Both the position numbers and the translations under genes were made by a program. A stretch of 64,000 nt of DNA from Bosea sp. Tri-49 (GTDB lineage: Bacteria > Pseudomonadota > Alphaproteobacteria > Rhizobiales > Beijerinckiaceae): assembly GCF_003952665.1 (NCBI RefSeq), contig NZ_CP017947.1, forward strand, positions 372,001 through 436,000. Reading direction: 5' to 3'. The first letter of the stretch is position 1. Every line of letters starts with the position of its first letter. The notes beneath the pieces were generated by a model. That model saw nothing but the letters and a program-made list of their open reading frames with translations, was not told where the DNA came from and searched no databases. Shown in pieces: positions 1 through 64,000 of the stretch.

Positions 1-2
1 TG

Positions 3-212
3 ACCAGCAATTGTCGACCCGGCCACCCTGAGGCACCCGTCGTAGTCATCGATACCGAGGAGGCATATGTCGATGCTCTGGAGACAATCGAGCGACTGAG
101 AAGCGCTCCCGAGGGCTCCGTCGAGTATTTGCTGATGGTCGCCTACGGGGACGCTATCGAGCGTTACCTGGACGCCCGCAACAGTAGCCGCCCTCCTCGT
201 CAACCGGCGTGA
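3..212 (+). CDS. Hypothetical protein, 5' end outside window
   Basis: This reading frame is open from the window edge to a TGA, so only the last 69 residues are seen. The acidic segment IDTEEAYVDALETIERL followed by a helical stretch recalls the short N-terminal part of HigA-type antitoxins, but no helix-turn-helix is visible and the match is too weak to name. No start codon can be assigned. Confidence 0.4.
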   Translation, partial: TSNCRPGHPEAPVVVIDTEEAYVDALETIERLRSAPEGSVEYLLMVAYGDAIERYLDARNSSRPPRQPA

Positions 213-227
213 TCATCACGCTCAAAT

Positions 228-365
228 CTACCACCCCGCTCTCCATTTCAGCCAGACCGCGATCACAGCCACAGAAGCCGTGACGATAATAGCGGCTAGG
301 AGGAGGGAACTAGGGCGTCGGTCATCCCTCTTTCCCCTCTGCGAGCGCGAGAATGTCTTGGTCAT
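228..365 (-). CDS. Small single-pass membrane protein (45 aa)
   Basis: The ATG at 365-363 overlaps the TGA of the upstream Imm27-like gene in an ATGA junction, so translation is probably coupled. The peptide has a basic N-terminus (RSQRGKRDDRR), one hydrophobic helix (LLLAAIIVTASVAVIAVWL, about residues 21-39) and ends WRAGW. This predicts a one-span inner-membrane peptide with an N-terminal basic arm in the cytoplasm. Family unknown. Evidence is the ATGA overlap and the composition only. Confidence 0.5.
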   Translation of the reverse strand: MTKTFSRSQRGKRDDRRPSSLLLAAIIVTASVAVIAVWLKWRAGW

Positions 366-622
366 TTCTCGTCCGGCTTCCACTGATGCGCAGATTCAAT
401 AAAAAGCTGGCGCAGACAGCGCGGGCCGCCGCCGTGCATATCGCTGCTTGGATAGCTCAATTCCCAGAATTGTGCCGTATCTCGATCCCTGTATAGAATC
501 GTCCAGCCCGCATCGGCAGTTGCTATCTGCTCGAAGGTCTCGGGAAGTTTGTCACCTGTCTCAGCAATCGTGGACATAGCGGCATCATGCTGGTGGACCT
601 TGGCAATTCCAAGCTCTGTCAA
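362..622 (-). CDS. Imm27-like immunity-family protein
   Basis: An 86-residue protein. Its C-terminal half carries GWTILYRDRDTAQFWELSYP and then SSDMHGGGPRCLRQL, which matches the core of the Imm27 family (GW-x-LYRD, WE-x-x-YP, GGGP). Family members are predicted immunity proteins of polymorphic toxin systems, although many are solitary. The N-terminal part, which usually carries a conserved strand pair, is diverged. No toxin gene is visible next to it. It overlaps the 45-aa membrane peptide gene downstream by 4 nt. Assignment rests on motif recognition alone. Confidence 0.6.
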   Translation of the reverse strand: MTELGIAKVHQHDAAMSTIAETGDKLPETFEQIATADAGWTILYRDRDTAQFWELSYPSSDMHGGGPRCLRQLFIESAHQWKPDEK

Positions 623-757
623 CGCGCCCAGATTTCAAACTAACCCACTACCGATCCGGCCCATCCAGCGCTCTTCCCAGCGGTCAAGTTGCCGGCGCAG
701 GGTGATCTGTTCCGATGGGCCATTGGGAGCAGAGCAGTGTGGCCTATTCCGCGTCCG

Positions 758-782
758 GGAACACGCCCACGTTCGGCTCGTT
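758..782 (+). promoter_or_regulatory. EcfG-type general stress promoter
   Basis: GGAAC at 758-762, a 16-nt spacer and CGTT at 779-782 match the consensus of EcfG (RpoE2/SigT-type) sigma factors exactly. The DUF6894 start codon lies only 8 nt beyond the -10 element, so the transcript would be nearly leaderless. Confidence 0.75.
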
Positions 783-790
783 TGCTGGAA

Positions 791-1033
791 ATGCAGCGTT
801 ACTTTTTCGACGTCTTCAACGGCGTGTTCGAACGGGTCGATCTGGTCGGTCAGGAATTGGCTGACGAAGCGGCCGCGCGCGACCTTGCTCTCCAAACCTT
901 GGCCGACATCGCGCACGAAGCCATCCCGCGCGGCGGCGAGGCGCTGATCACCGTGAGAGTTCGACGCGATGGCGTACCCATCTACAGCGCTTCGTTAGCT
1001 CTTGCAGATCAGTGGATGCGGCTCGACTCATAA
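791..1033 (+). CDS. DUF6894 family protein
   Basis: The 80-residue product begins MQRYFFDVFNG and continues with an acidic loop, a helix (ELADEAAARDLALQTLADIA) and a strand pair ending in YSASLALADQW. This is the alpha/beta layout of DUF6894, a small soluble family very common in Hyphomicrobiales and of unknown function. A longer in-frame extension to 689 exists, but family similarity begins at the ATG at 791 and the EcfG promoter sits just before it. A diverged relative lies at 8290-8865 on the other strand. Stress induction is inferred from the promoter. Confidence 0.75.
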   Translation: MQRYFFDVFNGVFERVDLVGQELADEAAARDLALQTLADIAHEAIPRGGEALITVRVRRDGVPIYSASLALADQWMRLDS

Positions 1034-1046
1034 GCCCCGGACCGTA

Positions 1047-1139
1047 TCAGCGCCAGGCCCCCGATAGCCATCCGTAGATCCCAACGACGAACAGCGCGAC
1101 GATCAGCACCGCCATCGTGATCGAGTTCGGGCGGGTCAC
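1047..1139 (-). CDS. Small single-pass membrane peptide (30 aa)
   Basis: It starts at a GTG (1139-1137) that overlaps the upstream TGA as GTGA. The peptide reads MTRPNSITMAVLIVALFVVG and then IYGWLSGAWR, one clear transmembrane helix with a short tail. It repeats the arrangement at 228-365: a small soluble gene followed by a coupled one-span peptide. Function unknown. Confidence 0.5.
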   Translation of the reverse strand: MTRPNSITMAVLIVALFVVGIYGWLSGAWR

Positions 1140-1372
1140 TGTTTCGGCAGCCGCTTCGCTTGCTCCAGGCTGGCGCGCGCGAGCATTGCCTCCAGCTCCG
1201 CCACAACCGTCGGCGGCAAGCGCAGGACAATGTCCGTGTCAGCCTCGGTGATGAAAGTAACCAAGGCATCTTGTGTCGGGTCGCCACTCACCTCAACCGC
1301 GGCAACTCGGACAACTGGGATTTCAATGGCCTGCTTGTCTGGCATCGCCCTTGTCCCAAGAGGTAGCTTCAT
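1136..1372 (-). CDS. Hypothetical protein (78 aa)
   Basis: A small, acidic, probably soluble protein. A central strand-rich part (IPVVRVAAVEVSG, ALVTFITEADTDIVLRLPP) is followed by a helix (VVAELEAMLARASLEQAKRL). No family recognised. Its stop overlaps the start of a 30-aa membrane peptide, so the two are probably co-translated. Confidence 0.5.
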   Translation of the reverse strand: MKLPLGTRAMPDKQAIEIPVVRVAAVEVSGDPTQDALVTFITEADTDIVLRLPPTVVAELEAMLARASLEQAKRLPKQ

Positions 1373-1435
1373 CGCTCCAGACTACGGCCTCTCCTCAACG
1401 ATGGCGAGGCGGGGTGCAGGCGGTGCTTTGCAAGG

Positions 1436-1777
1436 TCAGTCAGGGATTTCGGGCTCGTGGAGCATTTCATGGATCAACTCTGCCGCCTTCTCCGTCGAGA
1501 TTGTCCTGACACCGGAGCTTGCAAGGCGATCGAACATTTTTGCGACCGCCGCGATAGCGTCATGCTCGGCAGCTGAGAACGCCAAAGTGGCCTGAGCCAA
1601 GGCCTTGTCTCGGTTGGCAAGAACAATCGCAGTCGATGACGAATGCAGCGTCGTCGTGAACCCCTCGATGAGTTCCTTGGCACGTTCTTCGGGCGTGTAT
1701 CCCGATGGAGAACTACTTTGTGTCACTCTGAGGCAACCCAATGACTCGAACAGGCTGCTGTTCAATTTCCTTGCCAT
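1436..1777 (-). CDS. Hypothetical helical protein (113 aa)
   Basis: The ATG-initiated product is mainly alpha-helical after a short polar N-terminus. The run from about residue 28 (TPEERAKELIEGFTTTLHSS) to the end has no cysteines and no membrane segment. Family not recognised. It stands alone on the minus strand, 63 bases from the end of the neighbouring 78-aa gene. Confidence 0.45.
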   Translation of the reverse strand: MARKLNSSLFESLGCLRVTQSSSPSGYTPEERAKELIEGFTTTLHSSSTAIVLANRDKALAQATLAFSAAEHDAIAAVAKMFDRLASSGVRTISTEKAAELIHEMLHEPEIPD

Positions 1778-2012
1778 TGTTGGCGACGTGCCTGGCTGGC
1801 GGCGTGAGCTGCATCGCCACGGGAATGCGGCACTCGCCGCGGCTGACTGGGGGGGCTGGCAGCGTTAGGGATACCGGAGGTTTGAAATTGCTGAACTAGA
1901 GCCACCAGAATCTGAGCGCGACGGCGTCGCGAATTGCCAACACCTCTCCAGCACGAGCAGCAAATCCTGCAGCCCGAATCGGGCACTCATTAACCCTCGA
2001 CGTCAGCTTTTA

Positions 2013-2276
2013 TCACTTCAGCTGGCTGTCCTTGCTCCCGCGCCGATTGATTCCGCCGACTTCCGGGCGCCGGTCTATTCCGGACTGGCAATCGACGCAT
2101 GTGCGAGCCCCTGGCATCGCCTTGCGCCTGGCCTCTGGGATCTCCTCGCCGCAAACCTGGCAGTGAGTTTCGCCAGGACCACTTGGAAGCTTGGCCCGCG
2201 CTAACCGCACCGCGTCAGTGACCGAGTCGTCGATCTGATCCTGAACAGCCCCGTCTGGAGCCCAGCCGCCTGCCAT
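2013..2276 (-). CDS. ybiI: YbiI-like DksA/TraR-type zinc finger protein
   Basis: The 87-residue protein starts MAGGWAPDGAVQDQIDDSV and carries one C4 zinc finger, CQVCGEEIP and CVDCQ, separated by the conserved EARRKAMPGART. It ends NRRGSKDSQLK. Start, finger and tail match E. coli YbiI (88 aa) closely in length and motif order. The family resembles the C-terminal zinc finger of DksA, but YbiI itself has no established function. A longer frame to 2315 exists; the internal ATG is chosen because YbiI homologues begin there. Confidence 0.8.
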   Translation of the reverse strand: MAGGWAPDGAVQDQIDDSVTDAVRLARAKLPSGPGETHCQVCGEEIPEARRKAMPGARTCVDCQSGIDRRPEVGGINRRGSKDSQLK

Positions 2277-2390
2277 CGCCGTGCCCTCCGCTCGATCCCC
2301 ATAAATCAAGATCAATGGCTTTGGGTTCCCCGCGCCGTCAGTATGGACAGGCGCTATCCGCTCAACGGGATGGGGACGAGTGGTGTTGCA

Positions 2391-3218
2391 TCAGCTCTCG
2401 AAGGCGAGCGCGAGGTGCTGTTCGGCCCTGGACGTCACCGAGCAGAGTCGGGACATCGCGTCGGCATCGATCAAAAGAGCCACGCGATCTGGTATCTTCG
2501 CAGTGTTGATGACATGAATCACAGCGTTTTCTGGCGACAGCTGCCTCACCGTGCAGCGGATCGCCGCACGGCTGTTGTTGAAGACGATGCGGCCGGCCTT
2601 CAGCACGCTACGGCCCTGCGCGAACTCTTTGGCCAGTGACAGTTCAGAGCTTTCGCCGAGGCCTGCCTCGGTCTGGCCGGCCAAGGCGTGTCGCCTGAGT
2701 TCGAGGATATCCATCGCCAACCTGCCGAGATCGGCAAGCGTCTCGTCGTCCTGCCGGCTGAAATCCCGCGGCTCTGGATCAAACGCGCATAGCGTGCCGA
2801 TAGCGTGGCCGTCGGATGAGCGCAGCGGAAAACCGGCGTAGAAGCGGACATAGGGCTCGCCGATGACGAAGGGGTTAGCAGCGAAGCGCTCGTCGGCGGT
2901 GGCGTCCGGGATGATCAACGCCGCCGGCTGCTGGATGGTGATGTTGCAGAAGGCCGGGGCGCGGTCGGTCTCGCAAGCTCCGAGGCCCTGCTGCGACTTG
3001 AACCATTGCCGGTGGCCATCGATGAAGGACATGGTCGACATCGATACGTCGAAGATGCGCTTCGTCAGTCTCGTCAGGCGATCGAACGATGCCTCAGGCG
3101 GCGTGTCGAGCACCCCGTAGCGCGCAAGCGCATCGAGACGCGTTTGTTCGCGCGTCGCATCAGGCCCGGGAGATGGTGAAGGCAGCCGTATCTGCACGGC
3201 ACCAATTGACCATGCCAA
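2391..3218 (-). CDS. GAF-domain sensor protein with PilZ-like C-terminus
   Basis: The 275-residue protein has a GAF domain at about residues 25-175. It begins with the typical R-x-x-x-L-x-x-x-G-x-L-D-T-P entry (LDALARYGVLDTPPEASFD) and contains IDGHRQWFKSQQGL, FCNITIQQP, RFYAGFPLRSSDGHAIGTLC and a closing FSRQDDETLADL. The last 70 residues (LKAGRIVFNNSRAAIRCTVR, then IPDRVALLI) resemble a PilZ domain, but the usual RxxxR and D/NxSxxG c-di-GMP motifs are poorly kept. It is probably a cytosolic sensory adaptor. No output domain such as a kinase or cyclase is present. Confidence 0.75.
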   Translation of the reverse strand: MAWSIGAVQIRLPSPSPGPDATREQTRLDALARYGVLDTPPEASFDRLTRLTKRIFDVSMSTMSFIDGHRQWFKSQQGLGACETDRAPAFCNITIQQPAALIIPDATADERFAANPFVIGEPYVRFYAGFPLRSSDGHAIGTLCAFDPEPRDFSRQDDETLADLGRLAMDILELRRHALAGQTEAGLGESSELSLAKEFAQGRSVLKAGRIVFNNSRAAIRCTVRQLSPENAVIHVINTAKIPDRVALLIDADAMSRLCSVTSRAEQHLALAFES

Positions 3219-3329
3219 AGCTTACAAATTCAAGAAAACGTGGCGCTCAAATTGCGTATCCACGGACCCGTGGCGGCGTTGCCGCCTGTCAGGAGCGGCA
3301 TTGGAAGGGCTAGGTGGCCGCGGTGGCAA

Positions 3330-3581
3330 TCAGCAATCCGCTCTTCGCCCAAAACTGCGATCACCCGCAGGCCCCTCAGCGATGACAGTTTCCAGATTAT
3401 CCGCGAGGACGCAAAATCGTCTCGTTAGCGAGGTCGCGATTTTCAGAAGATCCAGCTGCCCGTCGATCAACACTGACTGAAGGTCTCGATCGTCGAAGTC
3501 GCTGTCATCGCCACGCTTCGGAAGCTGCTTTTCAATCTCACGATAGATTGCTTCAGCCAGCCGTTCGCACTCGCACGACAT
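3330..3581 (-). CDS. Hypothetical protein (83 aa)
   Basis: Starts MSCECERLAEAIYREIEKQL and continues with an acidic linker (RGDDSDFDDRDL) and a second helix. Two cysteines near the start are not enough to predict metal binding. No family recognised; it is supported only by a continuous frame with sensible amino-acid composition. Confidence 0.35.
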   Translation of the reverse strand: MSCECERLAEAIYREIEKQLPKRGDDSDFDDRDLQSVLIDGQLDLLKIATSLTRRFCVLADNLETVIAEGPAGDRSFGRRADC

Positions 3582-3678
3582 GTGCAGTCACACCTCAAAT
3601 TTCTGCTCTGTTCGAGAAGATGGGATCGAATTTTACGAAAGAAAGCCCCTCAATGCGCTTACAACGCTTTGGTGCCTG

Positions 3679-4170
3679 TTAGCCTCGGCTTTCGGTAAGC
3701 TGCGTGGCAATACCGGCTGCAGCGCAGGACGCGAGGAACATGTGCCAGACGATAACTGCAGTCGCAGCGGTCGTGGTTAGGCCGGTTTCTGTGATCGTCA
3801 GAAGGGCCGCAGACCGCTCGGAAGCGAACCCGAGCTCACGCAGTCCGTAGGATCCACCGACCAGGAGAGCACCTACAATTCCCGTGGCAACGAACTCGGT
3901 CTGCGCCCAAGACAATTTGCCGATCGCGGTCAGCGCACCGATCAAGAACAATGCTGCAGCGACGATCGCTAGCGGCCAGGGGCCGCCGAGAATGATGGCC
4001 AGAAGCCCCAGGAAGAGCACGGCGAGCTCCGCATGGAACAGCCGCAGTTCATATTGCCTGCCGGCCGGCGTATCGCGCTCCTCCATCTTGATGTCGATCC
4101 GGGATTTCGGAACAGGCATTTTTGGCAACGCTGGGCCATCGCCCCACAACGTATTTTGCGGTTCGCTCAT
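3679..4170 (-). CDS. Inner-membrane protein of unknown function (163 aa)
   Basis: Start chosen at ATG 4170 (MSEPQNTLWGDG) because GAGGGGGG lies 7 bases upstream. A polar N-terminal part with KSRIDIKMEERDTPAGRQYE is followed by about four hydrophobic helices: LAVLFLGLLAIILGG, LAIVAAALFLIGALTAIG, FVATGIVGALLVGG and ATAVIVWHMFLASCAAAG. Family not recognised. Confidence 0.6.
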   Translation of the reverse strand: MSEPQNTLWGDGPALPKMPVPKSRIDIKMEERDTPAGRQYELRLFHAELAVLFLGLLAIILGGPWPLAIVAAALFLIGALTAIGKLSWAQTEFVATGIVGALLVGGSYGLRELGFASERSAALLTITETGLTTTAATAVIVWHMFLASCAAAGIATQLTESRG

Positions 4171-4390
4171 AGCTGATCCCCCCTCGCCTGCGCCCAGGAT
4201 GTCATGGTTCTGCCTTAACGAAAATACCAAATTGCCTAGTTGACTGCACAGGGTGTAGACACTTGTAGAATAATGTCTCCGAATGCGAGTCCATGCTTAC
4301 TTCTGATCGATCTCCTACTCCCGCCAAACCTCGGCGGCAGAACGAAATTCACAGTTTTCATAATGTAAATAATTTACTTCGCTGACGAGG

Positions 4391-4966
4391 CTACGAGAAC
4401 ATGTCCTCCATGGTCGGGATTCGCGGACGCCTGGTCGGTCGATCATCGATCTCCGGCCCCTTGACCACAGCGAGAGCTCGCCTCGGCTGCGGGTGGGGTC
4501 GCAGCGCCTTCCGGACAGCCATCTGCGCCTCGTAATCCTGGGTCACCAGAGCGACTGCCTTCTTCTTCTGCAAGGCCTTGGTCGCCCGCGTCGCTATCCC
4601 CGGCGCCTTGCAACGGTCGCAGCGTCGCTTGAGGTTGTATCGCCGGATCGCAGCTATGGAAGCTTTAAGGGAAAAGGGCCTCCGGCAATCCGCGCAAGCG
4701 GCCTCGAGCTTGATCAGCCTTATCCATTGCTCTCGCAGCGTCAGGTGATCTTCTACGCCTACGCAACGGAATCGCTGGCCGCGGCTCGTGAATTCATGTC
4801 CGATTTTCAAAGGTTTCTCTCCAAAAGGTTCGTTAGGAAACCGATGTTGCAGATGTTGCTTGCGCGCGCGGATAGGAGGCAGAAAAGAAAAATAAGAAAA
4901 ATAGCCAAGGGAATAAAAAGAGAGAAAATTGAATATACATTCACGCGCAAGCAACTTCTGCAACAT
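4391..4966 (-). CDS. Putative zinc-ribbon protein, element-associated
   Basis: The C-terminal two thirds contain GHEFTSRGQRFRCVGVEDH, then CADC and CDRC about 30 residues apart, a likely four-cysteine zinc site, and a basic tail. Similar short proteins with a GQRFR-type motif and paired cysteines are familiar from plasmids and integrated elements of alphaproteobacteria, often near DUF3987 genes. The frame is open to 5080; the ATG at 4966 is used because it lies just past the stop of the upstream DUF3987 fragment. That ATG sits inside an inverted repeat, and the residues after it (NFLSFYSLGYFSYFSF) come from an AT-rich spacer, so the real start may be further downstream. Confidence 0.45.
   Translation of the reverse strand: MLQKLLARECIFNFLSFYSLGYFSYFSFLPPIRARKQHLQHRFPNEPFGEKPLKIGHEFTSRGQRFRCVGVEDHLTLREQWIRLIKLEAACADCRRPFSLKASIAAIRRYNLKRRCDRCKAPGIATRATKALQKKKAVALVTQDYEAQMAVRKALRPHPQPRRALAVVKGPEIDDRPTRRPRIPTMEDMFS
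4844..4966. repeat. 23-bp inverted repeat with AT-rich 77-bp spacer
   Basis: The arms at 4844-4866 and 4944-4966 are inverted copies with one mismatch in 23. The spacer is unusually AT- and purine-rich compared with the GC-rich surroundings. It lies directly after the truncated DUF3987 gene and covers the putative start of the zinc-ribbon gene. It may be a replication, recombination or regulatory site of a lost mobile element. Confidence 0.7.
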
Positions 4967-4973
4967 TGGCTCA

Positions 4974-5660
4974 TTACGCGGTCTTCGTCCGCTCTGCTGC
5001 CGCTTTGGCAATTGAGGCTTGCGCCTCAGCTCGCCGCTTCGCCTCGGCAAGGGCGCGAGTAGCGAAGCGCTCATGAACAAGGGGGTTAACCCACCAGTGG
5101 TTGGCCTGGCCGCGCCGCCCCGTGCCGATCGGCTTCAGCCAGTTGGCCTCGACAAGCGTCTGCAAGCCTACCGACCGTTCGCCTTCCATCATCCGACGAA
5201 AAGCCTGCTGAGCTTGCCGATCGGTGATCGCAGAAAGCTCCCGCGACAGAATATAGCCCGCGATCTGGCGCGCCTCGTCCCGCGCACTCAGCGCCGACCC
5301 AAGCACCTCCGCGTAGAAATAGCGCTGCTGCGCCCACTGGTATTCAAATAAGAAGCGCTCCGCTCGGAGCCCGGTAGCCGCGTCGATCGTGTCTGGCGGC
5401 CAGTCGTCGAGCTCGCTGCGCAAGCTACCGGCCCATTCGACCCAATGAAGGACGAGCGCGATCCGCGCCCATTCACCCTCCAGCTTGTCGAGCCATCCCT
5501 TTAGAGGGACCGGAACGTCATCGCAGGCGATTTGGTCTCGGGCAAAGGCCGTGATGCGCCTACGGCAAGCATCGGCTTCTGGCGCACTGCGGATGGTGCC
5601 CACGGCGGCAGCTAATCCGCCAAACTCGGTACGGCCCGTTACGTGCGGCGTAAATAATTT
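4974..5660 (-). pseudogene. DUF3987 protein remnant (C-terminal part)
   Basis: The product around GWLDKLEGEWARIALVLHWV, followed by RFLFEYQWAQQRYFYAEVLG and then AGYILSRELSAITDRQAQ, matches the C-terminal region of DUF3987 proteins, which are large primase- or helicase-associated proteins of mobile elements. Only about 230 of the usual 600-800 residues remain, and the ATPase/primase part is missing. Upstream the frame runs into the 3' end of the glycine-zipper gene, so a recombination junction lies near 5650. Calling it a remnant is an inference from length. Confidence 0.55.
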
Positions 5661-5661
5661 G

Positions 5662-5871
5662 TCACCGGCGCCGTGTCGCGCGCCGCGTCCCCTGCACGAC
5701 CGTTGGCGCCGCAACGGCACCGGCCGCGCCTCCGACAACCGCGCCGACTGGCCCGCCTACCGCAGCACCGGTACCAGCGCCGACTGCAGCTCCTCCAACG
5801 CGTTGCTCAGTCGTATTGCAGGCGGCCGTGGCGATCGCGACTGCGAGTGTGAAAACTATCAGAACTTTCAT
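5662..5871 (-). CDS. Glycine-zipper lipoprotein
   Basis: A 69-residue precursor with a lipoprotein signal (MKVLIVFTLAVAIATAAC, lipobox TAAC) followed by a glycine zipper (GGAAVGAGTGAAVGG, GAVVGGAAGAV). Such small lipoproteins sit in the cell envelope and are often stress-induced. It is divergent from the PepSY-like and GSP17M genes. The last residues (VVQGTRRATRRR) lie at the junction with the DUF3987 remnant, so the C-terminus may be altered. Confidence 0.7.
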   Translation of the reverse strand: MKVLIVFTLAVAIATAACNTTEQRVGGAAVGAGTGAAVGGPVGAVVGGAAGAVAAPTVVQGTRRATRRR

Positions 5872-5930
5872 GGTGCGTTCTCCCTAGCTCGCGCGCGATC
5901 TGGAGCAAGAGCGCCAACGCTGAACGGTAT

Positions 5931-5955
5931 GGAACCGGCAGCCTCGCGGCGCGTT
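5931..5955 (+). promoter_or_regulatory. EcfG-type promoter of candidate RNA 1
   Basis: GGAAC at 5931-5935, a 16-nt spacer and CGTT at 5952-5955. The next feature downstream is a terminator at 5986-6017, not a gene. Confidence 0.7.
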
Positions 5956-5962
5956 TCCGAAG

Positions 5963-6017
5963 CCTCCTTTGACCAAGCCAACTCAGCCCCGCTGGCAGCC
6001 GCCAGCGGGGCTTTTTT
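5963..6017 (+). ncRNA. Candidate ~55-nt stress RNA 1
   Basis: The transcript is predicted to start about 8 nt after the EcfG -10 and to end at the terminator, with no plausible coding frame. It shares TTCCGAA, AAGCCAA and the order of hairpin and T-run with a second unit at 7094-7147. The distance from -10 to the end of the T-run is also nearly equal (62 and 61 nt). It could instead be an attenuated leader of the downstream stress genes. Prediction only. Confidence 0.4.
5986..6017 (+). terminator. Rho-independent terminator
   Basis: A perfect 11-bp stem (GCCCCGCTGGC / GCCAGCGGGGC, loop AGCC) followed by six Ts. It lies between two divergent genes, so it cannot end a normal upstream gene on this strand. 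Confidence 0.8.
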
Positions 6018-6024
6018 CGTTCAG

Positions 6025-6049
6025 GGAACAAGTTTTCTTTGCCGTCGTT
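6025..6049 (+). promoter_or_regulatory. EcfG-type promoter of the PepSY/GSP17M pair
   Basis: GGAAC at 6025-6029, a 16-nt spacer and CGTT at 6046-6049, 44 bases before the next start codon. It is a second EcfG match, just after the terminator at 5986-6017. Confidence 0.75.
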
Positions 6050-6093
6050 TCCTCACGCAGTGGCCTAACCTGCTCTAGATTAAGGAGATACCC

Positions 6094-6393
6094 ATGCGCA
6101 ACGTGCTTGTCGCGTCGATCTTGTGCGCCTTCGTTGCAACTGCCGCGCTCGCGCAAACATCGACAACTTCGCCGACACCTTCGCCAAACGCGCCGGCCGA
6201 CGCAAACGCCCCGCTTCCGGGCGCCAACAGCTTCACCGAAGGGCAGGCCAAGAGCCGCCTCGAAGCCAACGGCTACACGAACGTGACCGACCTGAAGAAG
6301 GACGACAACGGCGTCTGGAAGGGCAAGGCCACCAATGCCGGCGCCCAGGTGAACGTCTCGGTCGATTACCGCGGCAACATCGTCAAGAACTGA
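6094..6393 (+). CDS. Exported PepSY-like small protein
   Basis: The 99-residue product has a Sec signal (MRNVLVASILCAFVATAALA, cleavage after ALA), a low-complexity T/P/A linker and a PepSY-like fold of about 55 residues: SFTEGQAKSRLEANGYTNV, DLKKDDNGVWKGKA, VNVSVDYRGNIVKN. PepSY-type domains are found in peptidase inhibitors and exported envelope proteins. AAGGAG lies 8 bases upstream of the ATG. It is followed closely by the GSP17M gene, and the EcfG promoter upstream suggests stress control of both. Confidence 0.7.
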   Translation: MRNVLVASILCAFVATAALAQTSTTSPTPSPNAPADANAPLPGANSFTEGQAKSRLEANGYTNVTDLKKDDNGVWKGKATNAGAQVNVSVDYRGNIVKN

Positions 6394-6428
6394 TCGCCCC
6401 CTGTCCGCCACGATTTTTGGAGAACTCC

Positions 6429-6971
6429 ATGACCCGCACCATCACCCGTTCTTACGACGACTACGACACCGCCCGTTCGGTCGTCGAGCAGCTTGAGACC
6501 TCCGGGATTTCAAGCAGCAACGTCAGCCTAATGGGTCGCAACGGCGATACGGACGAGTCCAACGCCGGCGAGGGCGCCGGGATCGGCGCTGGCGTCGGCG
6601 GTGCAGCCGGCCTGCTTGCTGGTCTCGGCCTGCTCGCCATTCCGGGCATCGGCCCGGTCGTAGCCGCAGGCTGGCTAGCGTCAACAGCTGCCGGCGCCGT
6701 CGCCGGCGCGGCGGCTGGCGGTCTGGTCGGCTCCTTCATCAAGGAGGGCCACGACGAGGACGAAGCAAACTACTATGCCGAGACCGTCCGGCGTGGCGGC
6801 TCGGTGGTGTCGGTTCGCGCCGAACCAGCGCAGGAGGCCGAAGTCGAGGCCATCCTTGATGGCGCGACCCCGATCGATCGCCACACCCGCATGGCGCAGT
6901 ATCGCCAGGAGGGCTGGACGCGCTTCGACGAGAAGGCCGATCCGTACCTGCGCGGGCAGGCCGGCATCTGA
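6429..6971 (+). CDS. General stress protein 17M-like (YflT-type) protein
   Basis: The 180-residue protein starts MTRTITRSYDDYDTARSVVE, the entry of the heat-induced stress protein YflT/GSP17M domain. It then carries a long Gly/Ala helical hairpin (GAGIGAGVGGAAGLLAGLG and GAVAGAAAGGLVGSF) and a second alpha/beta half ending in RRGGSVVSVRAEP and a tail. The hairpin suggests membrane association. GGAG precedes the ATG. It lies 35 nt after the PepSY-like gene under the same EcfG promoter and ends at a strong terminator. The molecular role of the family is unknown. Confidence 0.75.
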   Translation: MTRTITRSYDDYDTARSVVEQLETSGISSSNVSLMGRNGDTDESNAGEGAGIGAGVGGAAGLLAGLGLLAIPGIGPVVAAGWLASTAAGAVAGAAAGGLVGSFIKEGHDEDEANYYAETVRRGGSVVSVRAEPAQEAEVEAILDGATPIDRHTRMAQYRQEGWTRFDEKADPYLRGQAGI

Positions 6972-6988
6972 CTAGGTCTCCGCTCAAA

Positions 6989-7020
6989 GGCCTCCGGAGT
7001 TCGCTCCGGAGGCCATTTTT
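6989..7020 (+). terminator. Rho-independent terminator after GSP17M gene
   Basis: An 11-bp perfect stem (GGCCTCCGGAG / CTCCGGAGGCC, loop TTCG) with a run of five Ts. Confidence 0.9.
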
Positions 7021-7061
7021 CTGAGGTGACTAGCGCTCTTAGCTTCAGCCCGAGAGAGTTG

Positions 7062-7086
7062 GGAACCGGCCTCGCCGTTCTGCGTT
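7062..7086 (+). promoter_or_regulatory. EcfG-type promoter of candidate RNA 2
   Basis: GGAAC at 7062-7066, a 16-nt spacer and CGTT at 7083-7086. As with the promoter at 5931, it is followed within about 30 nt by a terminator and no coding frame. Confidence 0.7.
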
Positions 7087-7093
7087 TGATCAA

Positions 7094-7147
7094 CTTCCGA
7101 AAGCCAAACTCTCGGCCCTTCTGGCACCCGCTGGGAGGGCTTTTTTT
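7094..7147 (+). ncRNA. Candidate ~54-nt stress RNA 2
   Basis: Predicted from the EcfG promoter to the T-run. Its hairpin region (GCCCTTC, then CTGGCACCCG, then GGAGGGC) and preceding AAGCCAAACTC align with candidate RNA 1, while the stem bases differ in a partly compensated way. This suggests two copies of one structured RNA. Prediction only. Confidence 0.4.
7115..7147 (+). terminator. Rho-independent terminator
   Basis: A 7-bp stem with one G-U pair, a 12-nt loop and seven Ts. On the minus strand it has an A-tract before and a short T-tract after, so it could also end the small gene at 7152-7253. Confidence 0.7.
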
Positions 7148-7151
7148 GGAG

Positions 7152-7253
7152 CTACCGACCCAGTGTCGCCGCTTCCATGATGATGCAACAACCAAGTGCA
7201 ACAGCAGCGAGCGCGATGAGGTAAAGCCAGCTCTCTCCCGGCAGCCTCCTCAT
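7152..7253 (-). CDS. Small single-pass membrane peptide (33 aa)
   Basis: Reads MRRLPGESWLYLIALAAVAL and then GCCIIMEAATLGR: a short basic N-terminus and one transmembrane helix. The frame stays open upstream to 7403, but that extension is polar and unlike a real protein, so the ATG at 7253 is preferred. The ribosome-binding site is weak. Third tiny one-span peptide of this region. Confidence 0.4.
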   Translation of the reverse strand: MRRLPGESWLYLIALAAVALGCCIIMEAATLGR

Positions 7254-7386
7254 GACATATTTCCAGTGATAAGCGCGCCTATGGTCCGGAATGATGCCGT
7301 TTTCATCGCTCCAAACCTTCGGAGGGTTCAATGGCTCGGGCGGCAATCGTACACGCGATGGCCGCGCCCCAGAGAGAGGCACCTGC

Positions 7387-7599
7387 ATGTCGCTGAACGG
7401 CACGATTTTGAAGCTAGCGCATCACTACACGGAGCCTGCGGAATTGCTAAAAGCGGTTCGGAAGAAGCACCCGGAGGCGTCTAAGAAGGACATCATCCAC
7501 GCCGCACTCCGGACAATGATTGAGGCTGCCGAGAGCAAAGAAGGGGTCGCAGCCCATCTCCACCGACTGGTGATGGATAATCGCGGCGGAGACTTTTGA
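7387..7599 (+). CDS. Hypothetical helical protein (70 aa)
   Basis: Starts MSLNGTILKLAHHYTEPAEL behind AGAGAGG, and continues with basic and acidic helices (RKKHPEASKKDIIHAALRTM) to a TGA. Probably soluble and all-helical; no family recognised. The frame is open back to 7291, where it would begin MMPFSSL, the same leader as two minus-strand genes nearby. That start has no good ribosome-binding site. Confidence 0.5.
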   Translation: MSLNGTILKLAHHYTEPAELLKAVRKKHPEASKKDIIHAALRTMIEAAESKEGVAAHLHRLVMDNRGGDF

Positions 7600-7712
7600 A
7601 GCTGCTCGGCTCCTGAGGAAGCCTAGTCCTCCAGAGTCAGGCCGCCCCGATTATCCACAGAGTTGCAGGTAGCCGTCGCCTCGCACCCCTCGCGAGCGCG
7701 GGAACGCGAACC

Positions 7713-7931
7713 TCATAGGGTTTCTCGGAATCGCCCGATTGCGCGCCGGGCCAGATCGTCTTCGTCGTTCGCAATGGTCGCCAAGCTGGCGACGATCTGG
7801 GCTAGTCGTGTTCGCTCTCGGTCGCGGCGTGCGTCGGGCAGCGTCGCTCTAATTTTGTCCCGCGCGGTGTCGAGCGCCGCGCCGGCACGAGCAAGGTCGA
7901 CCGGGTCGCTCAGCGACGAGAACGGCATCAT
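7713..7931 (-). CDS. MPFSSL-family small protein, copy 1
   Basis: A 72-residue helical protein with the core ERTRLAQIVASLATIANDED and DLARRAIGRF. It is clearly paralogous to the gene at 8913-9125: same leader MPFSSL-DPV, same GAAL, same C-terminal DLARRAI-RF. Soluble, function unknown. Confidence 0.55.
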   Translation of the reverse strand: MMPFSSLSDPVDLARAGAALDTARDKIRATLPDARRDRERTRLAQIVASLATIANDEDDLARRAIGRFRETL

Positions 7932-8017
7932 ACACTCCCCTAATCAACCAAATCGACCACAGTGAACAATTTTACTCGCAAGCGGTTTGCTAGAGACGTC
8001 ATCCACGTGTGAATTTG

Positions 8018-8101
8018 ATGAAGTCCGAGACTCTGCTCTATGTGGCGGAGATCGTGGCTGTAGCTCTATCCTGCTGCCTGATGCTGGATTGGTCGACCTG
8101 A
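8018..8101 (+). CDS. Possible membrane peptide (27 aa)
   Basis: ATG at 8018 opens a frame reading MKSETLLYVAEIVAVALSCC and then LMLDWST, one hydrophobic helix ending at a TGA. There is no convincing ribosome-binding site. It resembles the other one-span peptides of this region in size and layout. The rest of 7932-8316 shows no supported gene. Confidence 0.25.
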   Translation: MKSETLLYVAEIVAVALSCCLMLDWST

Positions 8102-8289
8102 CACGAGCTTGAACGCCGAGAGGCTCCCGGCCAAAGCCAGGCGGGGCAAGTCCGGACGAAGCGCCCAAGGAGGGCAGCCCTTACGGGGCCAGACGATCAC
8201 CGGCGAGTTGGACACGAGCCGGGCATAGGAATCAGGAGGCCGGCACCGCCCACGCGGAACGCTCCTGCGGCCCGACGGACGAGTTGCGA

Positions 8290-8865
8290 TCAGTTAGGCC
8301 AAGTATGGAGGCCAACGTGAGTAAGGAAACAAGCCGCAGCCCGAACGCGCCTAAAGCTGGCTCCAAAAAGAGCCCACCGCCGAAGAAGCGCCCCAAAGAG
8401 GCGCCCGTTGAAGACGCGGATGATCAGCGCGTAAAGCAAGGCGATTATTCGGACAAACACTCCTCGGGGCGCAAGGTGTCCTGAAACGTCGCCGGTGCAA
8501 GAACGAGCAAGAGGATCTGAGCGGACTGCCTCTCGCCGACGAGGAACGGGGGAGCTGCAAGTCGGCGAGAGGCGTGGCGCGAGGGACCAACTAACGCCGT
8601 GCAAAGAATCGGCCGGCTCCTCATGCGCTCCAGCTTTTCGCCGGCCGCGGCCTTTGAAGTCGAGCGAGGCGCGATAGATCTCACCTCCGGCCTGATCTTG
8701 GACCCGCACCTTGAAGCGGGCTCGCTCGCCGTTCGGAAGAGTTTCCTTCGCCATGTCGACCAGCGCACGCTGTGCGTCATCGGTCGCGGCTTGCTCGCTT
8801 GGGAAGTCCATTGACTGGCGGGCTGAACCGCCAGGATCCTTTGTCGTCAACCGGTATTTAGGCAT
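8290..8865 (-). CDS. DUF6894-like protein with long extension
   Basis: The first 75 residues (MPKYRLTTKDPGGSARQSMD, a helix DDAQRALVDMAKETLP, then FKVRVQDQAGGEIYRASLDF) form a DUF6894-type unit like the gene at 791. GGAGGAG lies 8-14 bases before the ATG, and an EcfG-like promoter is at 8887-8911. Normal members stop near residue 80-90; here the frame runs on for about 110 residues of low-quality sequence and overlaps the plus-strand gene at 8317. A lost stop codon or frameshift is likely, so only the N-terminal part is firmly supported. Confidence 0.55.
   Translation of the reverse strand: MPKYRLTTKDPGGSARQSMDFPSEQAATDDAQRALVDMAKETLPNGERARFKVRVQDQAGGEIYRASLDFKGRGRRKAGAHEEPADSLHGVSWSLAPRLSPTCSSPVPRRREAVRSDPLARSCTGDVSGHLAPRGVFVRIIALLYALIIRVFNGRLFGALLRRWALFGASFRRVRAAACFLTHVGLHTWPN
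8317..8484 (+). CDS. Lysine/proline-rich small protein (55 aa)
   Basis: GTG start with GGAGG 5 bases upstream. The product is low-complexity and basic-acidic (SKKSPPPKKRPKEAPVEDAD), predicted to be disordered. It is antisense to the 3' extension of the DUF6894-like frame, and probably only one of the two is real at this position. No family recognised. Confidence 0.4.
   Translation: MSKETSRSPNAPKAGSKKSPPPKKRPKEAPVEDADDQRVKQGDYSDKHSSGRKVS
8528..8573. repeat. Dispersed palindromic repeat, copy 1
   Basis: A perfect 13-bp inverted repeat (GCCTCTCGCCGAC / GTCGGCGAGAGGC) with a 20-nt centre. A second copy with the same CCTCTCGCCGA arms and a 20-nt centre lies at 53649-53696. Resembles REP-type intergenic elements. 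Confidence 0.6.
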
Positions 8866-8886
8866 AGCGCGGCTCCTCCAGCGAGG

Positions 8887-8911
8887 AATGCGCCGCATCC
8901 AATCAAGTTCC
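8887..8911 (-). promoter_or_regulatory. EcfG-like promoter, one mismatch
   Basis: On the minus strand GGAAC at 8911-8907, a 16-nt spacer and CATT (consensus CGTT) at 8890-8887, 22 bases before the DUF6894-like start. The leader contains GGAGGAG. Confidence 0.5.
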
Positions 8912-8912
8912 G

Positions 8913-9125
8913 CTATCTCGCCAGGAAACGATCGATAGCGCGCCGAGCGAGGTCGTCCTCGTTCACTGCGAGCGTCACCAAGCTGGCCACGATATAGGCC
9001 AATCGAGTTCGTTCACGCTCATCACATTGATCTGGCAGCGTTGTCCTGACCTCTTCCCATGCGGCCTTCAGTGCCGCGCCAGCCCAAGCCAGTTTCACTG
9101 GATCCGTCAGTGATGAGAATGGCAT
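8913..9125 (-). CDS. MPFSSL-family small protein, copy 2
   Basis: 70 residues starting MPFSSLTDPVKLAWAGAAL and ending DLARRAIDRFLAR, paralogous over its full length to 7713-7931. The central motif ERTRLAYIVASL is the best conserved part. Helical and probably cytosolic; function unknown. Confidence 0.55.
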   Translation of the reverse strand: MPFSSLTDPVKLAWAGAALKAAWEEVRTTLPDQCDERERTRLAYIVASLVTLAVNEDDLARRAIDRFLAR

Positions 9126-9184
9126 CCCTTTCCCCCGAAAAGCCCAAGCTTGGAATAATTAGAACTATTCGAAGAGGCACAAAG

Positions 9185-9218
9185 AGACCCCGCCGGCGCG
9201 AGCCGACGGGGTCTTTTT
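9185..9218 (+). terminator. Rho-independent terminator, possibly bidirectional
   Basis: A 13-bp stem with one mismatch (AGACCCCG-CCGGC / GCCG-ACGGGGTCT, loop GCGA) followed by TTTTTCTTTT. No plus-strand gene precedes it. On the minus strand, a weaker T-tract could end the pair 9519-9770/9244-9531. Confidence 0.7.
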
Positions 9219-9243
9219 CTTTTCCGCGATGCTCTCATCCCGC

Positions 9244-9531
9244 TCAGTTCGAGCGCGTCCGCAGTATCTGCTCCATCCGCTCCAGATCGGCTTTCAGGGC
9301 GTCCGCTCCAGCCTGACCGCGAATAGCGGAGAGCGGCCGGCCATCACGGCCATCCTCTGGCCTGCCCGAGCCGTTGAGGAAGCGAAGCCGCTGACCTGCC
9401 GGCATGGCGAGCAAAGTGTCCACCTCGCATTGTCGCGCCCATTCGCTCGACCAGGTCGAGACATCTCGGCCGGCGAGGCGGGAATAGGCCATCGGGTGAT
9501 TGTCGAGGTCACGGGTTGTCACAGTTCGCAC
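9244..9531 (-). CDS. Hypothetical protein (95 aa)
   Basis: Begins with GTG inside the end of the upstream gene (13-nt overlap). The middle of the product (WARQCEVDTLLAMPAGQRLR) and a C-terminal helix (ADALKADLERMEQIL) suggest a small soluble protein. No family recognised. Probably co-transcribed with 9519-9770. Confidence 0.45.
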   Translation of the reverse strand: MRTVTTRDLDNHPMAYSRLAGRDVSTWSSEWARQCEVDTLLAMPAGQRLRFLNGSGRPEDGRDGRPLSAIRGQAGADALKADLERMEQILRTRSN

Positions 9532-9770
9532 CGGCTCAGCGTTCGACCTGACGACTCAATCTCGAACAGGCAATCGTCGATGAAGCGCACCGGCGTGCCA
9601 TCTTCAAGCGCGTATCGCGTGAGGTTGATGCGCGGGAAAGGACGATAGACGATGACGGTGTAGGGGTTGCCGTCTTCGTCTTGGCAGGCCTCGCGATACA
9701 TCTCACGAGGAGCTGGCGCCTGGACTGCGACCTTGTCGCTGAGCCCGGATCGTTTCGGCTGGGTACGCAT
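9519..9770 (-). CDS. Hypothetical protein (83 aa)
   Basis: Start chosen at the ATG at 9770 (MRTQPKRSGLSDKVAVQ), preceded by TTGGAGG. The product has a beta-rich half (DGNPYTVIVYRPFPRINLTR, then YALEDGTPVRFIDDCLFEI). Unknown family. A near-consensus EcfG element at 9801-9825 suggests stress control of this and the following gene. Confidence 0.5.
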   Translation of the reverse strand: MRTQPKRSGLSDKVAVQAPAPREMYREACQDEDGNPYTVIVYRPFPRINLTRYALEDGTPVRFIDDCLFEIESSGRTLSRCEL

Positions 9771-9800
9771 TACAACCTCCAACGCAACTGCTGGAGGCTT

Positions 9801-9825
9801 AACCAAATGCCAGGAATAGCGTTCC
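9801..9825 (-). promoter_or_regulatory. EcfG-like promoter, one mismatch
   Basis: On the minus strand GGAAC at 9825-9821, a 16-nt spacer and GGTT (consensus CGTT) at 9804-9801, 31 bases upstream of the ATG at 9770. Confidence 0.45.
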
Positions 9826-9845
9826 GTCCTGATCCACCCGCGAAA

Positions 9846-10139
9846 TCAGTGACCGCGCGGGCTGCCGGGGCTTTCGTTCGCCGCGTCGAGCCCACGCAAC
9901 AGCTGATCAATCGAGTCGCGCAGGCTTTTTAGGCCTTCTACCGGCATAATTAGGCGCGCCCGAACTACGGCTTCAAGGCTTAACCCCGCGCTTGGACCAG
10001 CCAACAGTTTCTCGGCGACGGGCCGTTCGTGCGTGAACGTCAAGGTCGCAAAGTGCCCCGTTACAGTGCAGCTGAACGGACCTTGCACGAAGGTCTCAGG
10101 GACGTCGTCGGGGTCAACAATACGCGGTTGGCTCATGGA
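9846..10139 (-). CDS. VDPD-family small protein, copy 1
   Basis: 97 residues starting MSQPRIVDPDDVPETFVQGP. The sequence pattern (FATLTFTHERPVAEKLLAGP, SLEAVVRARLIMPVEGLKSL, RDSIDQLLRG) is shared over the whole length with the gene at 53734-54024, so the two are paralogues in one genome. The beta-rich N-terminal half and C-terminal helix indicate a compact soluble protein. No named domain recognised. AGGATCC precedes the ATG; the frame extends to 10193 but the paralogue supports this start. Confidence 0.6.
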   Translation of the reverse strand, partial: SMSQPRIVDPDDVPETFVQGPFSCTVTGHFATLTFTHERPVAEKLLAGPSAGLSLEAVVRARLIMPVEGLKSLRDSIDQLLRGLDAANESPGSPRGH

Positions 10140-10233
10140 TCCTGCCGCCAGCAAGAGGGCATATCTTCGTAGCGAGCCAAAGTTGCCGATCAACTAAGAG
10201 CGCGTGAGGGCAGGAAAAATCTTTCGCCGCCTC

Positions 10234-10258
10234 TGGAACGCGCTGTTCTGGTTGACGT
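10234..10258 (+). promoter_or_regulatory. EcfG-type promoter of the ligD pseudogene
   Basis: GGAAC at 10234-10238, a 16-nt spacer and CGTT at 10255-10258, 36 bases before the ligD start codon. Ku and LigD genes are known members of the EcfG/RpoE2 regulon in Sinorhizobium, so the placement makes biological sense. Confidence 0.7.
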
Positions 10259-10294
10259 TGAGTCGCCGTTCTGTTGCGTTCGGTGGTGTTAAGT

Positions 10295-11339
10295 ATGGCG
10301 AGGCAGCCGCGTCGCGTCTTGAGGGCTATGCCTGCCGGCGAGGTGGTGAGCAGCCCGCCAGTCAAAGCGCGTCGCGGCGCTGCCAAGCCCGATCTCTTCG
10401 CAGAACCGATGCCGGCACGGATTGAGCCCTGCTTGGCTCTCCTGCAGTCGAAGGCGCCGACAGGGCCGGACTGGGCCTTTGAAGTTACGTGGGACGGCTA
10501 TCGCCTGGCGGTCCATCGTGACGCTGGCGGCGTGCGGATTATCACCCGCGGCGGCCATGACTGGACGCATCGCTTCCCCTCGATCGCGGCTGAGGCGGCT
10601 TCATCCTCGACGCTGGCAGCTTCATCCTCGATGGCGAGGCGGTGGTGCTCGACGGAGCCGGCCGAGCCGATTTCGGCTTGCTGCAGCAGGCGCTCGGCGG
10701 TCGCGGCGGCAAGGCGAACGCCGAGCGCGCCATGCTCTACGCCTTCGATTGCTCTATCTCGACGGTCACGACCTCACCCGAATGGCGCTGAGCGAGCGCC
10801 GCGACATGCTCGAGGGACTGCTGGCCGGCGAGACCGGGATGATCCGGCTGAGCGAAGAAGTCGAGGCTGACGGGGCGGCGTTCCTGGAACAGGCCTGCAA
10901 GCTCGGGCTCGAAGGCATCATCGCCAAGCGCCGTGACGCGCCCTATAGCCCCGGCCGCGGCGGCGATTGGCTCAAGATCAAATGCATCCAGTCCGACACC
11001 TTCCTAATTATCGGCTATGAGCCATCCAGCGCGGCGCTTGGCGGCATCGGCCGGTTGCTGCTGGCTGGCCATGGCAATTACGGCCTGGTCTATGTCGGCA
11101 GCGTCGGCACCGGCTTCACTCACACGAGCGCAACGGCGCTGCGCAAGCAGCTCGACCGGATCACGGCAGCTTCGCCGCCGGCGCGGGGCATCGGCACGAA
11201 GGGCGTGGTCTGGGTGAAGCCGAAGTTCGCGGCCGAGATCGCCTATCGCGGCTGGACCCATGACGAGAAGCTGCGCCATGCGTCGTTCAAAGGCCTACGC
11301 CATGGAGCGGACAAGACTACCGTCTTCCGGCTGTCCTGA
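10295..11339 (+). pseudogene. ligD: ATP-dependent DNA ligase (LigD ligase domain), decayed
   Basis: Three frames together encode a LigD-type ligase module. The first holds GPDWAFEVTWDGYRLAV and ITRGGHDWTHRFPSIAAEA; the second FILDGEAVVLDGAGRADFGL; the third LYLDGHDLTRMALSERRDML, EGIIAKRRDAPYSPGRGGDW and the OB-fold part to WTHDEKLRHASFKGLRHGAD. The first break is near 10600, where GCTTCATCCTCGA is duplicated; the second is a one-base loss near 10750. The adenylation motif reads EVTWDG where the family has EVKWDG, so the catalytic lysine (codon at 10487) is Thr. The product could not work even if the frames were joined. No polymerase or nuclease domain and no Ku gene is seen nearby. Confidence 0.8.
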
Positions 11340-11473
11340 CCTCCGCACGGCGCGCCCTGATACATAGACAAGGAGCTGGAAAACGCGCTCCACTAGTTGG
11401 CCGTTGTATCCATATCGCTTCTGGAAATGACCGCTGGCTACGCATGTTGACGCCGCTAGGCGGGAGACAGGCT

Positions 11474-11734
11474 ATGCTTACCGGAAAGGGCTACTTGAAC
11501 CTGCGCAATGGACGCAGGACTGAGGTCTCCTATCAGTTCACCTCCGATCATGACGACCGCCGAGCCGGCTATCTGCTCCTCGACACAGCAGCATTCGATG
11601 ACGTCGCGTTTTGTCATCGGCTGATCGTCGATTGCGATGACGGCTCGTCCGTCGTGGTGGCGATTTTAAACCGCAGCGACGGGCATCTCGCCGTAACGGG
11701 CCGCGTGCTGGCTCTCCCGGTGGCGACTGACTGA
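11474..11734 (+). CDS. Hypothetical protein (86 aa)
   Basis: ATG at 11474 follows GGGAGACAGGCT. The product (MLTGKGYLNLRNGRRTEVSY, GYLLLDTAAFDDVAFCHRL, VVVAILNRSDGHLAVTGRVL) is strand-rich and probably soluble. No family named. It lies between the ligD pseudogene and a second ligD 3' fragment. Confidence 0.5.
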   Translation: MLTGKGYLNLRNGRRTEVSYQFTSDHDDRRAGYLLLDTAAFDDVAFCHRLIVDCDDGSSVVVAILNRSDGHLAVTGRVLALPVATD

Positions 11735-11740
11735 CAGAAA

Positions 11741-11830
11741 CACGGGGCGCATGACGAAAAGCTGCGCCGCGCTTCGTACAAGGATCTGCGCGAGAAGGCT
11801 GACGAGGCGACTGTTTATCGCCTGATCTGA
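11741..11830 (+). pseudogene. Second ligD 3' fragment
   Basis: The frame reads HGAHDEKLRRASYKDLREKA and then DEATVYRLI before a TGA. It matches the last 28 residues of the neighbouring ligD pseudogene (WTHDEKLRHASFKGLRHGAD) with several differences, so it is the tail of a separate, otherwise lost ligD-like gene. Confidence 0.65.
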
Positions 11831-11939
11831 ACGTCCGCTAACGACCCATTGCTGACGGTGGGAACGTCCGCTTTAAGGCAGTGCAGTTGGCCGTCTTGCA
11901 GAATCTAAGCTGACGCCGCTCAGACGTTCGCAAGATCCT

Positions 11940-13245
11940 GTGTGGATGGCTCCCGCGTGGCAAGGGTAATGTGAGGTTTCGGCGTCGTGGTCGGGTGCAG
12001 TCTTGTGTCCGGCCTGTCAGCGCGATCATGGACCGCTGGCCCTGATGGTTTCCGCAGACGAGGTCCCATTCTGCTTTGCGGGCTAAGACGCCCTGGACCT
12101 TCACGCAGGTTGTCCTCGTCCCGGTCTGACCGGTTCGCCATCACTTCACATGGTCCTCACAACTACTGAAGCGCTCCTCGTGGCTGCGCTGATAGGCGAG
12201 TTTGCTATGTGGCTGAGGACTCCCGCGCGCGGTAAACCTCGCCGCGTACCATGATGGCCCAGATCGCCCGCGCCGATCGGTTGGCCATGGCGACGGTGGC
12301 CAGCCGCACCGGCTTGCGGGCGAGCAGGCAGCAATGCGCGGATCGGCGGCTTCTGGATGGTGCAGGTTGCGCCGGACGAGGGCCGTCATGCCCGTGACCA
12401 GCAGCCATCTACTGATCACCCATCTTGGATATTCGGCCGAGCCGCTCCTTGCCGCCGCTGGAGTTGTTGAGCTGGGTGAGGCCAAGCCACGCGGCGAACT
12501 GGCGACCGGAGCGGTACTGGGTGGAATCAGTCACGGTCGCGGCCAGGGCGGTAGCGCCCAGCAGGCCCACGCTCGGCACGATGGCGATACGCCGGGCCAG
12601 ATCGTTGGAGCGATGCCAGGCCAGAAGATCCCGCTCCAGTTGCCGGATGCGGTGCTGTCCCTCGGGGGCCTGCTCGGCCAAGGCTCCGATCACCTTGGCC
12701 GCCAGCTGTGGGACCTCGTGGGCCTCGCCCGCGACGACCCGTCGGACGAACGCCGGGGAGTGGGTGATGCCCTTGGGGGGATGTCGACGCCGAACTCCGC
12801 CAGCAGACCCCGGATCATGTTGACCAACTGGGTGCGCTGCTTGACCAGCAGGTCGCGCGTCCGGTGCAGCTATAGCGCGCCTGCTGCTCGACCGACTTGA
12901 TCGGCACGAACCTCATGGTCGGGCGGGACACCGCCTCGCAGATCGCTTCGGCATCCCCGGCGTCGGTCTTGCCGCGCTCGACGTACGGCTTGACGTAGGC
13001 CGGCGGCATCAGCCGCACTTCGTGGCCCAGGCGGACCAACTCCCGAGCCCAATGGTGGCTCCTCCCGCAGGCCTTGATCCCGAGCAGGCAGGGCGCAAGC
13101 TTGCTGAAGAACGGGATCATCTGCGCCCGTTTCAGGGCTCGGCGGATACGACTTCACCCGTGCTGCTAATCGCATGGACCTGAAAGACGGTCTTGGCCAG
13201 GTCGAGGCCGACGGTGGTAATCTCCATAGCGGGTGGCTCCCAAAG
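11940..13245 (-). mobile_element. Decayed IS110-family element, IS1111 group
   Basis: Contains the broken transposase at 12205-13227, almost no sequence between its start and the MFS fragment on one side, and about 265 bases of non-coding DNA after its end. A long 3' non-coding end is the layout of IS1111-group elements, where the bridge RNA is known to be encoded on that side. Both boundaries carry a similar 11-bp string (GGGTGGCTCCC at 13231 and GGATGGCTCCC at 11944, same orientation). Exact ends are not proven. Confidence 0.6.
12205..13227 (-). pseudogene. IS110/IS1111-group transposase, multiply frameshifted
   Basis: It begins MEITTVGLDLAKTVFQVHAI, the DEDD-type (RuvC-like) N-terminus of IS110 family enzymes. 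Later frames give KLAPCLLGIKACGRSHHWAR, EVRLMPPAYVKPYVERGKTD, AEAICEAVSRPTMRFVPIKS, then VPSVGLLGATALAATVTDST and AAWLGLTQLNNSSGGKERLG, the C-terminal serine-containing Tnp domain. At least three one-base indels break it, near 13145, 12870 and 12780. The element can therefore not move by itself. Confidence 0.8.
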
Positions 13246-13529
13246 TCGTGGTTTGCATCCCGAGCGCGACGGCCCTGAATAGGACGAGCATTCGCAGGTA
13301 TGTCGTCGAAGCGAGCCTCCGCCCCGCCCTGGTAAGTGGGATTGCGCCCACGAACCTGGGCGAGCGTGAAGGCCAGGATCATCGCCGCGCCGCCGCTTGT
13401 GTCGCCCGTCAGCGCCAGCGCGACAAGGGCGAACGCGACCGGTCCCGCAGCCTGAGGTACAGCGAACGTGGCGGACGAGACGTACCAGCGAAGCAACCCC
13501 GCCGTACCTGATGTCGTGGAAGTCGCCAT
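13241..13529 (-). pseudogene. MFS transporter N-terminal fragment
   Basis: Starts MATSTTSGTAGLLRWYVSSA and runs through FAVPQAAGPVAFALVALALT and GGAAMILAFTLAQV. After a one-base insertion it continues GAIPLTRAGRRLASTTYLRM. This is the first 85-90 residues of a major facilitator transporter, cut off exactly where the IS1111-type element begins. The remainder of the gene is not found on the far side of the IS, so the insertion was followed by deletion. Confidence 0.6.
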
Positions 13530-13797
13530 GGCCTGCCCCGAAAGTAAGGGCCGGGCCGTTCCCGGACATTGCTAATCCCGCTTGAGATCGAGGCCGTTAC
13601 CTCGCGGCGCGTACTCGGCGATGTTCGATGCCCTGTCAACGATCGCGCATGCAGATCCGCTATAACGTCGGGGCTTAGCGCACGGAGGGTCGGGCAGTGG
13701 TCGGATGTCTGCTTTGTGCAATGGATTGAGTGTCAGCAAATGGCGCTTCACCGCCTTCGGCAGGCCGAAGCTGAGGTTCTTCTAGTCGCCCGATGTT

Positions 13798-14955
13798 TCA
13801 ATCGGCGCGCCCGCGAGCCTCAACCTGCCAGAGCGCCACCAGATCTTGGCCACGTACGACATGGAGCACATCGTGCAGGTTGATCGTCGGATCACAATGC
13901 GGGACCGTGCATTCGACCACCGTGCCGATCGGCAGCGCGCCCAGCCCTTGAAAGGGAAGGATGCGACCGAACTCGTCGCCGCACCATTCAATTCGCCCGA
14001 CCAGTTCGCCGTCGTGGAAGACTCGCGGCGGCGGACCGTCGAGCGCGAAGCTCTTGCTGCCACCATCAATGATGGCGAAGCCGAGCGAGCTGTAGCCGAT
14101 CACGGTGACGGCGATGCGCAGCGCCGGATCGAATTCCGGCCCGCCGCGGCCATGCATGTCGACGGTGTTGTAGGCCTCGTCCATGAAGACGTAGGAGCCG
14201 GCCTGGATCTCGGTCAGCAGGCGATCCTCGCCGTCGAGAAGATGGCTGCCGGTGCCGCCGCCCGAAACGATCTCCGGCGCCAGACCGGCCTCGCGCAGCG
14301 CCTCGATCATGACTGCGAGCAAGCGCCCCATCTCCTGGTTGGCGGCGCGGCGCGCGGCGAAATCGTCGATATGCTGGACGCGGCCCTGATAGGCTTGGAC
14401 GCCGCGATAGCGAAAGCCGGCCAGGCCCGAAACGAGCCTCGCCAGTTCCACGGCCTCGGCCGGCGTCGCGACGCCGCTGCGTTTCAGCCCGACATCGAGA
14501 TCGACGAATACGTCCAAGACGGTGCCGTGCCGTCGCGCAGCCTCGGCATAAGCGGTAACGAGATCGGCGCGGTCGACCACGACGCCGATGCGCCCGCCGG
14601 CCGCCGCGGCGCGCGCCAGGGCGTCGATCTTCGCCGGGCTTGCGATCGGCGCGCTCAGCAGCAGGTCGCGGACGCCGCCCTCGAACAGCGCCAGCAATTC
14701 GCCCGGCTTGGCGCAGCAGATGCCGACCGCCCCGGCTGCTATCTGCCGGCGGGCGATCTCGGCGCATTTATGCGATTTCGCATGCGGCCTGACATTCAGC
14801 CCGGCCTTGCGGCAAGTCTGCGCCAACAACGCGATATTATGCTCGAACAGGTCGAGATCGAGCACGGCCGCCGGCGTCTCCAGCCGGACACGGCTGCCAG
14901 GCTCGCCGACGAGCTTCCGGTTGAGCGCAGCCGCCCCGAACAGAGGCGCGCTCAT
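13798..14955 (-). CDS. D-threonine aldolase / DSD1-like PLP enzyme
   Basis: 385 residues with the fold-type III (alanine-racemase-like) barrel of D-threonine aldolases and DSD1 D-serine dehydratases. The PLP lysine lies in VRPHAKSHKCAEIARRQ; further motifs are VDVG-type VDLDVGLKRSGV, a glycine-rich phosphate loop EIVSGGGTGSH and a C-terminal metal site VPHCDPTINLHD. Such enzymes cleave or dehydrate D-3-hydroxy amino acids. It is the last gene of the eight-gene operon and overlaps hyuB by ATGA, so its substrate is probably a D-amino acid released by the HyuAB step. Exact reaction cannot be read from sequence. Confidence 0.8.
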   Translation of the reverse strand: MSAPLFGAAALNRKLVGEPGSRVRLETPAAVLDLDLFEHNIALLAQTCRKAGLNVRPHAKSHKCAEIARRQIAAGAVGICCAKPGELLALFEGGVRDLLLSAPIASPAKIDALARAAAAGGRIGVVVDRADLVTAYAEAARRHGTVLDVFVDLDVGLKRSGVATPAEAVELARLVSGLAGFRYRGVQAYQGRVQHIDDFAARRAANQEMGRLLAVMIEALREAGLAPEIVSGGGTGSHLLDGEDRLLTEIQAGSYVFMDEAYNTVDMHGRGGPEFDPALRIAVTVIGYSSLGFAIIDGGSKSFALDGPPPRVFHDGELVGRIEWCGDEFGRILPFQGLGALPIGTVVECTVPHCDPTINLHDVLHVVRGQDLVALWQVEARGRAD

Positions 14956-16694
14956 GACCTGGCTCCCACGAGCTCCGCACGCCTGCTGGTCGTGGCAGCC
15001 TCATCGACACTCACGCCATGGGCATCAAAGACCACGCCATAATCGCGGGCGGCGCCAGCCACCGTGACCTTGCCCTCGCGCAGATCGTCAGCGACGCGGA
15101 TCGGATCACGTTTCAGCGCATCGCCATAGCCGCCGCCGCCCGCCCCTATGAGACGGAAGACGTCTCCGGCTCGAGCCGCGAAACTCTCCATCGGCATGGT
15201 CGGCAAGACCTGCTCCGTGCCATCGGCCCGGATGAGAATATGAGCGGAGGGTGCGCCCGGACTGCCGCCCTCGAAGCCGAAAGGCGGGTGATCGCGCCGG
15301 TCGCCGCGCAGCACGAAGCGGATCGGCGACAGGAAGCGGAATTCGCGGATGAGCGAGAGCCCACCGCGGAACTCGCCCGGTCCACCCGTATCGGGCACGA
15401 GGCCATAACGCAGCACCTCGACCGGCATATCGGCCTCGATCATCTCGACCGGCTGGTTGGAGAGGTTGGCGGCGGGATTGGAGATGCCCTCGATGCCATC
15501 CTTGCCGGCGCGGGCGCCCCAGGTACCGACCACCATCTCGTTGAGCACGAAGGGCCGCCCCTCATGCGTACCGCCGGCGGCCAGCAGATAGGGCCCGCCT
15601 TCCGAGCCGCCCATGGCGCGCTCCGGCACGATCTGCGCCAGCGCCTGCATGATCGCATCGAAGACGCGGTAGCCGACAACGCCGCGCGCGCCGCAGGCCG
15701 CCGGATAACGCGGATTGACCAGGCAGCCTTCGGGCGCATGGACCGTGATCGGCCGCAGGTAGCCCTCGCAGTTCGGAATGTCCTGCTGCGACAGGCAGCG
15801 TATGGCGCAGAAGGCAGCCGATTCCGGCAGCGAGATCGGGCAGTTGATCGAGGCTGCGACCTGGTCGGCCGTCCCGGTGAAATCGATGTCGATCGTGTCC
15901 TCAGTGACGGTGACGGTCGCGACGATCGGCAGCGGCTGCGGGTTCTCGCCGACGCCGTCGATATAGTCGGTGGCGCGGTAGATGCCGTTGGGTAGCGCGC
16001 GGATGACGTCGCGCATCATCGCCTCGGCGTGGTCGTGCAGCGCGTCGATATAGGCATCGAGTTCTTCCGCGCCGTAACGGCCGATCAACGTCTTCAGCCC
16101 TTCCTCGGCGACGTTGCACGCGGCGATCTGGGCGCGGATGTCGCCGAGCACCTCGACCGGCGAGCGCGTGTTGGCCTCGAGGATGCGGAACACCGCCTCG
16201 ACCAGCTCACCGGCGTCGTAAAGCTTGAGCAACGGGATGCGCAGGCCTTCCTGCTGGATCTCGGTGGCGTAGATCGCAACCGAGCCGGGGACGATACCGC
16301 CGAGATCGGTGTGATGCGCCACCGTCGCGGCGAAGCCCGAGAGTCGTCCGGCGACGAAGATCGGCTTCAGGATGTAGATATCAGGCAGATGCTGGCCGCC
16401 CGAACCATAGGGGTCGTTGGCAATCAGGATGTCGCCCGGCTTCAGCCCGTCGCCGTAACGCTCCCGGACGAAGCCCATGATGCGCGGGAAGGAGCAGAGC
16501 TGGATCGGCAGCGTCAAACCCTGCGCGATCACCCTGCCCTTCGCATCACAGAGCGCGGTCGAGTAGTCCATGATGTCGCGCACGACAGGCGAATAGGCCG
16601 AGCGCATCACAATCAGCGCCATCTCGTCGGCGGTCGAGGCGAGCGCGTTGCGGATCACCTCCAGGGTGATCGGGTCGATCTCTCGCATGCTCAC
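14952..16694 (-). CDS. hyuB: Hydantoinase B/oxoprolinase family protein
   Basis: 580 residues, full length for the HyuB family: ITLEVIRNALASTADEMALI, RSAYSPVVRDIMDYSTALCD, then ILIANDPYGSGGQHLPDIYI, AHHTDLGGIVPGS and a C-terminal GGPYLLAAGG and IGAGGGGYGD. HyuB pairs with HyuA to open cyclic amides such as hydantoins or 5-oxoproline with ATP. It starts at a GTG that overlaps the hyuA stop (GTGA); an ATG two codons later is an alternative. The closely packed operon indicates one complex in the cytoplasm. Confidence 0.85.
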   Translation of the reverse strand: MSMREIDPITLEVIRNALASTADEMALIVMRSAYSPVVRDIMDYSTALCDAKGRVIAQGLTLPIQLCSFPRIMGFVRERYGDGLKPGDILIANDPYGSGGQHLPDIYILKPIFVAGRLSGFAATVAHHTDLGGIVPGSVAIYATEIQQEGLRIPLLKLYDAGELVEAVFRILEANTRSPVEVLGDIRAQIAACNVAEEGLKTLIGRYGAEELDAYIDALHDHAEAMMRDVIRALPNGIYRATDYIDGVGENPQPLPIVATVTVTEDTIDIDFTGTADQVAASINCPISLPESAAFCAIRCLSQQDIPNCEGYLRPITVHAPEGCLVNPRYPAACGARGVVGYRVFDAIMQALAQIVPERAMGGSEGGPYLLAAGGTHEGRPFVLNEMVVGTWGARAGKDGIEGISNPAANLSNQPVEMIEADMPVEVLRYGLVPDTGGPGEFRGGLSLIREFRFLSPIRFVLRGDRRDHPPFGFEGGSPGAPSAHILIRADGTEQVLPTMPMESFAARAGDVFRLIGAGGGGYGDALKRDPIRVADDLREGKVTVAGAARDYGVVFDAHGVSVDEAATTSRRAELVGARS

Positions 16695-18766
16695 GCGGCC
16701 TCCAGGGCGATGTCGATATTGCCGGCCTCGTCGAGCCTTGCGCTCTGGCCTGGGCCGACGACGCAGGTGCAGTCGTATTCCTCGACGACGAAGGGCCCGC
16801 GCCGCGCGCTGCCGTCGAGGTCGGCACGGCTGATCACGGCGATCGAGGCTGCGGATCCGCTGGTGTTGAAGGAGACCGGCCGGTCGGCGCGCCGCATCGG
16901 CGCTTCCGCCGCGAACTGGTGGCGCGGCGCGACAAGCGGCAGGCGCACCGTCAGGCGGGCGTTGACGAGATGGACCGCATCCTTCTGCGAGCGATGGCCA
17001 TAGGTGCGCTCGTGCTCGCGATGGAACAGCTCGGCCAGTTCGGCCATGTCGAAGCGCCTGGCCGGCACGGTCAATTCATAGGCTTGGCCGACATAACGCA
17101 GGTCGGCGGCATAGCGGAATTCAGCCTGCGCGAGATCATAGCCTTCGAGCGTGAGGATGCGGCGTGCGTCGGCGCCGAGCTCACCGAAGAGCTGCTCCAG
17201 CCCGGCATCGTCGAGCTCGCCGGGGCGATGGCGTGACGGCCGCACGAACTCCTGCTCGACATCCGAGCGCAGCAGGCCGAGGGCACTGAAGACGCCGGCG
17301 GCACGCGGGACGATGACGCGGCGGATGCCGAGCGCGCTCGCGACTTCGGCCGCGACCACCGGGCCATTGCCGCCGAAGGCAACCAGGGTCGCCTGGCGGG
17401 GATCGCGGCCGCGATAGGTCGAGACCGCCTTCACCGCCCGCGTCATGGTGGTGACCGCGAGCGTCAATACACCGCGCGCCGTCTGCGTCAGATCGAGGCC
17501 GAGCGGGCGCGCGACCTGATCGTTCAATGCAGCGCGGCCGGCATCGGCTTTGAGCGGAAAGCTGCCGCCGGCGAGCGCGATGTCGTTGATGTAGCCGAGC
17601 GTCAGGAAGGCGTCGGTCAGCGTCGCCTGCCGGCCACCGAGCCCATAGCAGACCGGACCGGGCCAGGCGCCGGCGCTCTGGGGACCGACCGAGACCTGGT
17701 TCATCTTGTCGATGGCGACGATGCTGCCGCCCCCTGCACCGATCTCGGAGACGTCGATGAAGGGCATCTTGATCGGGTAGCCGCCGCCCTTAACCAGCTT
17801 GCTCGACAGATTGATGCCGGCGCCGACCTCGTACTCGGTGGTGCGCGCCGGCTCGCCGTTCTCGATCAGCGCCGCCTTGGCGGTGGTGCCGCCCATGTCG
17901 AACGAGATGATGCTGGGCTCGTCGCCCCCCGAAACCAGCCGCGCGCAGGCGATGACGCCGGCGGCGGGGCCGGATTCGACCAGCGAGGCGGCGCGCTTCA
18001 CGGCCGAGCCCAATCGCATGATGCCGCCACCGGAATGCATCATCTCGACCTGACAGGTGACGCCGATCGAGGCGAGCCGCGCCGTCAGCGCACTGGCATA
18101 GTTGCGCACGACCGGGCCGATATAGGCGTTCACGACCACGGTCGAGGTGCGCTCGTATTCGCGGATCTCGGGCAGGATTTCCGAGCCGCGGCAGATATAG
18201 ACGCCGTCGCCGAGCTCGGCGCGCAGGATGTCTTCAGCCTCGATCTCGTGCTGCGGATTGGCGTAGGCATGCAGGAAGCTGATCGCCACCGCCTCGACGC
18301 CCTCCTCGCGAAAGCGCCGCGCCGCTGCGACGACATTCTCTTTCGAGAGCGGGATCCGTACCGCGCCATCGGGGCCTAGCCGCTCGCGCACCTCGAGGCG
18401 GAGACGCCGCGCCGCCAGCGGCTTCGGCTTGTCGTATTGCAGATCGTAGAGCACCGGGATGCGCAAGCGGCGCATCTCGAGCACGTCGCGGAAGCCCTCG
18501 GTGGTCAGAAGGCCGGTACGGGCGCCCTTATACTCGAGGATGGCGTTGGTCGCGACCGTCGTCGCATGGACGATGCCGGTGATCCGGTCGGGCGTGGTCT
18601 GGTAGTCCTCGACCAGCGCCTTCAGTGCTTGGGCGATGCCGCGGCTGTAATCGTCCGGCGTCGAGGGCACCTTGCGGGTCTCGATCAGCCCATCGTCGCG
18701 CGCGATCACGATATCGGTGAAGGTGCCGCCGATGTCGATGCCGATCCGGTAGCTATGCTGCGCCAT
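16691..18766 (-). CDS. hyuA: Hydantoinase A/oxoprolinase family protein
   Basis: 691 residues starting MAQHSYRIGIDIGGTFTDIV, the ASKHA phosphate loop of HyuA/OplA, followed by HATTVATNAILEYKGARTGL, SFDMGGTTAKAALIENGE and the nucleotide-binding FGGNGPVVAAEVASALG. The frame is open to 18934, but the family start at 18766 is used; it lies 14 nt inside the upstream ATP-binding gene. With HyuB it forms an ATP-dependent ring-opening hydrolase. The coupled peptide-type ABC importer suggests the substrate is taken up from outside. Hydantoin, oxoproline or another lactam cannot be separated by sequence alone. Confidence 0.85.
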   Translation of the reverse strand: MAQHSYRIGIDIGGTFTDIVIARDDGLIETRKVPSTPDDYSRGIAQALKALVEDYQTTPDRITGIVHATTVATNAILEYKGARTGLLTTEGFRDVLEMRRLRIPVLYDLQYDKPKPLAARRLRLEVRERLGPDGAVRIPLSKENVVAAARRFREEGVEAVAISFLHAYANPQHEIEAEDILRAELGDGVYICRGSEILPEIREYERTSTVVVNAYIGPVVRNYASALTARLASIGVTCQVEMMHSGGGIMRLGSAVKRAASLVESGPAAGVIACARLVSGGDEPSIISFDMGGTTAKAALIENGEPARTTEYEVGAGINLSSKLVKGGGYPIKMPFIDVSEIGAGGGSIVAIDKMNQVSVGPQSAGAWPGPVCYGLGGRQATLTDAFLTLGYINDIALAGGSFPLKADAGRAALNDQVARPLGLDLTQTARGVLTLAVTTMTRAVKAVSTYRGRDPRQATLVAFGGNGPVVAAEVASALGIRRVIVPRAAGVFSALGLLRSDVEQEFVRPSRHRPGELDDAGLEQLFGELGADARRILTLEGYDLAQAEFRYAADLRYVGQAYELTVPARRFDMAELAELFHREHERTYGHRSQKDAVHLVNARLTVRLPLVAPRHQFAAEAPMRRADRPVSFNTSGSAASIAVISRADLDGSARRGPFVVEEYDCTCVVGPGQSARLDEAGNIDIALEAA

Positions 18767-19631
18767 GGATGTCTTCCTGGGTTTGGGGGATCGCTGCGTC
18801 GTCCGCGGCCCGTACCAGCAACGGCGTGCGCCGACCGGCGAGGCCCTTCGGCACGGCGGCGATGAGAGCTTGGGTGTAGGGGTGCTGCGGCTGGTCGAGC
18901 ACATCGAGACAGGACCCCTGCTCGACGATCGCACCCTTGCTCATCACGACGATGCGGCTGCACAGCGTGCGCACCAGCGCGAGGTCGTGGCTGATGAAGA
19001 GCAGCGTCAGGCCGAGCTCGCGGGTCAAACGTGACAAGAGGTTGATCACCTGTGCCTGCAAGGAAACGTCGAGGGCCGAGACCGGCTCGTCGGCGATCAG
19101 CACCTCCGGCTTCATCGCCAGCGCGCGCGCCAGGCCGATGCGTTGGCGCTGGCCGCCGGAAAGCTCATGCGGCAGGCGCGAGCCGATCTCGGGACCGAGA
19201 CCAACCAGCGTCAGCAATTCGGCAATCTCGCTTTCGCGCTGCGCCTTGGGCACGCCGCGCAATGCCAATGTCTCGCCGAGGCAGCGCACGACGCTCTTGC
19301 GCGGGTTCAACGCGCTGCTCGAATCCTGGAAGACCATCTGCACGCGCCGGCGCCACGGCCCGGCATGGTCGCGCATCAGCTCCGCCATCGGCTCGCCGTC
19401 GAGCAGCACCTCGCCGGAGGTCGGCTGCGCCAACCCAACCGCGAGACCGGCCAGCGACGACTTGCCCGAACCGCTTTCGCCGACGATGCCGACGACATCG
19501 CCATGCATGACGTCGAGGCTGACATCGTCGAGCGCGACGAGCCGGCTATCGCGGCCGAGCAGGCGGTCGATCAGCCCGCCCTGCGGGAAGGATTTGGAGA
19601 CGCCGCGCAGCGCGAGGATCGGGCCGGTCAT
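18753..19631 (-). CDS. ABC importer ATP-binding protein (DppF/OppF type)
   Basis: 292 residues with Walker A GESGSGKS, Q-loop MVFQDSSSALNP, signature LSGGQRQRIGLARAL, Walker B VLIADEPVSALD and H-loop FISHDLALV. The QDP-like Q-loop and C-terminal HPYTQALIAAVP mark it as the second ATPase of a peptide/nickel-type importer. It overlaps its neighbours by 4 and 14 nt. Confidence 0.85.
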   Translation of the reverse strand: MTGPILALRGVSKSFPQGGLIDRLLGRDSRLVALDDVSLDVMHGDVVGIVGESGSGKSSLAGLAVGLAQPTSGEVLLDGEPMAELMRDHAGPWRRRVQMVFQDSSSALNPRKSVVRCLGETLALRGVPKAQRESEIAELLTLVGLGPEIGSRLPHELSGGQRQRIGLARALAMKPEVLIADEPVSALDVSLQAQVINLLSRLTRELGLTLLFISHDLALVRTLCSRIVVMSKGAIVEQGSCLDVLDQPQHPYTQALIAAVPKGLAGRRTPLLVRAADDAAIPQTQEDIHGAA

Positions 19632-20593
19632 CGCGGCCTCCAGCAGGCGGTGCGATGTCCGGCCTCAGTGACAAGCGCCGGCATCTCGCTGGCGCAGGCC
19701 TCGATGGCGTCGGGGCAGCGCGGCGAGAACGGGCAACCGACCGGCAGCCGCCCAAGCCGTGGCGGCGCGCCCTCGATCGCGGTGAGCGGGCCGACCGGGC
19801 CGGTGAGGCTCGGCACGCAGGCTTTCAGCAGGCTTGTATAGGGATGGCGCGGCGCAAGCTCGATCGCCTCGACCGGTCCGTCCTCGACGACCTTGCCGCC
19901 ATACATCACGACGACGCGGTCGACGATCTCGGCGACGAGCTGGAGATTATGCGAGATGAAAACGATGGCGAGGCCGAGCTCGCGGCGCAGTTCGGCGATC
20001 AGGTCGACGATCTGCGCCTGCACGGTGACATCGAGCGCGGTCGTCGGCTCGTCGGCGATCAGCAGCCGCGGCCGGCAGGCGATCGCCATCGCGATCAACG
20101 CGCGCTGGCGCATGCCGCCCGAGAATTCGTGCGGGTAGGAGGCGAGGCGCTTGCCGGCATCGCGGATGCCGACCCGCTCCAGCGATTCCACCGCGATGCG
20201 GCGCGCCTCCCCGGCGGAGACGCCGCGATGCGCCCGCACCACGTCGACGATCTGCCGGCCGATGGTCAACGCCGGATTGAGCGAGCTCTGCGGATCCTGG
20301 AAGACCATGGCGATGTCGCGCCCGCGCAGCGCCCGCATGCGCTTCTCGTCGGCAGCGTGCAGGTCTTCGCCGTCGAAGATCACGCGCCCGCCGATGGTGC
20401 GGGCCGGCGCACCGAGCAGGCGCATCACCGCGAGCATCGTGAGGCTCTTGCCCGAACCGGATTCGCCGACGATGCCGACCGCCTCGCCGGCTGCGACGGA
20501 AAAGTCGACGCCGCGCACCGCCTCGACCATGCCGCCATCAGCCGAGCGGAAACCGACGCGCAGGCCCTCGACGCTGAGCAAGGCGGGGCTCAT
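19628..20593 (-). CDS. ABC importer ATP-binding protein (DppD/OppD type)
   Basis: 321 residues starting MSPALLSVEGLRVGF. Walker A GESGSGKS, Q-loop MVFQDPQSSLNP, signature FSGGMRQRALIAMAI, Walker B LLIADEPTTALD and H-loop FISHNLQLV are intact. The C-terminal oligopeptide-type extension has the usual cysteines (GCPFSPRCPDAIEAC and a final ACWRPR). It heterodimerises with the next ATPase. Start at 20593 overlaps the permease stop in an ATGA; the open frame to 20713 is an upstream shadow. Confidence 0.85.
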   Translation of the reverse strand: MSPALLSVEGLRVGFRSADGGMVEAVRGVDFSVAAGEAVGIVGESGSGKSLTMLAVMRLLGAPARTIGGRVIFDGEDLHAADEKRMRALRGRDIAMVFQDPQSSLNPALTIGRQIVDVVRAHRGVSAGEARRIAVESLERVGIRDAGKRLASYPHEFSGGMRQRALIAMAIACRPRLLIADEPTTALDVTVQAQIVDLIAELRRELGLAIVFISHNLQLVAEIVDRVVVMYGGKVVEDGPVEAIELAPRHPYTSLLKACVPSLTGPVGPLTAIEGAPPRLGRLPVGCPFSPRCPDAIEACASEMPALVTEAGHRTACWRPR

Positions 20594-21474
20594 GCGACCA
20601 GCGTCCTGGCTTCGCTGCGCGGGTCGAACAGCTCGCGCACCGCATCGCCCAGCAGGTTGAAGCCGATCACGGTCAGCGAGATCGCGAGGCCGGGGAAGAC
20701 CGGCAGCCACCATTCGCCGGAATAGATCGCGCTGCGGGCGTCGGAGAGCATGGTGCCCCAGCTCGGCTGCGGCGGCTGCACGCCGAGGCCGACGAAGCTG
20801 ATCGAGGCCTCGATGACGATGCCGATCGCGACCAGCAGCGTGCCCTGCACGATGATCGGCGACAGGCAGTTGGGCAGCACGTCGCCAATGACGATCTGCC
20901 AGTGGGAGGCGCCCTGCAGGAAGCGGGCGCGGACATAGTCGGCCCCGGCGATGCGCCTGGCCACCGCATAGGTGACCCGGGCGAAGACCGGCGAGAACAG
21001 GCAGCCGACGAGGACGACGATCTTGACCTCGTTCGGCAAAAGCAGCGGGCCGACCGGCAGCGGCCCGACGCCGAGGATGCCGACAATGGCGATCGCCCAG
21101 ACCAGAAGCGGGATCGAGGCGACGCCGTCGACGATGCGCATCACGATCTGCTCGCCAAGCCCGCCCTTGTAGGCGGCGTAGATCCCAGCGGTGACGCCGA
21201 TCGCTGCGCCGATCAGCACCGCGCCGATGCCGACTGAGAGCGAGGCACGGGCGCCGAACAGGATGCGGCTGAGCACATCGCGGCCGCCCTGGTCGGTACC
21301 GAGCCAGTGCTTCATGTCGGGCGCGGCGAGCCTGTCCTCGATATTAAGCGCCAGCGGATCATAGGGCGCGATCAGCGGCGCGAAGATCGCGGCGAGCACG
21401 ATCAGCCCGACGATGCCGGCGCCGAGCCAGCCGCTCCAGTCGAGGCCGTCAAGGGCTTTGCGCAGATTGCTCAT
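20590..21474 (-). CDS. ABC importer permease (DppC type)
   Basis: 294 residues with five to six membrane helices. The N-terminal OppC-type segment ends YDPLALNIEDRLAAP, followed by HWLGTDQGGRDVLSRILFGA, the hallmark DppC/OppC entry. The EAA loop reads DYVRARFLQGASHWQIVIGD. Inner-membrane partner of the permease encoded at 21471-22415, with a 4-nt overlap. Confidence 0.85.
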   Translation of the reverse strand: MSNLRKALDGLDWSGWLGAGIVGLIVLAAIFAPLIAPYDPLALNIEDRLAAPDMKHWLGTDQGGRDVLSRILFGARASLSVGIGAVLIGAAIGVTAGIYAAYKGGLGEQIVMRIVDGVASIPLLVWAIAIVGILGVGPLPVGPLLLPNEVKIVVLVGCLFSPVFARVTYAVARRIAGADYVRARFLQGASHWQIVIGDVLPNCLSPIIVQGTLLVAIGIVIEASISFVGLGVQPPQPSWGTMLSDARSAIYSGEWWLPVFPGLAISLTVIGFNLLGDAVRELFDPRSEARTLVA

Positions 21475-22415
21475 GCCGTCGCCCTCTGGCGCGGATCGAG
21501 CACGCGGTTGATCAGGTCGGCGCCGAGATTGGCGAAGACGAAGATCGCGGTGAACAGGAAGACGATGCCTTGCAGCAGCAGGAAGTCGCGCTGCGAGATC
21601 GCGTTCAAGAGCGCGCGCGACAGGCCGGGGATGTTGAAGACCTGCTCGATGATCAGCGCCCAGCCGAACATGTAGCCGAAGGAGAGCGCCGCGAGATTGA
21701 TCACCGGCGGCAGCGCATTGACCAGCGCGTAGAACACCACCTGCCGGGACGAGAGGCCCATGGCGCGGGCGGTGCGGACATAGTCGCCGCGCAAGGTCTC
21801 CTGCAGGCTCGCCTGCGTCATCCTTGCGAGCACGGCGATGTAGTAGACCGCGAGCGAGAGCGAGGGCATCATGATGCTCTGCAGGTGTAGCGAAAGCCCA
21901 GCCGAAAGCGGGGCATAGCCGCCGGGCGGCAGCAGGCGCAGATCGACGGCGAGGAAGCGGATCAAGACGATGCCGAGCCAGAAGGCCGGGATCGACAGGC
22001 CGAGCACCGCGGCGAAGCGGCTGACCCGGTCAAAGACCCCACCCGGCCGGAGCGCGGCGAAAACCCCGATGCCGATTCCGCAGACGAGCGCGATGGCGAA
22101 GGCGAAGAGCACGATCGACAACGTCACCGGCAGGGCGTTCACAATATCGGTCGCGACGTCGCGGCCGGTGACGAAGGACTTGCCGAAATCCCCGCGCATG
22201 ACGTCGCCGAGCCAGGCGGCGTATTGCGGCAGGAAGGGCCGGTCGAGGCCGTGGGCCTGCTCGAACTGCGCGATCTGCTCAGCCGTCGCATCGGCCCCGA
22301 GCACGATCCGGGCCGGGGAGCCCGGTCCGGAACGCGTCAGCGCGAAGAGCGCGAGGCCGACGAAGAGCAGCGTGCCGATCGAGGAGACGATGCGGCCTGC
22401 GATGAGGCGGAGCAT
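21471..22415 (-). CDS. ABC importer permease (DppB type)
   Basis: 314 residues. Typical DppB start (LRLIAGRIVSSIGTLLFVGL), the periplasmic loop with DRPFLPQYAAWLGDVMRGDF, four further helices and the EAA loop DYVRTARAMGLSSRQVVFYA. It follows the binding-protein gene by 11 bases. Confidence 0.85.
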   Translation of the reverse strand: MLRLIAGRIVSSIGTLLFVGLALFALTRSGPGSPARIVLGADATAEQIAQFEQAHGLDRPFLPQYAAWLGDVMRGDFGKSFVTGRDVATDIVNALPVTLSIVLFAFAIALVCGIGIGVFAALRPGGVFDRVSRFAAVLGLSIPAFWLGIVLIRFLAVDLRLLPPGGYAPLSAGLSLHLQSIMMPSLSLAVYYIAVLARMTQASLQETLRGDYVRTARAMGLSSRQVVFYALVNALPPVINLAALSFGYMFGWALIIEQVFNIPGLSRALLNAISQRDFLLLQGIVFLFTAIFVFANLGADLINRVLDPRQRATA

Positions 22416-22426
22416 GGCAGGCTCGC

Positions 22427-23986
22427 TCAGACCTTGATCTCGCCGGGGGCGATGGTCAGGCCCTGGTTGACCTTCACATCCTGGAGCGTCTGGCGCCAGA
22501 GATTGGAGGCATGGACATAGCCGAGCACGCCGATCGGCGCGTCGCGGGCGGCGAGCGCCTGCAGCTTGCCATAGGACTCCTTGAGCTTGGTCTCCTCGGT
22601 CTCGGCGAAGGCCGCAGCGAGCGTCTGGTTGAACTCCGGATTGTTGTAGCCCGTGCTCTTCGACAGCACCTGCTCCGGCGTCAGGCAGACCTGCATGATG
22701 TAGCTCGGCTCACCCGGCGACATGAAGACCTGTAGCGCCGCCTGATGCTCGCCGCGGATCGCCTGCTGGATCAGCACCGAGAACTCGTAGACCTTGAGGT
22801 TGACCTTGATGCCGATCTTGGCGAGCTGCGCCTGCACGAAGATCGCCGCATCCTTGGTGTCGAGCAGATAGGGCTCGGCCTGGATGCTGAGGTCGAACTC
22901 GGCACCGGTGGCATATTTCGACTTGGCCAGCAGGCCCTTGGCCTTGTCGAGGTCGAAGCCGAGCTCCTTGTCGGCCTCGGCGTTGAACCACCAGCCGCGC
23001 GAGGGCGCCGGCACGGCCGAAGGCTCGAGCAGCCCGTAATAGACCTTCTCACCGATGGTCTTGCGGTCGATCGCGGCGGAGACCGCCTTGCGGAAGTTCA
23101 CATCGTCGAAAGGGGCCTTCAGGTTGTTGGTGTACATCAGCAGGGCGCCACCCAGCGTCGGGCGCGAGGCGCCGGTGATGCCCGGCATGGTCTTCAGCCG
23201 GTTGAACTCGCGCGGCGGCGGGGCGCTGATCAGGTCGACCTGGCCGGTCAGCAGATAGGCGACGCGGGTGGCGTCCTCCGGGATCATCTTGACGACGAGC
23301 CGGTCCCAGTGCGGCAGGCCCTTGCGCCAGTAGTTCGGATTCTTCCTGAAGCTGATGTAGTCGTTCGGCTTCCACTCCTCGAAGACGCCGAAGCCGGTGC
23401 CGACCCCGGCCGGGCGCGACTTGAAATAGTCGTCGCCATGCTCCTTGCGCGAGCCGGCGGGATAAATGCCCATGTATTTGGTCAGGAAATAGAGCCAGGG
23501 GCCGTAAGGCTCGGAGAGCTCGAACTGAACCTGTAGCGGACCCAGCACCGTGACCTTGGTGATGCGCGTGAAGAGCGAGCGGCGCGCCGCCTTGTTGGCC
23601 GGGTCGAGCAGGTAGTCGAAGGAGTATTTCACATCCTCGGCCGTCATCTTCTTGCCGTTGTGGAAGGTGACGTCGTCGCGCAATTCGAAGGTATAGGTCT
23701 TCTTGTCGGCCGAAATCGTCGGCAAGGCCTTGGCGAGCTGCGGCTTCAACACGCCGTCGACATCGTACTCGACCAGGTTCTCGAACACGGTCTGGCCGAG
23801 AACCATGGCATCGTGATTGAGCTGGTTTATCGGATCGATGGTGATCGGATTGCTCGGCAGGACGATGGTCAGGGTCTTGCCACTGGTTGGCTGGGCGTGG
23901 AGCAGGCTCGCGGGCAGGATGCCGCCAAGGGCGCCGCCTGCTGCGGCTGCAAGAAACGCACGGCGATTTGTCGGCACGGTCAGCAT
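22427..23986 (-). CDS. Family 5 extracellular solute-binding protein
   Basis: 519 residues. The N-terminus (TNRRAFLAAAAGGALGGILP) has the twin-arginine pattern and an LLHAQ cleavage site, so export by Tat is likely. The mature part has the SBP_bac_5 hallmarks: LTIVLPSNPITIDPINQLNH, KTYTFELRDDVTFHNGKKMT and AEDVKYSFDYLLDP. It binds the imported substrate in the periplasm. AGGGGGAA lies upstream of the ATG, and it is the first gene of the operon, divergent from a LysR gene. Confidence 0.85.
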   Translation of the reverse strand: MLTVPTNRRAFLAAAAGGALGGILPASLLHAQPTSGKTLTIVLPSNPITIDPINQLNHDAMVLGQTVFENLVEYDVDGVLKPQLAKALPTISADKKTYTFELRDDVTFHNGKKMTAEDVKYSFDYLLDPANKAARRSLFTRITKVTVLGPLQVQFELSEPYGPWLYFLTKYMGIYPAGSRKEHGDDYFKSRPAGVGTGFGVFEEWKPNDYISFRKNPNYWRKGLPHWDRLVVKMIPEDATRVAYLLTGQVDLISAPPPREFNRLKTMPGITGASRPTLGGALLMYTNNLKAPFDDVNFRKAVSAAIDRKTIGEKVYYGLLEPSAVPAPSRGWWFNAEADKELGFDLDKAKGLLAKSKYATGAEFDLSIQAEPYLLDTKDAAIFVQAQLAKIGIKVNLKVYEFSVLIQQAIRGEHQAALQVFMSPGEPSYIMQVCLTPEQVLSKSTGYNNPEFNQTLAAAFAETEETKLKESYGKLQALAARDAPIGVLGYVHASNLWRQTLQDVKVNQGLTIAPGEIKV

Positions 23987-24128
23987 CGGATTCCCCCTGT
24001 TTTATGGCAATGCCTTGGCGGCGCCGGAGGCCGGCGCCGCGCCGAACGAGGGAAAGCTAGAGCGCTGAGGCGGCGAATAAAAATAAGAAGTGCTTGCCGC
24101 TTGATTGTCTCCGGCTATCGTCTTGGCG

Positions 24129-25013
24129 ATGCGCTACACCTTTGGTCAGGCCGAGGCGTTCTACTGGGTGACCCGATTGGGCGGCTTCCGTGTCGCCGCC
24201 CAGCATCTCAACCTGTCGCAACCGACGGTGAGCCTGCGCATCAAGGAGCTCGAGCGCATCCTCGGCGGCGAATTGTTCGACCGCTCGCATTATCGCCCGA
24301 TCCCGACGACGCTGGGCAATACGATCTATGCCGATATCGAGCGCATGCTCGCTCATGCCGAGCAGGTGCAACGCCACAGCAAGGACGGGCTGCGCGGCCG
24401 CAGCCTGCTGAGGATCGGCGCGGCCGATTCCTTCGCGGCCGCCATCCTGCCCCCTTTGCTGGCGGCATTGGCGCAGCGCCATGGCGAGCTGCAGGTCGAT
24501 GTGACCGTCGATTTCAGCACGAAGCTCGAACAACTCCTGCTCGACCGCTCGATCGACATCGCCTTCCTGTCGCAGCCGCGTGCCCATCAGGGGATCACGA
24601 TCGTCCCGCTCTGGCTGATCGACCTCGTCTGGGTGATCGGCGAGGGACTGCCCTTCCCCGGGAAGGTGGCGACGCCGGAGAACCTCGTCGATCTGCCGAT
24701 CTTCACCAACGGCTCGCCATCGGGCCTGTTCACCACCATCCAGATGTGGTTCGGCGCGCGCGGGCTGAGACCGCGCCGGCTCAATACCTGCAATCCGCTG
24801 ACCGTGATCGCGCGCCTCGCCAGCGCCGGCACCGGCGCCGCGATGATCCCGCGCGAGATGATCCACCTCTCCGGCGAGAAGCTGGCTTTGCGGGTGCTGG
24901 AGGCCGACCCGCCGATACCCGCGCATAATCTCTGCGCGATGTGGTGGAACAACGAGTCCGCTGACGAATGCGGCTATCTCGCCAACCTCGCCCGCGAGAT
25001 TGCGATGAACTGA
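24129..25013 (+). CDS. LysR-family transcriptional regulator
   Basis: 294 residues from ATG 24129 (MRYTFGQAEAFYWVTRLGGF). The winged HTH reads AAQHLNLSQPTVSLRIKELE and is followed by an effector domain (LRIGAADSFAAAILPPLLAA). A TTG at 24105 is also in frame but adds nothing like the family. It is divergent from the ABC-hyuAB operon with a 142-bp shared promoter region, the normal setting for a LysR protein that controls the adjacent operon and senses its substrate. Confidence 0.85.
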   Translation: MRYTFGQAEAFYWVTRLGGFRVAAQHLNLSQPTVSLRIKELERILGGELFDRSHYRPIPTTLGNTIYADIERMLAHAEQVQRHSKDGLRGRSLLRIGAADSFAAAILPPLLAALAQRHGELQVDVTVDFSTKLEQLLLDRSIDIAFLSQPRAHQGITIVPLWLIDLVWVIGEGLPFPGKVATPENLVDLPIFTNGSPSGLFTTIQMWFGARGLRPRRLNTCNPLTVIARLASAGTGAAMIPREMIHLSGEKLALRVLEADPPIPAHNLCAMWWNNESADECGYLANLAREIAMN

Positions 25014-25038
25014 TGGGCTCGTGTGCACCCGCAGAGCG

Positions 25039-25080
25039 ATGTCCGCTTTAGGGCAACGACTGAACGTCAGCTTTTGGCGC
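25039..25080. repeat. Dispersed 42-bp intergenic repeat, copy 1
   Basis: Begins ATGTCCGCTT and ends TTGGCGC. Equal-length relatives lie at 26834-26875 and about 49746-49787, all between genes. No coding potential. Confidence 0.5.
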
Positions 25081-25106
25081 CGACCGCCCCTCTTCACCGT
25101 GAGCCC

Positions 25107-25970
25107 TTATGCGGGAACGTTCTGTTTGAGGAAGGCAAAGATTTCCGCGGACTGGTCTGGCAGGAAATGATAGCCGTTCTCGATGAAGCATATCTTTGCA
25201 TGCGGCGCGTTGCGCTCGAGCCGCAGGCGCGTTTCCGCAGAATCGATGAAGACATCTCGCCCGCCGAGGACCGCAAGGATCGGCATCGCCAACCCTCGGA
25301 GTTCGTCGTCCGTCAGTCGTGGAATATCCACGATACGTGGTCTCACGGCGCCACTGATGCTGTCCATCAAACCCGCTATGAGCTGGAGCTCGGCAGGCAG
25401 CTCCTTCGGCGGCGGGCCGAACACCATTTTGCGAATCTTGCGTTTGCCCCAGGAGCCTAGCAGCAACAGCGGCGCGGCCCACAGCAGCAGGTTTTTCTGG
25501 CGGCCGATACCCGCCGGGCACATGAGCGCAAGCGCCCGGACTGCCATCGGCCGGCGCTTCGCATAGTCGAGCGCCAGCCAGCCGCCCAGCGATGTGCCGA
25601 CCAGACCCATTGCCATGAGCCCTAGCCCCTTGACGACGTCGTCGAGCCATGAGGCGTGAGCGTCGCCGGTCAGATCGGGTCGCACAGGCTCGCTGAGGCC
25701 AGGCTCGCCGATGACGTCGACGGCATAGAGGCGAAACCGCGATGCCCACAACGCGATGTCGGGAAGCCAGGCGGCGCTGTTCGCCTGCGCGCCATGGAGC
25801 AGGAGGACCGGCGGCGCATCCTTCGGGCCGCATGCGAGCACAAAGGTCCGGCCCTGACATGTCGGCAGATGGAGCTCCTCCTTTGGGACAGGCCAGCGGT
25901 CAAGGACATCGCGATAGAGGGCCTCGACCGCCGCGGCGGTACTCTCGCTGCGATAGATGGCGGCCGTCAT
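25107..25970 (-). CDS. Alpha/beta hydrolase
   Basis: 287 residues. Oxyanion region VLLLHGAQANSAAW, nucleophile elbow VGTSLGGWLALDYA, acid in LGGRDVFIDSA and histidine in NGYHFLPDQ form a complete Ser-Asp-His triad. Closest in layout to carboxylesterase/C-C hydrolase-type enzymes; substrate unknown. Its start overlaps the stop of the upstream HTH gene by ATGA, so the pair is co-expressed. No signal peptide, so cytosolic. Confidence 0.75.
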   Translation of the reverse strand: MTAAIYRSESTAAAVEALYRDVLDRWPVPKEELHLPTCQGRTFVLACGPKDAPPVLLLHGAQANSAAWLPDIALWASRFRLYAVDVIGEPGLSEPVRPDLTGDAHASWLDDVVKGLGLMAMGLVGTSLGGWLALDYAKRRPMAVRALALMCPAGIGRQKNLLLWAAPLLLLGSWGKRKIRKMVFGPPPKELPAELQLIAGLMDSISGAVRPRIVDIPRLTDDELRGLAMPILAVLGGRDVFIDSAETRLRLERNAPHAKICFIENGYHFLPDQSAEIFAFLKQNVPA

Positions 25971-26389
25971 TTGAGCGCTCGCAATTGCAGGTCCACCAGC
26001 TCAAGCAGCCTTGCAGCGTCCGAGGGGCTTGCGATCACGACGATCTTGAGATTGCGACTCGTTGGATCGAACGCCGTGCTGAGGTGCAAAGGCGCTGTCC
26101 TTGAGTCTCCCGTCATGCCGGCCGCATTGAGAAGCGATGCCATCCGCTCCGCTCCCTCGGCCGAGATGTCGACAATCTCGACGATGCAGGTCGCGCGAAG
26201 AGCGGCGGCCGGGGCCGAATGACCCCGTACGACACCGCTGAATGCGTCCAGCGTCCGCTGATCGATGCGGTACGCCTTCCCGACCTTGGTCGCCGGCAGG
26301 CGCCCGTCGCGGATGTAGCGAAGCACCGTCTTGGGATGGAGCTTGAGCTCTTCGGCCGCCTGCTCGACCGTAGCGAGTTTGCCAGACAT
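25967..26389 (-). CDS. Excisionase-type HTH transcriptional regulator
   Basis: 140 residues. The N-terminal MerR/excisionase-like HTH reads VEQAAEELKLHPKTVLRYIR and then DGRLPATKVGKAYRID. A C-terminal alpha/beta domain (CIVEIVDISAEGAERMASLL and LKIVVIASPSDAARLLELVD) may bind a ligand or form dimers. Translationally coupled to the hydrolase gene, which it probably regulates together with itself. Confidence 0.7.
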   Translation of the reverse strand: MSGKLATVEQAAEELKLHPKTVLRYIRDGRLPATKVGKAYRIDQRTLDAFSGVVRGHSAPAAALRATCIVEIVDISAEGAERMASLLNAAGMTGDSRTAPLHLSTAFDPTSRNLKIVVIASPSDAARLLELVDLQLRALK

Positions 26390-26401
26390 TGATATTCCCT
26401 A

Positions 26402-26447
26402 TCACTCCTATATTAGGGCAGAATAGGTAATAATTAGGATTCGTAAA
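26402..26447. promoter_or_regulatory. AT-rich divergent control region with CCTAT/ATAGG half-sites
   Basis: The intergenic DNA between the HTH and YqeY-like genes is AT-rich and contains a near-palindrome CCTATATTAGG at 26407-26417, plus further AATAGG and ATTAGG copies. It is a plausible operator for the HTH protein. Inference only. Confidence 0.35.
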
Positions 26448-26465
26448 GGGATTAATGAGAATCAT

Positions 26466-26807
26466 ATGGCAGCGAGCATGATGAAAGCCCGGTTGAGCGC
26501 CGACCTGCGACATGCCCTGAAGGAGAAGGATCGGCCGCGAGCCGCACTGCTTCGAAGTCTCCTCGCGGCACTCGACAACGCGGAGGCGCCGCCCGCGACC
26601 GCAAGCCCGGTATCTGGCCAGGATTTCCGGAGCGGCGCGGCGGAAGTGGAACGACTGGTTCTCGATGACCGTGACGTCCAACGAATCTTGGTTGCGGAGA
26701 TCGAAGAACGCGAGGGCGCAGCGGCACAATTTGAACGCATGCGTCAGGCTCAGCGCGCTGCAGATTTGCGGTTCGAAGCGACGCTGGCCCGGCAGTATCT
26801 AAAGTGA
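26466..26807 (+). CDS. YqeY-like protein (GatB/YqeY family), short
   Basis: 113 residues. It opens MMKARLSADLRHALKEKDRP then AALLRSLLAALDNAEAPP, and later VLDDRDVQRILVAEIEERE, which follow the first two thirds of YqeY, a family linked to the tRNA-dependent amidotransferase GatB tail domain. Usual length is about 150; the last helix pair is missing or shortened. Divergent from the HTH-hydrolase pair. Confidence 0.6.
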   Translation: MAASMMKARLSADLRHALKEKDRPRAALLRSLLAALDNAEAPPATASPVSGQDFRSGAAEVERLVLDDRDVQRILVAEIEEREGAAAQFERMRQAQRAADLRFEATLARQYLK

Positions 26808-26833
26808 CTTGAGCTCGCGAGCGATCGTTTTGG

Positions 26834-26875
26834 ATGTCCGCTTACGGGCGCTCGGCGAGAGTCAGCTATTGGCGC
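26834..26875. repeat. Dispersed 42-bp intergenic repeat, copy 2
   Basis: Same length and same ends as 25039-25080 (ATGTCCGCTT to TTGGCGC), with changes concentrated in the middle. Confidence 0.5.
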
Positions 26876-26884
26876 AAGGGCGCC

Positions 26885-28504
26885 TCATATCCTCCAAGCC
26901 GCGTTGCGCCCGGGCTGGACGGCGTCGGCAAGCTGATAGCCGCTGTCGCGGCCGAGGATGTTGACGCCTTTGCCGTCCGGCGAGACCGGACGCCACGCTC
27001 CCGAGATGTCGGTTGAGGGTACGCCGGTGTGAGCGAAGCGGGCCCAACTCGCCAGCATCAGCTCGGACAGTTTGGCCTCGGCCTGCCCGGCTCCCACTTT
27101 GGCGCTGAAGAACGGGTGTCGATAGGTGCCGAAGACGAACGGGATCTCGGCCGTATGCGGAACGCCGCGCGCCGGTGGCGCGAGGGGATGATCGAATTCG
27201 TAGAGATAGGCGGAGTGCCCAGCCCGCGCATGGCGCCTGGCGGCCTCGAGTGCGCGCAGGCGAAAGACGATGTCGCCATAGGCGGCGATCCAACACCTTT
27301 TCAGAGCATCGCCCTCGGCCGGCGTCGCGGTGGAACGATAGGCCTCGACGATCTCAGCCACCGGCAGATGCGCGGCCTCCGGGCGATAAATCGCGATCAG
27401 GTCGCGGATCATCGCCTGCAACTCGGCCTCCGTCTGCGGCGACTTCAGCCCGCCCACAGCCTTGCCGTCGGGATTGACCAGGTCGTACCAGAACACGCCT
27501 TCGTCGCGCGTGGTGCCGATCAGCGCGGGGACGGCCGGCAATTGCCCGTCACGTGGCCAGGCCGTCAGCACCTTGCCATCGAGCACAGGCAGAATCGGCG
27601 GGCGTCCGAGCGAGCGCACCATGGCAGGATCGCGCGCCAGCTGAAGCTCGGCGTCGTGAAGCTGCTGGGCGGGAAGCTCACGCAGGCCGGCGATGCTGGT
27701 GCCGAGCCGCTTCGCCAGCGCCTCCGCATAAGCAGCGGCGGTGTCGAGTTCAGGAAAGCCCGGGGCGCCGTGCAGCGAGCCGCTCTGGATGATGACCTTG
27801 TCGAACAGCCCGGCATTGGCAGGGTTCTGCGCGATCGTCGCGACGCTCTGCCCGCCGGCCGACTGGCCGAAGATCGTCACCCGCGCCGGATCGCCGCCGA
27901 AGGCGGCGATGTTGTCCTTCACCCAGCGCAGCGCCGCGATCTGGTCCTGATGTCCCCAATTCGCTAGGGTGCCCGAACGCTCGTCCTTGAGCTCGGGATG
28001 CGCCAGCCAGCCCAGTGCGCCGAGCCGGTAATTCACCGTCACCACGACGACGTCGCCGCGCGCGGCCAGCGCTGCGCCGTTCGTGCCGGCGACGAGGCCG
28101 TGGCCGGTGCGCCAGGCGCCGCCATGGAGCCAGACCATCACCGGCCGCTTGCCCTGAACGGAGGGCGTCCAGACGTTGAGGAAAAGGCAGTCTTCCGATT
28201 GCGGATCGGCGCCGTCATAGAGCCAGGCGGCCGCGCCCGCCAAGGTCTGGATCGAGGCTGCGCCCGGCTTGCTCGCATCGCGTATACCGGCCCAGGGCGC
28301 GGCCGATTGCGGCGCACGATAGCGTAGCGGCCCGACGGGGGCGGCGGCGTAGGGGATGCCGAAGAAGGCGGCGGCGCCGCCTTGCGCAAAGCCCCACAGC
28401 TTGCCGCTCGCGGTCTCGACCACCGGCATGTCCTGCGCCAGCGCTGCAGCGGCGAGCGTACTCGACAAGCCAACGAGAACAGTCCTTCGATCGGTCAGAA
28501 ACAT
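26885..28504 (-). CDS. Exported type-B carboxylesterase
   Basis: 539 residues from ATG 28504, preceded by GGGAGGG. A twin-arginine-like signal (DRRTVLVGLSSTLAAAALAQ) is followed by the carboxylesterase fold: SEDCLFLNVWTPS, VWLHGGAWRTGHG, nucleophile FGQSAGGQS, acid in IGTTRDEGVFWYD and histidine in GVPHTAEIPFVFG. Acts on an ester in the periplasm; substrate unknown. It stands alone between small decayed genes. Confidence 0.8.
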   Translation of the reverse strand: MFLTDRRTVLVGLSSTLAAAALAQDMPVVETASGKLWGFAQGGAAAFFGIPYAAAPVGPLRYRAPQSAAPWAGIRDASKPGAASIQTLAGAAAWLYDGADPQSEDCLFLNVWTPSVQGKRPVMVWLHGGAWRTGHGLVAGTNGAALAARGDVVVVTVNYRLGALGWLAHPELKDERSGTLANWGHQDQIAALRWVKDNIAAFGGDPARVTIFGQSAGGQSVATIAQNPANAGLFDKVIIQSGSLHGAPGFPELDTAAAYAEALAKRLGTSIAGLRELPAQQLHDAELQLARDPAMVRSLGRPPILPVLDGKVLTAWPRDGQLPAVPALIGTTRDEGVFWYDLVNPDGKAVGGLKSPQTEAELQAMIRDLIAIYRPEAAHLPVAEIVEAYRSTATPAEGDALKRCWIAAYGDIVFRLRALEAARRHARAGHSAYLYEFDHPLAPPARGVPHTAEIPFVFGTYRHPFFSAKVGAGQAEAKLSELMLASWARFAHTGVPSTDISGAWRPVSPDGKGVNILGRDSGYQLADAVQPGRNAAWRI

Positions 28505-28543
28505 CGCCAGATCCCTCCCTGCAGGCTGCAATATATTTTAAGC

Positions 28544-28703
28544 TTAAAATATTCTGGTAGGCAAGCGGAGTCCCATGTTCGCATCACGGGTCAGAGCATG
28601 CTCGATTTCGTCCACGCGGACGTAGGCGGCGGAACGCTTGGCCGCCAACCTTTCCAATGGTCGTCTTGCCCGCGCCGGGCAGTCCGCTGAGGACGACGAG
28701 CAC
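28544..28703 (-). pseudogene. AAA/P-loop kinase-like fragment
   Basis: GTG start behind GGAGG, then VLVVLSGLPGAGKTT, a perfect Walker A of small P-loop kinases. After an extra A the other frame continues LERLAAKRSAAYVRVDEIEH. The frame then ends within 20 residues, so the gene is frameshifted and truncated to its first 50 residues or so. Confidence 0.55.
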
Positions 28704-28961
28704 GTTACCTCCCAGGGCTTTGCTGCGTCCGCTTGTAGGAGGAGAGCACGGTGGTTGTGAGCGGCCGCTTGGCGTCGCCTTCGGTCATTCTGCCGCCGAG
28801 CTCCCAAAGTCCGCTTTCCGACAAAGAACCAGAGTCCGCTGGTGGCGCTAGTCGTCCAAATCCGTCCGGCGGATTCGCCTATTGCTCGGCACACTTAACG
28901 AAGTAGGCACTTGGCGCGCTACAATCACAGGTTCTATCCTGAGCCGGCGTTGGGGAGCAAA

Positions 28962-31900
28962 ATGCTGAATCAAGAAATCGGGCAGCCTGTGAGCGGTGAC
29001 AGCGAAGCGCCGCCATCGGTTACAATCGATGCAGCAGTCGCTAGAAGCTTCACGTATGCTTCCTATCAGAACGCGGTCCCGGTCTTAAGATCACTCGCGA
29101 TTGCAAATCCAACCGATAGGCACTTGGAACAGTGCCGGCTGGCGATGGTATCGACCCCGGCCTTCCTCCGCCCCAAGCTCTGGACGCTCGCCTGGTGCCC
29201 GGCGACCGCATCACCATCAGCGATAAGCGGGTCGAACTTGATGCTGGCTATTTGGCCGGTCTGGACGAGGCGGAGCGCGGCGAAATCACGTTCCGACTCT
29301 ACTCGCAGGACGCGTGCCTGGCCGAAGTCCGGTTTCCCGTACGGCTTCTGGCACGCGATGAATGGGGTGGTGTCGCCGACATGGCGCAACTGCTGCCGGC
29401 GTTCGTGCTCCCCAACGATCCGGCAGTCCCGAAGATCCTACGCGCTGCGGCCGAGTCGTTGACGGCGCATGGGCATCCTTCGGGACTCGACGGCTACCAA
29501 TCGGGCGATCCCAAGCGAAGCCTGCTGCTGACGGCGGCTGTCTATTCTGCCATCGCCGGGATGAAGCTGCACTATGCCGAACCCCCGGCGAGCTTTGAAC
29601 AGCGCGGCCAGAAGGTTAGGCGCCCATCGACAATCGCTCGGGATAAGCTCGTGACCTGCCTCGACAGCTCCCTGCTGTTCGCCGCAGCCCTAGAAGGCTG
29701 CGGGCTGAACTCGGCCGTGCTGCTCTTCAAGGACCACGCGGCCGTCGGCGTCTGGCTGACGAAACGGACCTTTCCGAGAGCGGTGGAAAGTGACCTAACG
29801 GAAGTCCGTAAGGCTATTGCCGCTAGAGAGCTCGTCGTCTTTGAAACGACCGGAGTGACGCATCGGCCGGTTGCGACACTGGACCACGCTCGCCGGCTCG
29901 CCGAGTCGCGGCTCGCCGAAACCCAGGCCTCAGGCTTCGAAGCGGCGATCGACCTGCACAGGTCGCGCAGCGGCGGCATCACACCGCTCGCCTCACATCG
30001 TGCTCCGGTCCCTGTTGCGGAGGAGGCGCAGGATGGCGACATCCAGTTGCCGCTTTCGGTTGCGGCGGAACCGTCCGATCTTCCGGCGGAGGTCGTTGAG
30101 CTCAAGCCGACCACTGCCGCAGGGCGCATCGACCGTTGGCAGAAGAAGCTGCTCGATCTCACGCTACGCAACCGGCTGCTCAATTTCGCCGACTCCAAGA
30201 AGACGAGCCTTTCCTTTGCACCGATATAGCCTATCTCGAGGATAGGCTTTCGGAGGGTGCTGCGATGCGGCTGATCTCGCTGCCGGAGCATAATCCACTC
30301 GGCCAACGCGACGAGGCCCTTTATCGAGAAGTGCGCGGCCAGGATTTGCATCGTGGCTTTGCGGCGGATGCGCTCGCGCGTGGCGAACTCACGTCGCCGC
30401 TGGACGCCAAGAACCTCGACGCGCGGCTGATTGAGCTCCATCGCCAGGTCCGCAACGACTTCGCCGAGGGCGGAGCAAATACACTCTTCCTCGCTGTCGG
30501 GTTCCTACGCTGGAAGCGCATGCCCGGCGATGAGCGAAGCTATCGTGCGCCACTTCTGCTTTTGCCGGTGAAGCTCGACCGGCGCAGTGCGAGCTCACAG
30601 TTTACGCTACGTTTCCACGAGGACGAGCCGCGCTTCAACGCGACGCTACTGCAATTCCTGGAGCGCGAGTTCGATCTCTCGCTGCCGCAGTTCGCTGGCG
30701 AGTTGCCGCAGGACGAGAACGGCATTGACGTGCCGCGTCTGCTTGGCGCGATGCGCCAGGCGGTCCGCGACGCGCCCGGCATGGAAGTTGTCGACGACGC
30801 TGCGCTGTCGACCTTCTCCTTCGCGAAATACCTGATGTGGAAGGACCTCGTTGAACGGACCGACGCGCTGCGGCAGAATCGGATCGTACGTCACCTGATC
30901 GATACGCCCGAGCAGGCCTTCTCTGGATCCGATGATGCTTTCGTCGATGAGCGCGAGCTCGACGGGCGCTATGCGCCGGCCGACATCGTCTCGGTTCTGC
31001 CGGCCGACTCCTCGCAGATCGCAGCCAGCATGGCCGCAGTCGAAGGGCGCGACTTTGTCATCATCGGCCCGCCCGGTACGGGAAAGAGCCAGACGATCGC
31101 GAACATGATCGCGAACTGCCTGGCAAGCGGTAAGACGGTGCTCTTCGTTGCGGAGAAGACCGCAGCTCTGAACGTCGTGCACCGCCGCCTGAAGGCGCAT
31201 GGGCTGGGCGACCATTGCCTCGAACTGCATTCGAACAAGGCGGATCGCAAGTCGTTTCTCGCACAGCTGCGGACCTCCTGGGAGAAGGGCCGCGCGTCCT
31301 CGTCCTCCGACTGGGTCGCCGTCAACCATCGGCTGAAGGTGAGGCGAGACGTCCTGAACGCCTATGTCGAGGCGCTCCACCAGCGCCATGCCAATGGCCT
31401 GACCGCCTATGCCGCGCTCGGCGTCGCCTTGCGCGACCGCCATCGTCATGCTCCCGAGTTGTCCTGGTCGCATCGCGATCTCCATGATGACGAGGCGCGG
31501 CGAGCACTCGGCGACCTCACCGAGGAGGTAGGCCGCGTGTTCGCGGCCGTCGAGCGCGCGCCGGTCCTCGCCTGCGTCGATGCTCCCGAATGGTCCTCGG
31601 CCTGGCAGGAGCGCCTGCTGGCGACGGGGCGCGACCTTGCGGGAAAAGTTACCACCCTCGGGACGGCGCTCGCGGCGTTTCTGCCGCAACTGGGACTGTC
31701 GGCATCCAGCGATGCCTCAAGCACGGAGCTGGAAAGGCTGTCTCTCCTGGCCTCCGCCCTCTGTGAGAGCGTCGGCAGCGACCAACGCATCACGTTCGAT
31801 CCCGACTTCGCGGGCCTTCGCCAGGCGCTCGCCGAACTCGAAGGCTCGATCACCTCCTATCGGACTACGGAAGCGGAGCTCTCGGCGACGTTCGCGCGTG

Positions 31901-34900
31901 ATTCGGTCGTTCGGATCCCTCTCGACGATCTGGAGCGCGACTGGCGCGAGGCCGGCGCCGCCATCTGGCCGCGCAGTTGGCTGGGACGCCGGCGGGTGAA
32001 AAAGCTGCTGCATGGCTATGCCGCTGCCGGCCAGCCCAACCCAGACAAGGATCTGCCTATCCTGCGCCGGTTGCAGGCGCTCCGCTCGTCGGTCGAGAGC
32101 TGCAGTCTTGCGGGCAAGCCACTCGCCTTTTCCGGCCTCGATACCGATGTGTCGGCAATAGACCGCCATCTCTCCGGCGCGACTAAACTTCGCGACAGCT
32201 TGCTGCGGCTCGGACGCGCGGCAGACGATATCCGCGCGGTCGTCAAAGCTATCGCGCCGGTGCTCGTCCCGAGCATTGATGCTGAGCCGGTCCGGCTGAC
32301 TGCCGTCGCTTATCGCGATGCTTTCGCCGCCTTCTCAGTGGCCATGGCGCAGTTCGCCGCGGCCGCGGGGTCGGACCCGTCACGGTCTACCAGCGAGACG
32401 CTGCTGTCCGACCTTGTGGGAATGACTGATCAACTCGCGGGTGCTCGCCAACTGCTGCGCGATTGGACGAGCTGGTGCCGGGTCAGGGCGCAGGGCGAGG
32501 CGCAAGGTCTCGGCCCACTGATCGCTGACCTACAAAGCGGCGCGCTCAGCCCGGACGAAACGCGGTCGGCCTTTGATCTCGCCTATGCGCGCTGGTGGCT
32601 GCCCCACGCTCTCGACACGAATGCGACGTTACGCGATTTTCGCCGCTTCCAGCACGAACACGCCGTCGAAGAATTCCGCGAGATCGACGATCTCGTCCGC
32701 GCCAAGGCGACCGCTCGTGTGGTGAGTGCCCTTGCGCACGGTTTGCCTCCGGTCCAGAGCGTGCCGCGCAACTCGGAGCTCGGTCTACTGCGTCACCAGA
32801 TGGAGCTGCAGCGACCGAGCCGCTCGATCCGCGAGATGATCGGCGGAATGTCAGGCAGCTTCGGCAAGCTCGCGCCCTGCATGTTGATGTCGCCACTGTC
32901 GATCGCGCAGTATTTCCCGCCGGATCAGGCGCTGTTCGACGTCGTAATTTTCGACGAGGCCTCACAGATCACCACCTGGGATGCCGTTGGCGCGATCGCA
33001 CGGGCAAAGCAGACGATTATCGTCGGCGATCCCCGCCAACTCCCACCGACGAACTTCTTTGGTCGCAACGAGGACGACGAGGAGGTCGCCGAGCATGAAC
33101 GGGACCTCGAGAGCATCCTGGATGAGGCCAAGGCCGCCGGGATCCCAGTCCGCGACCTGCGTTGGCATTATCGCAGTCGCAACGAATCGCTTATCGCGTT
33201 CTCCAACGCGCATTACTACCAGAACAGGCTGATCACCTTCCCTGCACCGGAGGTCGAGGACCGGGCGGTCAGGCTGGTGCGGGTCGATGGTGTCTATGAC
33301 CGCGGCAAGAGTCGAACGAACCGCACGGAGGCCCGCTCACTAACCGATGACGCGGTCCAGCGCATGAAAGACTGGTTGAAGCTGCCCGAAACGAGCCGGC
33401 CAACGCTGGGGATCATCACCTTCAACGCGCAACAGCAGGCGCTGATCCAGGATCTGCTCGACGAGGCACGCCGCCATGAGCCGGCGCTCGAATGGTTTTT
33501 TGCCGAGGATCGCATCGAGCCAACCATCGTCAAAAACCTCGAGAACGTGCAGGGCGACGAGCGCGACGTGATTCTGTTCTCGATTACCTTCTCGAAGGAT
33601 GCCGCAGGCAAGCGCACGATGGATTTCGGAGCACTCAATCGGGACGGCGGCGAAAGGCGCCTCAACGTGGCAGCGACTCGAGCACGGCAAGAGCTCGTGG
33701 TGTTCTCCGGCTTCAGCGCCGACGATATCGATACCGGCTGCACCAAGGCGGTCGGCGTCCAGCATCTCAAGACGTTCCTCGACTTCGCCGAGCGCGGCGC
33801 GATCGCATTGCCAGCGCAGGACAAGGGATCGGTCGGCGCGCTTGAATCTCCATTCGAGGAGGCGGTTGCAGCGGAGCTGACCCGCCTCGGCTGGCAACTG
33901 GTTCCCCAGGTCGGCATCTCCGGCTTCAGGATTGACCTCGGCGTGAAGCACCCCGACCGCGCCGGCGCGTTTCTCGCCGGCGTCGAATGCGATGGCGCGA
34001 CCTATCACAGTGCGGCGACCGCCCGCGATCGGGACAAGGTGCGGGAGCAGGTGCTGCGCGGGCTTGGCTGGAACATCGTCCGCGTCTGGTCGACCGATTG
34101 GTGGTTTGATCTGAATGGAGCCACCATCCGCCTTCATGAGGCGTTGACTGCCCTGCTAGCGGACAGCCGGGCGAAGGACGCCGAGCAGGCATCCAATCAA
34201 ACCTTGCATTGGGAGCTTGGCGACGAGGTAGATTCTGTTCAGTCGACGGCGGACGTGATTGAACTCGAGGTAGCGCACATAGAGGGCTCGATGTCGCCAA
34301 TGGGTCCCGTCAACTCCGTCCCTGCCGCTGAGCTTGCAGCCGACGTCATGGCCGAGACGGAATCTCAGCCCGTTAGGCTGGCCGCCGCTGGCACCCGGCT
34401 CGGCACACATTCTCAACAGACCGGTGATGCGCCGCGCTATGGCCTGACGGACCTCTCACGATTCCGGGCGGAGCCGAATATGTTTCACGAGTTCGGCTAC
34501 CGCGCCACTCTACGCGGCATGGTCGATGCCGTGATGGAAACAGAGGCGCCGCTGCGCGAGGAGATCCTGGCGCAGCGCATCGCTCGCGCCCACGGATGGC
34601 TGCGCACGGGCGGTAAGATCCGCGAGCGCATCCAGCTACATCTGCGCGACCTTGAGCGCACGAGCGAGTCCAGTGGTGAGTTTCTGTGGATACCGGGTAC
34701 GATCGTGCCGATCCATCCCTATCGCGCGCCGGTCGATGTCGAGGCGCGCCGAGGCATTGCAGATATCCCGCTCGCCGAACTCGCCAGTCTTGTCGTCGCC
34801 GAGCCCGCCCTATTGGAGGAGACCGATCCTGCGCTGGCATTGGCGCGCCTGTTGGGCGTCGAGCGGCTGGCGGCGACATCGCGAGCGCGACTGGACGAGG

Positions 34901-34953
34901 CCCTCCGGCATGCATCCACCCGTCTTCAGTCGGTCGAAGCAGATGGCCAATAG
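28962..34953 (+). pseudogene. DUF4011 helicase-endonuclease, frameshifted in two places
   Basis: Reconstructed as one gene of about 1,990 codons. Frame A starts at ATG 28962 behind GGGAG and gives the N-terminal strand-rich part with NAVPVLRSLAIANPTDRHLE. A one-base loss near 29190 moves to frame B (RLVPGDRITISDKRVELDAG, then RIDRWQKKLLDLTLRNRLLN, the DUF4011 start). A second one-base loss near 30205 moves to frame C, which is open to 34953. Frames B and C may be translated separately, or the indels could be sequence errors. The same large protein occurs in other bacteria, frequently in defence or mobile regions. Confidence 0.7.
30136..34953 (+). CDS. SF1 helicase with PD-(D/E)XK nuclease and DUF3320
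   Basis: The longest intact piece of the broken gene. Residues up to about 300 finish DUF4011. Helicase motif I is IGPPGTGKSQTIANM, II VVIFDEASQI, III GDPRQLPPTNFF, then LRWHYRSRNESLI, VQGDERDVILFSI and LNVAATRARQELVVF, the Upf1/Dna2-like (COG1112) set. A Vsr/MTES_1575-type nuclease follows (EEAVAAELTRLGWQLVPQVG, FRIDLGVKHPD, GVECDGATYH, VRVWSTDWW), and DUF3320 closes it (FHEFGYRATLRGMVDAVMET). It probably unwinds and cuts DNA or RNA. Without the upstream frames, the start of DUF4011 is missing. Confidence 0.75.
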   Translation: MAEEAARSHATQPAAQFRRLQEDEPFLCTDIAYLEDRLSEGAAMRLISLPEHNPLGQRDEALYREVRGQDLHRGFAADALARGELTSPLDAKNLDARLIELHRQVRNDFAEGGANTLFLAVGFLRWKRMPGDERSYRAPLLLLPVKLDRRSASSQFTLRFHEDEPRFNATLLQFLEREFDLSLPQFAGELPQDENGIDVPRLLGAMRQAVRDAPGMEVVDDAALSTFSFAKYLMWKDLVERTDALRQNRIVRHLIDTPEQAFSGSDDAFVDERELDGRYAPADIVSVLPADSSQIAASMAAVEGRDFVIIGPPGTGKSQTIANMIANCLASGKTVLFVAEKTAALNVVHRRLKAHGLGDHCLELHSNKADRKSFLAQLRTSWEKGRASSSSDWVAVNHRLKVRRDVLNAYVEALHQRHANGLTAYAALGVALRDRHRHAPELSWSHRDLHDDEARRALGDLTEEVGRVFAAVERAPVLACVDAPEWSSAWQERLLATGRDLAGKVTTLGTALAAFLPQLGLSASSDASSTELERLSLLASALCESVGSDQRITFDPDFAGLRQALAELEGSITSYRTTEAELSATFARDSVVRIPLDDLERDWREAGAAIWPRSWLGRRRVKKLLHGYAAAGQPNPDKDLPILRRLQALRSSVESCSLAGKPLAFSGLDTDVSAIDRHLSGATKLRDSLLRLGRAADDIRAVVKAIAPVLVPSIDAEPVRLTAVAYRDAFAAFSVAMAQFAAAAGSDPSRSTSETLLSDLVGMTDQLAGARQLLRDWTSWCRVRAQGEAQGLGPLIADLQSGALSPDETRSAFDLAYARWWLPHALDTNATLRDFRRFQHEHAVEEFREIDDLVRAKATARVVSALAHGLPPVQSVPRNSELGLLRHQMELQRPSRSIREMIGGMSGSFGKLAPCMLMSPLSIAQYFPPDQALFDVVIFDEASQITTWDAVGAIARAKQTIIVGDPRQLPPTNFFGRNEDDEEVAEHERDLESILDEAKAAGIPVRDLRWHYRSRNESLIAFSNAHYYQNRLITFPAPEVEDRAVRLVRVDGVYDRGKSRTNRTEARSLTDDAVQRMKDWLKLPETSRPTLGIITFNAQQQALIQDLLDEARRHEPALEWFFAEDRIEPTIVKNLENVQGDERDVILFSITFSKDAAGKRTMDFGALNRDGGERRLNVAATRARQELVVFSGFSADDIDTGCTKAVGVQHLKTFLDFAERGAIALPAQDKGSVGALESPFEEAVAAELTRLGWQLVPQVGISGFRIDLGVKHPDRAGAFLAGVECDGATYHSAATARDRDKVREQVLRGLGWNIVRVWSTDWWFDLNGATIRLHEALTALLADSRAKDAEQASNQTLHWELGDEVDSVQSTADVIELEVAHIEGSMSPMGPVNSVPAAELAADVMAETESQPVRLAAAGTRLGTHSQQTGDAPRYGLTDLSRFRAEPNMFHEFGYRATLRGMVDAVMETEAPLREEILAQRIARAHGWLRTGGKIRERIQLHLRDLERTSESSGEFLWIPGTIVPIHPYRAPVDVEARRGIADIPLAELASLVVAEPALLEETDPALALARLLGVERLAATSRARLDEALRHASTRLQSVEADGQ

Positions 34954-35003
34954 ACGCGCGTGATGGTTCGCTTCCTCCAAAGTGCCGGGCCAGAGGGCAA
35001 AAT

Positions 35004-36278
35004 GTGACTTATCGCTTCGTCCATGCGGCGGACATTCATTTGGATTCACCGCTGCGTTCTCTCGCGCTGCGCGATCCGGATCTCGCCGATCTGATCGGAA
35101 ACGCCACCCGCCGCGCCTTCGTGCGCGTCGTTGATCTCTGTCTCGACGAGCAGGTCGACGCGCTGCTGCTGGCCGGCGATCTCTATGATGGCGACCAGAC
35201 CTCCATGAAGACGGCGCGCTTCCTGGCCGAGCAGCTCCGGCGGCTGCACGAAGCCGGCATCCGTGTCTTCGTCATCCGCGGCAACCACGATGCGCTGTCG
35301 CGGATCAGCAAGGAGCTAACCTTGCCGGATTCCTTGAAGCTGTTCGGCGGCCGCGCCGAGGCGATTGCGATCGAGCGGAGCAACGGCCAGTTTCCCATCG
35401 CAATCCACGGTCTCAGCTTCGCGCAGCCCCATGCTCCCGAAAGCTTGATCGGTAAGTACAAGCCGCCGATCGAGGGCGCCGTGAACATCGGCCTGATGCA
35501 CACCAGCCTCTCTGGCGCGCCCGGACATGATCTCTATGCGCCGTGCAGCCTCGCCGATCTGCAGGGCACTGGCTTTAGCTACTGGGCGCTCGGCCATGTT
35601 CACAAGCGTTCGATCGTCGAGGGTGGCTGCGCAATCGTGATGCCCGGCATGCCGCAGGGCCGCGACGTCAACGAGGCCGGTGCCAAATCCGTAACCCTGG
35701 TCACGATCGGCGACGATCGCTCGATCCGGATCGAGGAGCGCGTCACCAGCATCGCGCAGTTCGAGAGGGTTGCGGTCGATGCGACGGGGATTGACGACTG
35801 GCGCGATCTTGTCGCTGCGCTGGCGCGAGCATTGGAGCAGGCGCGCGGTGATGTCGCCTCGGAGCACCTTGTCGCTCGCCTGCGGGTGACGGGAGCGACC
35901 CCGCTTGCCTGGCGCATCCGGCGCGATCTCGACCTCCTCAAGACCGAGGCCGACGATCGGGCCTCCGTTATCGGGAGCTGTTGGGTCGAGAAGCTCGAGA
36001 TCGATTGCCGGGCGCCAGGCGTGGCGGCTGGCGCTTCGGCTGATCCCCTCACCGAACTGCGTCGCCTGATCGAGGAGGAGGTCATCGGCTCTGACGCATA
36101 CCAGGCCGAGGTCGCGGCCATCGCCGAGGAGCTCAGGACACAGCTTCCGCAGGAATGTCGCGGCCTGCTCGGTTCAGATGAGGAAGCGTTCAAGGCCATG
36201 CTCGCGGCTCTAGCGAAGGACGGGTCCGAAGACGTGCTCGCCCGACTCCATGCCGGTGCGGAAGGCGGCGTTTCCTGA
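35004..36278 (+). CDS. SbcD/YhaO-like DNA exonuclease
   Basis: 424 residues from a GTG behind AGAGG. It is a calcineurin-type metallophosphoesterase of the Mre11/SbcD group: FVHAADIHLDSPL, LLLAGDLYDGDQTS, FVIRGNHDALS, NIGLMHTSL and YWALGHVHKRSIV supply the metal ligands. A C-terminal cap contacts the ATPase partner. The stop overlaps the next ATG as TGATG. It starts 50 bases after the helicase gene, so all three are probably one transcript. The longer frame from 34686 runs through the helicase 3' end and is not used. Confidence 0.85.
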   Translation: MTYRFVHAADIHLDSPLRSLALRDPDLADLIGNATRRAFVRVVDLCLDEQVDALLLAGDLYDGDQTSMKTARFLAEQLRRLHEAGIRVFVIRGNHDALSRISKELTLPDSLKLFGGRAEAIAIERSNGQFPIAIHGLSFAQPHAPESLIGKYKPPIEGAVNIGLMHTSLSGAPGHDLYAPCSLADLQGTGFSYWALGHVHKRSIVEGGCAIVMPGMPQGRDVNEAGAKSVTLVTIGDDRSIRIEERVTSIAQFERVAVDATGIDDWRDLVAALARALEQARGDVASEHLVARLRVTGATPLAWRIRRDLDLLKTEADDRASVIGSCWVEKLEIDCRAPGVAAGASADPLTELRRLIEEEVIGSDAYQAEVAAIAEELRTQLPQECRGLLGSDEEAFKAMLAALAKDGSEDVLARLHAGAEGGVS

Positions 36279-39200
36279 TGCGCCTGAAGTGCCTTGATCT
36301 CACACGCTACGGCAAGTTCACCGATCATCGCATTGAGTTTGGCGAGCGGGTGGAAGGCGAGCCCGACCTGCATATCGTCTACGGTCCCAACGAGGCCGGT
36401 AAATCGACCGCTCTGGCCGGTTTTCTCGATCTCCTCTTCGGGATCGAAACGCGCAGCCGCTTCAACTTCATCCACCCTTATCCAACGATGCGCATCGGCG
36501 GGACATTGGAGCTCGCCGGCGGTCCCCAGGCGCTCGTCCGGATCAAGCGGCCGCAGAACAGCCTGCTCGATGTGCGCGACCAGCCGATTGCCGAAGGCGT
36601 CCTCCTGGGAGAACTCGGTGGCATCGATCGCGACTCGTATCGCACGATGTTCTCACTGGACGATGCGACATTGGAGGCAGGCGGCGAAAGCATCCTGTCG
36701 AGCAAGGGCGATCTCGGCCAGCTTCTGTTTTCGGCGAGCGCGGGTCTGGCGGATCTCAGCAAAGGCCTCGTCGATCTCAAGACCGAGGCCGAGGGTTTCT
36801 ACAAATATCGCGCCCGCAGCGGCGAGCTGTCGGAGCTCAAGGCCCGTCTCGGGGAACTCAAGGCGGAGCGGGAGCGGATTGACACCTTGGCCTCCGACTA
36901 TGCCCAGCTGATCGAGGCGCGCGATCGGGCCGCCATTCAGTACGAAGAGGCGATCGTCAGCCGCAGCAAAATCCAGGCGCGCATGGACGAGATCCAGCGC
37001 CATCTGAACGCCTTGCCGCGCCTGGCGGATTTGCGTGGAATCCGCCAGCGCATTGCGCCCCTGGCCGACCTTCCCAACGCTCCGCGCGGCTGGGCCGAGG
37101 AGCTGCCGCAGCTGCAGGAGGACGAGATCGAACTCGGCATTCGCGCGCAGGGCCTCACAGAGGAGATCGCGGAGCTGTCAGGGCAGCTTGACGCGATCGT
37201 GGTGGACGAGACGGCGCTAAAGCTGACCGACAAGGTCGAGCGGCTCGCTGATCTGCGTGCCCGCTATGTCACGGCGGAGAAGGATATCCCGGAGCGCCGT
37301 CTGCAACTGCGCGAGGCCGAATTCGCGATCTCTACGATCCTGAGCCGCATCGAGCGGACTGAAGAGACAGATCCGCATCGCCTCGTGCTGGGAGCCTCCG
37401 TCGTCGGTGTGCTTCGCACGCTGATCGAGACGCGCTCCGGCATCGAGACCGCGCTGAAATCGGCAACCGATGAGCTGTTGGAGGCTCGCCGGCGACTGGA
37501 CGAGGCGCAAGCGAGGCTACGCGAGGCCGGCGGCGATCCGGAAGCCGCGCAGGGACGCGAGACGCGGATGTCGTCGCTGGCGGCGACGGTCGCGGCCGCG
37601 CGGGCGGACGATCATGCGGCGCGTCGCCGGCTGGCCGAACGGGCTCGTGATGCCGCCGGCATGGTGCTGGCGGATCGCATTCGCGAGCTGCGGCCCTGGA
37701 ACGGTGACATCGAGGAGCTCGTCGACCTGCCTGCTCCCGCTGCGGGGGAGATTCAGCGCTGGGTGCTGGCGACCGCCGAGACACAGAAGCGGATCGATCA
37801 GCACGCCGGCGAGGTCGAGCGCCTGACGACGGAACAGGTCCGCCTGGCGGCTGAGCTGAACGCGCTCAGTGGGATCTCAGGTCTGGTCTCTGATCAAGAA
37901 GCCGCGAGCATTCGTGCAATCCGGGAGCAGGCGTGGGCGGATCATCGGGGCAAGCTCGACACCACTTCCGCCGATGGCTTTGAGGCGGCGCTTCGGCGCG
38001 ACGACATCGTCACGAACGGACGGCTCGGTCATATGGCGGATGTCGCAAAACTCCACCAGACGAGCCAGGCGCTGGTCATCGTGAAGGCAGAGTGCGATCG
38101 CGCCATTGAACTTCGGGATCTCGCGACAACGGCTATGCAGGGCCTCCAGCGCGAGATCGCGGCCGCCGTAGCTGCGATCCGACCGACGCTGTCGGACAAT
38201 ACATCGCTGCCTCAGTTCGAAGCTTGGCTCGGCCGTCGAGACAAGGCCTTGGAGGCAAACGCGCTTGTCCGCGCGGCGGAGAGCGATCTTCGTGAGGCGG
38301 AAGCCGACGCCGTGGCTATGCGCGATAGGCTGGTCGGCGCGCTCGGCGCGGCCGGTCTGCCGCAGGATGCCGAGGCTCGGTTCGAGACGCTGCTGGTCGC
38401 AGGGCAGGGGGTCATCGATCGGGAGGTCGAGCTGAAGGCGTTGCGGGCCAGCGTGGATGAGCGGCGGCGCGACCTGGGGAGCCGTGAACGCGAGGTCGAA
38501 AAGGCCACGGAGGCCGACCGGGACTGGAACGCCTCATGGACCAAAACCTGCTCGGCCTGTTGGTTGGGAGAGGGCGGCATAGTGCCGACGCTCGCGACGG
38601 TTCGCGAAATCCTCGCAGCCATCACCGAACTCGACCCCGTGCTGGAGAAGAAGGCCAGTCTCGTCGACCGGATCGGCAAGATGGAGAAGGATCAGACCGC
38701 ATTCCGCGACGACGCTGCAGCGCTCGCCAGCGAGATGGGGATCGCTGCTTCCTTCGGCGATGTCCTGGATCTGGCGCAGGTAGTCGGCGCTCGGATTCAG
38801 GAAGCTTACGCCGAACGCACGCGGCGGGTGACCGCGGCCCAGAACCTGGAAGCTGCTCGGGCCCGGCATCGCACGCTCTCCGAGACGTTGGCGGTTCACG
38901 ACCGGCGCAAGACTGAGATGCTCGCCTTCTTCAGCGTCGCAACCTTGGCGGAAGTCTCTAGCAAGCTGGTGGCCATCGAGAAGAGGGCGGAATTGGCGGC
39001 GCAGGCCGACGCTGCCGAGCGTGACATCCTCGCTGCGCTTCGGCTGGCCACGATCGACGAGGCGGAAGCTGCCCTCGATCTCTCCGATCACACTGCCCTG
39101 GAGGCTGAGCTTGTCGAGCTGAAGGCTCGCTTCGATGATCAGGACCAGCGCAGCCGTGACCTGTTCTCTGTTCACAGCAAGGCGCTCGACCGGGTCGAGG

Positions 39201-39769
39201 CCGTCGGCGGCGACGGTGCGGTGGCCAAGATCGAGGAGGAGAAGCGCACGCTGCTGCTCGACATCGAGGATCGCGCGCTCCGCTATCTCAGGCTGAAGCT
39301 GGGCGCGGCCGCGGCCGAACAGGCGCTGCGCGCCTATCGTGACCGGCATCGCAGCTCGATGATGGCGCGCGCCTCGCAGGCCTTCGCAACGATCAGCCGT
39401 GGCGCCTATGCCGGGCTTGCCGCCCAGCCGGAGAAGGACGGCGAGATTCTGATCGCGCTAGCGGCCAGCGGAGGCTCGAAAGAGGCCGCGGAGCTATCGA
39501 AGGGCACGCGTTTCCAGCTTTATCTCGCGCTGCGGGTCGCCGGGTACTACGAGTTCGTCGCCTCTCGGCAACCGGTGCCGTTCATCGCCGATGACATCAT
39601 GGAGACTTTTGATGATTTCCGAGCCGAAGAGGCTTTCCGGCTCTTCGGGGAGATGGCGCAGGTCGGGCAGGTGATCTACCTCACTCATCATCCGCACCTT
39701 TGCGAGATCGCGCGGCGGGTGTGCCCCGGTGCTAGGATTCATGAACTGACTGCACGCCTGCAACGTTAG
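36278..39769 (+). CDS. YhaN/SbcC-like SMC-type ATPase
   Basis: 1,163 residues. N-terminal half of the ATPase: LDLTRYGKFTDHRIEF and Walker A VYGPNEAGKSTALAG (AAA_27). The middle is about 800 residues of coiled coil rich in E, R, A and L. The C-terminal half has the signature LSKGTRFQLYLALRVAG and Walker B PFIADDIMETFDD with LTHHPHLC. Forms a Rad50-like complex with the preceding nuclease to process DNA ends. Full length, no damage. There is no CxxC zinc hook in the coiled coil, as expected for YhaN. Confidence 0.85.
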   Translation: MRLKCLDLTRYGKFTDHRIEFGERVEGEPDLHIVYGPNEAGKSTALAGFLDLLFGIETRSRFNFIHPYPTMRIGGTLELAGGPQALVRIKRPQNSLLDVRDQPIAEGVLLGELGGIDRDSYRTMFSLDDATLEAGGESILSSKGDLGQLLFSASAGLADLSKGLVDLKTEAEGFYKYRARSGELSELKARLGELKAERERIDTLASDYAQLIEARDRAAIQYEEAIVSRSKIQARMDEIQRHLNALPRLADLRGIRQRIAPLADLPNAPRGWAEELPQLQEDEIELGIRAQGLTEEIAELSGQLDAIVVDETALKLTDKVERLADLRARYVTAEKDIPERRLQLREAEFAISTILSRIERTEETDPHRLVLGASVVGVLRTLIETRSGIETALKSATDELLEARRRLDEAQARLREAGGDPEAAQGRETRMSSLAATVAAARADDHAARRRLAERARDAAGMVLADRIRELRPWNGDIEELVDLPAPAAGEIQRWVLATAETQKRIDQHAGEVERLTTEQVRLAAELNALSGISGLVSDQEAASIRAIREQAWADHRGKLDTTSADGFEAALRRDDIVTNGRLGHMADVAKLHQTSQALVIVKAECDRAIELRDLATTAMQGLQREIAAAVAAIRPTLSDNTSLPQFEAWLGRRDKALEANALVRAAESDLREAEADAVAMRDRLVGALGAAGLPQDAEARFETLLVAGQGVIDREVELKALRASVDERRRDLGSREREVEKATEADRDWNASWTKTCSACWLGEGGIVPTLATVREILAAITELDPVLEKKASLVDRIGKMEKDQTAFRDDAAALASEMGIAASFGDVLDLAQVVGARIQEAYAERTRRVTAAQNLEAARARHRTLSETLAVHDRRKTEMLAFFSVATLAEVSSKLVAIEKRAELAAQADAAERDILAALRLATIDEAEAALDLSDHTALEAELVELKARFDDQDQRSRDLFSVHSKALDRVEAVGGDGAVAKIEEEKRTLLLDIEDRALRYLRLKLGAAAAEQALRAYRDRHRSSMMARASQAFATISRGAYAGLAAQPEKDGEILIALAASGGSKEAAELSKGTRFQLYLALRVAGYYEFVASRQPVPFIADDIMETFDDFRAEEAFRLFGEMAQVGQVIYLTHHPHLCEIARRVCPGARIHELTARLQR

Positions 39770-39888
39770 TAAGATTGCTTGCGCACACCGATATCTGGAA
39801 GTTAATCACATGCACTTCCTCGCAGAGCCCTTCTCTGCTTGGGCGCCGTTTATTGGCGCCTGCCATTTTCCTAGACGCAGGATTTCGA

Positions 39889-40365
39889 ATGTCCGAGAAT
39901 CATGAAGAATTACTGGAGCTGACGGCTTCTATCGTCTCGGCCTATGTGAGCCACAATAATGTTCCTACCGCTGACGTGGTCGGCCTCATCGCCAGCACTC
40001 ATTTCGCGTTGGCGAAGCTCGGCAGCACGCCGACAATCGCGCCGGCGGAGCCACTCGTGCCCGCTGTCTCGATCAGGAAATCGATCACCCCGGACTTCCT
40101 GATCTGCCTGGAAGATGGACAGAAATTCAAATCGCTGAAGCGTCACATCGGGTATAAGTACGGGCTGACGCCGCAAGAGTACCGCGTAAAATAGGGCTTA
40201 CCTGCCGACTACCCGATGGTCGCTCCCAGTTATGCCGAGGCGCGGTCAATGCTGGCGAAATCGATTGGGCTTGGGCGCAAGCAAACGCCGGCCGCAGGCC
40301 CGGCCCCCGAGCCCGTCAAGCCGACCAGAGCGAAGCGTGTGACGAAGGCCAAGGCGTCAACTTAA
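39889..40365 (+). pseudogene. mucR: MucR/Ros-family regulator with in-frame amber codon
   Basis: Starts MSENHEELLELTASIVSAYV. The Ros zinc finger region reads FLICLEDGQKFKSLKRHIGY and then KYGLTPQEYRVK before TAG at 40192-40194. Reading through, the same frame continues [20 protein letters not shown] and AKSIGLGRK, the normal MucR tail, to TAA at 40365. The family has Trp (TGG) at the TAG, so one base change cut off the C-terminus. The finger and its flanking helices remain, so a shortened protein could still bind DNA. Confidence 0.75.
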
Positions 40366-40556
40366 CGGACCCCATGCCACCGCTTTGCCGCGAGCGCGTT
40401 GCGCTGTGCGGCCGGGCCCTTGTCCCATTTCATCCAATTCGATCCGCGCACCCGATCGTACGGGTTGGACGGCTCGCCGCCAATGCGCTCTCTGAACCAT
40501 GCAGCGACTGCCGCGACGATATGAGGGGCGTGTATCAGTGAAGCCAGCAGCCAAGG
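40362..40556 (-). pseudogene. Possible gene remnant
   Basis: Open frame without a start, reading AAWFRERIGGEPSNPYDRVR and GSNWMKWDKGPAAQRNALAA to a TAA that overlaps the mucR end. The composition looks like a real protein C-terminus. A stop (TAG) at 40557-40559 closes it upstream. Family not recognised. Confidence 0.25.
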
Positions 40557-40587
40557 CTAGTCCCGCGGGAGGCATCGCGGGCGATCT

Positions 40588-40698
40588 GATCGCCGTTCTG
40601 TCTTTCCGAAGCCAAGCGGCAAGGTCTGGTACGATGACCAGCGTGATGTGCATCGCCAGATCTTCGAGGCCGAGGAAACCGTGTCGCTTGGCAGTTAA
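40588..40698 (+). pseudogene. Possible 3' gene remnant at the repeat array
   Basis: The frame DRRSVFPKPSGKVWYDDQRD followed by VHRQIFEAEETVSLGS ends in a TAA that lies inside the first 17-bp repeat. It reads like a genuine protein tail, perhaps the last gene of a vanished mobile element. No start codon. Low support. Confidence 0.25.
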
Positions 40699-40964
40699 AT
40701 GTAAGAATGCGCCAGTTTCGTCCGCCTTGCGCATTTAATTATGAGAATCGTGTCCGCCGGATTCTCAAATTAACTGCAACTGCGAGAGCGCTGGCGGCCG
40801 ACTGGTTTGGGCTATTATTGTGCTGGCGAGATTGACAAAGTGCGCTGGGATGGATTGCTCATGGGAGGCTCGCGGGGAGAGAACACCGGGAGCCGAATTC
40901 TCACATTAAGTAACAAAATTTCAGTCGGATTATCAAATTAACTGCTCATTCTCAAATTAAGTGC
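40691..40964. repeat. Array of six 17-18-bp motifs (ATTCTCAAATTAACTGC type)
   Basis: Copies on the minus strand at 40691-40708 and 40731-40748, and on the plus strand at 40761-40777, 40897-40913, 40929-40945 and 40948-40964. The two orientations face each other around 40750. The stretch 40700-41080 has no gene and is AT-rich by local standards. Multiple short repeats in opposite orientation are the pattern of transposase-binding sites at the ends of Tn7/Mu/IS21-type elements, but no transposase is present. Confidence 0.65.
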
Positions 40965-41080
40965 CAGCCCAACTAACTGAAATCATTGGCGCCGCGATAT
41001 CGCATTTCACTGCCAAGTGACACCTAGTGCCGGCGCGGCCGTGTCGGGCGATCGCTCGCTGGAGGTTGAGTAGCTCCTGC

Positions 41081-42850
41081 TCACCCGCAGTGCCAATCTC
41101 CCCGCTCGGGACAAGCCTTCAGAATCGTCGACAGCGAGAACAGGACGGTCGCGCCGCGGCCACCTCGGCTGGGCGAATTGTAGCTCAGCGGCGCGGCGAC
41201 GGTGATGCCGGCCTCGACCGAATCGTTGAGTTGCAGGCGTACGCCGCCGCCCGCCGCGGAGAGCGACTGGACGATGTCCTTCGGCGCCGCATAGCTGCGG
41301 ACGGCTCCGCCTTCGACGAAGCCGAAGAGCTGCACGTTCTTCAGGAAAGATAGCCCGGGCCGATAGTCGTAGCGTAGCTCTGCCGAACCGGCGATGCCGT
41401 TGTCACCGGCGAGCCATCCGCTTTGGAAGGCGCGCCCGAAGGCGCCGCCACCGAGATAGAACTGCTGTGAGATCAGCAACGCCTCGGAGCTGGCCTGACC
41501 GGAGCCGGCGAGCTTCATCGACCAGCTTTCGCCAAGACCCTGATAGCGCGTCAGCGCACCTTGCAGGAGATAGAAGTCGCCCGAGCCATCGAAACGCGAG
41601 AGCAACGGATCGTAACGGCGCGAGGCATCGTCGATGTCAAACCCCTTGCGCAGGCCGAGCATCGCATAAGTCGTGCCTAGCCAGTCGTCGCGGAGGCGAT
41701 AATCGGCCGTCAGGCTCGCGATCCGCAGGCGATCACGATAATTGATGCCGAAAATGCTCTCCTCGACGATGTTGCTGATGCCCAGCCCGGCGGTCAGCGA
41801 GAGCGATTGCCGCTGTGTCTGCAGTGCGACGACCGTTGCCCTGGCTTCGAGATTCTCTGCATCGGACCGGACACGGCCGAGCCGACGCAGGTCGCCGGGC
41901 CAGACGACGCTGCGCGAGGCCGCGACGCCCACCCGCAGCCAGTCATTGCCGAGCGGCGCATCATAGGAGAGGCGGCCATAGCGCAGCTCCCGTGTCGAGC
42001 CCGGGACCGATGAGAGGTTCACAGCGAGCGTGTCGCCGGGGACGATCAACGAATTCAGCGCGGCGCCGAAATAGGCCTGCCACGGACCGACGGCATTCGA
42101 AGCGGCATTGTCGAAGCCCGCGGAGACGAACACGCTCCAGCTGTGGAGGATCACGGTCAGACGGAACTGCCCGGAGCCGGTGCCGATTTCCTCCAGCGTC
42201 GTGTCCTTGACGCGTACCCCCGGGAGATCGTTGACGAGCAGGAGCTGGCGCTCGAGCGTCGCCAGCCTGGCCGGCGTCTCCTCGGCGATCGGCGCCAGCA
42301 TCCGGCGCGTGCCGAAGCGGTTCGCCTCGTCGCCCTGCACCACCAGTTCTGCGACGGTGCCTGGGATGATCCTGATGGTGACGACGCCGCGCTTGATATC
42401 CTGCGGCGGTATGAGCGCACGCGTGAGGTGATAGCCGGCGTCGCGATGGAGCTTGCTGATCTCGCCAGCGAGGGCGACGAGACCCGCCTGAGAGATCGGC
42501 TTGCCGAGCTTGTCGCGATAGGTGGCCTCGATCTCGCCGGAGCCGAGCGGACTGTCGCCCTCGATCCTCACGGCGGCGAGCGTGAACAGCGCCCGTTCTT
42601 CACCGGTCGGTTGGTCGGGCGCGGATCCCGCCATCCGAACCGAAATCCCATCCCGGGTCTCCTGCAGCCGCTCGGCGCGTCGCTGCTCGAGCCCCTGATC
42701 GGCCGGCTGGATCGGCGGCGGAGACTGGCGGCCGCTCTGGGCATAGGCGGGGCCAATCAAGGCCGGCGAGCACATGAGGAGCGATAGGATCACCGCTCGC
42801 AGACTACCACTGGATAGTCCGCCCACTCGCCGCCATGCCATGTCGAACAT
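41081..42850 (-). CDS. TpsB outer-membrane transporter (ShlB/FhaC/HecB family)
   Basis: 589 residues. A signal peptide ends near PALIGPAYAQ and is followed by the proline-rich linker typical of TpsB. POTRA-type domains follow (FTLAAVRIEGDSPLGSGEIE, ISQAGLVALAGEISKLHRDA, GYHLTRALIPPQDIKRGVVT). The barrel contains SVFVSAGFDNAASNAVG, the conserved FYLGGGAFGRAFQSG, then LQLFGFVEGGAV-type strands. FhaC-type proteins export one large partner each. No filamentous TpsA gene is nearby; the divergent neighbour is a FecR-domain repeat protein. The tail STILKACPERGDWHCG extends beyond the usual last strand. Confidence 0.85.
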   Translation of the reverse strand: MFDMAWRRVGGLSSGSLRAVILSLLMCSPALIGPAYAQSGRQSPPPIQPADQGLEQRRAERLQETRDGISVRMAGSAPDQPTGEERALFTLAAVRIEGDSPLGSGEIEATYRDKLGKPISQAGLVALAGEISKLHRDAGYHLTRALIPPQDIKRGVVTIRIIPGTVAELVVQGDEANRFGTRRMLAPIAEETPARLATLERQLLLVNDLPGVRVKDTTLEEIGTGSGQFRLTVILHSWSVFVSAGFDNAASNAVGPWQAYFGAALNSLIVPGDTLAVNLSSVPGSTRELRYGRLSYDAPLGNDWLRVGVAASRSVVWPGDLRRLGRVRSDAENLEARATVVALQTQRQSLSLTAGLGISNIVEESIFGINYRDRLRIASLTADYRLRDDWLGTTYAMLGLRKGFDIDDASRRYDPLLSRFDGSGDFYLLQGALTRYQGLGESWSMKLAGSGQASSEALLISQQFYLGGGAFGRAFQSGWLAGDNGIAGSAELRYDYRPGLSFLKNVQLFGFVEGGAVRSYAAPKDIVQSLSAAGGGVRLQLNDSVEAGITVAAPLSYNSPSRGGRGATVLFSLSTILKACPERGDWHCG

Positions 42851-43031
42851 GCACCCGTCTGTTGGGCTTTTGCCCAGCCTTCCCCGCTCAAAAACCGTAA
42901 ATAGACATGGTTAATCAGGACTTAATGCTTCCTCCTGTTTCAGAGCGTTGCGCTAAGCCAGCGTTCAGAACTGCCTGCTAGAAGGCAGGATAGCCGGCTT
43001 TGCACGACCTCCAGAACGGAGACTGCCCCCC

Positions 43032-44594
43032 ATGCTACGAGCGACCCGCATCCTCTTCGCTGCGGGCCTTCTGGCCCTTTTGCGTGCGTTGGGCCCGAAC
43101 GAGGCTTTCGCCCAAGACAATATCTGGCAGGTCAGCAAGGTCTCGGGCGAAGCCTGGGTCGCAGGTTCCGGCGTTCAACAGGTGTCGCTCGGCCAGGCCT
43201 CGACGCTCAGGCCCGGCGATATGATCCGTACCGGGCGCAACGGCCGTGTCCTTTTGGTGCGCGGGGCGGAGAGCATGCTGATCTCCGCCAATTCGCAGGT
43301 CGCCGTGCCGACGACGAACGGCTCGGGCCGCTCGACGATCCTCCAGCAGGCCGGGTCGATCCTGCTCGACGTGGAGAAGCGGAACGTCCAACATTTCGAA
43401 GTCGAGACCCCCTTTCTTGCCGCCGTGGTCAAGGGCACGCAGTTCCGTGTTACGGTGACCTCGGGCAGCGCCAAGGTCGACGTCCAGCGCGGCCAGGTCC
43501 AGGTCAGCGATTTCCGCTCGGGTCAGTTCGTGCTGGTCCAGCCCGGGCAGGCCGCCAGCGTCGCTGGAAACGGTGCGGCCGGCCTCAGGCTCTCCGGTAC
43601 GGGACAATTCAACCCGACCCAGCAGGGAGCACCGCGCACACCCTCCATTCGTCCGATTTCGGTTCCACGCGAGGGCCTGCCGCCGCCAGTCGGTGCCGCC
43701 CGCGAGGAGCGCCGGGCCAGTGGCGGCGAAGGTTCTGGCAAAGCCGTTTCCGTCAGTGGCGGAACGGTGCGCATCGGCGCGACATTGGGCGAGGCTAAAG
43801 TCAACGTGCATGCGGTGACCAAGGGGCTGGCGCGCAATGTGGGCGACGGAGCCGTCTCCTCCGGGCGCGTGCAGGCCACGTTCTGGTCGACTGGAGAGGT
43901 TTCGCCAGCGATCAACGCCTCGAATAATGGTCAGCCAATCGGCAATTTGGAAAACACGAGATCGGATGGCGTGACAGCTTCGGCGAACGTCAACAGCCAG
44001 GCGAACGGTCGTAGCAATGGCGCAGGCGTCTCAGCCAAAGGCAGCAGCAACGACTCAACGAAAGTCTCCGGCAACGCCGGCGGGAACGGCAACGGCAATG
44101 GCGGCGGGAACGGCAACGGCAACGCCGGTGGGAACGGCAACGGCAACGCCGGCGGGAATGGTAACGGCAATGCCGGCGGGAACGGCAACGGCAACGCCGG
44201 CGGGAACGGCAACGGCAACGCCGGCGGGAACGGCAACGGCAACGCCGGCGGGAATGGCAACGGCAATGCCGGCGGGAATGGCAATGGCAATGCCGGCGGG
44301 AACGGCAACGGCAATGCCGGCGGGAACGGCAATGGCAATGCCGGCGGGAACGGCAACGGCAATGCCGGCGGGAACGGCAATGGCAATGCCGGCGGGAATG
44401 GCAACGGCAATGCCGGCGGGAACGGCAATGGCAATGCCGGCGGGAACGGCAACGGCAATGCCGGCGGGAATGGCAATGGCAACGCCGGCGGGAACGGGAA
44501 CGGCAATGGCGGCTTGAATCTGGGCCTGAACCTGGGCGTCGTGAACGTCGGGGTGAGCCTCGGCGGGAGCGGCGTCGGGAATTCCCGACGCTGA
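43032..44594 (+). CDS. FecR-domain surface protein with Gly-Asn repeats
   Basis: 520 residues. A signal peptide (RILFAAGLLALLRALG, ending near AFAQ) is followed by a FecR-type beta domain: VSKVSGEAWVAG, STLRPGDMIRTGRNGRVLL and HFEVETPFLAAVVKGTQFRV, then GQVQVSDF. After a spacer to about residue 345 come 18 repeats of GGNGNGNA and a short tail (LNLGLNLGVVNVGVSLGG). Exported and probably surface-bound. Not a FecR regulator: no transmembrane anti-sigma part. Divergent from the TpsB gene with 181 bases between, and followed by a CHASE2 protein gene, so secretion by TpsB is possible but unproven. Confidence 0.75.
   Translation: MLRATRILFAAGLLALLRALGPNEAFAQDNIWQVSKVSGEAWVAGSGVQQVSLGQASTLRPGDMIRTGRNGRVLLVRGAESMLISANSQVAVPTTNGSGRSTILQQAGSILLDVEKRNVQHFEVETPFLAAVVKGTQFRVTVTSGSAKVDVQRGQVQVSDFRSGQFVLVQPGQAASVAGNGAAGLRLSGTGQFNPTQQGAPRTPSIRPISVPREGLPPPVGAAREERRASGGEGSGKAVSVSGGTVRIGATLGEAKVNVHAVTKGLARNVGDGAVSSGRVQATFWSTGEVSPAINASNNGQPIGNLENTRSDGVTASANVNSQANGRSNGAGVSAKGSSNDSTKVSGNAGGNGNGNGGGNGNGNAGGNGNGNAGGNGNGNAGGNGNGNAGGNGNGNAGGNGNGNAGGNGNGNAGGNGNGNAGGNGNGNAGGNGNGNAGGNGNGNAGGNGNGNAGGNGNGNAGGNGNGNAGGNGNGNAGGNGNGNAGGNGNGNGGLNLGLNLGVVNVGVSLGGSGVGNSRR
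44079..44510 (+). repeat. 18 tandem 24-bp repeats
   Basis: Units begin GGCGGGAACGGCAACGGC and code GGNGNGNA. Differences between units are mostly silent AAC/AAT changes, so the array has been homogenised recently. Gain or loss of units stays in frame. Other frames on both strands are also open only because of the repeat. Confidence 0.95.
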
Positions 44595-44674
44595 TTCTCT
44601 TGACGGAATGGTCAGCTTTCCTGGGCTAGGGTCGGGCTGATTGACCTCAATGCCCGGCAGGGTGGCGGACGGAC

Positions 44675-47389
44675 GTGACGCTGTATCGGCCACACCTCAT
44701 TGCCTTTGGGCTGCTTGCGCTGGCCTGGCTGGTCGGCCTGCCTGGGGCGCTCGCGGATCTCATCGGCGACAAGCGCTTTCTCTGGCCGAAACGTCCTGCC
44801 AGCGAAACCATCGCGCTGGTCGAGATCGATGCTCCCTCCCTGGCGCGTATCGGTGTCTGGCCGTGGCCGCGCCGCCATCACGCCAAGCTGATCGAGCAGC
44901 TCGAGGCGGCAGGCGCCACTGAGATCCTCTTCGACGTCGACTTCAGCGCCCGCTCCAATCCGACTGATGATGCAACCTTTGCGGAGGCGCTGGCGAAGGC
45001 CGGCGGCTCTGTTGTGCTGGCGACTTTCCAGCAGAGGGCCGGCGACCTCAATCGCGGGCTGACACTGCACGTCAACCGGCCCTTGCCCGAGTTCGCTGCT
45101 CACAGCTGGCCGGCCGTGGTCAATGTCCTGCCCGAGACGGACGGGCTGGTTCGCCGCTACGGCCTGGGCGCGCGCATCGGCGAGTTCCTGCCGTCATTTG
45201 GTGCGTTGCTGGTCGGCCGCCATGACGAGCACGGCTCACCGTTCCGTATCGATTTCAGCATCAGGACCGATACGGTTCCAACCGTGTCCTACACCGCGGT
45301 GCTCGATGGCGAGCCACAGGCACTGGCACGGCTCAAGGGACGCAAGATCATCGTCGCTGGAACGGCGGTCGAATTGGGCGACCGCTTCAACGTCCCCAAC
45401 GGCCGCGTTATTCCAGGTTCCATGCTGCAGCTTCTGGCCGCTGAATCGCTGCTGCAGGGCCGTGACCTGCAGAGCACTAGCCTGCCATTATCGATCGCCG
45501 GAACGCTCGCCATTCTCGCGGGGATGGTTCTGCTCTGGCGCCGAACCAGCGCAAGCACGCGTGTCGCCGTCGTGCTGTGGACGGCGGCTGCGCTGGAGAT
45601 CGGCGCGCTTCTGATCCAGGCGAACTGGCCGGTCATCGTCGACACGAGCAGCTGGCACCTTCTACTCGGCGCCTATCTGATCGCCGTAGCGCTTCATGAA
45701 ATCGACCTGCGCGGGCTGCTGCGCGGCATCGCCGAGCGGCGTTTCCAGCGCATCGCGATGTCGCTGGGCGATGGGCTCGTCTGCCTCGACGACCACGGGC
45801 GCATCGTCTTCTGGAACCCGGGAGCCGCCAGGATTTTCGGCTATTTTGAAGAGGATGCGCTCGGCAAGCCTTTCACTGCCTGCCTCGCCGATTCCGGCGA
45901 CGTCACGTCGGCGCAGCTCACTCGCCTCCATGACGCTGCGGCGACACAGGCCGCGGACGACCACGTCCTCGATCTCGTTGGCGTCAGGCGCAATGGCGAG
46001 CGCTTTGCCCTAGAGGCCAGCATCTCCAGCTGGCAAGGGACCGATGGGCGTCAGTTCGGCCTTGTTCTGCGCGACATCACCGTGAAGCAGCGTGAACGTG
46101 AGCGGATTCGCTATCTGGCCGAGCATGACGACCTGACGGGGCTGTTCAATCGACATGCGCTCGGGGAGCGCCTCTCGGCGCAGTTGGAGAAGGACGGCAT
46201 ACTCGTATCGGCCGTGCTGCTGATCGGCATCGACCGGTTTCACCAGCTCAGCGATATCCATGGCCGTGAATTCGGCGATCGCGTGCTCGTCGCGTTCGCC
46301 GATCGGCTGCGCTTGCTGGTGCCTCCCGATGCTGAGGCGGCTCGCTTTGCCGATGACGAATTTGCCTTGATCCTTCCGCAGGAACGCGTTGCGGCCGTGG
46401 CGGATGATATCGCGCGTGATTTTGGATCTGCGGCGCTCGTCTTTGGCGAGTGGCGCCAGCGGGTGACGGTGCGCATCGGTTATGCTGTTGCCGAGCCGGG
46501 CTGGAGCGCCGATCACCTGATCGGAAACGCTCACCTGGCGCTCGAGGCAGCCGCCTCGGCCGGCGAGGAGCAGGCTATCGGCTTCGCCGCCGCGATGCGC
46601 GACAGGATCGCATCCCAACTGGCACTTGAAGCCGAGCTCCGTCTTGCCCTGGAGAAGAACCAGTTCGAATTGTTCTACCAGCCGCAAGTGCTCCTGTCGG
46701 ATCGGAGCGTGATCGGGGCGGAAGCCCTGATCCGCTGGCGCCATCCAGTGCGTGGTCTCGTGCCGCCGGGGCAGTTCATCCCAGTGCTGAACAATTCCCC
46801 GTTGTCCGACGCAGTCGCGAACTGGGTTCTGGCCACGGCTTGCCGGCAGTCCCGGCGCTGGCAGATGGCAGGCACGCCGATCCGTGTAGGCGTCAACCTC
46901 TCGCCTTCGCAGTTGCAGGGCAGCGATCTACAGGACACCGTCGCCGCGCTGCTCGACCAAACCGGCCTCGCCCCCGACCTGCTCGAACTGGAAGTCACCG
47001 AAGATATCCTGATCGAGGACGCCGAGAAGGCGCAGAAGACGTTCCGCGAGATCCGCGCGCGCGGCGTCAAGATCGCCTTTGACGATTTCGGGACCGGATA
47101 TGGCAGCCTGAGTTATCTCAAGGCGTTCCCGCTCGACACGCTGAAGATCGACCAGACCTTTGTGCGCCAGCTGCTGAATGACAGCGGCGATGCCGCCATC
47201 GTCCGCGCCACCATCGACCTTGGCCGCTCACTCGGCCTGTCGATCATTGCGGAAGGGATCGAGGACGTCGAAACCGCTAATCGTCTCAAGAGTATGGGAT
47301 GCGAGGAAGGACAGGGTTATCACTTCGGACGGCCGCTTCCTGGGGCTGAATTCGAGCAGCTATTCCTGGCAGGCCGGCAAGTCGCCTAG
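44675..47389 (+). CDS. CHASE2-PAS-GGDEF-EAL c-di-GMP protein
   Basis: 904 residues from a GTG. A signal anchor (HLIAFGLLALAWLVGLPG) leads into a periplasmic CHASE2 domain (ETIALVEIDAPSLARIGVWP to about residue 260), then three membrane helices. A PAS domain follows (FQRIAMSLGDGLVCLDDHGR, FWNPGAARIFGY), a GGDEF domain whose active-site loop reads RFADDEFALIL instead of GGDEF, and an EAL domain with GAEALIRW, NLSPSQL, ELEVTEDIL, FDDFGTGYGSLSYL and IAEGIED. The EAL site is complete and the GGDEF loop altered, so phosphodiesterase activity tuned by GTP is likely. It probably senses an envelope signal linked to the neighbouring FecR/TpsB pair. Confidence 0.85.
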   Translation: MTLYRPHLIAFGLLALAWLVGLPGALADLIGDKRFLWPKRPASETIALVEIDAPSLARIGVWPWPRRHHAKLIEQLEAAGATEILFDVDFSARSNPTDDATFAEALAKAGGSVVLATFQQRAGDLNRGLTLHVNRPLPEFAAHSWPAVVNVLPETDGLVRRYGLGARIGEFLPSFGALLVGRHDEHGSPFRIDFSIRTDTVPTVSYTAVLDGEPQALARLKGRKIIVAGTAVELGDRFNVPNGRVIPGSMLQLLAAESLLQGRDLQSTSLPLSIAGTLAILAGMVLLWRRTSASTRVAVVLWTAAALEIGALLIQANWPVIVDTSSWHLLLGAYLIAVALHEIDLRGLLRGIAERRFQRIAMSLGDGLVCLDDHGRIVFWNPGAARIFGYFEEDALGKPFTACLADSGDVTSAQLTRLHDAAATQAADDHVLDLVGVRRNGERFALEASISSWQGTDGRQFGLVLRDITVKQRERERIRYLAEHDDLTGLFNRHALGERLSAQLEKDGILVSAVLLIGIDRFHQLSDIHGREFGDRVLVAFADRLRLLVPPDAEAARFADDEFALILPQERVAAVADDIARDFGSAALVFGEWRQRVTVRIGYAVAEPGWSADHLIGNAHLALEAAASAGEEQAIGFAAAMRDRIASQLALEAELRLALEKNQFELFYQPQVLLSDRSVIGAEALIRWRHPVRGLVPPGQFIPVLNNSPLSDAVANWVLATACRQSRRWQMAGTPIRVGVNLSPSQLQGSDLQDTVAALLDQTGLAPDLLELEVTEDILIEDAEKAQKTFREIRARGVKIAFDDFGTGYGSLSYLKAFPLDTLKIDQTFVRQLLNDSGDAAIVRATIDLGRSLGLSIIAEGIEDVETANRLKSMGCEEGQGYHFGRPLPGAEFEQLFLAGRQVA

Positions 47390-47480
47390 CGGGGCGCGCC
47401 CTGTGCCGGATGCTGGCTTAAAGTCGCGGGGCATTAGCACCTACCCGCCACGGATGCGGTTATCTCTCACGCACAAATCC

Positions 47481-47506
47481 GGAACTTTTTATAAGGGTTC
47501 TAAGTT
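47481..47506 (+). promoter_or_regulatory. EcfG-like promoter, degenerate -10
   Basis: GGAAC at 47481-47485, a 17-nt spacer and AGTT (consensus CGTT) at 47503-47506, upstream of the DUF1236 gene. Confidence 0.35.
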
Positions 47507-47543
47507 GGAGCCTCGATCTGGGGGAACACCAGGAGATCGACCC

Positions 47544-47957
47544 ATGAAAAAACTCATCGTTGCAGCCGCCATCGCGCTAGCTCCGTTTGTGGCACTCGCC
47601 CAAAATCCTCAAGGCGCGCAGGGCGGTGCGGCCGGCGGCGCTGCCGCAGGCGCAGTCGGTGGTGCAGTTGTCGGTGGACCGGTCGGCGCAGTAGTCGGGG
47701 GCGTAGGCGGTGCGGTTGTCGGCGGGATCATTGGAGACAACACGCCGCGCTTCAAGACGTATGTCACCGAACAGCGGGTTCCCTCCTACACCTATGCGGA
47801 GGAGGTTCGCGTTGGATCGGTGCTTCCTGACCGGGGCGTGACCTATCGCGAGGTGCCGGCCGAGTATGGCGTCAAAGGATACCGCTACACCGTAGTCAAT
47901 AACCGCACAGTGCTGGTTGAACCGGGAACCCGCAGGGTCGTCCAGGTGATCGAATAG
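47544..47957 (+). CDS. DUF1236 protein with glycine zipper
   Basis: 137 residues. Signal peptide MKKLIVAAAIALAPFVALAQ, a glycine-zipper segment (GGAVVGGPVGAVVGGVGGAV) and one DUF1236 unit (SYTYAEEVRVGSVLPDRGVT, then YRYTVVNNRTVLVEPGTRRV). Exported and envelope-associated; function of DUF1236 unknown. AGGAG precedes the ATG. Ends at its own terminator. Confidence 0.8.
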   Translation: MKKLIVAAAIALAPFVALAQNPQGAQGGAAGGAAAGAVGGAVVGGPVGAVVGGVGGAVVGGIIGDNTPRFKTYVTEQRVPSYTYAEEVRVGSVLPDRGVTYREVPAEYGVKGYRYTVVNNRTVLVEPGTRRVVQVIE

Positions 47958-47967
47958 GCCGATTGTC

Positions 47968-47995
47968 GGATCCCGCATCGTTTTATGCGGGATCC
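47968..47995 (+). terminator. Terminator hairpin after DUF1236 gene
   Basis: Perfect 11-bp stem (GGATCCCGCAT / ATGCGGGATCC), then ACCTTTTGTCTT. Confidence 0.75.
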
Positions 47996-48117
47996 ACCTT
48001 TTGTCTTAGGTCGATCGGCACCCTTCGAATGGCCTCCACCCTCAAAAAAGGGAGGAGGACAGGCAGCATTTACTTGCTCTTTAGGGTGCCGGCGTCCGAA
48101 GCTCGGAAGCATGTCCC

Positions 48118-49560
48118 ATGAATCAATTTGCAGGCATCGCCACCATCGCGATCATCGCTCACGCCGGTATCGCTTGGGCGCAACCAGTCATTGTCGGCCC
48201 GGGAGAAGGCCCCGTTCAGGTAGAACGCGCGCCGCGCGAAGCGCCGGGGCGTGCGCTTGAGCCAGAAACAGCCCCGGCGCAACGCATGTATGCTCCAGGC
48301 TCCGAACGCGGTGAAAATCAGTCAGGCCAAGATCCACAACGCGGCTCTGGCCAGCGACGCGAACGCGACCAGGCCCAACGGGAACGACCAGACCCAGCGC
48401 CGAGCTCGCGCGCTCAGCAAGAGCAGCCAAGAGAGCGACAGCAAAGAGAGGCGCAACAGCAGCGCGAGCAGGCGCAGCGTGAGCGGCAAGACGACCGCAA
48501 TGGCCGCAGGCCGACCGAGCAGGCTCAGCCCGACAACCGCGCCCCACGATCGCCCGACACAGCGCAGCCGCAGCGGCCGGACAATCGGCCAGCTGCTCCG
48601 AGCACGGCGCAGCCTGCCCCCCGGCAGGACGATCAGCAGCGGCCCGGAATCAATGCGCAGCGCCCGGATGCGACGCAGCCCGCAATGACCAGCCCGCAGC
48701 CGGCCGAGAACCGTGCCGCGCCGAGCGGCCAGTCCACCGACAATGCACAGGCCGGTACCGACAACCAGCGCATTGCCGACACGGTTCGCCAGCGCGTCGA
48801 GCGTAACGAGGTCCGTCCGGTTCAGAATCTCGGGGTTTCCGTCTCGGTCGGTGCCGAATTGCCCTCGCGCGTGCAGCTCCAGCCCTTGCCGAGCGAGATC
48901 GCCGCGGTCAGGCCGCAATACCGGGACTATCGCTACACGGTCTCCGAGCGTGAGATCGTCATCGTCGATCCCCGCGACCGTCGTATCGTCGAGGTGATTG
49001 ATCGCCGCGGCGGCAGAGGCGGGAACGTCGACGTCTACGCGGCCTTCGAGCGTCAACGCGACGTCAGGCGCTGGCACCGGCCGGATTCGGTCGTCTTCCG
49101 TCAAGGCGTTGTCCTGCCTGCCGGCGTGCCCTATCATGACGTCCCTGACGAGCTGATCGAGCGCCATCCCGACTGGCGCGGCTATCAATACGTCATGACC
49201 GAGAGCGAGGAAGTCGCGATCGTCGAGCCGCGCACGCGGCGCATCGTCGAGGTCGTCGACAAGCGCGCATCGCAATCGGCCGCCGCGGCGCCTGCTGGCG
49301 CAAGTCCGCCTCCGTCGAACGGTACGGCGGACCGGCACGAACTCGCCCGCATGATCCTAGCAGATGCCAGGCCCGGTGAGATCCAGGGCGTCGACGGCCT
49401 GAAGGGCGCGATCCTGCCGCCGCAGGTCGCGTTGCGGCCGCTGCCGGCCGAGGTCGAGCAGCAGGATCAACAGTTGCGCGGCTATCAATACGCGCTGATC
49501 GGCGACGATGTGCTGATCGTGGATCCCAGAAGCCGCGAGATCGTTGAGGTCATCGAATAG
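48118..49560 (+). CDS. Exported protein with three DUF1236 units
   Basis: 480 residues. A signal peptide (NQFAGIATIAIIAHAGIAWA) is followed by about 190 residues of disordered Q/R/P-rich sequence and three DUF1236 units: YRYTVSEREIVIVDPRDRRI, YQYVMTESEEVAIVEPRTRR and YQYALIGDDVLIVDPRSREI, each ending VEV-I/V. The 137-aa neighbour has a single unit, so the unit has multiplied here. Probably a periplasmic or surface protein; no catalytic motif. Confidence 0.8.
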   Translation: MNQFAGIATIAIIAHAGIAWAQPVIVGPGEGPVQVERAPREAPGRALEPETAPAQRMYAPGSERGENQSGQDPQRGSGQRRERDQAQRERPDPAPSSRAQQEQPRERQQREAQQQREQAQRERQDDRNGRRPTEQAQPDNRAPRSPDTAQPQRPDNRPAAPSTAQPAPRQDDQQRPGINAQRPDATQPAMTSPQPAENRAAPSGQSTDNAQAGTDNQRIADTVRQRVERNEVRPVQNLGVSVSVGAELPSRVQLQPLPSEIAAVRPQYRDYRYTVSEREIVIVDPRDRRIVEVIDRRGGRGGNVDVYAAFERQRDVRRWHRPDSVVFRQGVVLPAGVPYHDVPDELIERHPDWRGYQYVMTESEEVAIVEPRTRRIVEVVDKRASQSAAAAPAGASPPPSNGTADRHELARMILADARPGEIQGVDGLKGAILPPQVALRPLPAEVEQQDQQLRGYQYALIGDDVLIVDPRSREIVEVIE

Positions 49561-49590
49561 TGTCCTGACGATCTAAACACGCATGGTACG

Positions 49591-49622
49591 CCCGGTCTCG
49601 CATTTGCGAGGCCGGGTCTCTT
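49591..49622 (+). terminator. Terminator hairpin after the long DUF1236 gene
   Basis: 11-bp stem with one G-U pair (CCCGGTCTCGC / GCGAGGCCGGG, loop ATTT), then TCTCTT. Confidence 0.65.
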
Positions 49623-49745
49623 ATCGTTGAGCAAGAGCTGTGGCCCTGTTGGCCACAGGAGCAACTTCACCAGCTCGGCTCGCATCAAAGTGAACATTCC
49701 CGATATCGGGTTCAGGCTGGACTCGGCGCTGACCGCCCGCGACTA

Positions 49746-49787
49746 TCCTCTGCTTCCGGGCACCCAGCTAACGTCGGCTTCTGGCGC
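49746..49787. repeat. Dispersed 42-bp intergenic repeat, copy 3
   Basis: More diverged relative of 25039-25080; the 3' half AACGTCGGCTTCTGGCGC is the best match. It lies between the long DUF1236 gene and the convergent chemoreceptor gene. Confidence 0.4.
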
Positions 49788-49800
49788 CAAGCCGACCAGC

Positions 49801-51378
49801 CTAGCTTGCCATCTGCCCTGAAAAGCGGGTCACGGTTTGTCCTAGGCGCGTGACCTCCCCGTCAACCACCGCTGCGGCATCCGCGATCTCTTCACCGCTG
49901 CTCAACGTGCGTTCTGCGTCGAAAGCCACTTGCTTCATCGCGCCAGTTGCCTGCTCGGCTTGAGCGATCGCGCGTGCCAACAGCGATGCAATTGTGTCTA
50001 TCGTGCTGGCCTGTTCGTCGACGGCGCGTACGATCCCGCCGGTGGCGTTGACGATCGCCTCCGTCGACTGACCGATATTTCGCATGGCGGCCACGGACCG
50101 TTCCGTGGCGGTTCGTACCTCCTCGATCCTGGCCCCAATTTCTTGTGTTGCGATCGCAGTGCGGGCGGCCAGATCCTTCACCTCTCCTGCAACGACCGCA
50201 AAGCCCCGCCCGGCAGCGCCGGCTCGGGCTGCCTCTATCGTGGCGTTGAGGGCGAGTAGATTTGTTTGCGTGGCAATGCCCCGGATCACCTCCGAGACCT
50301 CACCGATGTCGCGAACCGCATCGGTGAGCTCGGCGCGGATGGCAATGGCCGCTTCAATATCCGCCGCGGCGGCGCCGACAAGGCCGCTCGTTGTGTCGGT
50401 TTCCCGACGAATCTGGCCGATACTGTCTGCGAGCCGGCGGGAGCATATCTCGACCGACAAGATATCGTCGCTGGCGTAAGCAACGCGCGAGACGGCACTG
50501 GTCAGCGAACTATGCGTCGCACCCGCGATAGTGCGCAGCATTATGGCGGCCTCGGTCATGCGCCCCGCTGAGTTCGTGAAGGCGTTCATGATGTCGCCGA
50601 CCTCATCGCGGAAGCCGCGCGCATGTGCTTCGGCCGACTCCCTGCGGTCCTCCTCGCGGGCAGCGCGTGAAAGCGCCTCTTCCCGTAGTCTGGAAGCAAC
50701 AAGCGCGGAGCGAATACGGTCAATATAAAGTCGCGCAAAAGCGCGCAACGACACCAAAAGTATGATGCTGTAAATAATTAGAAGCGCGAGGTTGCTTAGT
50801 GCCTGATCGAGCGGTGTATAGATGACCTGAGCCAGGCGACCGAACATCACCATGCCTGAGAAAGTCAGCGCTGCGGCCGGCATGCTCGCCATGGTAAAGA
50901 TGCCCGCGAAAATCAATCCAGCCAGGATCGTTGCTACGAGCGTTTCCATTTCCGGCACGAGGGACGGATTGAGCCAGAGCCCAGCAATGAGCCACGGCAA
51001 AGCCAGTATGGCCGAGTCAACAATCGTGCGCCGTGTGAAACGCTCTGAGGGCGGTTCCGCACGCTGGCGTGTCTCAAGCGCTCGAGTTCGGCGCAAGCCG
51101 GCCATGCCGATTACAACGACGCATGTAAACCAACCGACCGCAGCTAAAACCCAGCCGTGCCAAATCGCTACCGCCGCCGTAACTACCGCAGCCGCGATGT
51201 TGGAGATGAGAACCGGTGGCAAGATTGCTGAGAAAACTTCAGACTGCAGGCGCCGCAGCAATCCCGCCTCGGTTTCGTCGAGGTCTGGCAGGCCGAGCTT
51301 TTGGCCAATCCACAGATGGTAACGCTGCAATAGGACGCCCAGCCGCCCCTTATCGCTGGCGCCGTTGCGCGCCGTCAT
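49801..51378 (-). CDS. Methyl-accepting chemotaxis protein
   Basis: 525 residues from ATG 51378. The N-terminal half contains about six membrane helices ([75 protein letters not shown]) rather than a periplasmic sensor. The signalling domain has the conserved tip [20 protein letters not shown] and [20 protein letters not shown]. No HAMP domain is evident. It may sense membrane state or energy level. The frame is open to 51528, but the ATG at 51378 gives the family-like start. Confidence 0.8.
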
Positions 51379-51843
51379 TGTTTCGATCCACGCCTCTACC
51401 AGCCCCCCGGAAAATTGGTCGCATGCAGAAGTTAACGTTCTGTCGTGGATGTGACCTGAATGGTGGCAGAGGCGGGCCGCCTGGTGCCCTGCATCCGGAG
51501 CGCGCATACCTAGGCGACGCCAACACAACTATTAGCTTCTTGGCCAGGCGCCACGCAGGAGTTGGCGCATTGCCGAGCCAGTCGGTAGGCCTGCAATGCT
51601 GTCGCCGTCAGGGTCTGCTCTGAGGGCGTTTGATCCACAAGGAAAACGGATCTGGAATTTTTGGTGAATCGCAGATTCAGCACGCAGTTACCAGTAAATG
51701 TCTAAAATTGCGCGTTCTCCTGCAATATTCCATTGATCGACAACTTTCAGCCGCGCTGCGATACCCCATCGTCAAGCTTCAAATCGAGCCGCAAGGCCGG
51801 GCGACGATTCTTGGGGTCAACTGCTGTAACGGCAAGGCTGCGC
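51379..51843. other. Divergent intergenic region
   Basis: 465 bases between the chemoreceptor and the MHYT-GGDEF gene. An AT-rich part around 51640-51745 probably holds the promoter of the right-hand gene. No gene, repeat or terminator recognised. Confidence 0.4.
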
Positions 51844-53424
51844 ATGTTCATCCGGATTTTGGATTGCATACGGACGGACCATGATCCCAAACTCGTTCTT
51901 CTGGCGGTTCTCGTCTCACTCGTCTCGGGTTTCACCGTTTTTGCGATTCTCAACCACGCCCGCGCGCAACAAGGCGGAGCGCGGCACGGCTGGTCGCTCA
52001 TAGCCGCCTGCGTGGCTGGCGGCGGGATATGGTCCACCCATTTTGTCGCGATGCTCGGCTTTGCCCCCGCGACTGCCGTCAGCTACGACATCACGTTGAC
52101 GCTTGCCTCCGCGCTACTGAGCATCGTGATCGCCGGCAGCGCTATGCCCCTCTTGATGTCGACAGCTCTCCCATGCGCGCTCGTCGGCGCTGTCGTACTC
52201 AGCGCGGCTATTGCTGCCATGCACTTCACCGGCATGCGAGCGCTGGTGTTCGCGGGCACGTTCGCTTGGGAACCTACCTTAGTCGCGCTCTCCGTGAGCT
52301 CCGCTGTCCTGCTGATTAGCGCTGCCATCCTCATTGAACGTCTCGCCAACAGGCGGGGGCACAGATTGATCGCCGCAACGCTATTTGGCGGGGCCGTTTG
52401 CTGCCTCCATTTCACGGCGATGGCCGCGGCCGTTGTCAAAACCGACCCGACCCTCACTGTTTCGGACGGAGGACTGTCAGAGTTTCTGCTTGGGCTTTCG
52501 GTCGCCTTCGTGGCGTCAGTGATCGTGGCTCTCAGCCTGGTGGCCATCGCCTTCGACAAGCGCGCTCACAGGGCGTCCGCCGATGCGGACCAGATGCGAA
52601 ACATCATCGAGGCGGCACAGACGAGTATCGTCGTATGCGAGAACCAGAAAGTGATCGCAACAAACCGGACCTTCGAGCAGCTGGTCGGCCTCGGTCAGGC
52701 GGAGATCGAAGGGACCCCCCTGACGAATTTTATCGCCAAGCCTGCACTGACCAGCGACCACAGCAATAACTGCCTGAGGGGAGTTGAGGCGCAGCTGATG
52801 ACCGCCACCGGCGTCCTCGTCGATATTGCGCTGAACGCCACGCCGATCCTGTCCAGCGGCGCCCCGCGACAGTTAGTCGAGATCCGCGACATCCGCGTTG
52901 AGAAGGCCGCGCGCGAGCACATGACCTATCTTGCAAATCACGATGCACTGACGGGCCTGCCGAATCTTCGTCTGTTCCGCAGCGAACTTCGAAGGGCCAT
53001 CGACATCGCCGCCGCGTCCGGTGACGAATTCGGTCTTCTGTGGCTCGACCTCGACCGTTTCAAGAGCGTGAACGATACCTACGGGCACGCCGTGGGCGAT
53101 GTTCTCCTCCGTTCGGTCGCAGCGCGGTTCCGTTCGGTCCTGGGAGAACGGCACCTCTTGGCCCGGGTGGGGGGCGATGAATTCGTGGTTTTGTGCCGGC
53201 CCGAACAAAAGGGCGCCGACCCGACGGCCCTGGCTCTGCGGCTGCTGGAGGCGATGGTCGAACCGGTCCCGATAAACAACAAGAAACTCGACGTTGCCTT
53301 GTCGATCGGCCTGGCGGTTTATCCGCACGACGCGGATTCGCTCGATGCGCTCGTGCACAAGGCTGATACAGCGCTTTACGAAGCCAAGAAGATGGGCCGC
53401 GGCTGTTGGAGGCGCGCTGCCTGA
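51844..53424 (+). CDS. MHYT-PAS-GGDEF diguanylate cyclase
   Basis: 526 residues from ATG 51844. Seven predicted helices carry MHYT-type motifs (STHFVAMLG, AMHFTGMRA, CLHFTAMAA), proposed to bind copper and sense a gas or redox state. A PAS domain follows (DADQMRNIIEAAQTSIVVCE), then a GGDEF domain with LDLDRFKSVNDTYGHAVGD and an intact RVGGDEFVVL. No EAL domain, so it should make c-di-GMP. It opposes the EAL protein at 44675. The frame is open back to 51733 but that part is not family-like. Confidence 0.85.
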   Translation: MFIRILDCIRTDHDPKLVLLAVLVSLVSGFTVFAILNHARAQQGGARHGWSLIAACVAGGGIWSTHFVAMLGFAPATAVSYDITLTLASALLSIVIAGSAMPLLMSTALPCALVGAVVLSAAIAAMHFTGMRALVFAGTFAWEPTLVALSVSSAVLLISAAILIERLANRRGHRLIAATLFGGAVCCLHFTAMAAAVVKTDPTLTVSDGGLSEFLLGLSVAFVASVIVALSLVAIAFDKRAHRASADADQMRNIIEAAQTSIVVCENQKVIATNRTFEQLVGLGQAEIEGTPLTNFIAKPALTSDHSNNCLRGVEAQLMTATGVLVDIALNATPILSSGAPRQLVEIRDIRVEKAAREHMTYLANHDALTGLPNLRLFRSELRRAIDIAAASGDEFGLLWLDLDRFKSVNDTYGHAVGDVLLRSVAARFRSVLGERHLLARVGGDEFVVLCRPEQKGADPTALALRLLEAMVEPVPINNKKLDVALSIGLAVYPHDADSLDALVHKADTALYEAKKMGRGCWRRAA

Positions 53425-53648
53425 ATTGGCCCAATCGGCAGCAGTTCCGAGGAGTTCCGTTCTCGGATTACAGGACGGATCATCGGGTGCGACCTCTCCC
53501 TGGCGTCCCCTTCCACCGCGGCGGGAGGCTGCGGCGAGGAGTTTACGGCCTATCTGGATTTAGCGCAGATATTCCCGCGCCGGGGCAGGCCTTTTCCTTT
53601 CGAGACGGCGTGCTAGCGTGAGTTTGGCGCTCCCCAACCAGCGCCACG

Positions 53649-53696
53649 CCTCTCGCCGATGGACAGCCGCCTCCCACGCGTCCCATCGGCGAGAGG
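53649..53696. repeat. Dispersed palindromic repeat, copy 2
   Basis: Perfect 14-bp arms (CCTCTCGCCGATGG / CCATCGGCGAGAGG) with a 20-nt centre, 37 bases before the next start codon. Same arms as 8528-8573. No T-run follows. The rest of 53425-53733 shows nothing else. Confidence 0.6.
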
Positions 53697-53733
53697 TAGA
53701 GATTCTCCGAATGCCGTACTCGCAGCGGAAGCC

Positions 53734-54024
53734 ATGAGTTACATTCGTGTCGTTGATCCCGACAACATCCCCGAGACTGTCGTCGCAGGCCCCTTCAACT
53801 GCTCGCTCACAGGCGAATTGGCTACCCTAACCTTCATCCACGGGCGGCCGATCGCAGAGAAAATGTTGGCCGGGCCAACCGCAGAAATTTCCATCGAAGC
53901 TGTCGTTCGGGCTCGTCTTGTGATGCCTGTCGAAGGCCTGAGAAACTTGCGGGATTCTCTCCATCAGCTTCTACGGGGGCGCCAGGCAGACGACTCGGCG
54001 CATGGCAAGAGGAGCGGTCACTAG
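53734..54024 (+). CDS. VDPD-family small protein, copy 2
   Basis: 96 residues starting MSYIRVVDPDNIPETVVAGP, paralogous along the whole length to 9846-10139 (shared LTFIHGRPIAEKMLAGP, SIEAVVRARLVMPVEGLRNL). Unknown function. The palindrome at 53649-53696 lies in or near its leader. Confidence 0.6.
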   Translation: MSYIRVVDPDNIPETVVAGPFNCSLTGELATLTFIHGRPIAEKMLAGPTAEISIEAVVRARLVMPVEGLRNLRDSLHQLLRGRQADDSAHGKRSGH

Positions 54025-54190
54025 CTAGCCATTTCCGGTTCGGCGCCATAGGAGACGCCTGGCTGACTGGCGTCGCAAGCGAGCGTCATCATACACCGGC
54101 ACCCGCCTGCTTCAGATCGCTAGCTGACGTTACCGGATTCTGGGCGCTCCTGTCAGTTGTCTTGGTTGCCCCTGCTGCTCTGCTCACTGT

Positions 54191-55516
54191 TCAGTTTGCT
54201 GGCGCCGTTACCCGCCAGACCGCATTGCCGACGTCGTCCGCCACCAACAGGCCATTGCGCTGGTCGACGCGCACCCCGACTGGACGGCCGCGCGCTTCGC
54301 CTTTCTCGTTCAGGAAGCCGGTCAGGATCGGCCTCGGCATACCCGACGGCTTGCCCTCGGCGAAGGGCACGAAGATGACGCGGTAGCCGACCGGCCGCTG
54401 GCGATTCCACGAGCCGTGCTGGCCAATGAAAGCGCCACCGGCATAGGCCTGGCCCATTCGTCCCTCCTTGACGAAAGTGAAGCCGAGCGAGGCGCTGTGC
54501 GAGCCAAGCGCATAGTCAGGCTTGATCGCCTTCGCGACCAGGTCCGGACGCGGCGGCTCGATGCGTTTGTCTACATGCTGACCGAAATAGCTGTACGGCC
54601 AGCCATAGAAGCCGTCGCGTTTCACCGAGGTCATGTAGTCGGGAACGAGATCATCACCGATCTCGTCGCGCTCATTCACGGCAACCCAAAGCTCCTTGGT
54701 GACAGGATTCCAGTCGATGCCGACGGGATTGCGCAGGCCGGAGGCGAAGACCTGCGTGGCGCCCGTTCTTGTATCGATTTCGAGGACTGCCGCCCGCTGC
54801 TCCTCCTCGGCCATGCCGTTCTCGCCGACATTCGAGTTCGAGCCGACGCCGACATAGAGCTTGCTTCCGTCAGGGCTGGCGAGGAGGCTCTTCGTCCAGT
54901 GATGATTGCGCCCGGCCGGCAGGTCAGCGACCTTGACGGGCCTTGCCGCGCTTTTGGTTTCGCCGAGCGCATAGGGGACGCGGACGACCGCATCGGCATT
55001 GGCGATGTAAAGCTGGTCGCCGACAAGCGCCATCCCGAATGGCGAGGTCAAATTCTCGAGGAAGACGCGCTTCGTCTCGGCGACGCCGTCGCCATTCCCG
55101 TCGCGTAGCAGGGTGATGCGGTTGGCACTTGGCGTCTTGGAGCCAGCCTTTTTCATGAAGAGCCCCTGGACCCAGGCACGCACACCGCCCTGCTTGTCGT
55201 CAGGCTTCGGCGGTGCGTCGCTCTCGGCGACCAGAATATCGCCATTGGGCAATTCGTAGAGCCAGCGCGGATGTTGCAGCCCGGTCGCGAACGCCGTGAC
55301 CTGCCCCCCATTGGCTGCCACCGGCTTCTCGCCCTGATTCCAGCCGATGGCGTCGGCAACCTTGATCGTCGGCAACCATGAGCTCTTGGGCTCGGGCAGG
55401 ATCGGGGTGGATCCGTATCCGGCCTCCTCCGGCAAGGAGGGCTCGCTGCAGGCCGCCATGGCCAGAAGGGACGTCGCGACTCCGCTCGCCAGAAGTGCAT
55501 TCCGGAAATGCGCCAT
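54191..55516 (-). CDS. PQQ-dependent sugar dehydrogenase-type lipoprotein
   Basis: 441 residues from ATG 55516. Lipoprotein signal ending LLAMAAC. The six-bladed propeller of the soluble glucose dehydrogenase/YliI family is shown by GLQHPRWLYELPNGDILVAE, AGRNHHWTKSLLASPDGSKL, YVGVGSNSNVGENG, ASGLRNPVGIDWNP and GFYGWPYSYFG. It oxidises sugars or aldehydes in the periplasm with PQQ and passes electrons to the respiratory chain. Divergent from the oxidase operon. No PQQ biosynthesis gene is in the window. Confidence 0.8.
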   Translation of the reverse strand: MAHFRNALLASGVATSLLAMAACSEPSLPEEAGYGSTPILPEPKSSWLPTIKVADAIGWNQGEKPVAANGGQVTAFATGLQHPRWLYELPNGDILVAESDAPPKPDDKQGGVRAWVQGLFMKKAGSKTPSANRITLLRDGNGDGVAETKRVFLENLTSPFGMALVGDQLYIANADAVVRVPYALGETKSAARPVKVADLPAGRNHHWTKSLLASPDGSKLYVGVGSNSNVGENGMAEEEQRAAVLEIDTRTGATQVFASGLRNPVGIDWNPVTKELWVAVNERDEIGDDLVPDYMTSVKRDGFYGWPYSYFGQHVDKRIEPPRPDLVAKAIKPDYALGSHSASLGFTFVKEGRMGQAYAGGAFIGQHGSWNRQRPVGYRVIFVPFAEGKPSGMPRPILTGFLNEKGEARGRPVGVRVDQRNGLLVADDVGNAVWRVTAPAN

Positions 55517-55643
55517 GACACCAACCTTCAGTATCCGTGCCCCCGCCGTTCTGAACGCCATCCGCCTTGCTTTGTTCGCACATACCGCAATCAGAGCGGA
55601 ACCGTGGTCCCGATCGCAGGTTGTCGCCAAAGGGGGAGATCGC

Positions 55644-56306
55644 TTGCACCGCTCGCGGGAGTCCACAACGCAACATCTTGACGCGTCAGGGCCGATTACG
55701 ATCGGGGCCGCGGTGCTGGCCGTGTCCGGCCTGATTACAGTGTCGGTCGTCGAACTCGGCCCGCTATCCCTTCAGATGTTGCAGCACTTGGCCCTCATGA
55801 ATGTCGCTGCGCCGCTGGTGGCACTCGGCCTGAGCAAGCGCGGGCGCCTCGCCTCAACAGCGCTCCTGCCCGCAGGCTTCGTCCAACTCCTCGCCCTCTG
55901 GGCTTGGCATGCTCCGGCAGTGCAGCAACTCGCGGCATCGTCCGGGGCGAGCCAGTTCGGCCTCATGAGCGTGCTTGCTGGCGCCGCGGTCTGGTTCTGG
56001 TCTGCACTCATCGCCGCATCGGAATGGAGGGCATTGATCGCGCTTCTCCTGACCGGAAAGCTGGCCTGCCTGCTCGGCGCCCTGCTGATCTTCGCGCCGC
56101 GTGACCTCTACAATCTCGACGGCCTCGTCCTGGCCCTCTGCACGACAGGGCCGTCCAGCCTCGCCGACCAGCAGCTTGCGGGCCTTTTGATGATCACCGC
56201 CTGCCCGCTCAGCTATTTGATCACGGGCATCGCGCTTGTGGCGCGGATGATCGGGCGGCTCGAAGACGGCGAGCGTTCTGGCCATGTCGCCGCTCGCGCA
56301 CGCTAG
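55644..56306 (+). CDS. CtaG-like cytochrome oxidase assembly protein
   Basis: 220 residues. The TTG at 55644 behind GGGGGAGAT is chosen because it gives the first hydrophobic helix (TIGAAVLAVSGLITVSVVEL). Further helices and histidines (LQMLQHLALMNVAAPLVALG, LLALWAWHAPAVQQLA, LLMITACPLSYLITG) fit the caa3_CtaG family, which inserts copper into caa3 oxidases. First gene of the oxidase operon; its end overlaps the next gene by 23 nt. The family match is moderate because the protein is shorter than usual. Confidence 0.65.
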   Translation: MHRSRESTTQHLDASGPITIGAAVLAVSGLITVSVVELGPLSLQMLQHLALMNVAAPLVALGLSKRGRLASTALLPAGFVQLLALWAWHAPAVQQLAASSGASQFGLMSVLAGAAVWFWSALIAASEWRALIALLLTGKLACLLGALLIFAPRDLYNLDGLVLALCTTGPSSLADQQLAGLLMITACPLSYLITGIALVARMIGRLEDGERSGHVAARAR

Positions 56307-57432
56307 GCGAGCGGCCGTCTGGCTGCTCGCGACGCCGCGGCGCCTGCTCGGCGTCGCCGGCGCCATGGCCGTAGTGGTCCTCGTTGGGGCGTTTCTCTTC
56401 GCCTGGTCTGGCGCCTACAACGTCGCGGCGAGCACCGGTCATTTTCGGATCGTCGATTACTTCTTGCGCTTCGGCATGGAGAATTCGGTCAAGGCACACG
56501 CGCCCTCCATCAGCCTGTCTGAGGAGAACGATGAAGACCGGGTGCGACTCGGCGCCGCCCATTTCCATGCAGGGTGCGCCTATTGCCACGGCTCGCCCGG
56601 AACGCCGATCAGTCCCGTTGCCGCGAGCATGCTGCCGCCGCCACCCGATCTTAGCGACAAGGTCGGCCTCTGGCGCGACGGCGAGCTGTTCTGGATCGTC
56701 AAGCACGGGCTGAAATATGCCGGCATGCCCGGCTTTCCGTCGCTGCATCGCGACGATGAAATCTGGGCCGTGGTTGCCTTCCTACGCCGATTGCCGAGCC
56801 TGGACCGGCACGGCTATCGCGCTTTGGCGCTGGGTGAAATCGAACCCGAGCCGCAAAGCGGCGCGGAAATCGCGACGGGGCAGACCGAGGCGGACGCGAT
56901 CGGCGCCTGCGCCCGGTGCCATGGCGCAAGACGCGGTCCGCCGAGCCGCCTTGTTCCGATCCTGCACGGCCAACCGGCAGCCATGATCGAGAACGCGTTG
57001 CATGCTTATGCCGCCGGCGAGCGCGACAGCGGCGTGATGCAAACTGCCGCGGCCGACCTATCGAACGCTGCGGTCGGCCGGCTCGCGCGCTATTACGCTT
57101 CGCTGCCGCGGCCTGTCGCGCAGGCGGAGAACTCCGAACCCGCCGCTAGCGCGCGGGGCGAAGCGATCGCGCGCGCTGGGATACCTGCGCGCGGCGTCCC
57201 GTCCTGTCTCGGCTGTCATAGTGCCGAGGCCGCTCCCGAATATCCGCGCCTAGATGGGCAACCCGCGCGCTATCTCGAAGGCCAGCTCGCAGTCTGGCGG
57301 GCCGGTCTCAATGATCGCAGCACGACGGGGAAAATCATGGCGCCGATCGCACGCCGGCTCGGCGAGGCGGATGCGCGGGACGTCGCCGCCTATTTCGCGA
57401 GCCTCGCTCCTGCGCCCGAGGCAAGTCGATGA
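56284..57432 (+). CDS. Tri-haem cytochrome c
   Basis: 382 residues with an N-terminal membrane anchor (GVAGAMAVVVLVGAFLFAWS) and three CxxCH haem sites: CAYCH, CARCH and CLGCH. The first domain resembles a membrane-bound cytochrome c of alcohol dehydrogenase type, and the other two form a pair of class I-like domains. It likely delivers electrons to the oxidase subunit II encoded next (4-nt ATGA overlap). Periplasmic side of the inner membrane. Confidence 0.8.
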   Translation: MSPLAHARRAAVWLLATPRRLLGVAGAMAVVVLVGAFLFAWSGAYNVAASTGHFRIVDYFLRFGMENSVKAHAPSISLSEENDEDRVRLGAAHFHAGCAYCHGSPGTPISPVAASMLPPPPDLSDKVGLWRDGELFWIVKHGLKYAGMPGFPSLHRDDEIWAVVAFLRRLPSLDRHGYRALALGEIEPEPQSGAEIATGQTEADAIGACARCHGARRGPPSRLVPILHGQPAAMIENALHAYAAGERDSGVMQTAAADLSNAAVGRLARYYASLPRPVAQAENSEPAASARGEAIARAGIPARGVPSCLGCHSAEAAPEYPRLDGQPARYLEGQLAVWRAGLNDRSTTGKIMAPIARRLGEADARDVAAYFASLAPAPEASR

Positions 57433-58412
57433 GGCGAGGCGCTGTCATTCCCGCAGCCATGGTCGGCTTGGCGGGGCTTTCCGCCTGTTCCCCACAATCG
57501 GCTTTGTCTCCGGCTGGCGACGAAGCGGAAAGGATTGCGCTGCTGAGCTGGAGCCTGTTCGCCGGCGCCGCCGTGATCCTCTCCCTTGTCCTCGCAGCCC
57601 TTGGCGCGGCGATCTGGGGGCCGGCGCGCATCCGCCGAGTGCTCAGCGGCGATGGCCTGATCCGATGGGGCGGTACCGTCTTCCCGGTGGTCACGCTGAG
57701 CGTTCTGCTCGGCTACGGCCTCTGGCTGATGCGCGAGACAATCGCGGTGCCGACGCCGCCCGAGCTGCGGATCGATGTGACCGGTGAACAATGGTGGTGG
57801 CGGATCGCCTATCACCGTGAGGGCGCAGCGCCGGTTTCGGAGGCCAACGAGATCAGGATCCCGGTCGGTCGCGACATCGAGTTTACCCTGCGCTCCAACG
57901 ACGTCATCCATTCGTTCTGGGTGCCGAGCCTCGGCGGCAAGCTCGACATGATCCCCGGCCGGACCAACCGGCTCCGCCTGAAGGCAGACCGGCCGGGCGT
58001 CTATCGCGGCCAGTGCGCGGAGTATTGCGGCGGGCCGCACGCATTGATGGCGCTCGAAATCGTTGCTGTACCGCAGGCCGAATTCGACGCCTGGCTGGCT
58101 GCGGCCGATCAGCGAGGCCGGCCTGCCGAGGGGCGCCTCGTCCGAGGCGAACAATTGTTCCTATCCGCCGGCTGTGGCGCCTGCCATGCCGTGCGCGGCA
58201 CGCAGGCGGCGGGCGTGGTCGGCCCCGATCTCAGCCGCGTCGGCGGCAGGCGCTTCCTCGGTGCCGCGACCGTGCCCCACACCCCCGAAAACCTCGCCGG
58301 TTTCATCATCAACCCGCAGACCGTGAAGCCCGGCGCCCTGATGCCGCCCTTCGCGATCTTCTCGGCCGAAGAGATAAGCGCGTTGACCAGTCATCTCGGG
58401 AGCCTGCGATGA
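57429..58412 (+). CDS. coxB: Cytochrome c oxidase subunit II with fused cytochrome c
   Basis: 327 residues. Lipoprotein-like signal (LAGLSAC), two membrane helices, then the CuA domain with EQWWWRIAYH, HSFWVPSLGGKLDMIPGR and the CuA ligands CAEYCGGPHALM. A C-terminal class I cytochrome c has GCGACH and a distal methionine in GALMPPF. The fused haem domain defines the caa3 type. ATGA overlaps on both sides. Confidence 0.9.
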   Translation: MRRGAVIPAAMVGLAGLSACSPQSALSPAGDEAERIALLSWSLFAGAAVILSLVLAALGAAIWGPARIRRVLSGDGLIRWGGTVFPVVTLSVLLGYGLWLMRETIAVPTPPELRIDVTGEQWWWRIAYHREGAAPVSEANEIRIPVGRDIEFTLRSNDVIHSFWVPSLGGKLDMIPGRTNRLRLKADRPGVYRGQCAEYCGGPHALMALEIVAVPQAEFDAWLAAADQRGRPAEGRLVRGEQLFLSAGCGACHAVRGTQAAGVVGPDLSRVGGRRFLGAATVPHTPENLAGFIINPQTVKPGALMPPFAIFSAEEISALTSHLGSLR

Positions 58413-60934
58413 GTGCTCCTGAGCTCCCGTCCGCCCTGCCACGGCCCGCAGGCGAGCTTGAGCAGCTCGAAGCGGTCTGGAAGGGTCCGCGCGGCTGGCG
58501 CGTCGTCAGCGACGTCAACAACACCATCATCGGGTATTTCTACATCGCGACGGCGTTCCTGTTTTTTCTGCTCGCCGGTGTGCTCGGCCTCTTGATCCGC
58601 CTGCAGCTCGCGACGCCGGGCAACGATTTCCTCTCGCAGGACACCTACAACCAGATCTTCACCATGCACGGCACGGTGATGATGTTCCTGTTCGCCGTGC
58701 CGGCGGTCGAGGCGGTCGGCATCCTGTTGCTGCCGCCAATGCTCGGCGCCCGCGATCTGCCCTTCCCGCGGCTCGGCGCCTTCGCCTTCTGGGCCTATTT
58801 CATCGGTGGATCAGTCTTCTTCTGCACGCTCTTCTTCGGCGTCGCGCCCTCGGGCGGTTGGTTCATGTATCCGCCGCTGACCGGCACGCGCTTCTCGCCC
58901 GGCATCGGCGCCGACTGGTGGCTGCTCGGCATCGGCTTCATCGAGATCTCGGCCATCGCTGGTGCGATCGAAATCATCGTCGGCGTGCTGCGCACCCGCG
59001 CCCCGGGAATGACGCTGGCGCGGATGCCGATCTTCGCATGGACGATGCTGATCTTCGCCGCGATGATCGTCTTCGCCTTCCCGGCCGTCATCCTCGCGAC
59101 CATCCTGCTCGAGCTCGAGCGGGCATTCGATTGGCCTTTTTTTATCGCCGAGCGTGGCGGCGATCCGCTGCTCTGGCAGCACCTCTTCTGGTTCTTCGGC
59201 CATCCGGAAGTCTACATCATCTTCCTGCCGGCAGCCGGCATGGTCTCGATGATCGTCCCGCCCATGGCCGGAACGTCCCTCGTCGGCTACCGCCTGATCG
59301 TAGTGGCACTGATCGCGGTCGGCTTCTTCTCCTTCGGCCTCTGGGTCCACCACATGTTCACTACGGGCATCCCGGCCCGCTCGCTCGGCTTCTTCTCGGC
59401 CGCGAGCATGGCGGTGGCGATCCCCAGCGGCATCCAGGTTTTTGCCTGGATCGCGACGATCGCGGCAGGACGGCTCAAGCTGACGGTGGCCTCTCTCTTC
59501 GTGATTGGCTTTCTCGTGATCTTCACGCTGGGCGGGCTGACCGGGGTGATGGTGGCGATGGTGCCGTTCGATCGCCAGGCCCATGACAGCTATTTCATCG
59601 TCGCCCACCTGCACTATGTGCTGTTCGGCGGCATGGTCTTTCCGCTCTTCGCGGCGATCTACTACTGGACCCCGGCCTTCAGCACCCGTCCATTCTCGGA
59701 GCGTCTTGGCCGATGGGCCTTCGGGCTGATCTTCGCCGGGTTCAACATCGCCTTCCTGCCGATGCATGTGACCGGGCTGATCGGCATGCCGCGCCGGGTC
59801 TACACCTACCCAGCCGGAATCGGCTGGGACGGGCTCAACATGGTTTCGACGATCGGCGCCTTCATCCTTGCCGCCGGCATCGTTGTCTTCCTCATCGATG
59901 TCATCAGGAACATGCGGCTGACTGGATCGCACCCCGCGGGCGATGTCTGGGGCGCCAATAGCCTCGAATGGCTGCCCAACCATGAGTATGCCACGCGCAG
60001 CATTCCGCGCGTGATTGGCCGCGATCCGCTCTGGCAACAGCCAAATCTAGCCCGCGACATCGAAGCCGGCGGCTACTATCTCCCGGGAACGGCAACCGGC
60101 GCCCGCGAGACGATCGTGACCTCGCCGATTGAGGCCGAGCCGCAATATCTGATGCGCCTCAGCGGGCCCGGCTATGCGCATGTCAGCGCTGCCCTGTTCA
60201 CTGCCACCTTCTTTCTGTTGCTCACCGTCAAGGCCGTGACGCTCGCTGCGATCTGCGGTGTCCTGGCCGTAATCTCAATTCTGGTCTGGATGTGGAACAG
60301 CGATCCGCCATCGGCCGGCCAAGTCGACATCGGCGGCGGCATCGTTCTGCCGACCTATGCGTCCGGGCCGGTCTCGCACAGCTGGTGGGCTATGGTCATC
60401 CTGCTGCTCGTCGCCGCTGCGCTCTATCTCTCCTATCTCTTCGGCTTCCTCTACCTCTGGACAGTGGCGCCGGAACGATGGCCGCGACAGTCGGACCTGC
60501 CGTCGTCAGCAAGCGCGTGGGCTTCGCTCGCGGCCTTCGGCATCAGCGGCACCTTGCTCGCGGGGGCCCATCACTTTCTCGATCGCAACGCGCGCCGCAC
60601 CGGGCTGGTGGCCCTGCTTCTCCTTGCTGGGGTAACGGCCCTTGCGGCAGCGCTCGCGCTCGACCTCATCGGCCACTGGCGGAGTGGCCTGCGCCCGCAA
60701 GCCAGCGGCTATGCGGCAATGGTCTATGCCAATGCAGCGCTGCAGGCACAAATCATCGCAGCGGTCGTCGTCATCGCCCTGTTTGCGATTGCTCGCGTCC
60801 TGGTCGGACGGCTCGACAGCAGCAGGCGCGTTGTCTTCGATGTCCTTATGCTGCTTTGGGTCTACGCCATCGGGCAGGCATCCTTCGGCCTACTCCTCAC
60901 CCACGGCTTCCCCAGAATGGTGGCAGAGCCGTGA
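58409..60934 (+). CDS. Cytochrome c oxidase subunit I-III fusion
   Basis: 841 residues. The CoxA part has MHGTVMMFLFAVP, the active-site FGHPEVYIIFLP (CuB His and the cross-linked Tyr), WVHHMFTTG and the haem ligands HDSYFIVAHLHYVLFGG. From about residue 590 a CoxC-like part follows, with SHSWWAMVILLLVAAALYLS and several helices. CoxA-CoxC fusions are typical of caa3-type enzymes. It reduces oxygen in the inner membrane and pumps protons. The frame is open upstream to 58013, but ATG 58409 overlaps the coxB stop. Confidence 0.9.
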   Translation: MSAPELPSALPRPAGELEQLEAVWKGPRGWRVVSDVNNTIIGYFYIATAFLFFLLAGVLGLLIRLQLATPGNDFLSQDTYNQIFTMHGTVMMFLFAVPAVEAVGILLLPPMLGARDLPFPRLGAFAFWAYFIGGSVFFCTLFFGVAPSGGWFMYPPLTGTRFSPGIGADWWLLGIGFIEISAIAGAIEIIVGVLRTRAPGMTLARMPIFAWTMLIFAAMIVFAFPAVILATILLELERAFDWPFFIAERGGDPLLWQHLFWFFGHPEVYIIFLPAAGMVSMIVPPMAGTSLVGYRLIVVALIAVGFFSFGLWVHHMFTTGIPARSLGFFSAASMAVAIPSGIQVFAWIATIAAGRLKLTVASLFVIGFLVIFTLGGLTGVMVAMVPFDRQAHDSYFIVAHLHYVLFGGMVFPLFAAIYYWTPAFSTRPFSERLGRWAFGLIFAGFNIAFLPMHVTGLIGMPRRVYTYPAGIGWDGLNMVSTIGAFILAAGIVVFLIDVIRNMRLTGSHPAGDVWGANSLEWLPNHEYATRSIPRVIGRDPLWQQPNLARDIEAGGYYLPGTATGARETIVTSPIEAEPQYLMRLSGPGYAHVSAALFTATFFLLLTVKAVTLAAICGVLAVISILVWMWNSDPPSAGQVDIGGGIVLPTYASGPVSHSWWAMVILLLVAAALYLSYLFGFLYLWTVAPERWPRQSDLPSSASAWASLAAFGISGTLLAGAHHFLDRNARRTGLVALLLLAGVTALAAALALDLIGHWRSGLRPQASGYAAMVYANAALQAQIIAAVVVIALFAIARVLVGRLDSSRRVVFDVLMLLWVYAIGQASFGLLLTHGFPRMVAEP

Positions 60935-61260
60935 TCAGGGCCGCTCCCTTGCGTCAGGCGGCTGCCGCGCTCGTCGGCCCCACGGTCTGGGCCGCCCATT
61001 TCCTGACGATCTACGCGTCGGAATCGCTGGCCTGCCGCTGGAACCAAGCGGCGGTCCACGACACGATTGTCACCGCTGCGACCCTTCTGGCCGTTGTCGC
61101 GATCCTCGCCCACATGCTGATCCTGCGGCGGCGGAACCAAAACCCGGCAAAGTCATGGGGGCTCTTCCTGCTCCAAACTGCCGGTGCGCTTGATGCGCTC
61201 AGCCTCCTTGGCATTGGCTGGGCGGCGGTTGCGGCGGCTCTGCTCAACGCTTGTCGTTGA
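60931..61260 (+). CDS. Small membrane protein of the oxidase operon (109 aa)
   Basis: GTG start overlapping the preceding stop (GTGA). Three hydrophobic helices (AAALVGPTVWAAHFLTIYAS, TAATLLAVVAILAHMLIL, LGIGWAAVAAALLNA). No known subunit IV motif, but its position as last gene of the operon suggests an accessory or assembly subunit. Confidence 0.65.
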   Translation: MIRAAPLRQAAAALVGPTVWAAHFLTIYASESLACRWNQAAVHDTIVTAATLLAVVAILAHMLILRRRNQNPAKSWGLFLLQTAGALDALSLLGIGWAAVAAALLNACR

Positions 61261-61284
61261 AGAGGGGCCTTCCTCACCGCGACG

Positions 61285-62150
61285 TCATTTCGCACGGCCT
61301 TTAGGTTGTCCCGTTCGCTCGATGAACTCGAGTATGAAGGCAAGAGCGGATTCGGCGCGCGTTTCGAGCAGGAAATGACTTCCGTCCAGGATGTGCGCCT
61401 CCATTCTCGGCAGGTCTTCCATCCAAGATACCGTCCCGGCTAGCGCGAAATATGGTTCGTGCCGGCCCCACAGCATCAACGCCGGGGGCTGCCATCTCCT
61501 GAGGTAGTCTGCGAAGGCATCGAAACGGGCGATTACGTTGGCATAGTCGGAGATCAGGGCGCGCCGCATGTCCATGCGGCCGGGCAGGTTCATCCCCGCT
61601 AGTCCTCGATCCAGGGCTCTCCCTTGATCCTTGCGGCGACCTCCTCCGGCAGCCCGCCCGTGTACTGCTCGCGCGTGAATTTGAAGGTGAGGTGTGAGGT
61701 CGCCTTTGCTTCGTTTTCTGCCGTGGGGTTTGCCCAGAACTCGAACGTCGTCTGCCATAACGGCCCGAAGCCGCTGCGATGCGCGTTCGCATTCTGGATG
61801 ATCAGGCCGGAAACCTGTTCGGGGGACCGCATGGCGATATCGAGGCCCACAGGTGCTCCCCAATCAGGCAGATAGATTAAGCGATGGCTGATCGCGAGAG
61901 GGTCCAGAAGCTCCTGGATCGCAGTGCCGAATGCATCGAAGGTTGGCACAGGCAAGGGAGCCGACTGGCCATAGCCTGGCAAATCGGGCGCGATCACGTA
62001 AGCAACTATCCGGGAATGACGCCACCGAACGTGCGTTACGAGCTTGGAAAGCCATGCAGGAGCAGCAGCGCGGGCTTAGCCACGTCGCCTGTGGTGATAA
62101 AGGACAGGTCGGTTCCCGCCGGAAAGCCGCAGCCGCTGTTGCTTCGGTGA
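61285..62150 (-). pseudogene. Alpha/beta hydrolase, decayed
   Basis: Pieces of one hydrolase in different frames: FPAGTDLSFITTGDVAKPAL with LLLLHGFPSS (oxyanion loop) ending at a TAA inside the frame, then VIAPDLPGYGQSAPLPVPTF, LPDWGAPVGLDIAMRSPEQV and ARIKGEPWIED. A frameshift near 61600 leads to GMNLPGRMDMRRALISDYAN, LMLWGRHEPYFALAG and LDGSHFLLETRAE. At least one nonsense codon and two frameshifts. The nucleophile position reads DWGAP, as in dehalogenase/epoxide hydrolase-type members. Not functional. Confidence 0.7.
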
Positions 62151-62322
62151 CGTCATGCCAGCACTCCTCGCGCTGGCTTGGAAACGCGCAAATGGAGGTT
62201 GGGTTGCGAACGGCCCGAGAGCACGGCGAAGGAGGGGCAACGAGCACCGCCAGCGATCCTGCGGGTTCCTCAACGAATACTGCGGACGACGAGCCAAACC
62301 GACATGCTGATGGTGATGGTCG

Positions 62323-62673
62323 CTATTCGTGTGCCGACTGCCAATGCGGATAGGTGACATAGGCGGTCACGGCGCCTTCCTCGTGAGAGCGGATCGTCAC
62401 GGCTTCACCTTTCGGCATATAGACGATTTCGCCAGGCCCCGCGGTAATCGTTCCGGCCTCTGTCTCAACCGAAAGTCTGCCCTCCAGAATGACCATGACG
62501 TCGTCGACAATCATGGTCTCGGAGAGACTTTGGCCTGGCTCATAACGTCCAAAGCCGATGGTTATCGGCCCCCCGTGTCGCTCATCGATCAGATTGCCAA
62601 CGAACACACCTGCCTGTTGACCAGGGGATCGCTCCATCGACGCATCGGCCCTTGTGAACTTTCGAACGTTCAT
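62323..62673 (-). CDS. Cupin-domain protein (EutQ-like)
   Basis: 116 residues from ATG 62673 behind GGAGAAAGACGA. A single beta-barrel: GFGRYEPGQSLSETMIVDDV, MVILEGRLSVETEAGTITAG, PGEIVYMPKGEAVTIRSHEE. The layout resembles the EutQ-type cupin domain. Metal-binding histidines of motif 1 are absent, so an enzymatic role is doubtful. Downstream of the decayed hydrolase and antiparallel to the helicase gene. Confidence 0.7.
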   Translation of the reverse strand: MNVRKFTRADASMERSPGQQAGVFVGNLIDERHGGPITIGFGRYEPGQSLSETMIVDDVMVILEGRLSVETEAGTITAGPGEIVYMPKGEAVTIRSHEEGAVTAYVTYPHWQSAHE

Positions 62674-62948
62674 TCGTCTTTCTCCGTGCGAAGTGTTTTC
62701 GCTGCCCCAAAACCAAGCATGGGAGCTCAAGTTACAAACGCTCGGCGAGAAAGTTCCCGCGCGCAGGGACGCGTCGCAATCGAAGCCAAGCGGTCAGCCG
62801 ACCGATGGCCGCTGACATTTCATCTGTTGTCAGCTATAGAACATAATCGGAACAAATCGCTGACGAAGGCAATTTGGCGCCGTTATTCGACATTGCACCC
62901 TCCAACTGCCCCGTGCTGCGCTTCAACTCCGACAGGCCGAATCAATCA

Positions 62949-64000
62949 TGAACGCGCACGTCTATCTAGACAGCCTCAATCCGGCGCAGCGGCGGGCGGT
63001 CTCGCATGGCGGTGGCGCGGATCCCGCTCCGCCTGTGCTGATCATTGCCGGCGCCGGCTCGGGCAAGACCAATACGCTGGCGCATCGCGTTGCCCATCTC
63101 CTCGTTTGCGGCGCTGACCCGCGGCGCATCCTGCTGATGACCTTCTCTCGCCGGGCCGCCTCCGAGATGATCCGCCGCGTCGAGCGCATCGCCCGCAAGG
63201 TGATGGGCGATGGCGCGGGCATCGCTGTGGATGCGCTGAATTGGGCCGGCACCTTCCACGGCGTCGGTGCGCGGCTCCTGCGCGACCTCGCCGAGCAGAT
63301 CGGGCTCGACCCCGCCTTCACGATTCATGATCGCGAGGACGCCGCCGACCTGATGAATCTGGTCCGGCACGAGCTCGGGTTCTCGAAGACCGAGGCGCGC
63401 TTTCCAACCAAGGGAACGTGCCTGTCGATCTATTCGCGCTGCGTGAACGCCGAGCAGCCGATCGAGGAGGTGCTGAGGCTGTCCTATCCCTGGTGCATCG
63501 CCTGGGCGGAGGAGCTGAAGCAGCTCTTTGCGGCTTACGTGGAGGCCAAACAGCAGCAGAATGTGCTCGATTACGACGACCTGCTGCTCTACTGGGCGCA
63601 AGCGATGAGCGATGGCGATCTCGCCGCCGATGTCGGGGCGCGCTTCGACCATGTCATGGTCGACGAATACCAGGACACCAACCGGCTGCAATCTTCGATC
63701 CTGCTCGCTCTCAAACCGGATGGTCAGGGGCTAACCGTCGTCGGCGACGACGCCCAGTCGATCTATTCGTTCCGGGCGGCGACCGTTCGCAACATCCTCG
63801 ACTTCCCGCTGGCGTTCTCGCCGCCGGCTGAGGTGATCACGCTTGACCAGAATTACCGCTCGACGCAAGCGATCCTTGGCGCCGCCAATGCGGTGATCGA
63901 CCTTGCCGCCGAGCGCTTCACCAAGAACCTTTGGACCGATCGTGCCGCCGGCGCGGAGCCAGAACTGGTCAACGTCCGCGACGAAGCCGATCAGGCCCGC
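62949..64000 (+). CDS. UvrD/Rep-family helicase, 3' end outside window
   Basis: About 350 residues are visible and no stop is reached. Start MNAHVYLDSLNPAQRRAVSH (Q-motif), motif I IIAGAGSGKTNTLAHR, Ia LMTFSRRAASEMIRRV, Ib WAGTFHGVGARLLR, II FDHVMVDEYQDTN, III VVGDDAQSIYSFRAA and IV DQNYRSTQAIL. This is the 1A-2A core of a SF1A 3'-5' DNA helicase (UvrD, PcrA, Rep). Which member it is depends on the missing C-terminal part. Confidence 0.85.

Follow-up and report, generated by a model that had tools for sequence, protein, structure and literature searches.

The locus: two EcfG-type promoter-terminator units and their neighbors

The window, that is, the whole stretch of 64,000 nt analyzed here, corresponds to positions 372001-436000 of C2 (454 kb), one of the two contigs (C1 and C2) of the 6.45-Mb genome of Bosea sp. 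Tri-49 (G000; other G numbers designate other Bosea genomes). It contains two compact plus-strand units, named u1 and u2. u1 starts with a sigma-EcfG-type promoter (GGAACC-N15-CGTT, 5931..5955) and ends with an intrinsic terminator (5985..6017; stem of 12 pairs at 5985-6012). u2 has the same arrangement, with its promoter (GGAACC-N15-CGTT) at 7062..7086 and its intrinsic terminator at 7114..7147 (stem of 12 pairs at 7114-7141). The T-runs end at 6017 and 7147, 62 and 61 nt past CGTT, respectively, and the coordinates that an earlier, sequence-only reading had assigned to both units proved exact. Assuming a transcription start at the typical distance of 6-7 nt downstream of the -10 box, the predicted RNAs measure ~55 nt (5962..6017 for u1, 7093..7147 for u2). 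The u1 body carries the stretch CCTCCTTT (5963..5970), which we take to resemble the anti-Shine-Dalgarno end of 16S rRNA, and the core TGACCAAGCCAACTC (5970..5984), a candidate pairing seed, while the u2 body reads CTTCCGAAAGCCAAACTCTCGG. In the predicted folds, both RNAs end in a strong terminator hairpin at the 3' side and are mostly single-stranded in the 5' body, with a weak 5' hairpin in some type-1 units (the relatives of u1, see below).

Two genes of the same strand lie between u1 and u2. The first codes for a 99-aa PepSY-domain protein (6094..6393; PF13670, 29 bits, cut-off 24.3) and has a separate EcfG-type promoter (6025..6049, plus strand) beyond the u1 terminator. The second codes for a 180-aa YflT-like/glycine-zipper general stress protein (6429..6971; PF11181, 25 bits, just below the cut-off of 26.2), several homologues of which are annotated 'general stress protein' and the five top-ranked relatives of which are from Bosea, and a terminator (6989..7021, plus strand) parts this gene from u2. 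Past u2, a gene oriented opposite to the units encodes a 72-aa protein (7713..7931, minus strand) without Pfam or NCBIfam match. Searching the genome with this protein gave 15 matches, in part incomplete, one of which lies 74-867 nt from each of the five unit clusters of this genome; a paralogue is found at window positions 8913-9125 (minus strand). Further along, we noted by eye plus-strand ORFs like an ATP-dependent DNA ligase of the LigD type, split over frames (10274-11339), and overlapping minus-strand ORFs resembling a broken IS110-type transposase (12141-13640).

u1 and u2 have relatives in five Bosea genomes

To search 67 Bosea genomes, we combined BLAST queries, each consisting of a unit with its promoter, with a covariance model built on the promoter-free transcript (R1). 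This search revealed 14 related units in 5 of the 67 genomes, seven of which are in the studied genome (five on C2, the second replicon, and two on C1). Nine units are of type 1 (u1, C1:1539276, C2:52023, C2:338065, one in G022, one in G066 and three in G012) and five are of type 2 (u2, C1:1538149, C2:11355 and two in G038). On C1, the whole block u1-PepSY-YflT-u2 is present a second time, with proteins that are 98% identical. The units do not always accompany the PepSY and YflT genes, since a Bosea plasmid bearing the same gene pair shows no unit when searched with the core pattern; in the plasmid collection, neither unit alone was matched. Several family copies adjoin stress genes.

All 14 units carry GAACC-N15-CGTT with a single spacing, in agreement with the EcfG-type consensus GAAC-N16,17-C/GGTT (PMC4814048). 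The longer form GGAACC occurs in 12 of them, the near-identical C2:11355 and G038 copies having TGAACC instead, and boxes and spacing are identical in 9/9 type-1 units. CTCC is present in 8/9 type-1 units; the exception, one of the G012 copies (G012c), counts against the interpretation that we favor below.

R1 hits with E below 1e-10 had the promoter in 13/13 cases, scores and promoters that are not fully independent as 13 of the 14 units came from BLAST and served to build R1. The remaining unit, G012:C5:3919 (E 7e-8), was detected by the promoter-free model yet carries the promoter, and we consider it a further real member. Conversely, a full-length hit in G066 (C1:2927737, E 1e-7) that retains part of the core has no EcfG promoter upstream, which likewise counts against the favored interpretation. 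At E<=0.1, R1 matches terminators in 57/67 Bosea genomes. Among 27 weaker hits examined, five fit a loose promoter pattern, and GGAAC..CGTT was found in three (G012:C5:3919, G029 and G007); the rest, the full-length G066 hit among them, lacked it.

Beyond Bosea, we sampled 298 genomes from its taxonomic family and 397 from its order, two partly overlapping sets searched with stricter filters, and accepted no member in either; two order-wide hits (E 2e-6 and 4e-6) were discarded as the 150 nt upstream contained no EcfG-type promoter. Rfam 15 returned no family at the gathering cut-off, the best near-miss on u1 scoring 20.7 bits where 45 would be needed.

A 15-nt core is conserved in type 1 and the kinship of u1 with u2 is suggested

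We compared five divergent type-1 copies region by region. Promoter boxes were 100% identical and the spacer 66% (shuffled 56%), the first part of the body reached 62% (shuffled 50%), its last 15 nt 93% (shuffled 61%) and the stem 92% (shuffled 65%), while the 60-nt flanks remained at 62 and 61% (shuffled 58 and 61%); as the copies were found through whole-unit similarity, the conservation inside the units is partly a product of how the copies were chosen, and the flanks are free of that bias. The sequence-only reading would have been contradicted if only the terminators were conserved. For type 1, this is not the case, as the core is conserved as well as the stem between flanks near the shuffled level. 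Furthermore, a model restricted to the body and its sequence, with the terminator left out (R2), which matches positions 5957-5985 of u1, retrieved the nine type-1 units with E values from 2e-6 to 0.011, the next match in the 67 genomes being at 0.24. Because these nine units are also the training set of R2, this gap indicates that the body is specific and does not add new units.

Type 2 comprises two distinct sequence groups, the bodies of which agree well (0/2000 shuffles as good); R2 did not reach type 2. When whole transcripts were aligned, u1 and u2 scored better than 1000/1000 shuffles, and promoter plus body, set against 2000 shuffles, outscored 98% of them in local and every one in global alignment. 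With the body alone, shuffles equaled the score in 5% (local) and 21% (global) of cases, so that the resemblance of u1 to u2 rests mainly on promoter and terminator. Likeness of the terminators counts little, since Bosea genomes often carry terminators of the GCCCCGCTGGC type. The type 2b unit C2:11355 forms a partial bridge, its body being equaled by shuffles against u1 in 6% (local) and 4% (global). Sequence comparison thus only suggests a common family for u1 and u2.

The shared features that had first drawn attention to the pair fared unequally. AAGCCAA is common to u1 and u2 and in register. TTCCGAA had to be dropped as a shared motif: it overlaps the -10 box in u1 and lies ~10 nt further in in u2, and hence is not homologous, the alignment setting CTTCC of u2 against CCTCC of u1. 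The stems do differ in a partly compensated way, with one C-G to U-A and one G-C to U-G change plus one-sided wobble changes. The two-sided changes, common to three u2-type sequences, probably represent a single switch.

Promoter and terminator together exceed the chance expectation

Across the whole genome, GGAAC-N15-18-CGTT occurs 185 times versus 293 for the reversed pattern. Being rarer than its reversed control, a lone promoter match therefore means little. In the window, promoter plus terminator was observed twice, and 0 times in 300 dinucleotide shuffles. We then scanned, blind to the body, 1.65 of the 6.45 Mb (C2 in full and, from C1, three pieces of 400 kb, of which one was picked because the C1 copies lie in it): this gave 8 hits, of which 6 belong to the family, versus 1 with reversed boxes, and a looser promoter gave 9 hits in the same 1.65 Mb, 7 in the family, versus 0 in the control. 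In the 67 Bosea genomes, the EcfG promoter followed by GGSCTTTT was found 33 times compared to 14 for the control. Combined with GCCCCG within 24-52 nt, the promoter showed no excess (123 vs 171 for the reversed control).

The units are best read as stand-alone small RNA genes

Could the units be the 5' part of longer stress transcripts, in which the gene downstream is controlled by regulated read-through at the terminator? Some locations invite this interpretation. At C2:52 kb and in G022, G066 and G012, a type-1 unit ends 218-222 nt upstream of hsp20 (PF00011), and the C2:11355 and G038 units end ~74 nt before a same-strand homologue of the 72-aa protein gene. However, the downstream genes vary (PepSY, hsp20, 72-aa gene) and mostly seem to have promoters of their own, which is against a leader role: the PepSY gene has its EcfG promoter past the u1 terminator, and CTTGAA-N16-CCAAAT, which resembles an alphaproteobacterial RpoH promoter, lies between unit and hsp20 in 4/4 loci. 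Past u2, the minus strand carries both the closest ORF (7152-7403) and the 72-aa gene, and a plus-strand ORF starts only at 7291. Given these separate promoters and the opposite-strand ORF nearest u2, the units do not form leaders of a single gene type, the short gap of 74 nt at C2:11355 and in G038 notwithstanding. Moreover, the consensus fold consists of the terminator stem only. We thus regard a leader or attenuator as unlikely. A leaderless or very short ORF giving a small peptide is far less probable still. TTG, GTG or ATG triplets do occur near ACCAAGCC in several copies, but their frames differ between copies, and by eye no ribosome site precedes them inside the short transcript. The type-1 bodies measure 25-30 nt and a single nucleotide is deleted in the C1 copy of u2; with such variation, no reading frame is kept. 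The earlier statement that no coding frame lies within the units must therefore be reworded: none is kept among the copies, but mechanically called ORFs do cross both (5969-6286 and 7026-7484, plus strand).

The sequence of the RNA could also be incidental, promoter and terminator acting as a sigma-factor sink or an insulator with a functionless body. The poor conservation of the first part of the body, set out above, would agree with this, as would a target search that found none in the leaders sampled (see below). In contrast, a 15-nt core conserved like the stem, although the flanks are near the shuffled level, is hard to reconcile with an incidental sequence, and we hold a sink or insulator to be improbable.

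Promoter, terminator, family, conserved core and lack of a kept reading frame are features of the sequence itself; transcription, EcfG dependence, base pairing and repression are inferred from them. The best reading, and a fairly likely one, is that the units are independent, multicopy, ~55-nt EcfG-driven small RNAs acting by base pairing. We hold trans-acting base pairing itself to be somewhat more probable than its absence. When the PhyR-NepR-EcfG switch is on, sigma-EcfG would initiate transcription of each unit, and the intrinsic terminator would stop it ~61 nt past the -10 box, which would make each unit an independent gene whose product is a non-coding RNA of only ~55 nt. The conserved body (CUCC..UGACCAAGCCAACUC in type 1, CUUCCGAAAGCCAAACUC in type 2) could then act in trans by pairing with mRNAs, with CUCC covering their Shine-Dalgarno sequences, and so lower translation under stress. 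Of the components of this switch, we searched for NepR, which serves as anti-sigma factor in the general stress response and is encoded at C1:4218004. On the sequence side, the proposal of a small RNA family tied to the general stress response is thereby well supported, through 14 units with kept promoter, body core and terminator and through the presence of NepR; its assumption that u1 and u2 form one family is only suggested.

We looked for targets by contiguous complementarity of the cores to 1405 gene leaders (1.65 Mb, 26% of the genome), using 15 shuffled cores each, and neither core had more or longer complementarity than the shuffled ones. The top type-2 hit (window position 30245) was rejected as it apparently falls inside a disrupted DUF4011/helicase gene and not in a leader. 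This large plus-strand gene (~30150-34950; DUF4011, AAA helicase, MTES_1575 nuclease and DUF3320) appears disrupted near its start. Duplex energies computed for u1 and u2 with nine leaders, two of them from C2:52 kb, placed 4/18 pairs below 0.05 of the shuffles, uncorrected. The lowest fractions, also uncorrected over 18 pairs, were 0.004 for a homologue of the 72-aa gene and 0.024 for hsp20, both with u1. These values are a lead at most. In G000 and G022, CCUCCUUUG of the u1-type RNA matches the hsp20 site CAAAGGAGG. Co-variation of the two partners was considered and rejected: in G012 both seem altered (CUCCAUGG and CAAUGGAGG, respectively), and in G066 the mRNA is altered and the RNA is not.

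Other repeated EcfG-promoter units

Repeated units with bodies unrelated to the family, most of them with a terminator, follow EcfG promoters in other Bosea genomes. The body ATGCCAGTCCCAC occurs four times in G024, with a terminator found by the scan for three, and CACCTGYMTCTSGTTTCACC has two occurrences in G001 and a single one in G007. In the studied genome, a second look-alike pair (C2:56719 and C2:336353, the latter on the minus strand) has the body GCGTTTCACTCGCAA..GTCAAAG, with a terminator for the first only, from one of two scans.

The strongest hits of the family-wide search came from another genus of the same family (g9), which has its own multicopy EcfG-promoter/terminator group with up to five BLAST matches per genome. 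Among 30 loci examined of the 64 matches listed, 25 were readable and 8 of these had an EcfG-type promoter just upstream: 6/7 readable near-full-length matches and 2/18 others, one of these through a looser box. One could imagine, tentatively and with the odds somewhat against it, that the general stress response of Bosea, and of one or more further genera of its family, acts through swarms of multicopy EcfG-driven RNAs (~55-70 nt), which would differ from lineage to lineage and turn over rapidly while retaining promoter, short core and terminator. No layer of this kind appeared in the portions of the literature searched. Protein genes are what the alphaproteobacterial stress switch is mainly known for, and follow-up of EcfG-driven RNAs has been rare. 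Being compact and multicopy and having a conserved core of 15 nt, the family offers a direct and cheap test of whether the switch in Bosea has a small RNA arm as well, and the family model can be carried to relatives.

Comparison with known small RNAs

The sequence-only reading had tentatively likened the units to GsrN of Caulobacter in role, with no claim of a sequence relation. GsrN is sigma-EcfG-dependent and uses a pyrimidine-rich 5' part, an exposed C-rich loop, for pairing (PMC5869019). The Bosea units share its promoter class, and their own 5' part may be a counterpart of that loop: CUCC is present in 8/9 type-1 units, and a weak 5' hairpin is predicted in some. BLASTn hits of GsrN are confined to Caulobacteraceae and its homologues typically lie by the GSR locus, C. 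crescentus excepted (PMC5869019). In contrast, the Bosea units are multicopy and far from NepR: they lie at C1:1.538-1.539 Mb and on C2, NepR is at C1:4218004, and no member of the family is found in C1:4.1-4.5 Mb. Thus, the proximity to the GSR locus that is typical of GsrN is not seen here. GsrN is also longer than the ~55-nt Bosea units. The Bosea family is not GsrN, from which locus, copy number and length set it apart.

Several small RNAs carry an anti-Shine-Dalgarno-like stretch. SmelA075 and SmelA099 of Sinorhizobium meliloti are CCUCCUCCC anti-Shine-Dalgarno RNAs with the motif in several hairpin loops (PMC3927594), and CcsR1-4 of Rhodobacter are processed from a 3' UTR (PMC8307010). 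Both groups are, like the Bosea units, multicopy and stress-linked and have a pyrimidine-rich stretch of this kind. CcsR1-4 carry a CUCC motif. Unlike either group, the Bosea type-1 units have a single CUCC, a mostly unpaired body and their own promoter, and CCUCCUCCC is absent from 14/14 Bosea units. SisA-D of Caulobacter are siblings sharing a 10-mer with an anti-Shine-Dalgarno signature (PMC12559287); they resemble the Bosea units in having several siblings and this type of signature, a likeness of description and not of sequence, and that paper makes no mention of SigT or GsrN.

In S. meliloti, sigma-E2 motifs have been described upstream of 23 small RNAs, with microarray support for eight intergenic regions including SmelB126 (PMC3616915), which has 4, 3, 2 and 5 copies in four strains and a typical terminator (PMC3927594). 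Among these RpoE2 (sigma-E2)-dependent RNAs, SmelB126 combines, like the Bosea units, a stress-sigma promoter, multiple copies and a terminator; it belongs to another genus and is likened to the units by description, not by sequence. A literature search on Bosea small RNAs gave nothing related by title. EcfG-driven small RNAs and multicopy ones are thus already known from Sinorhizobium and Caulobacter, and the Bosea family itself looks new.
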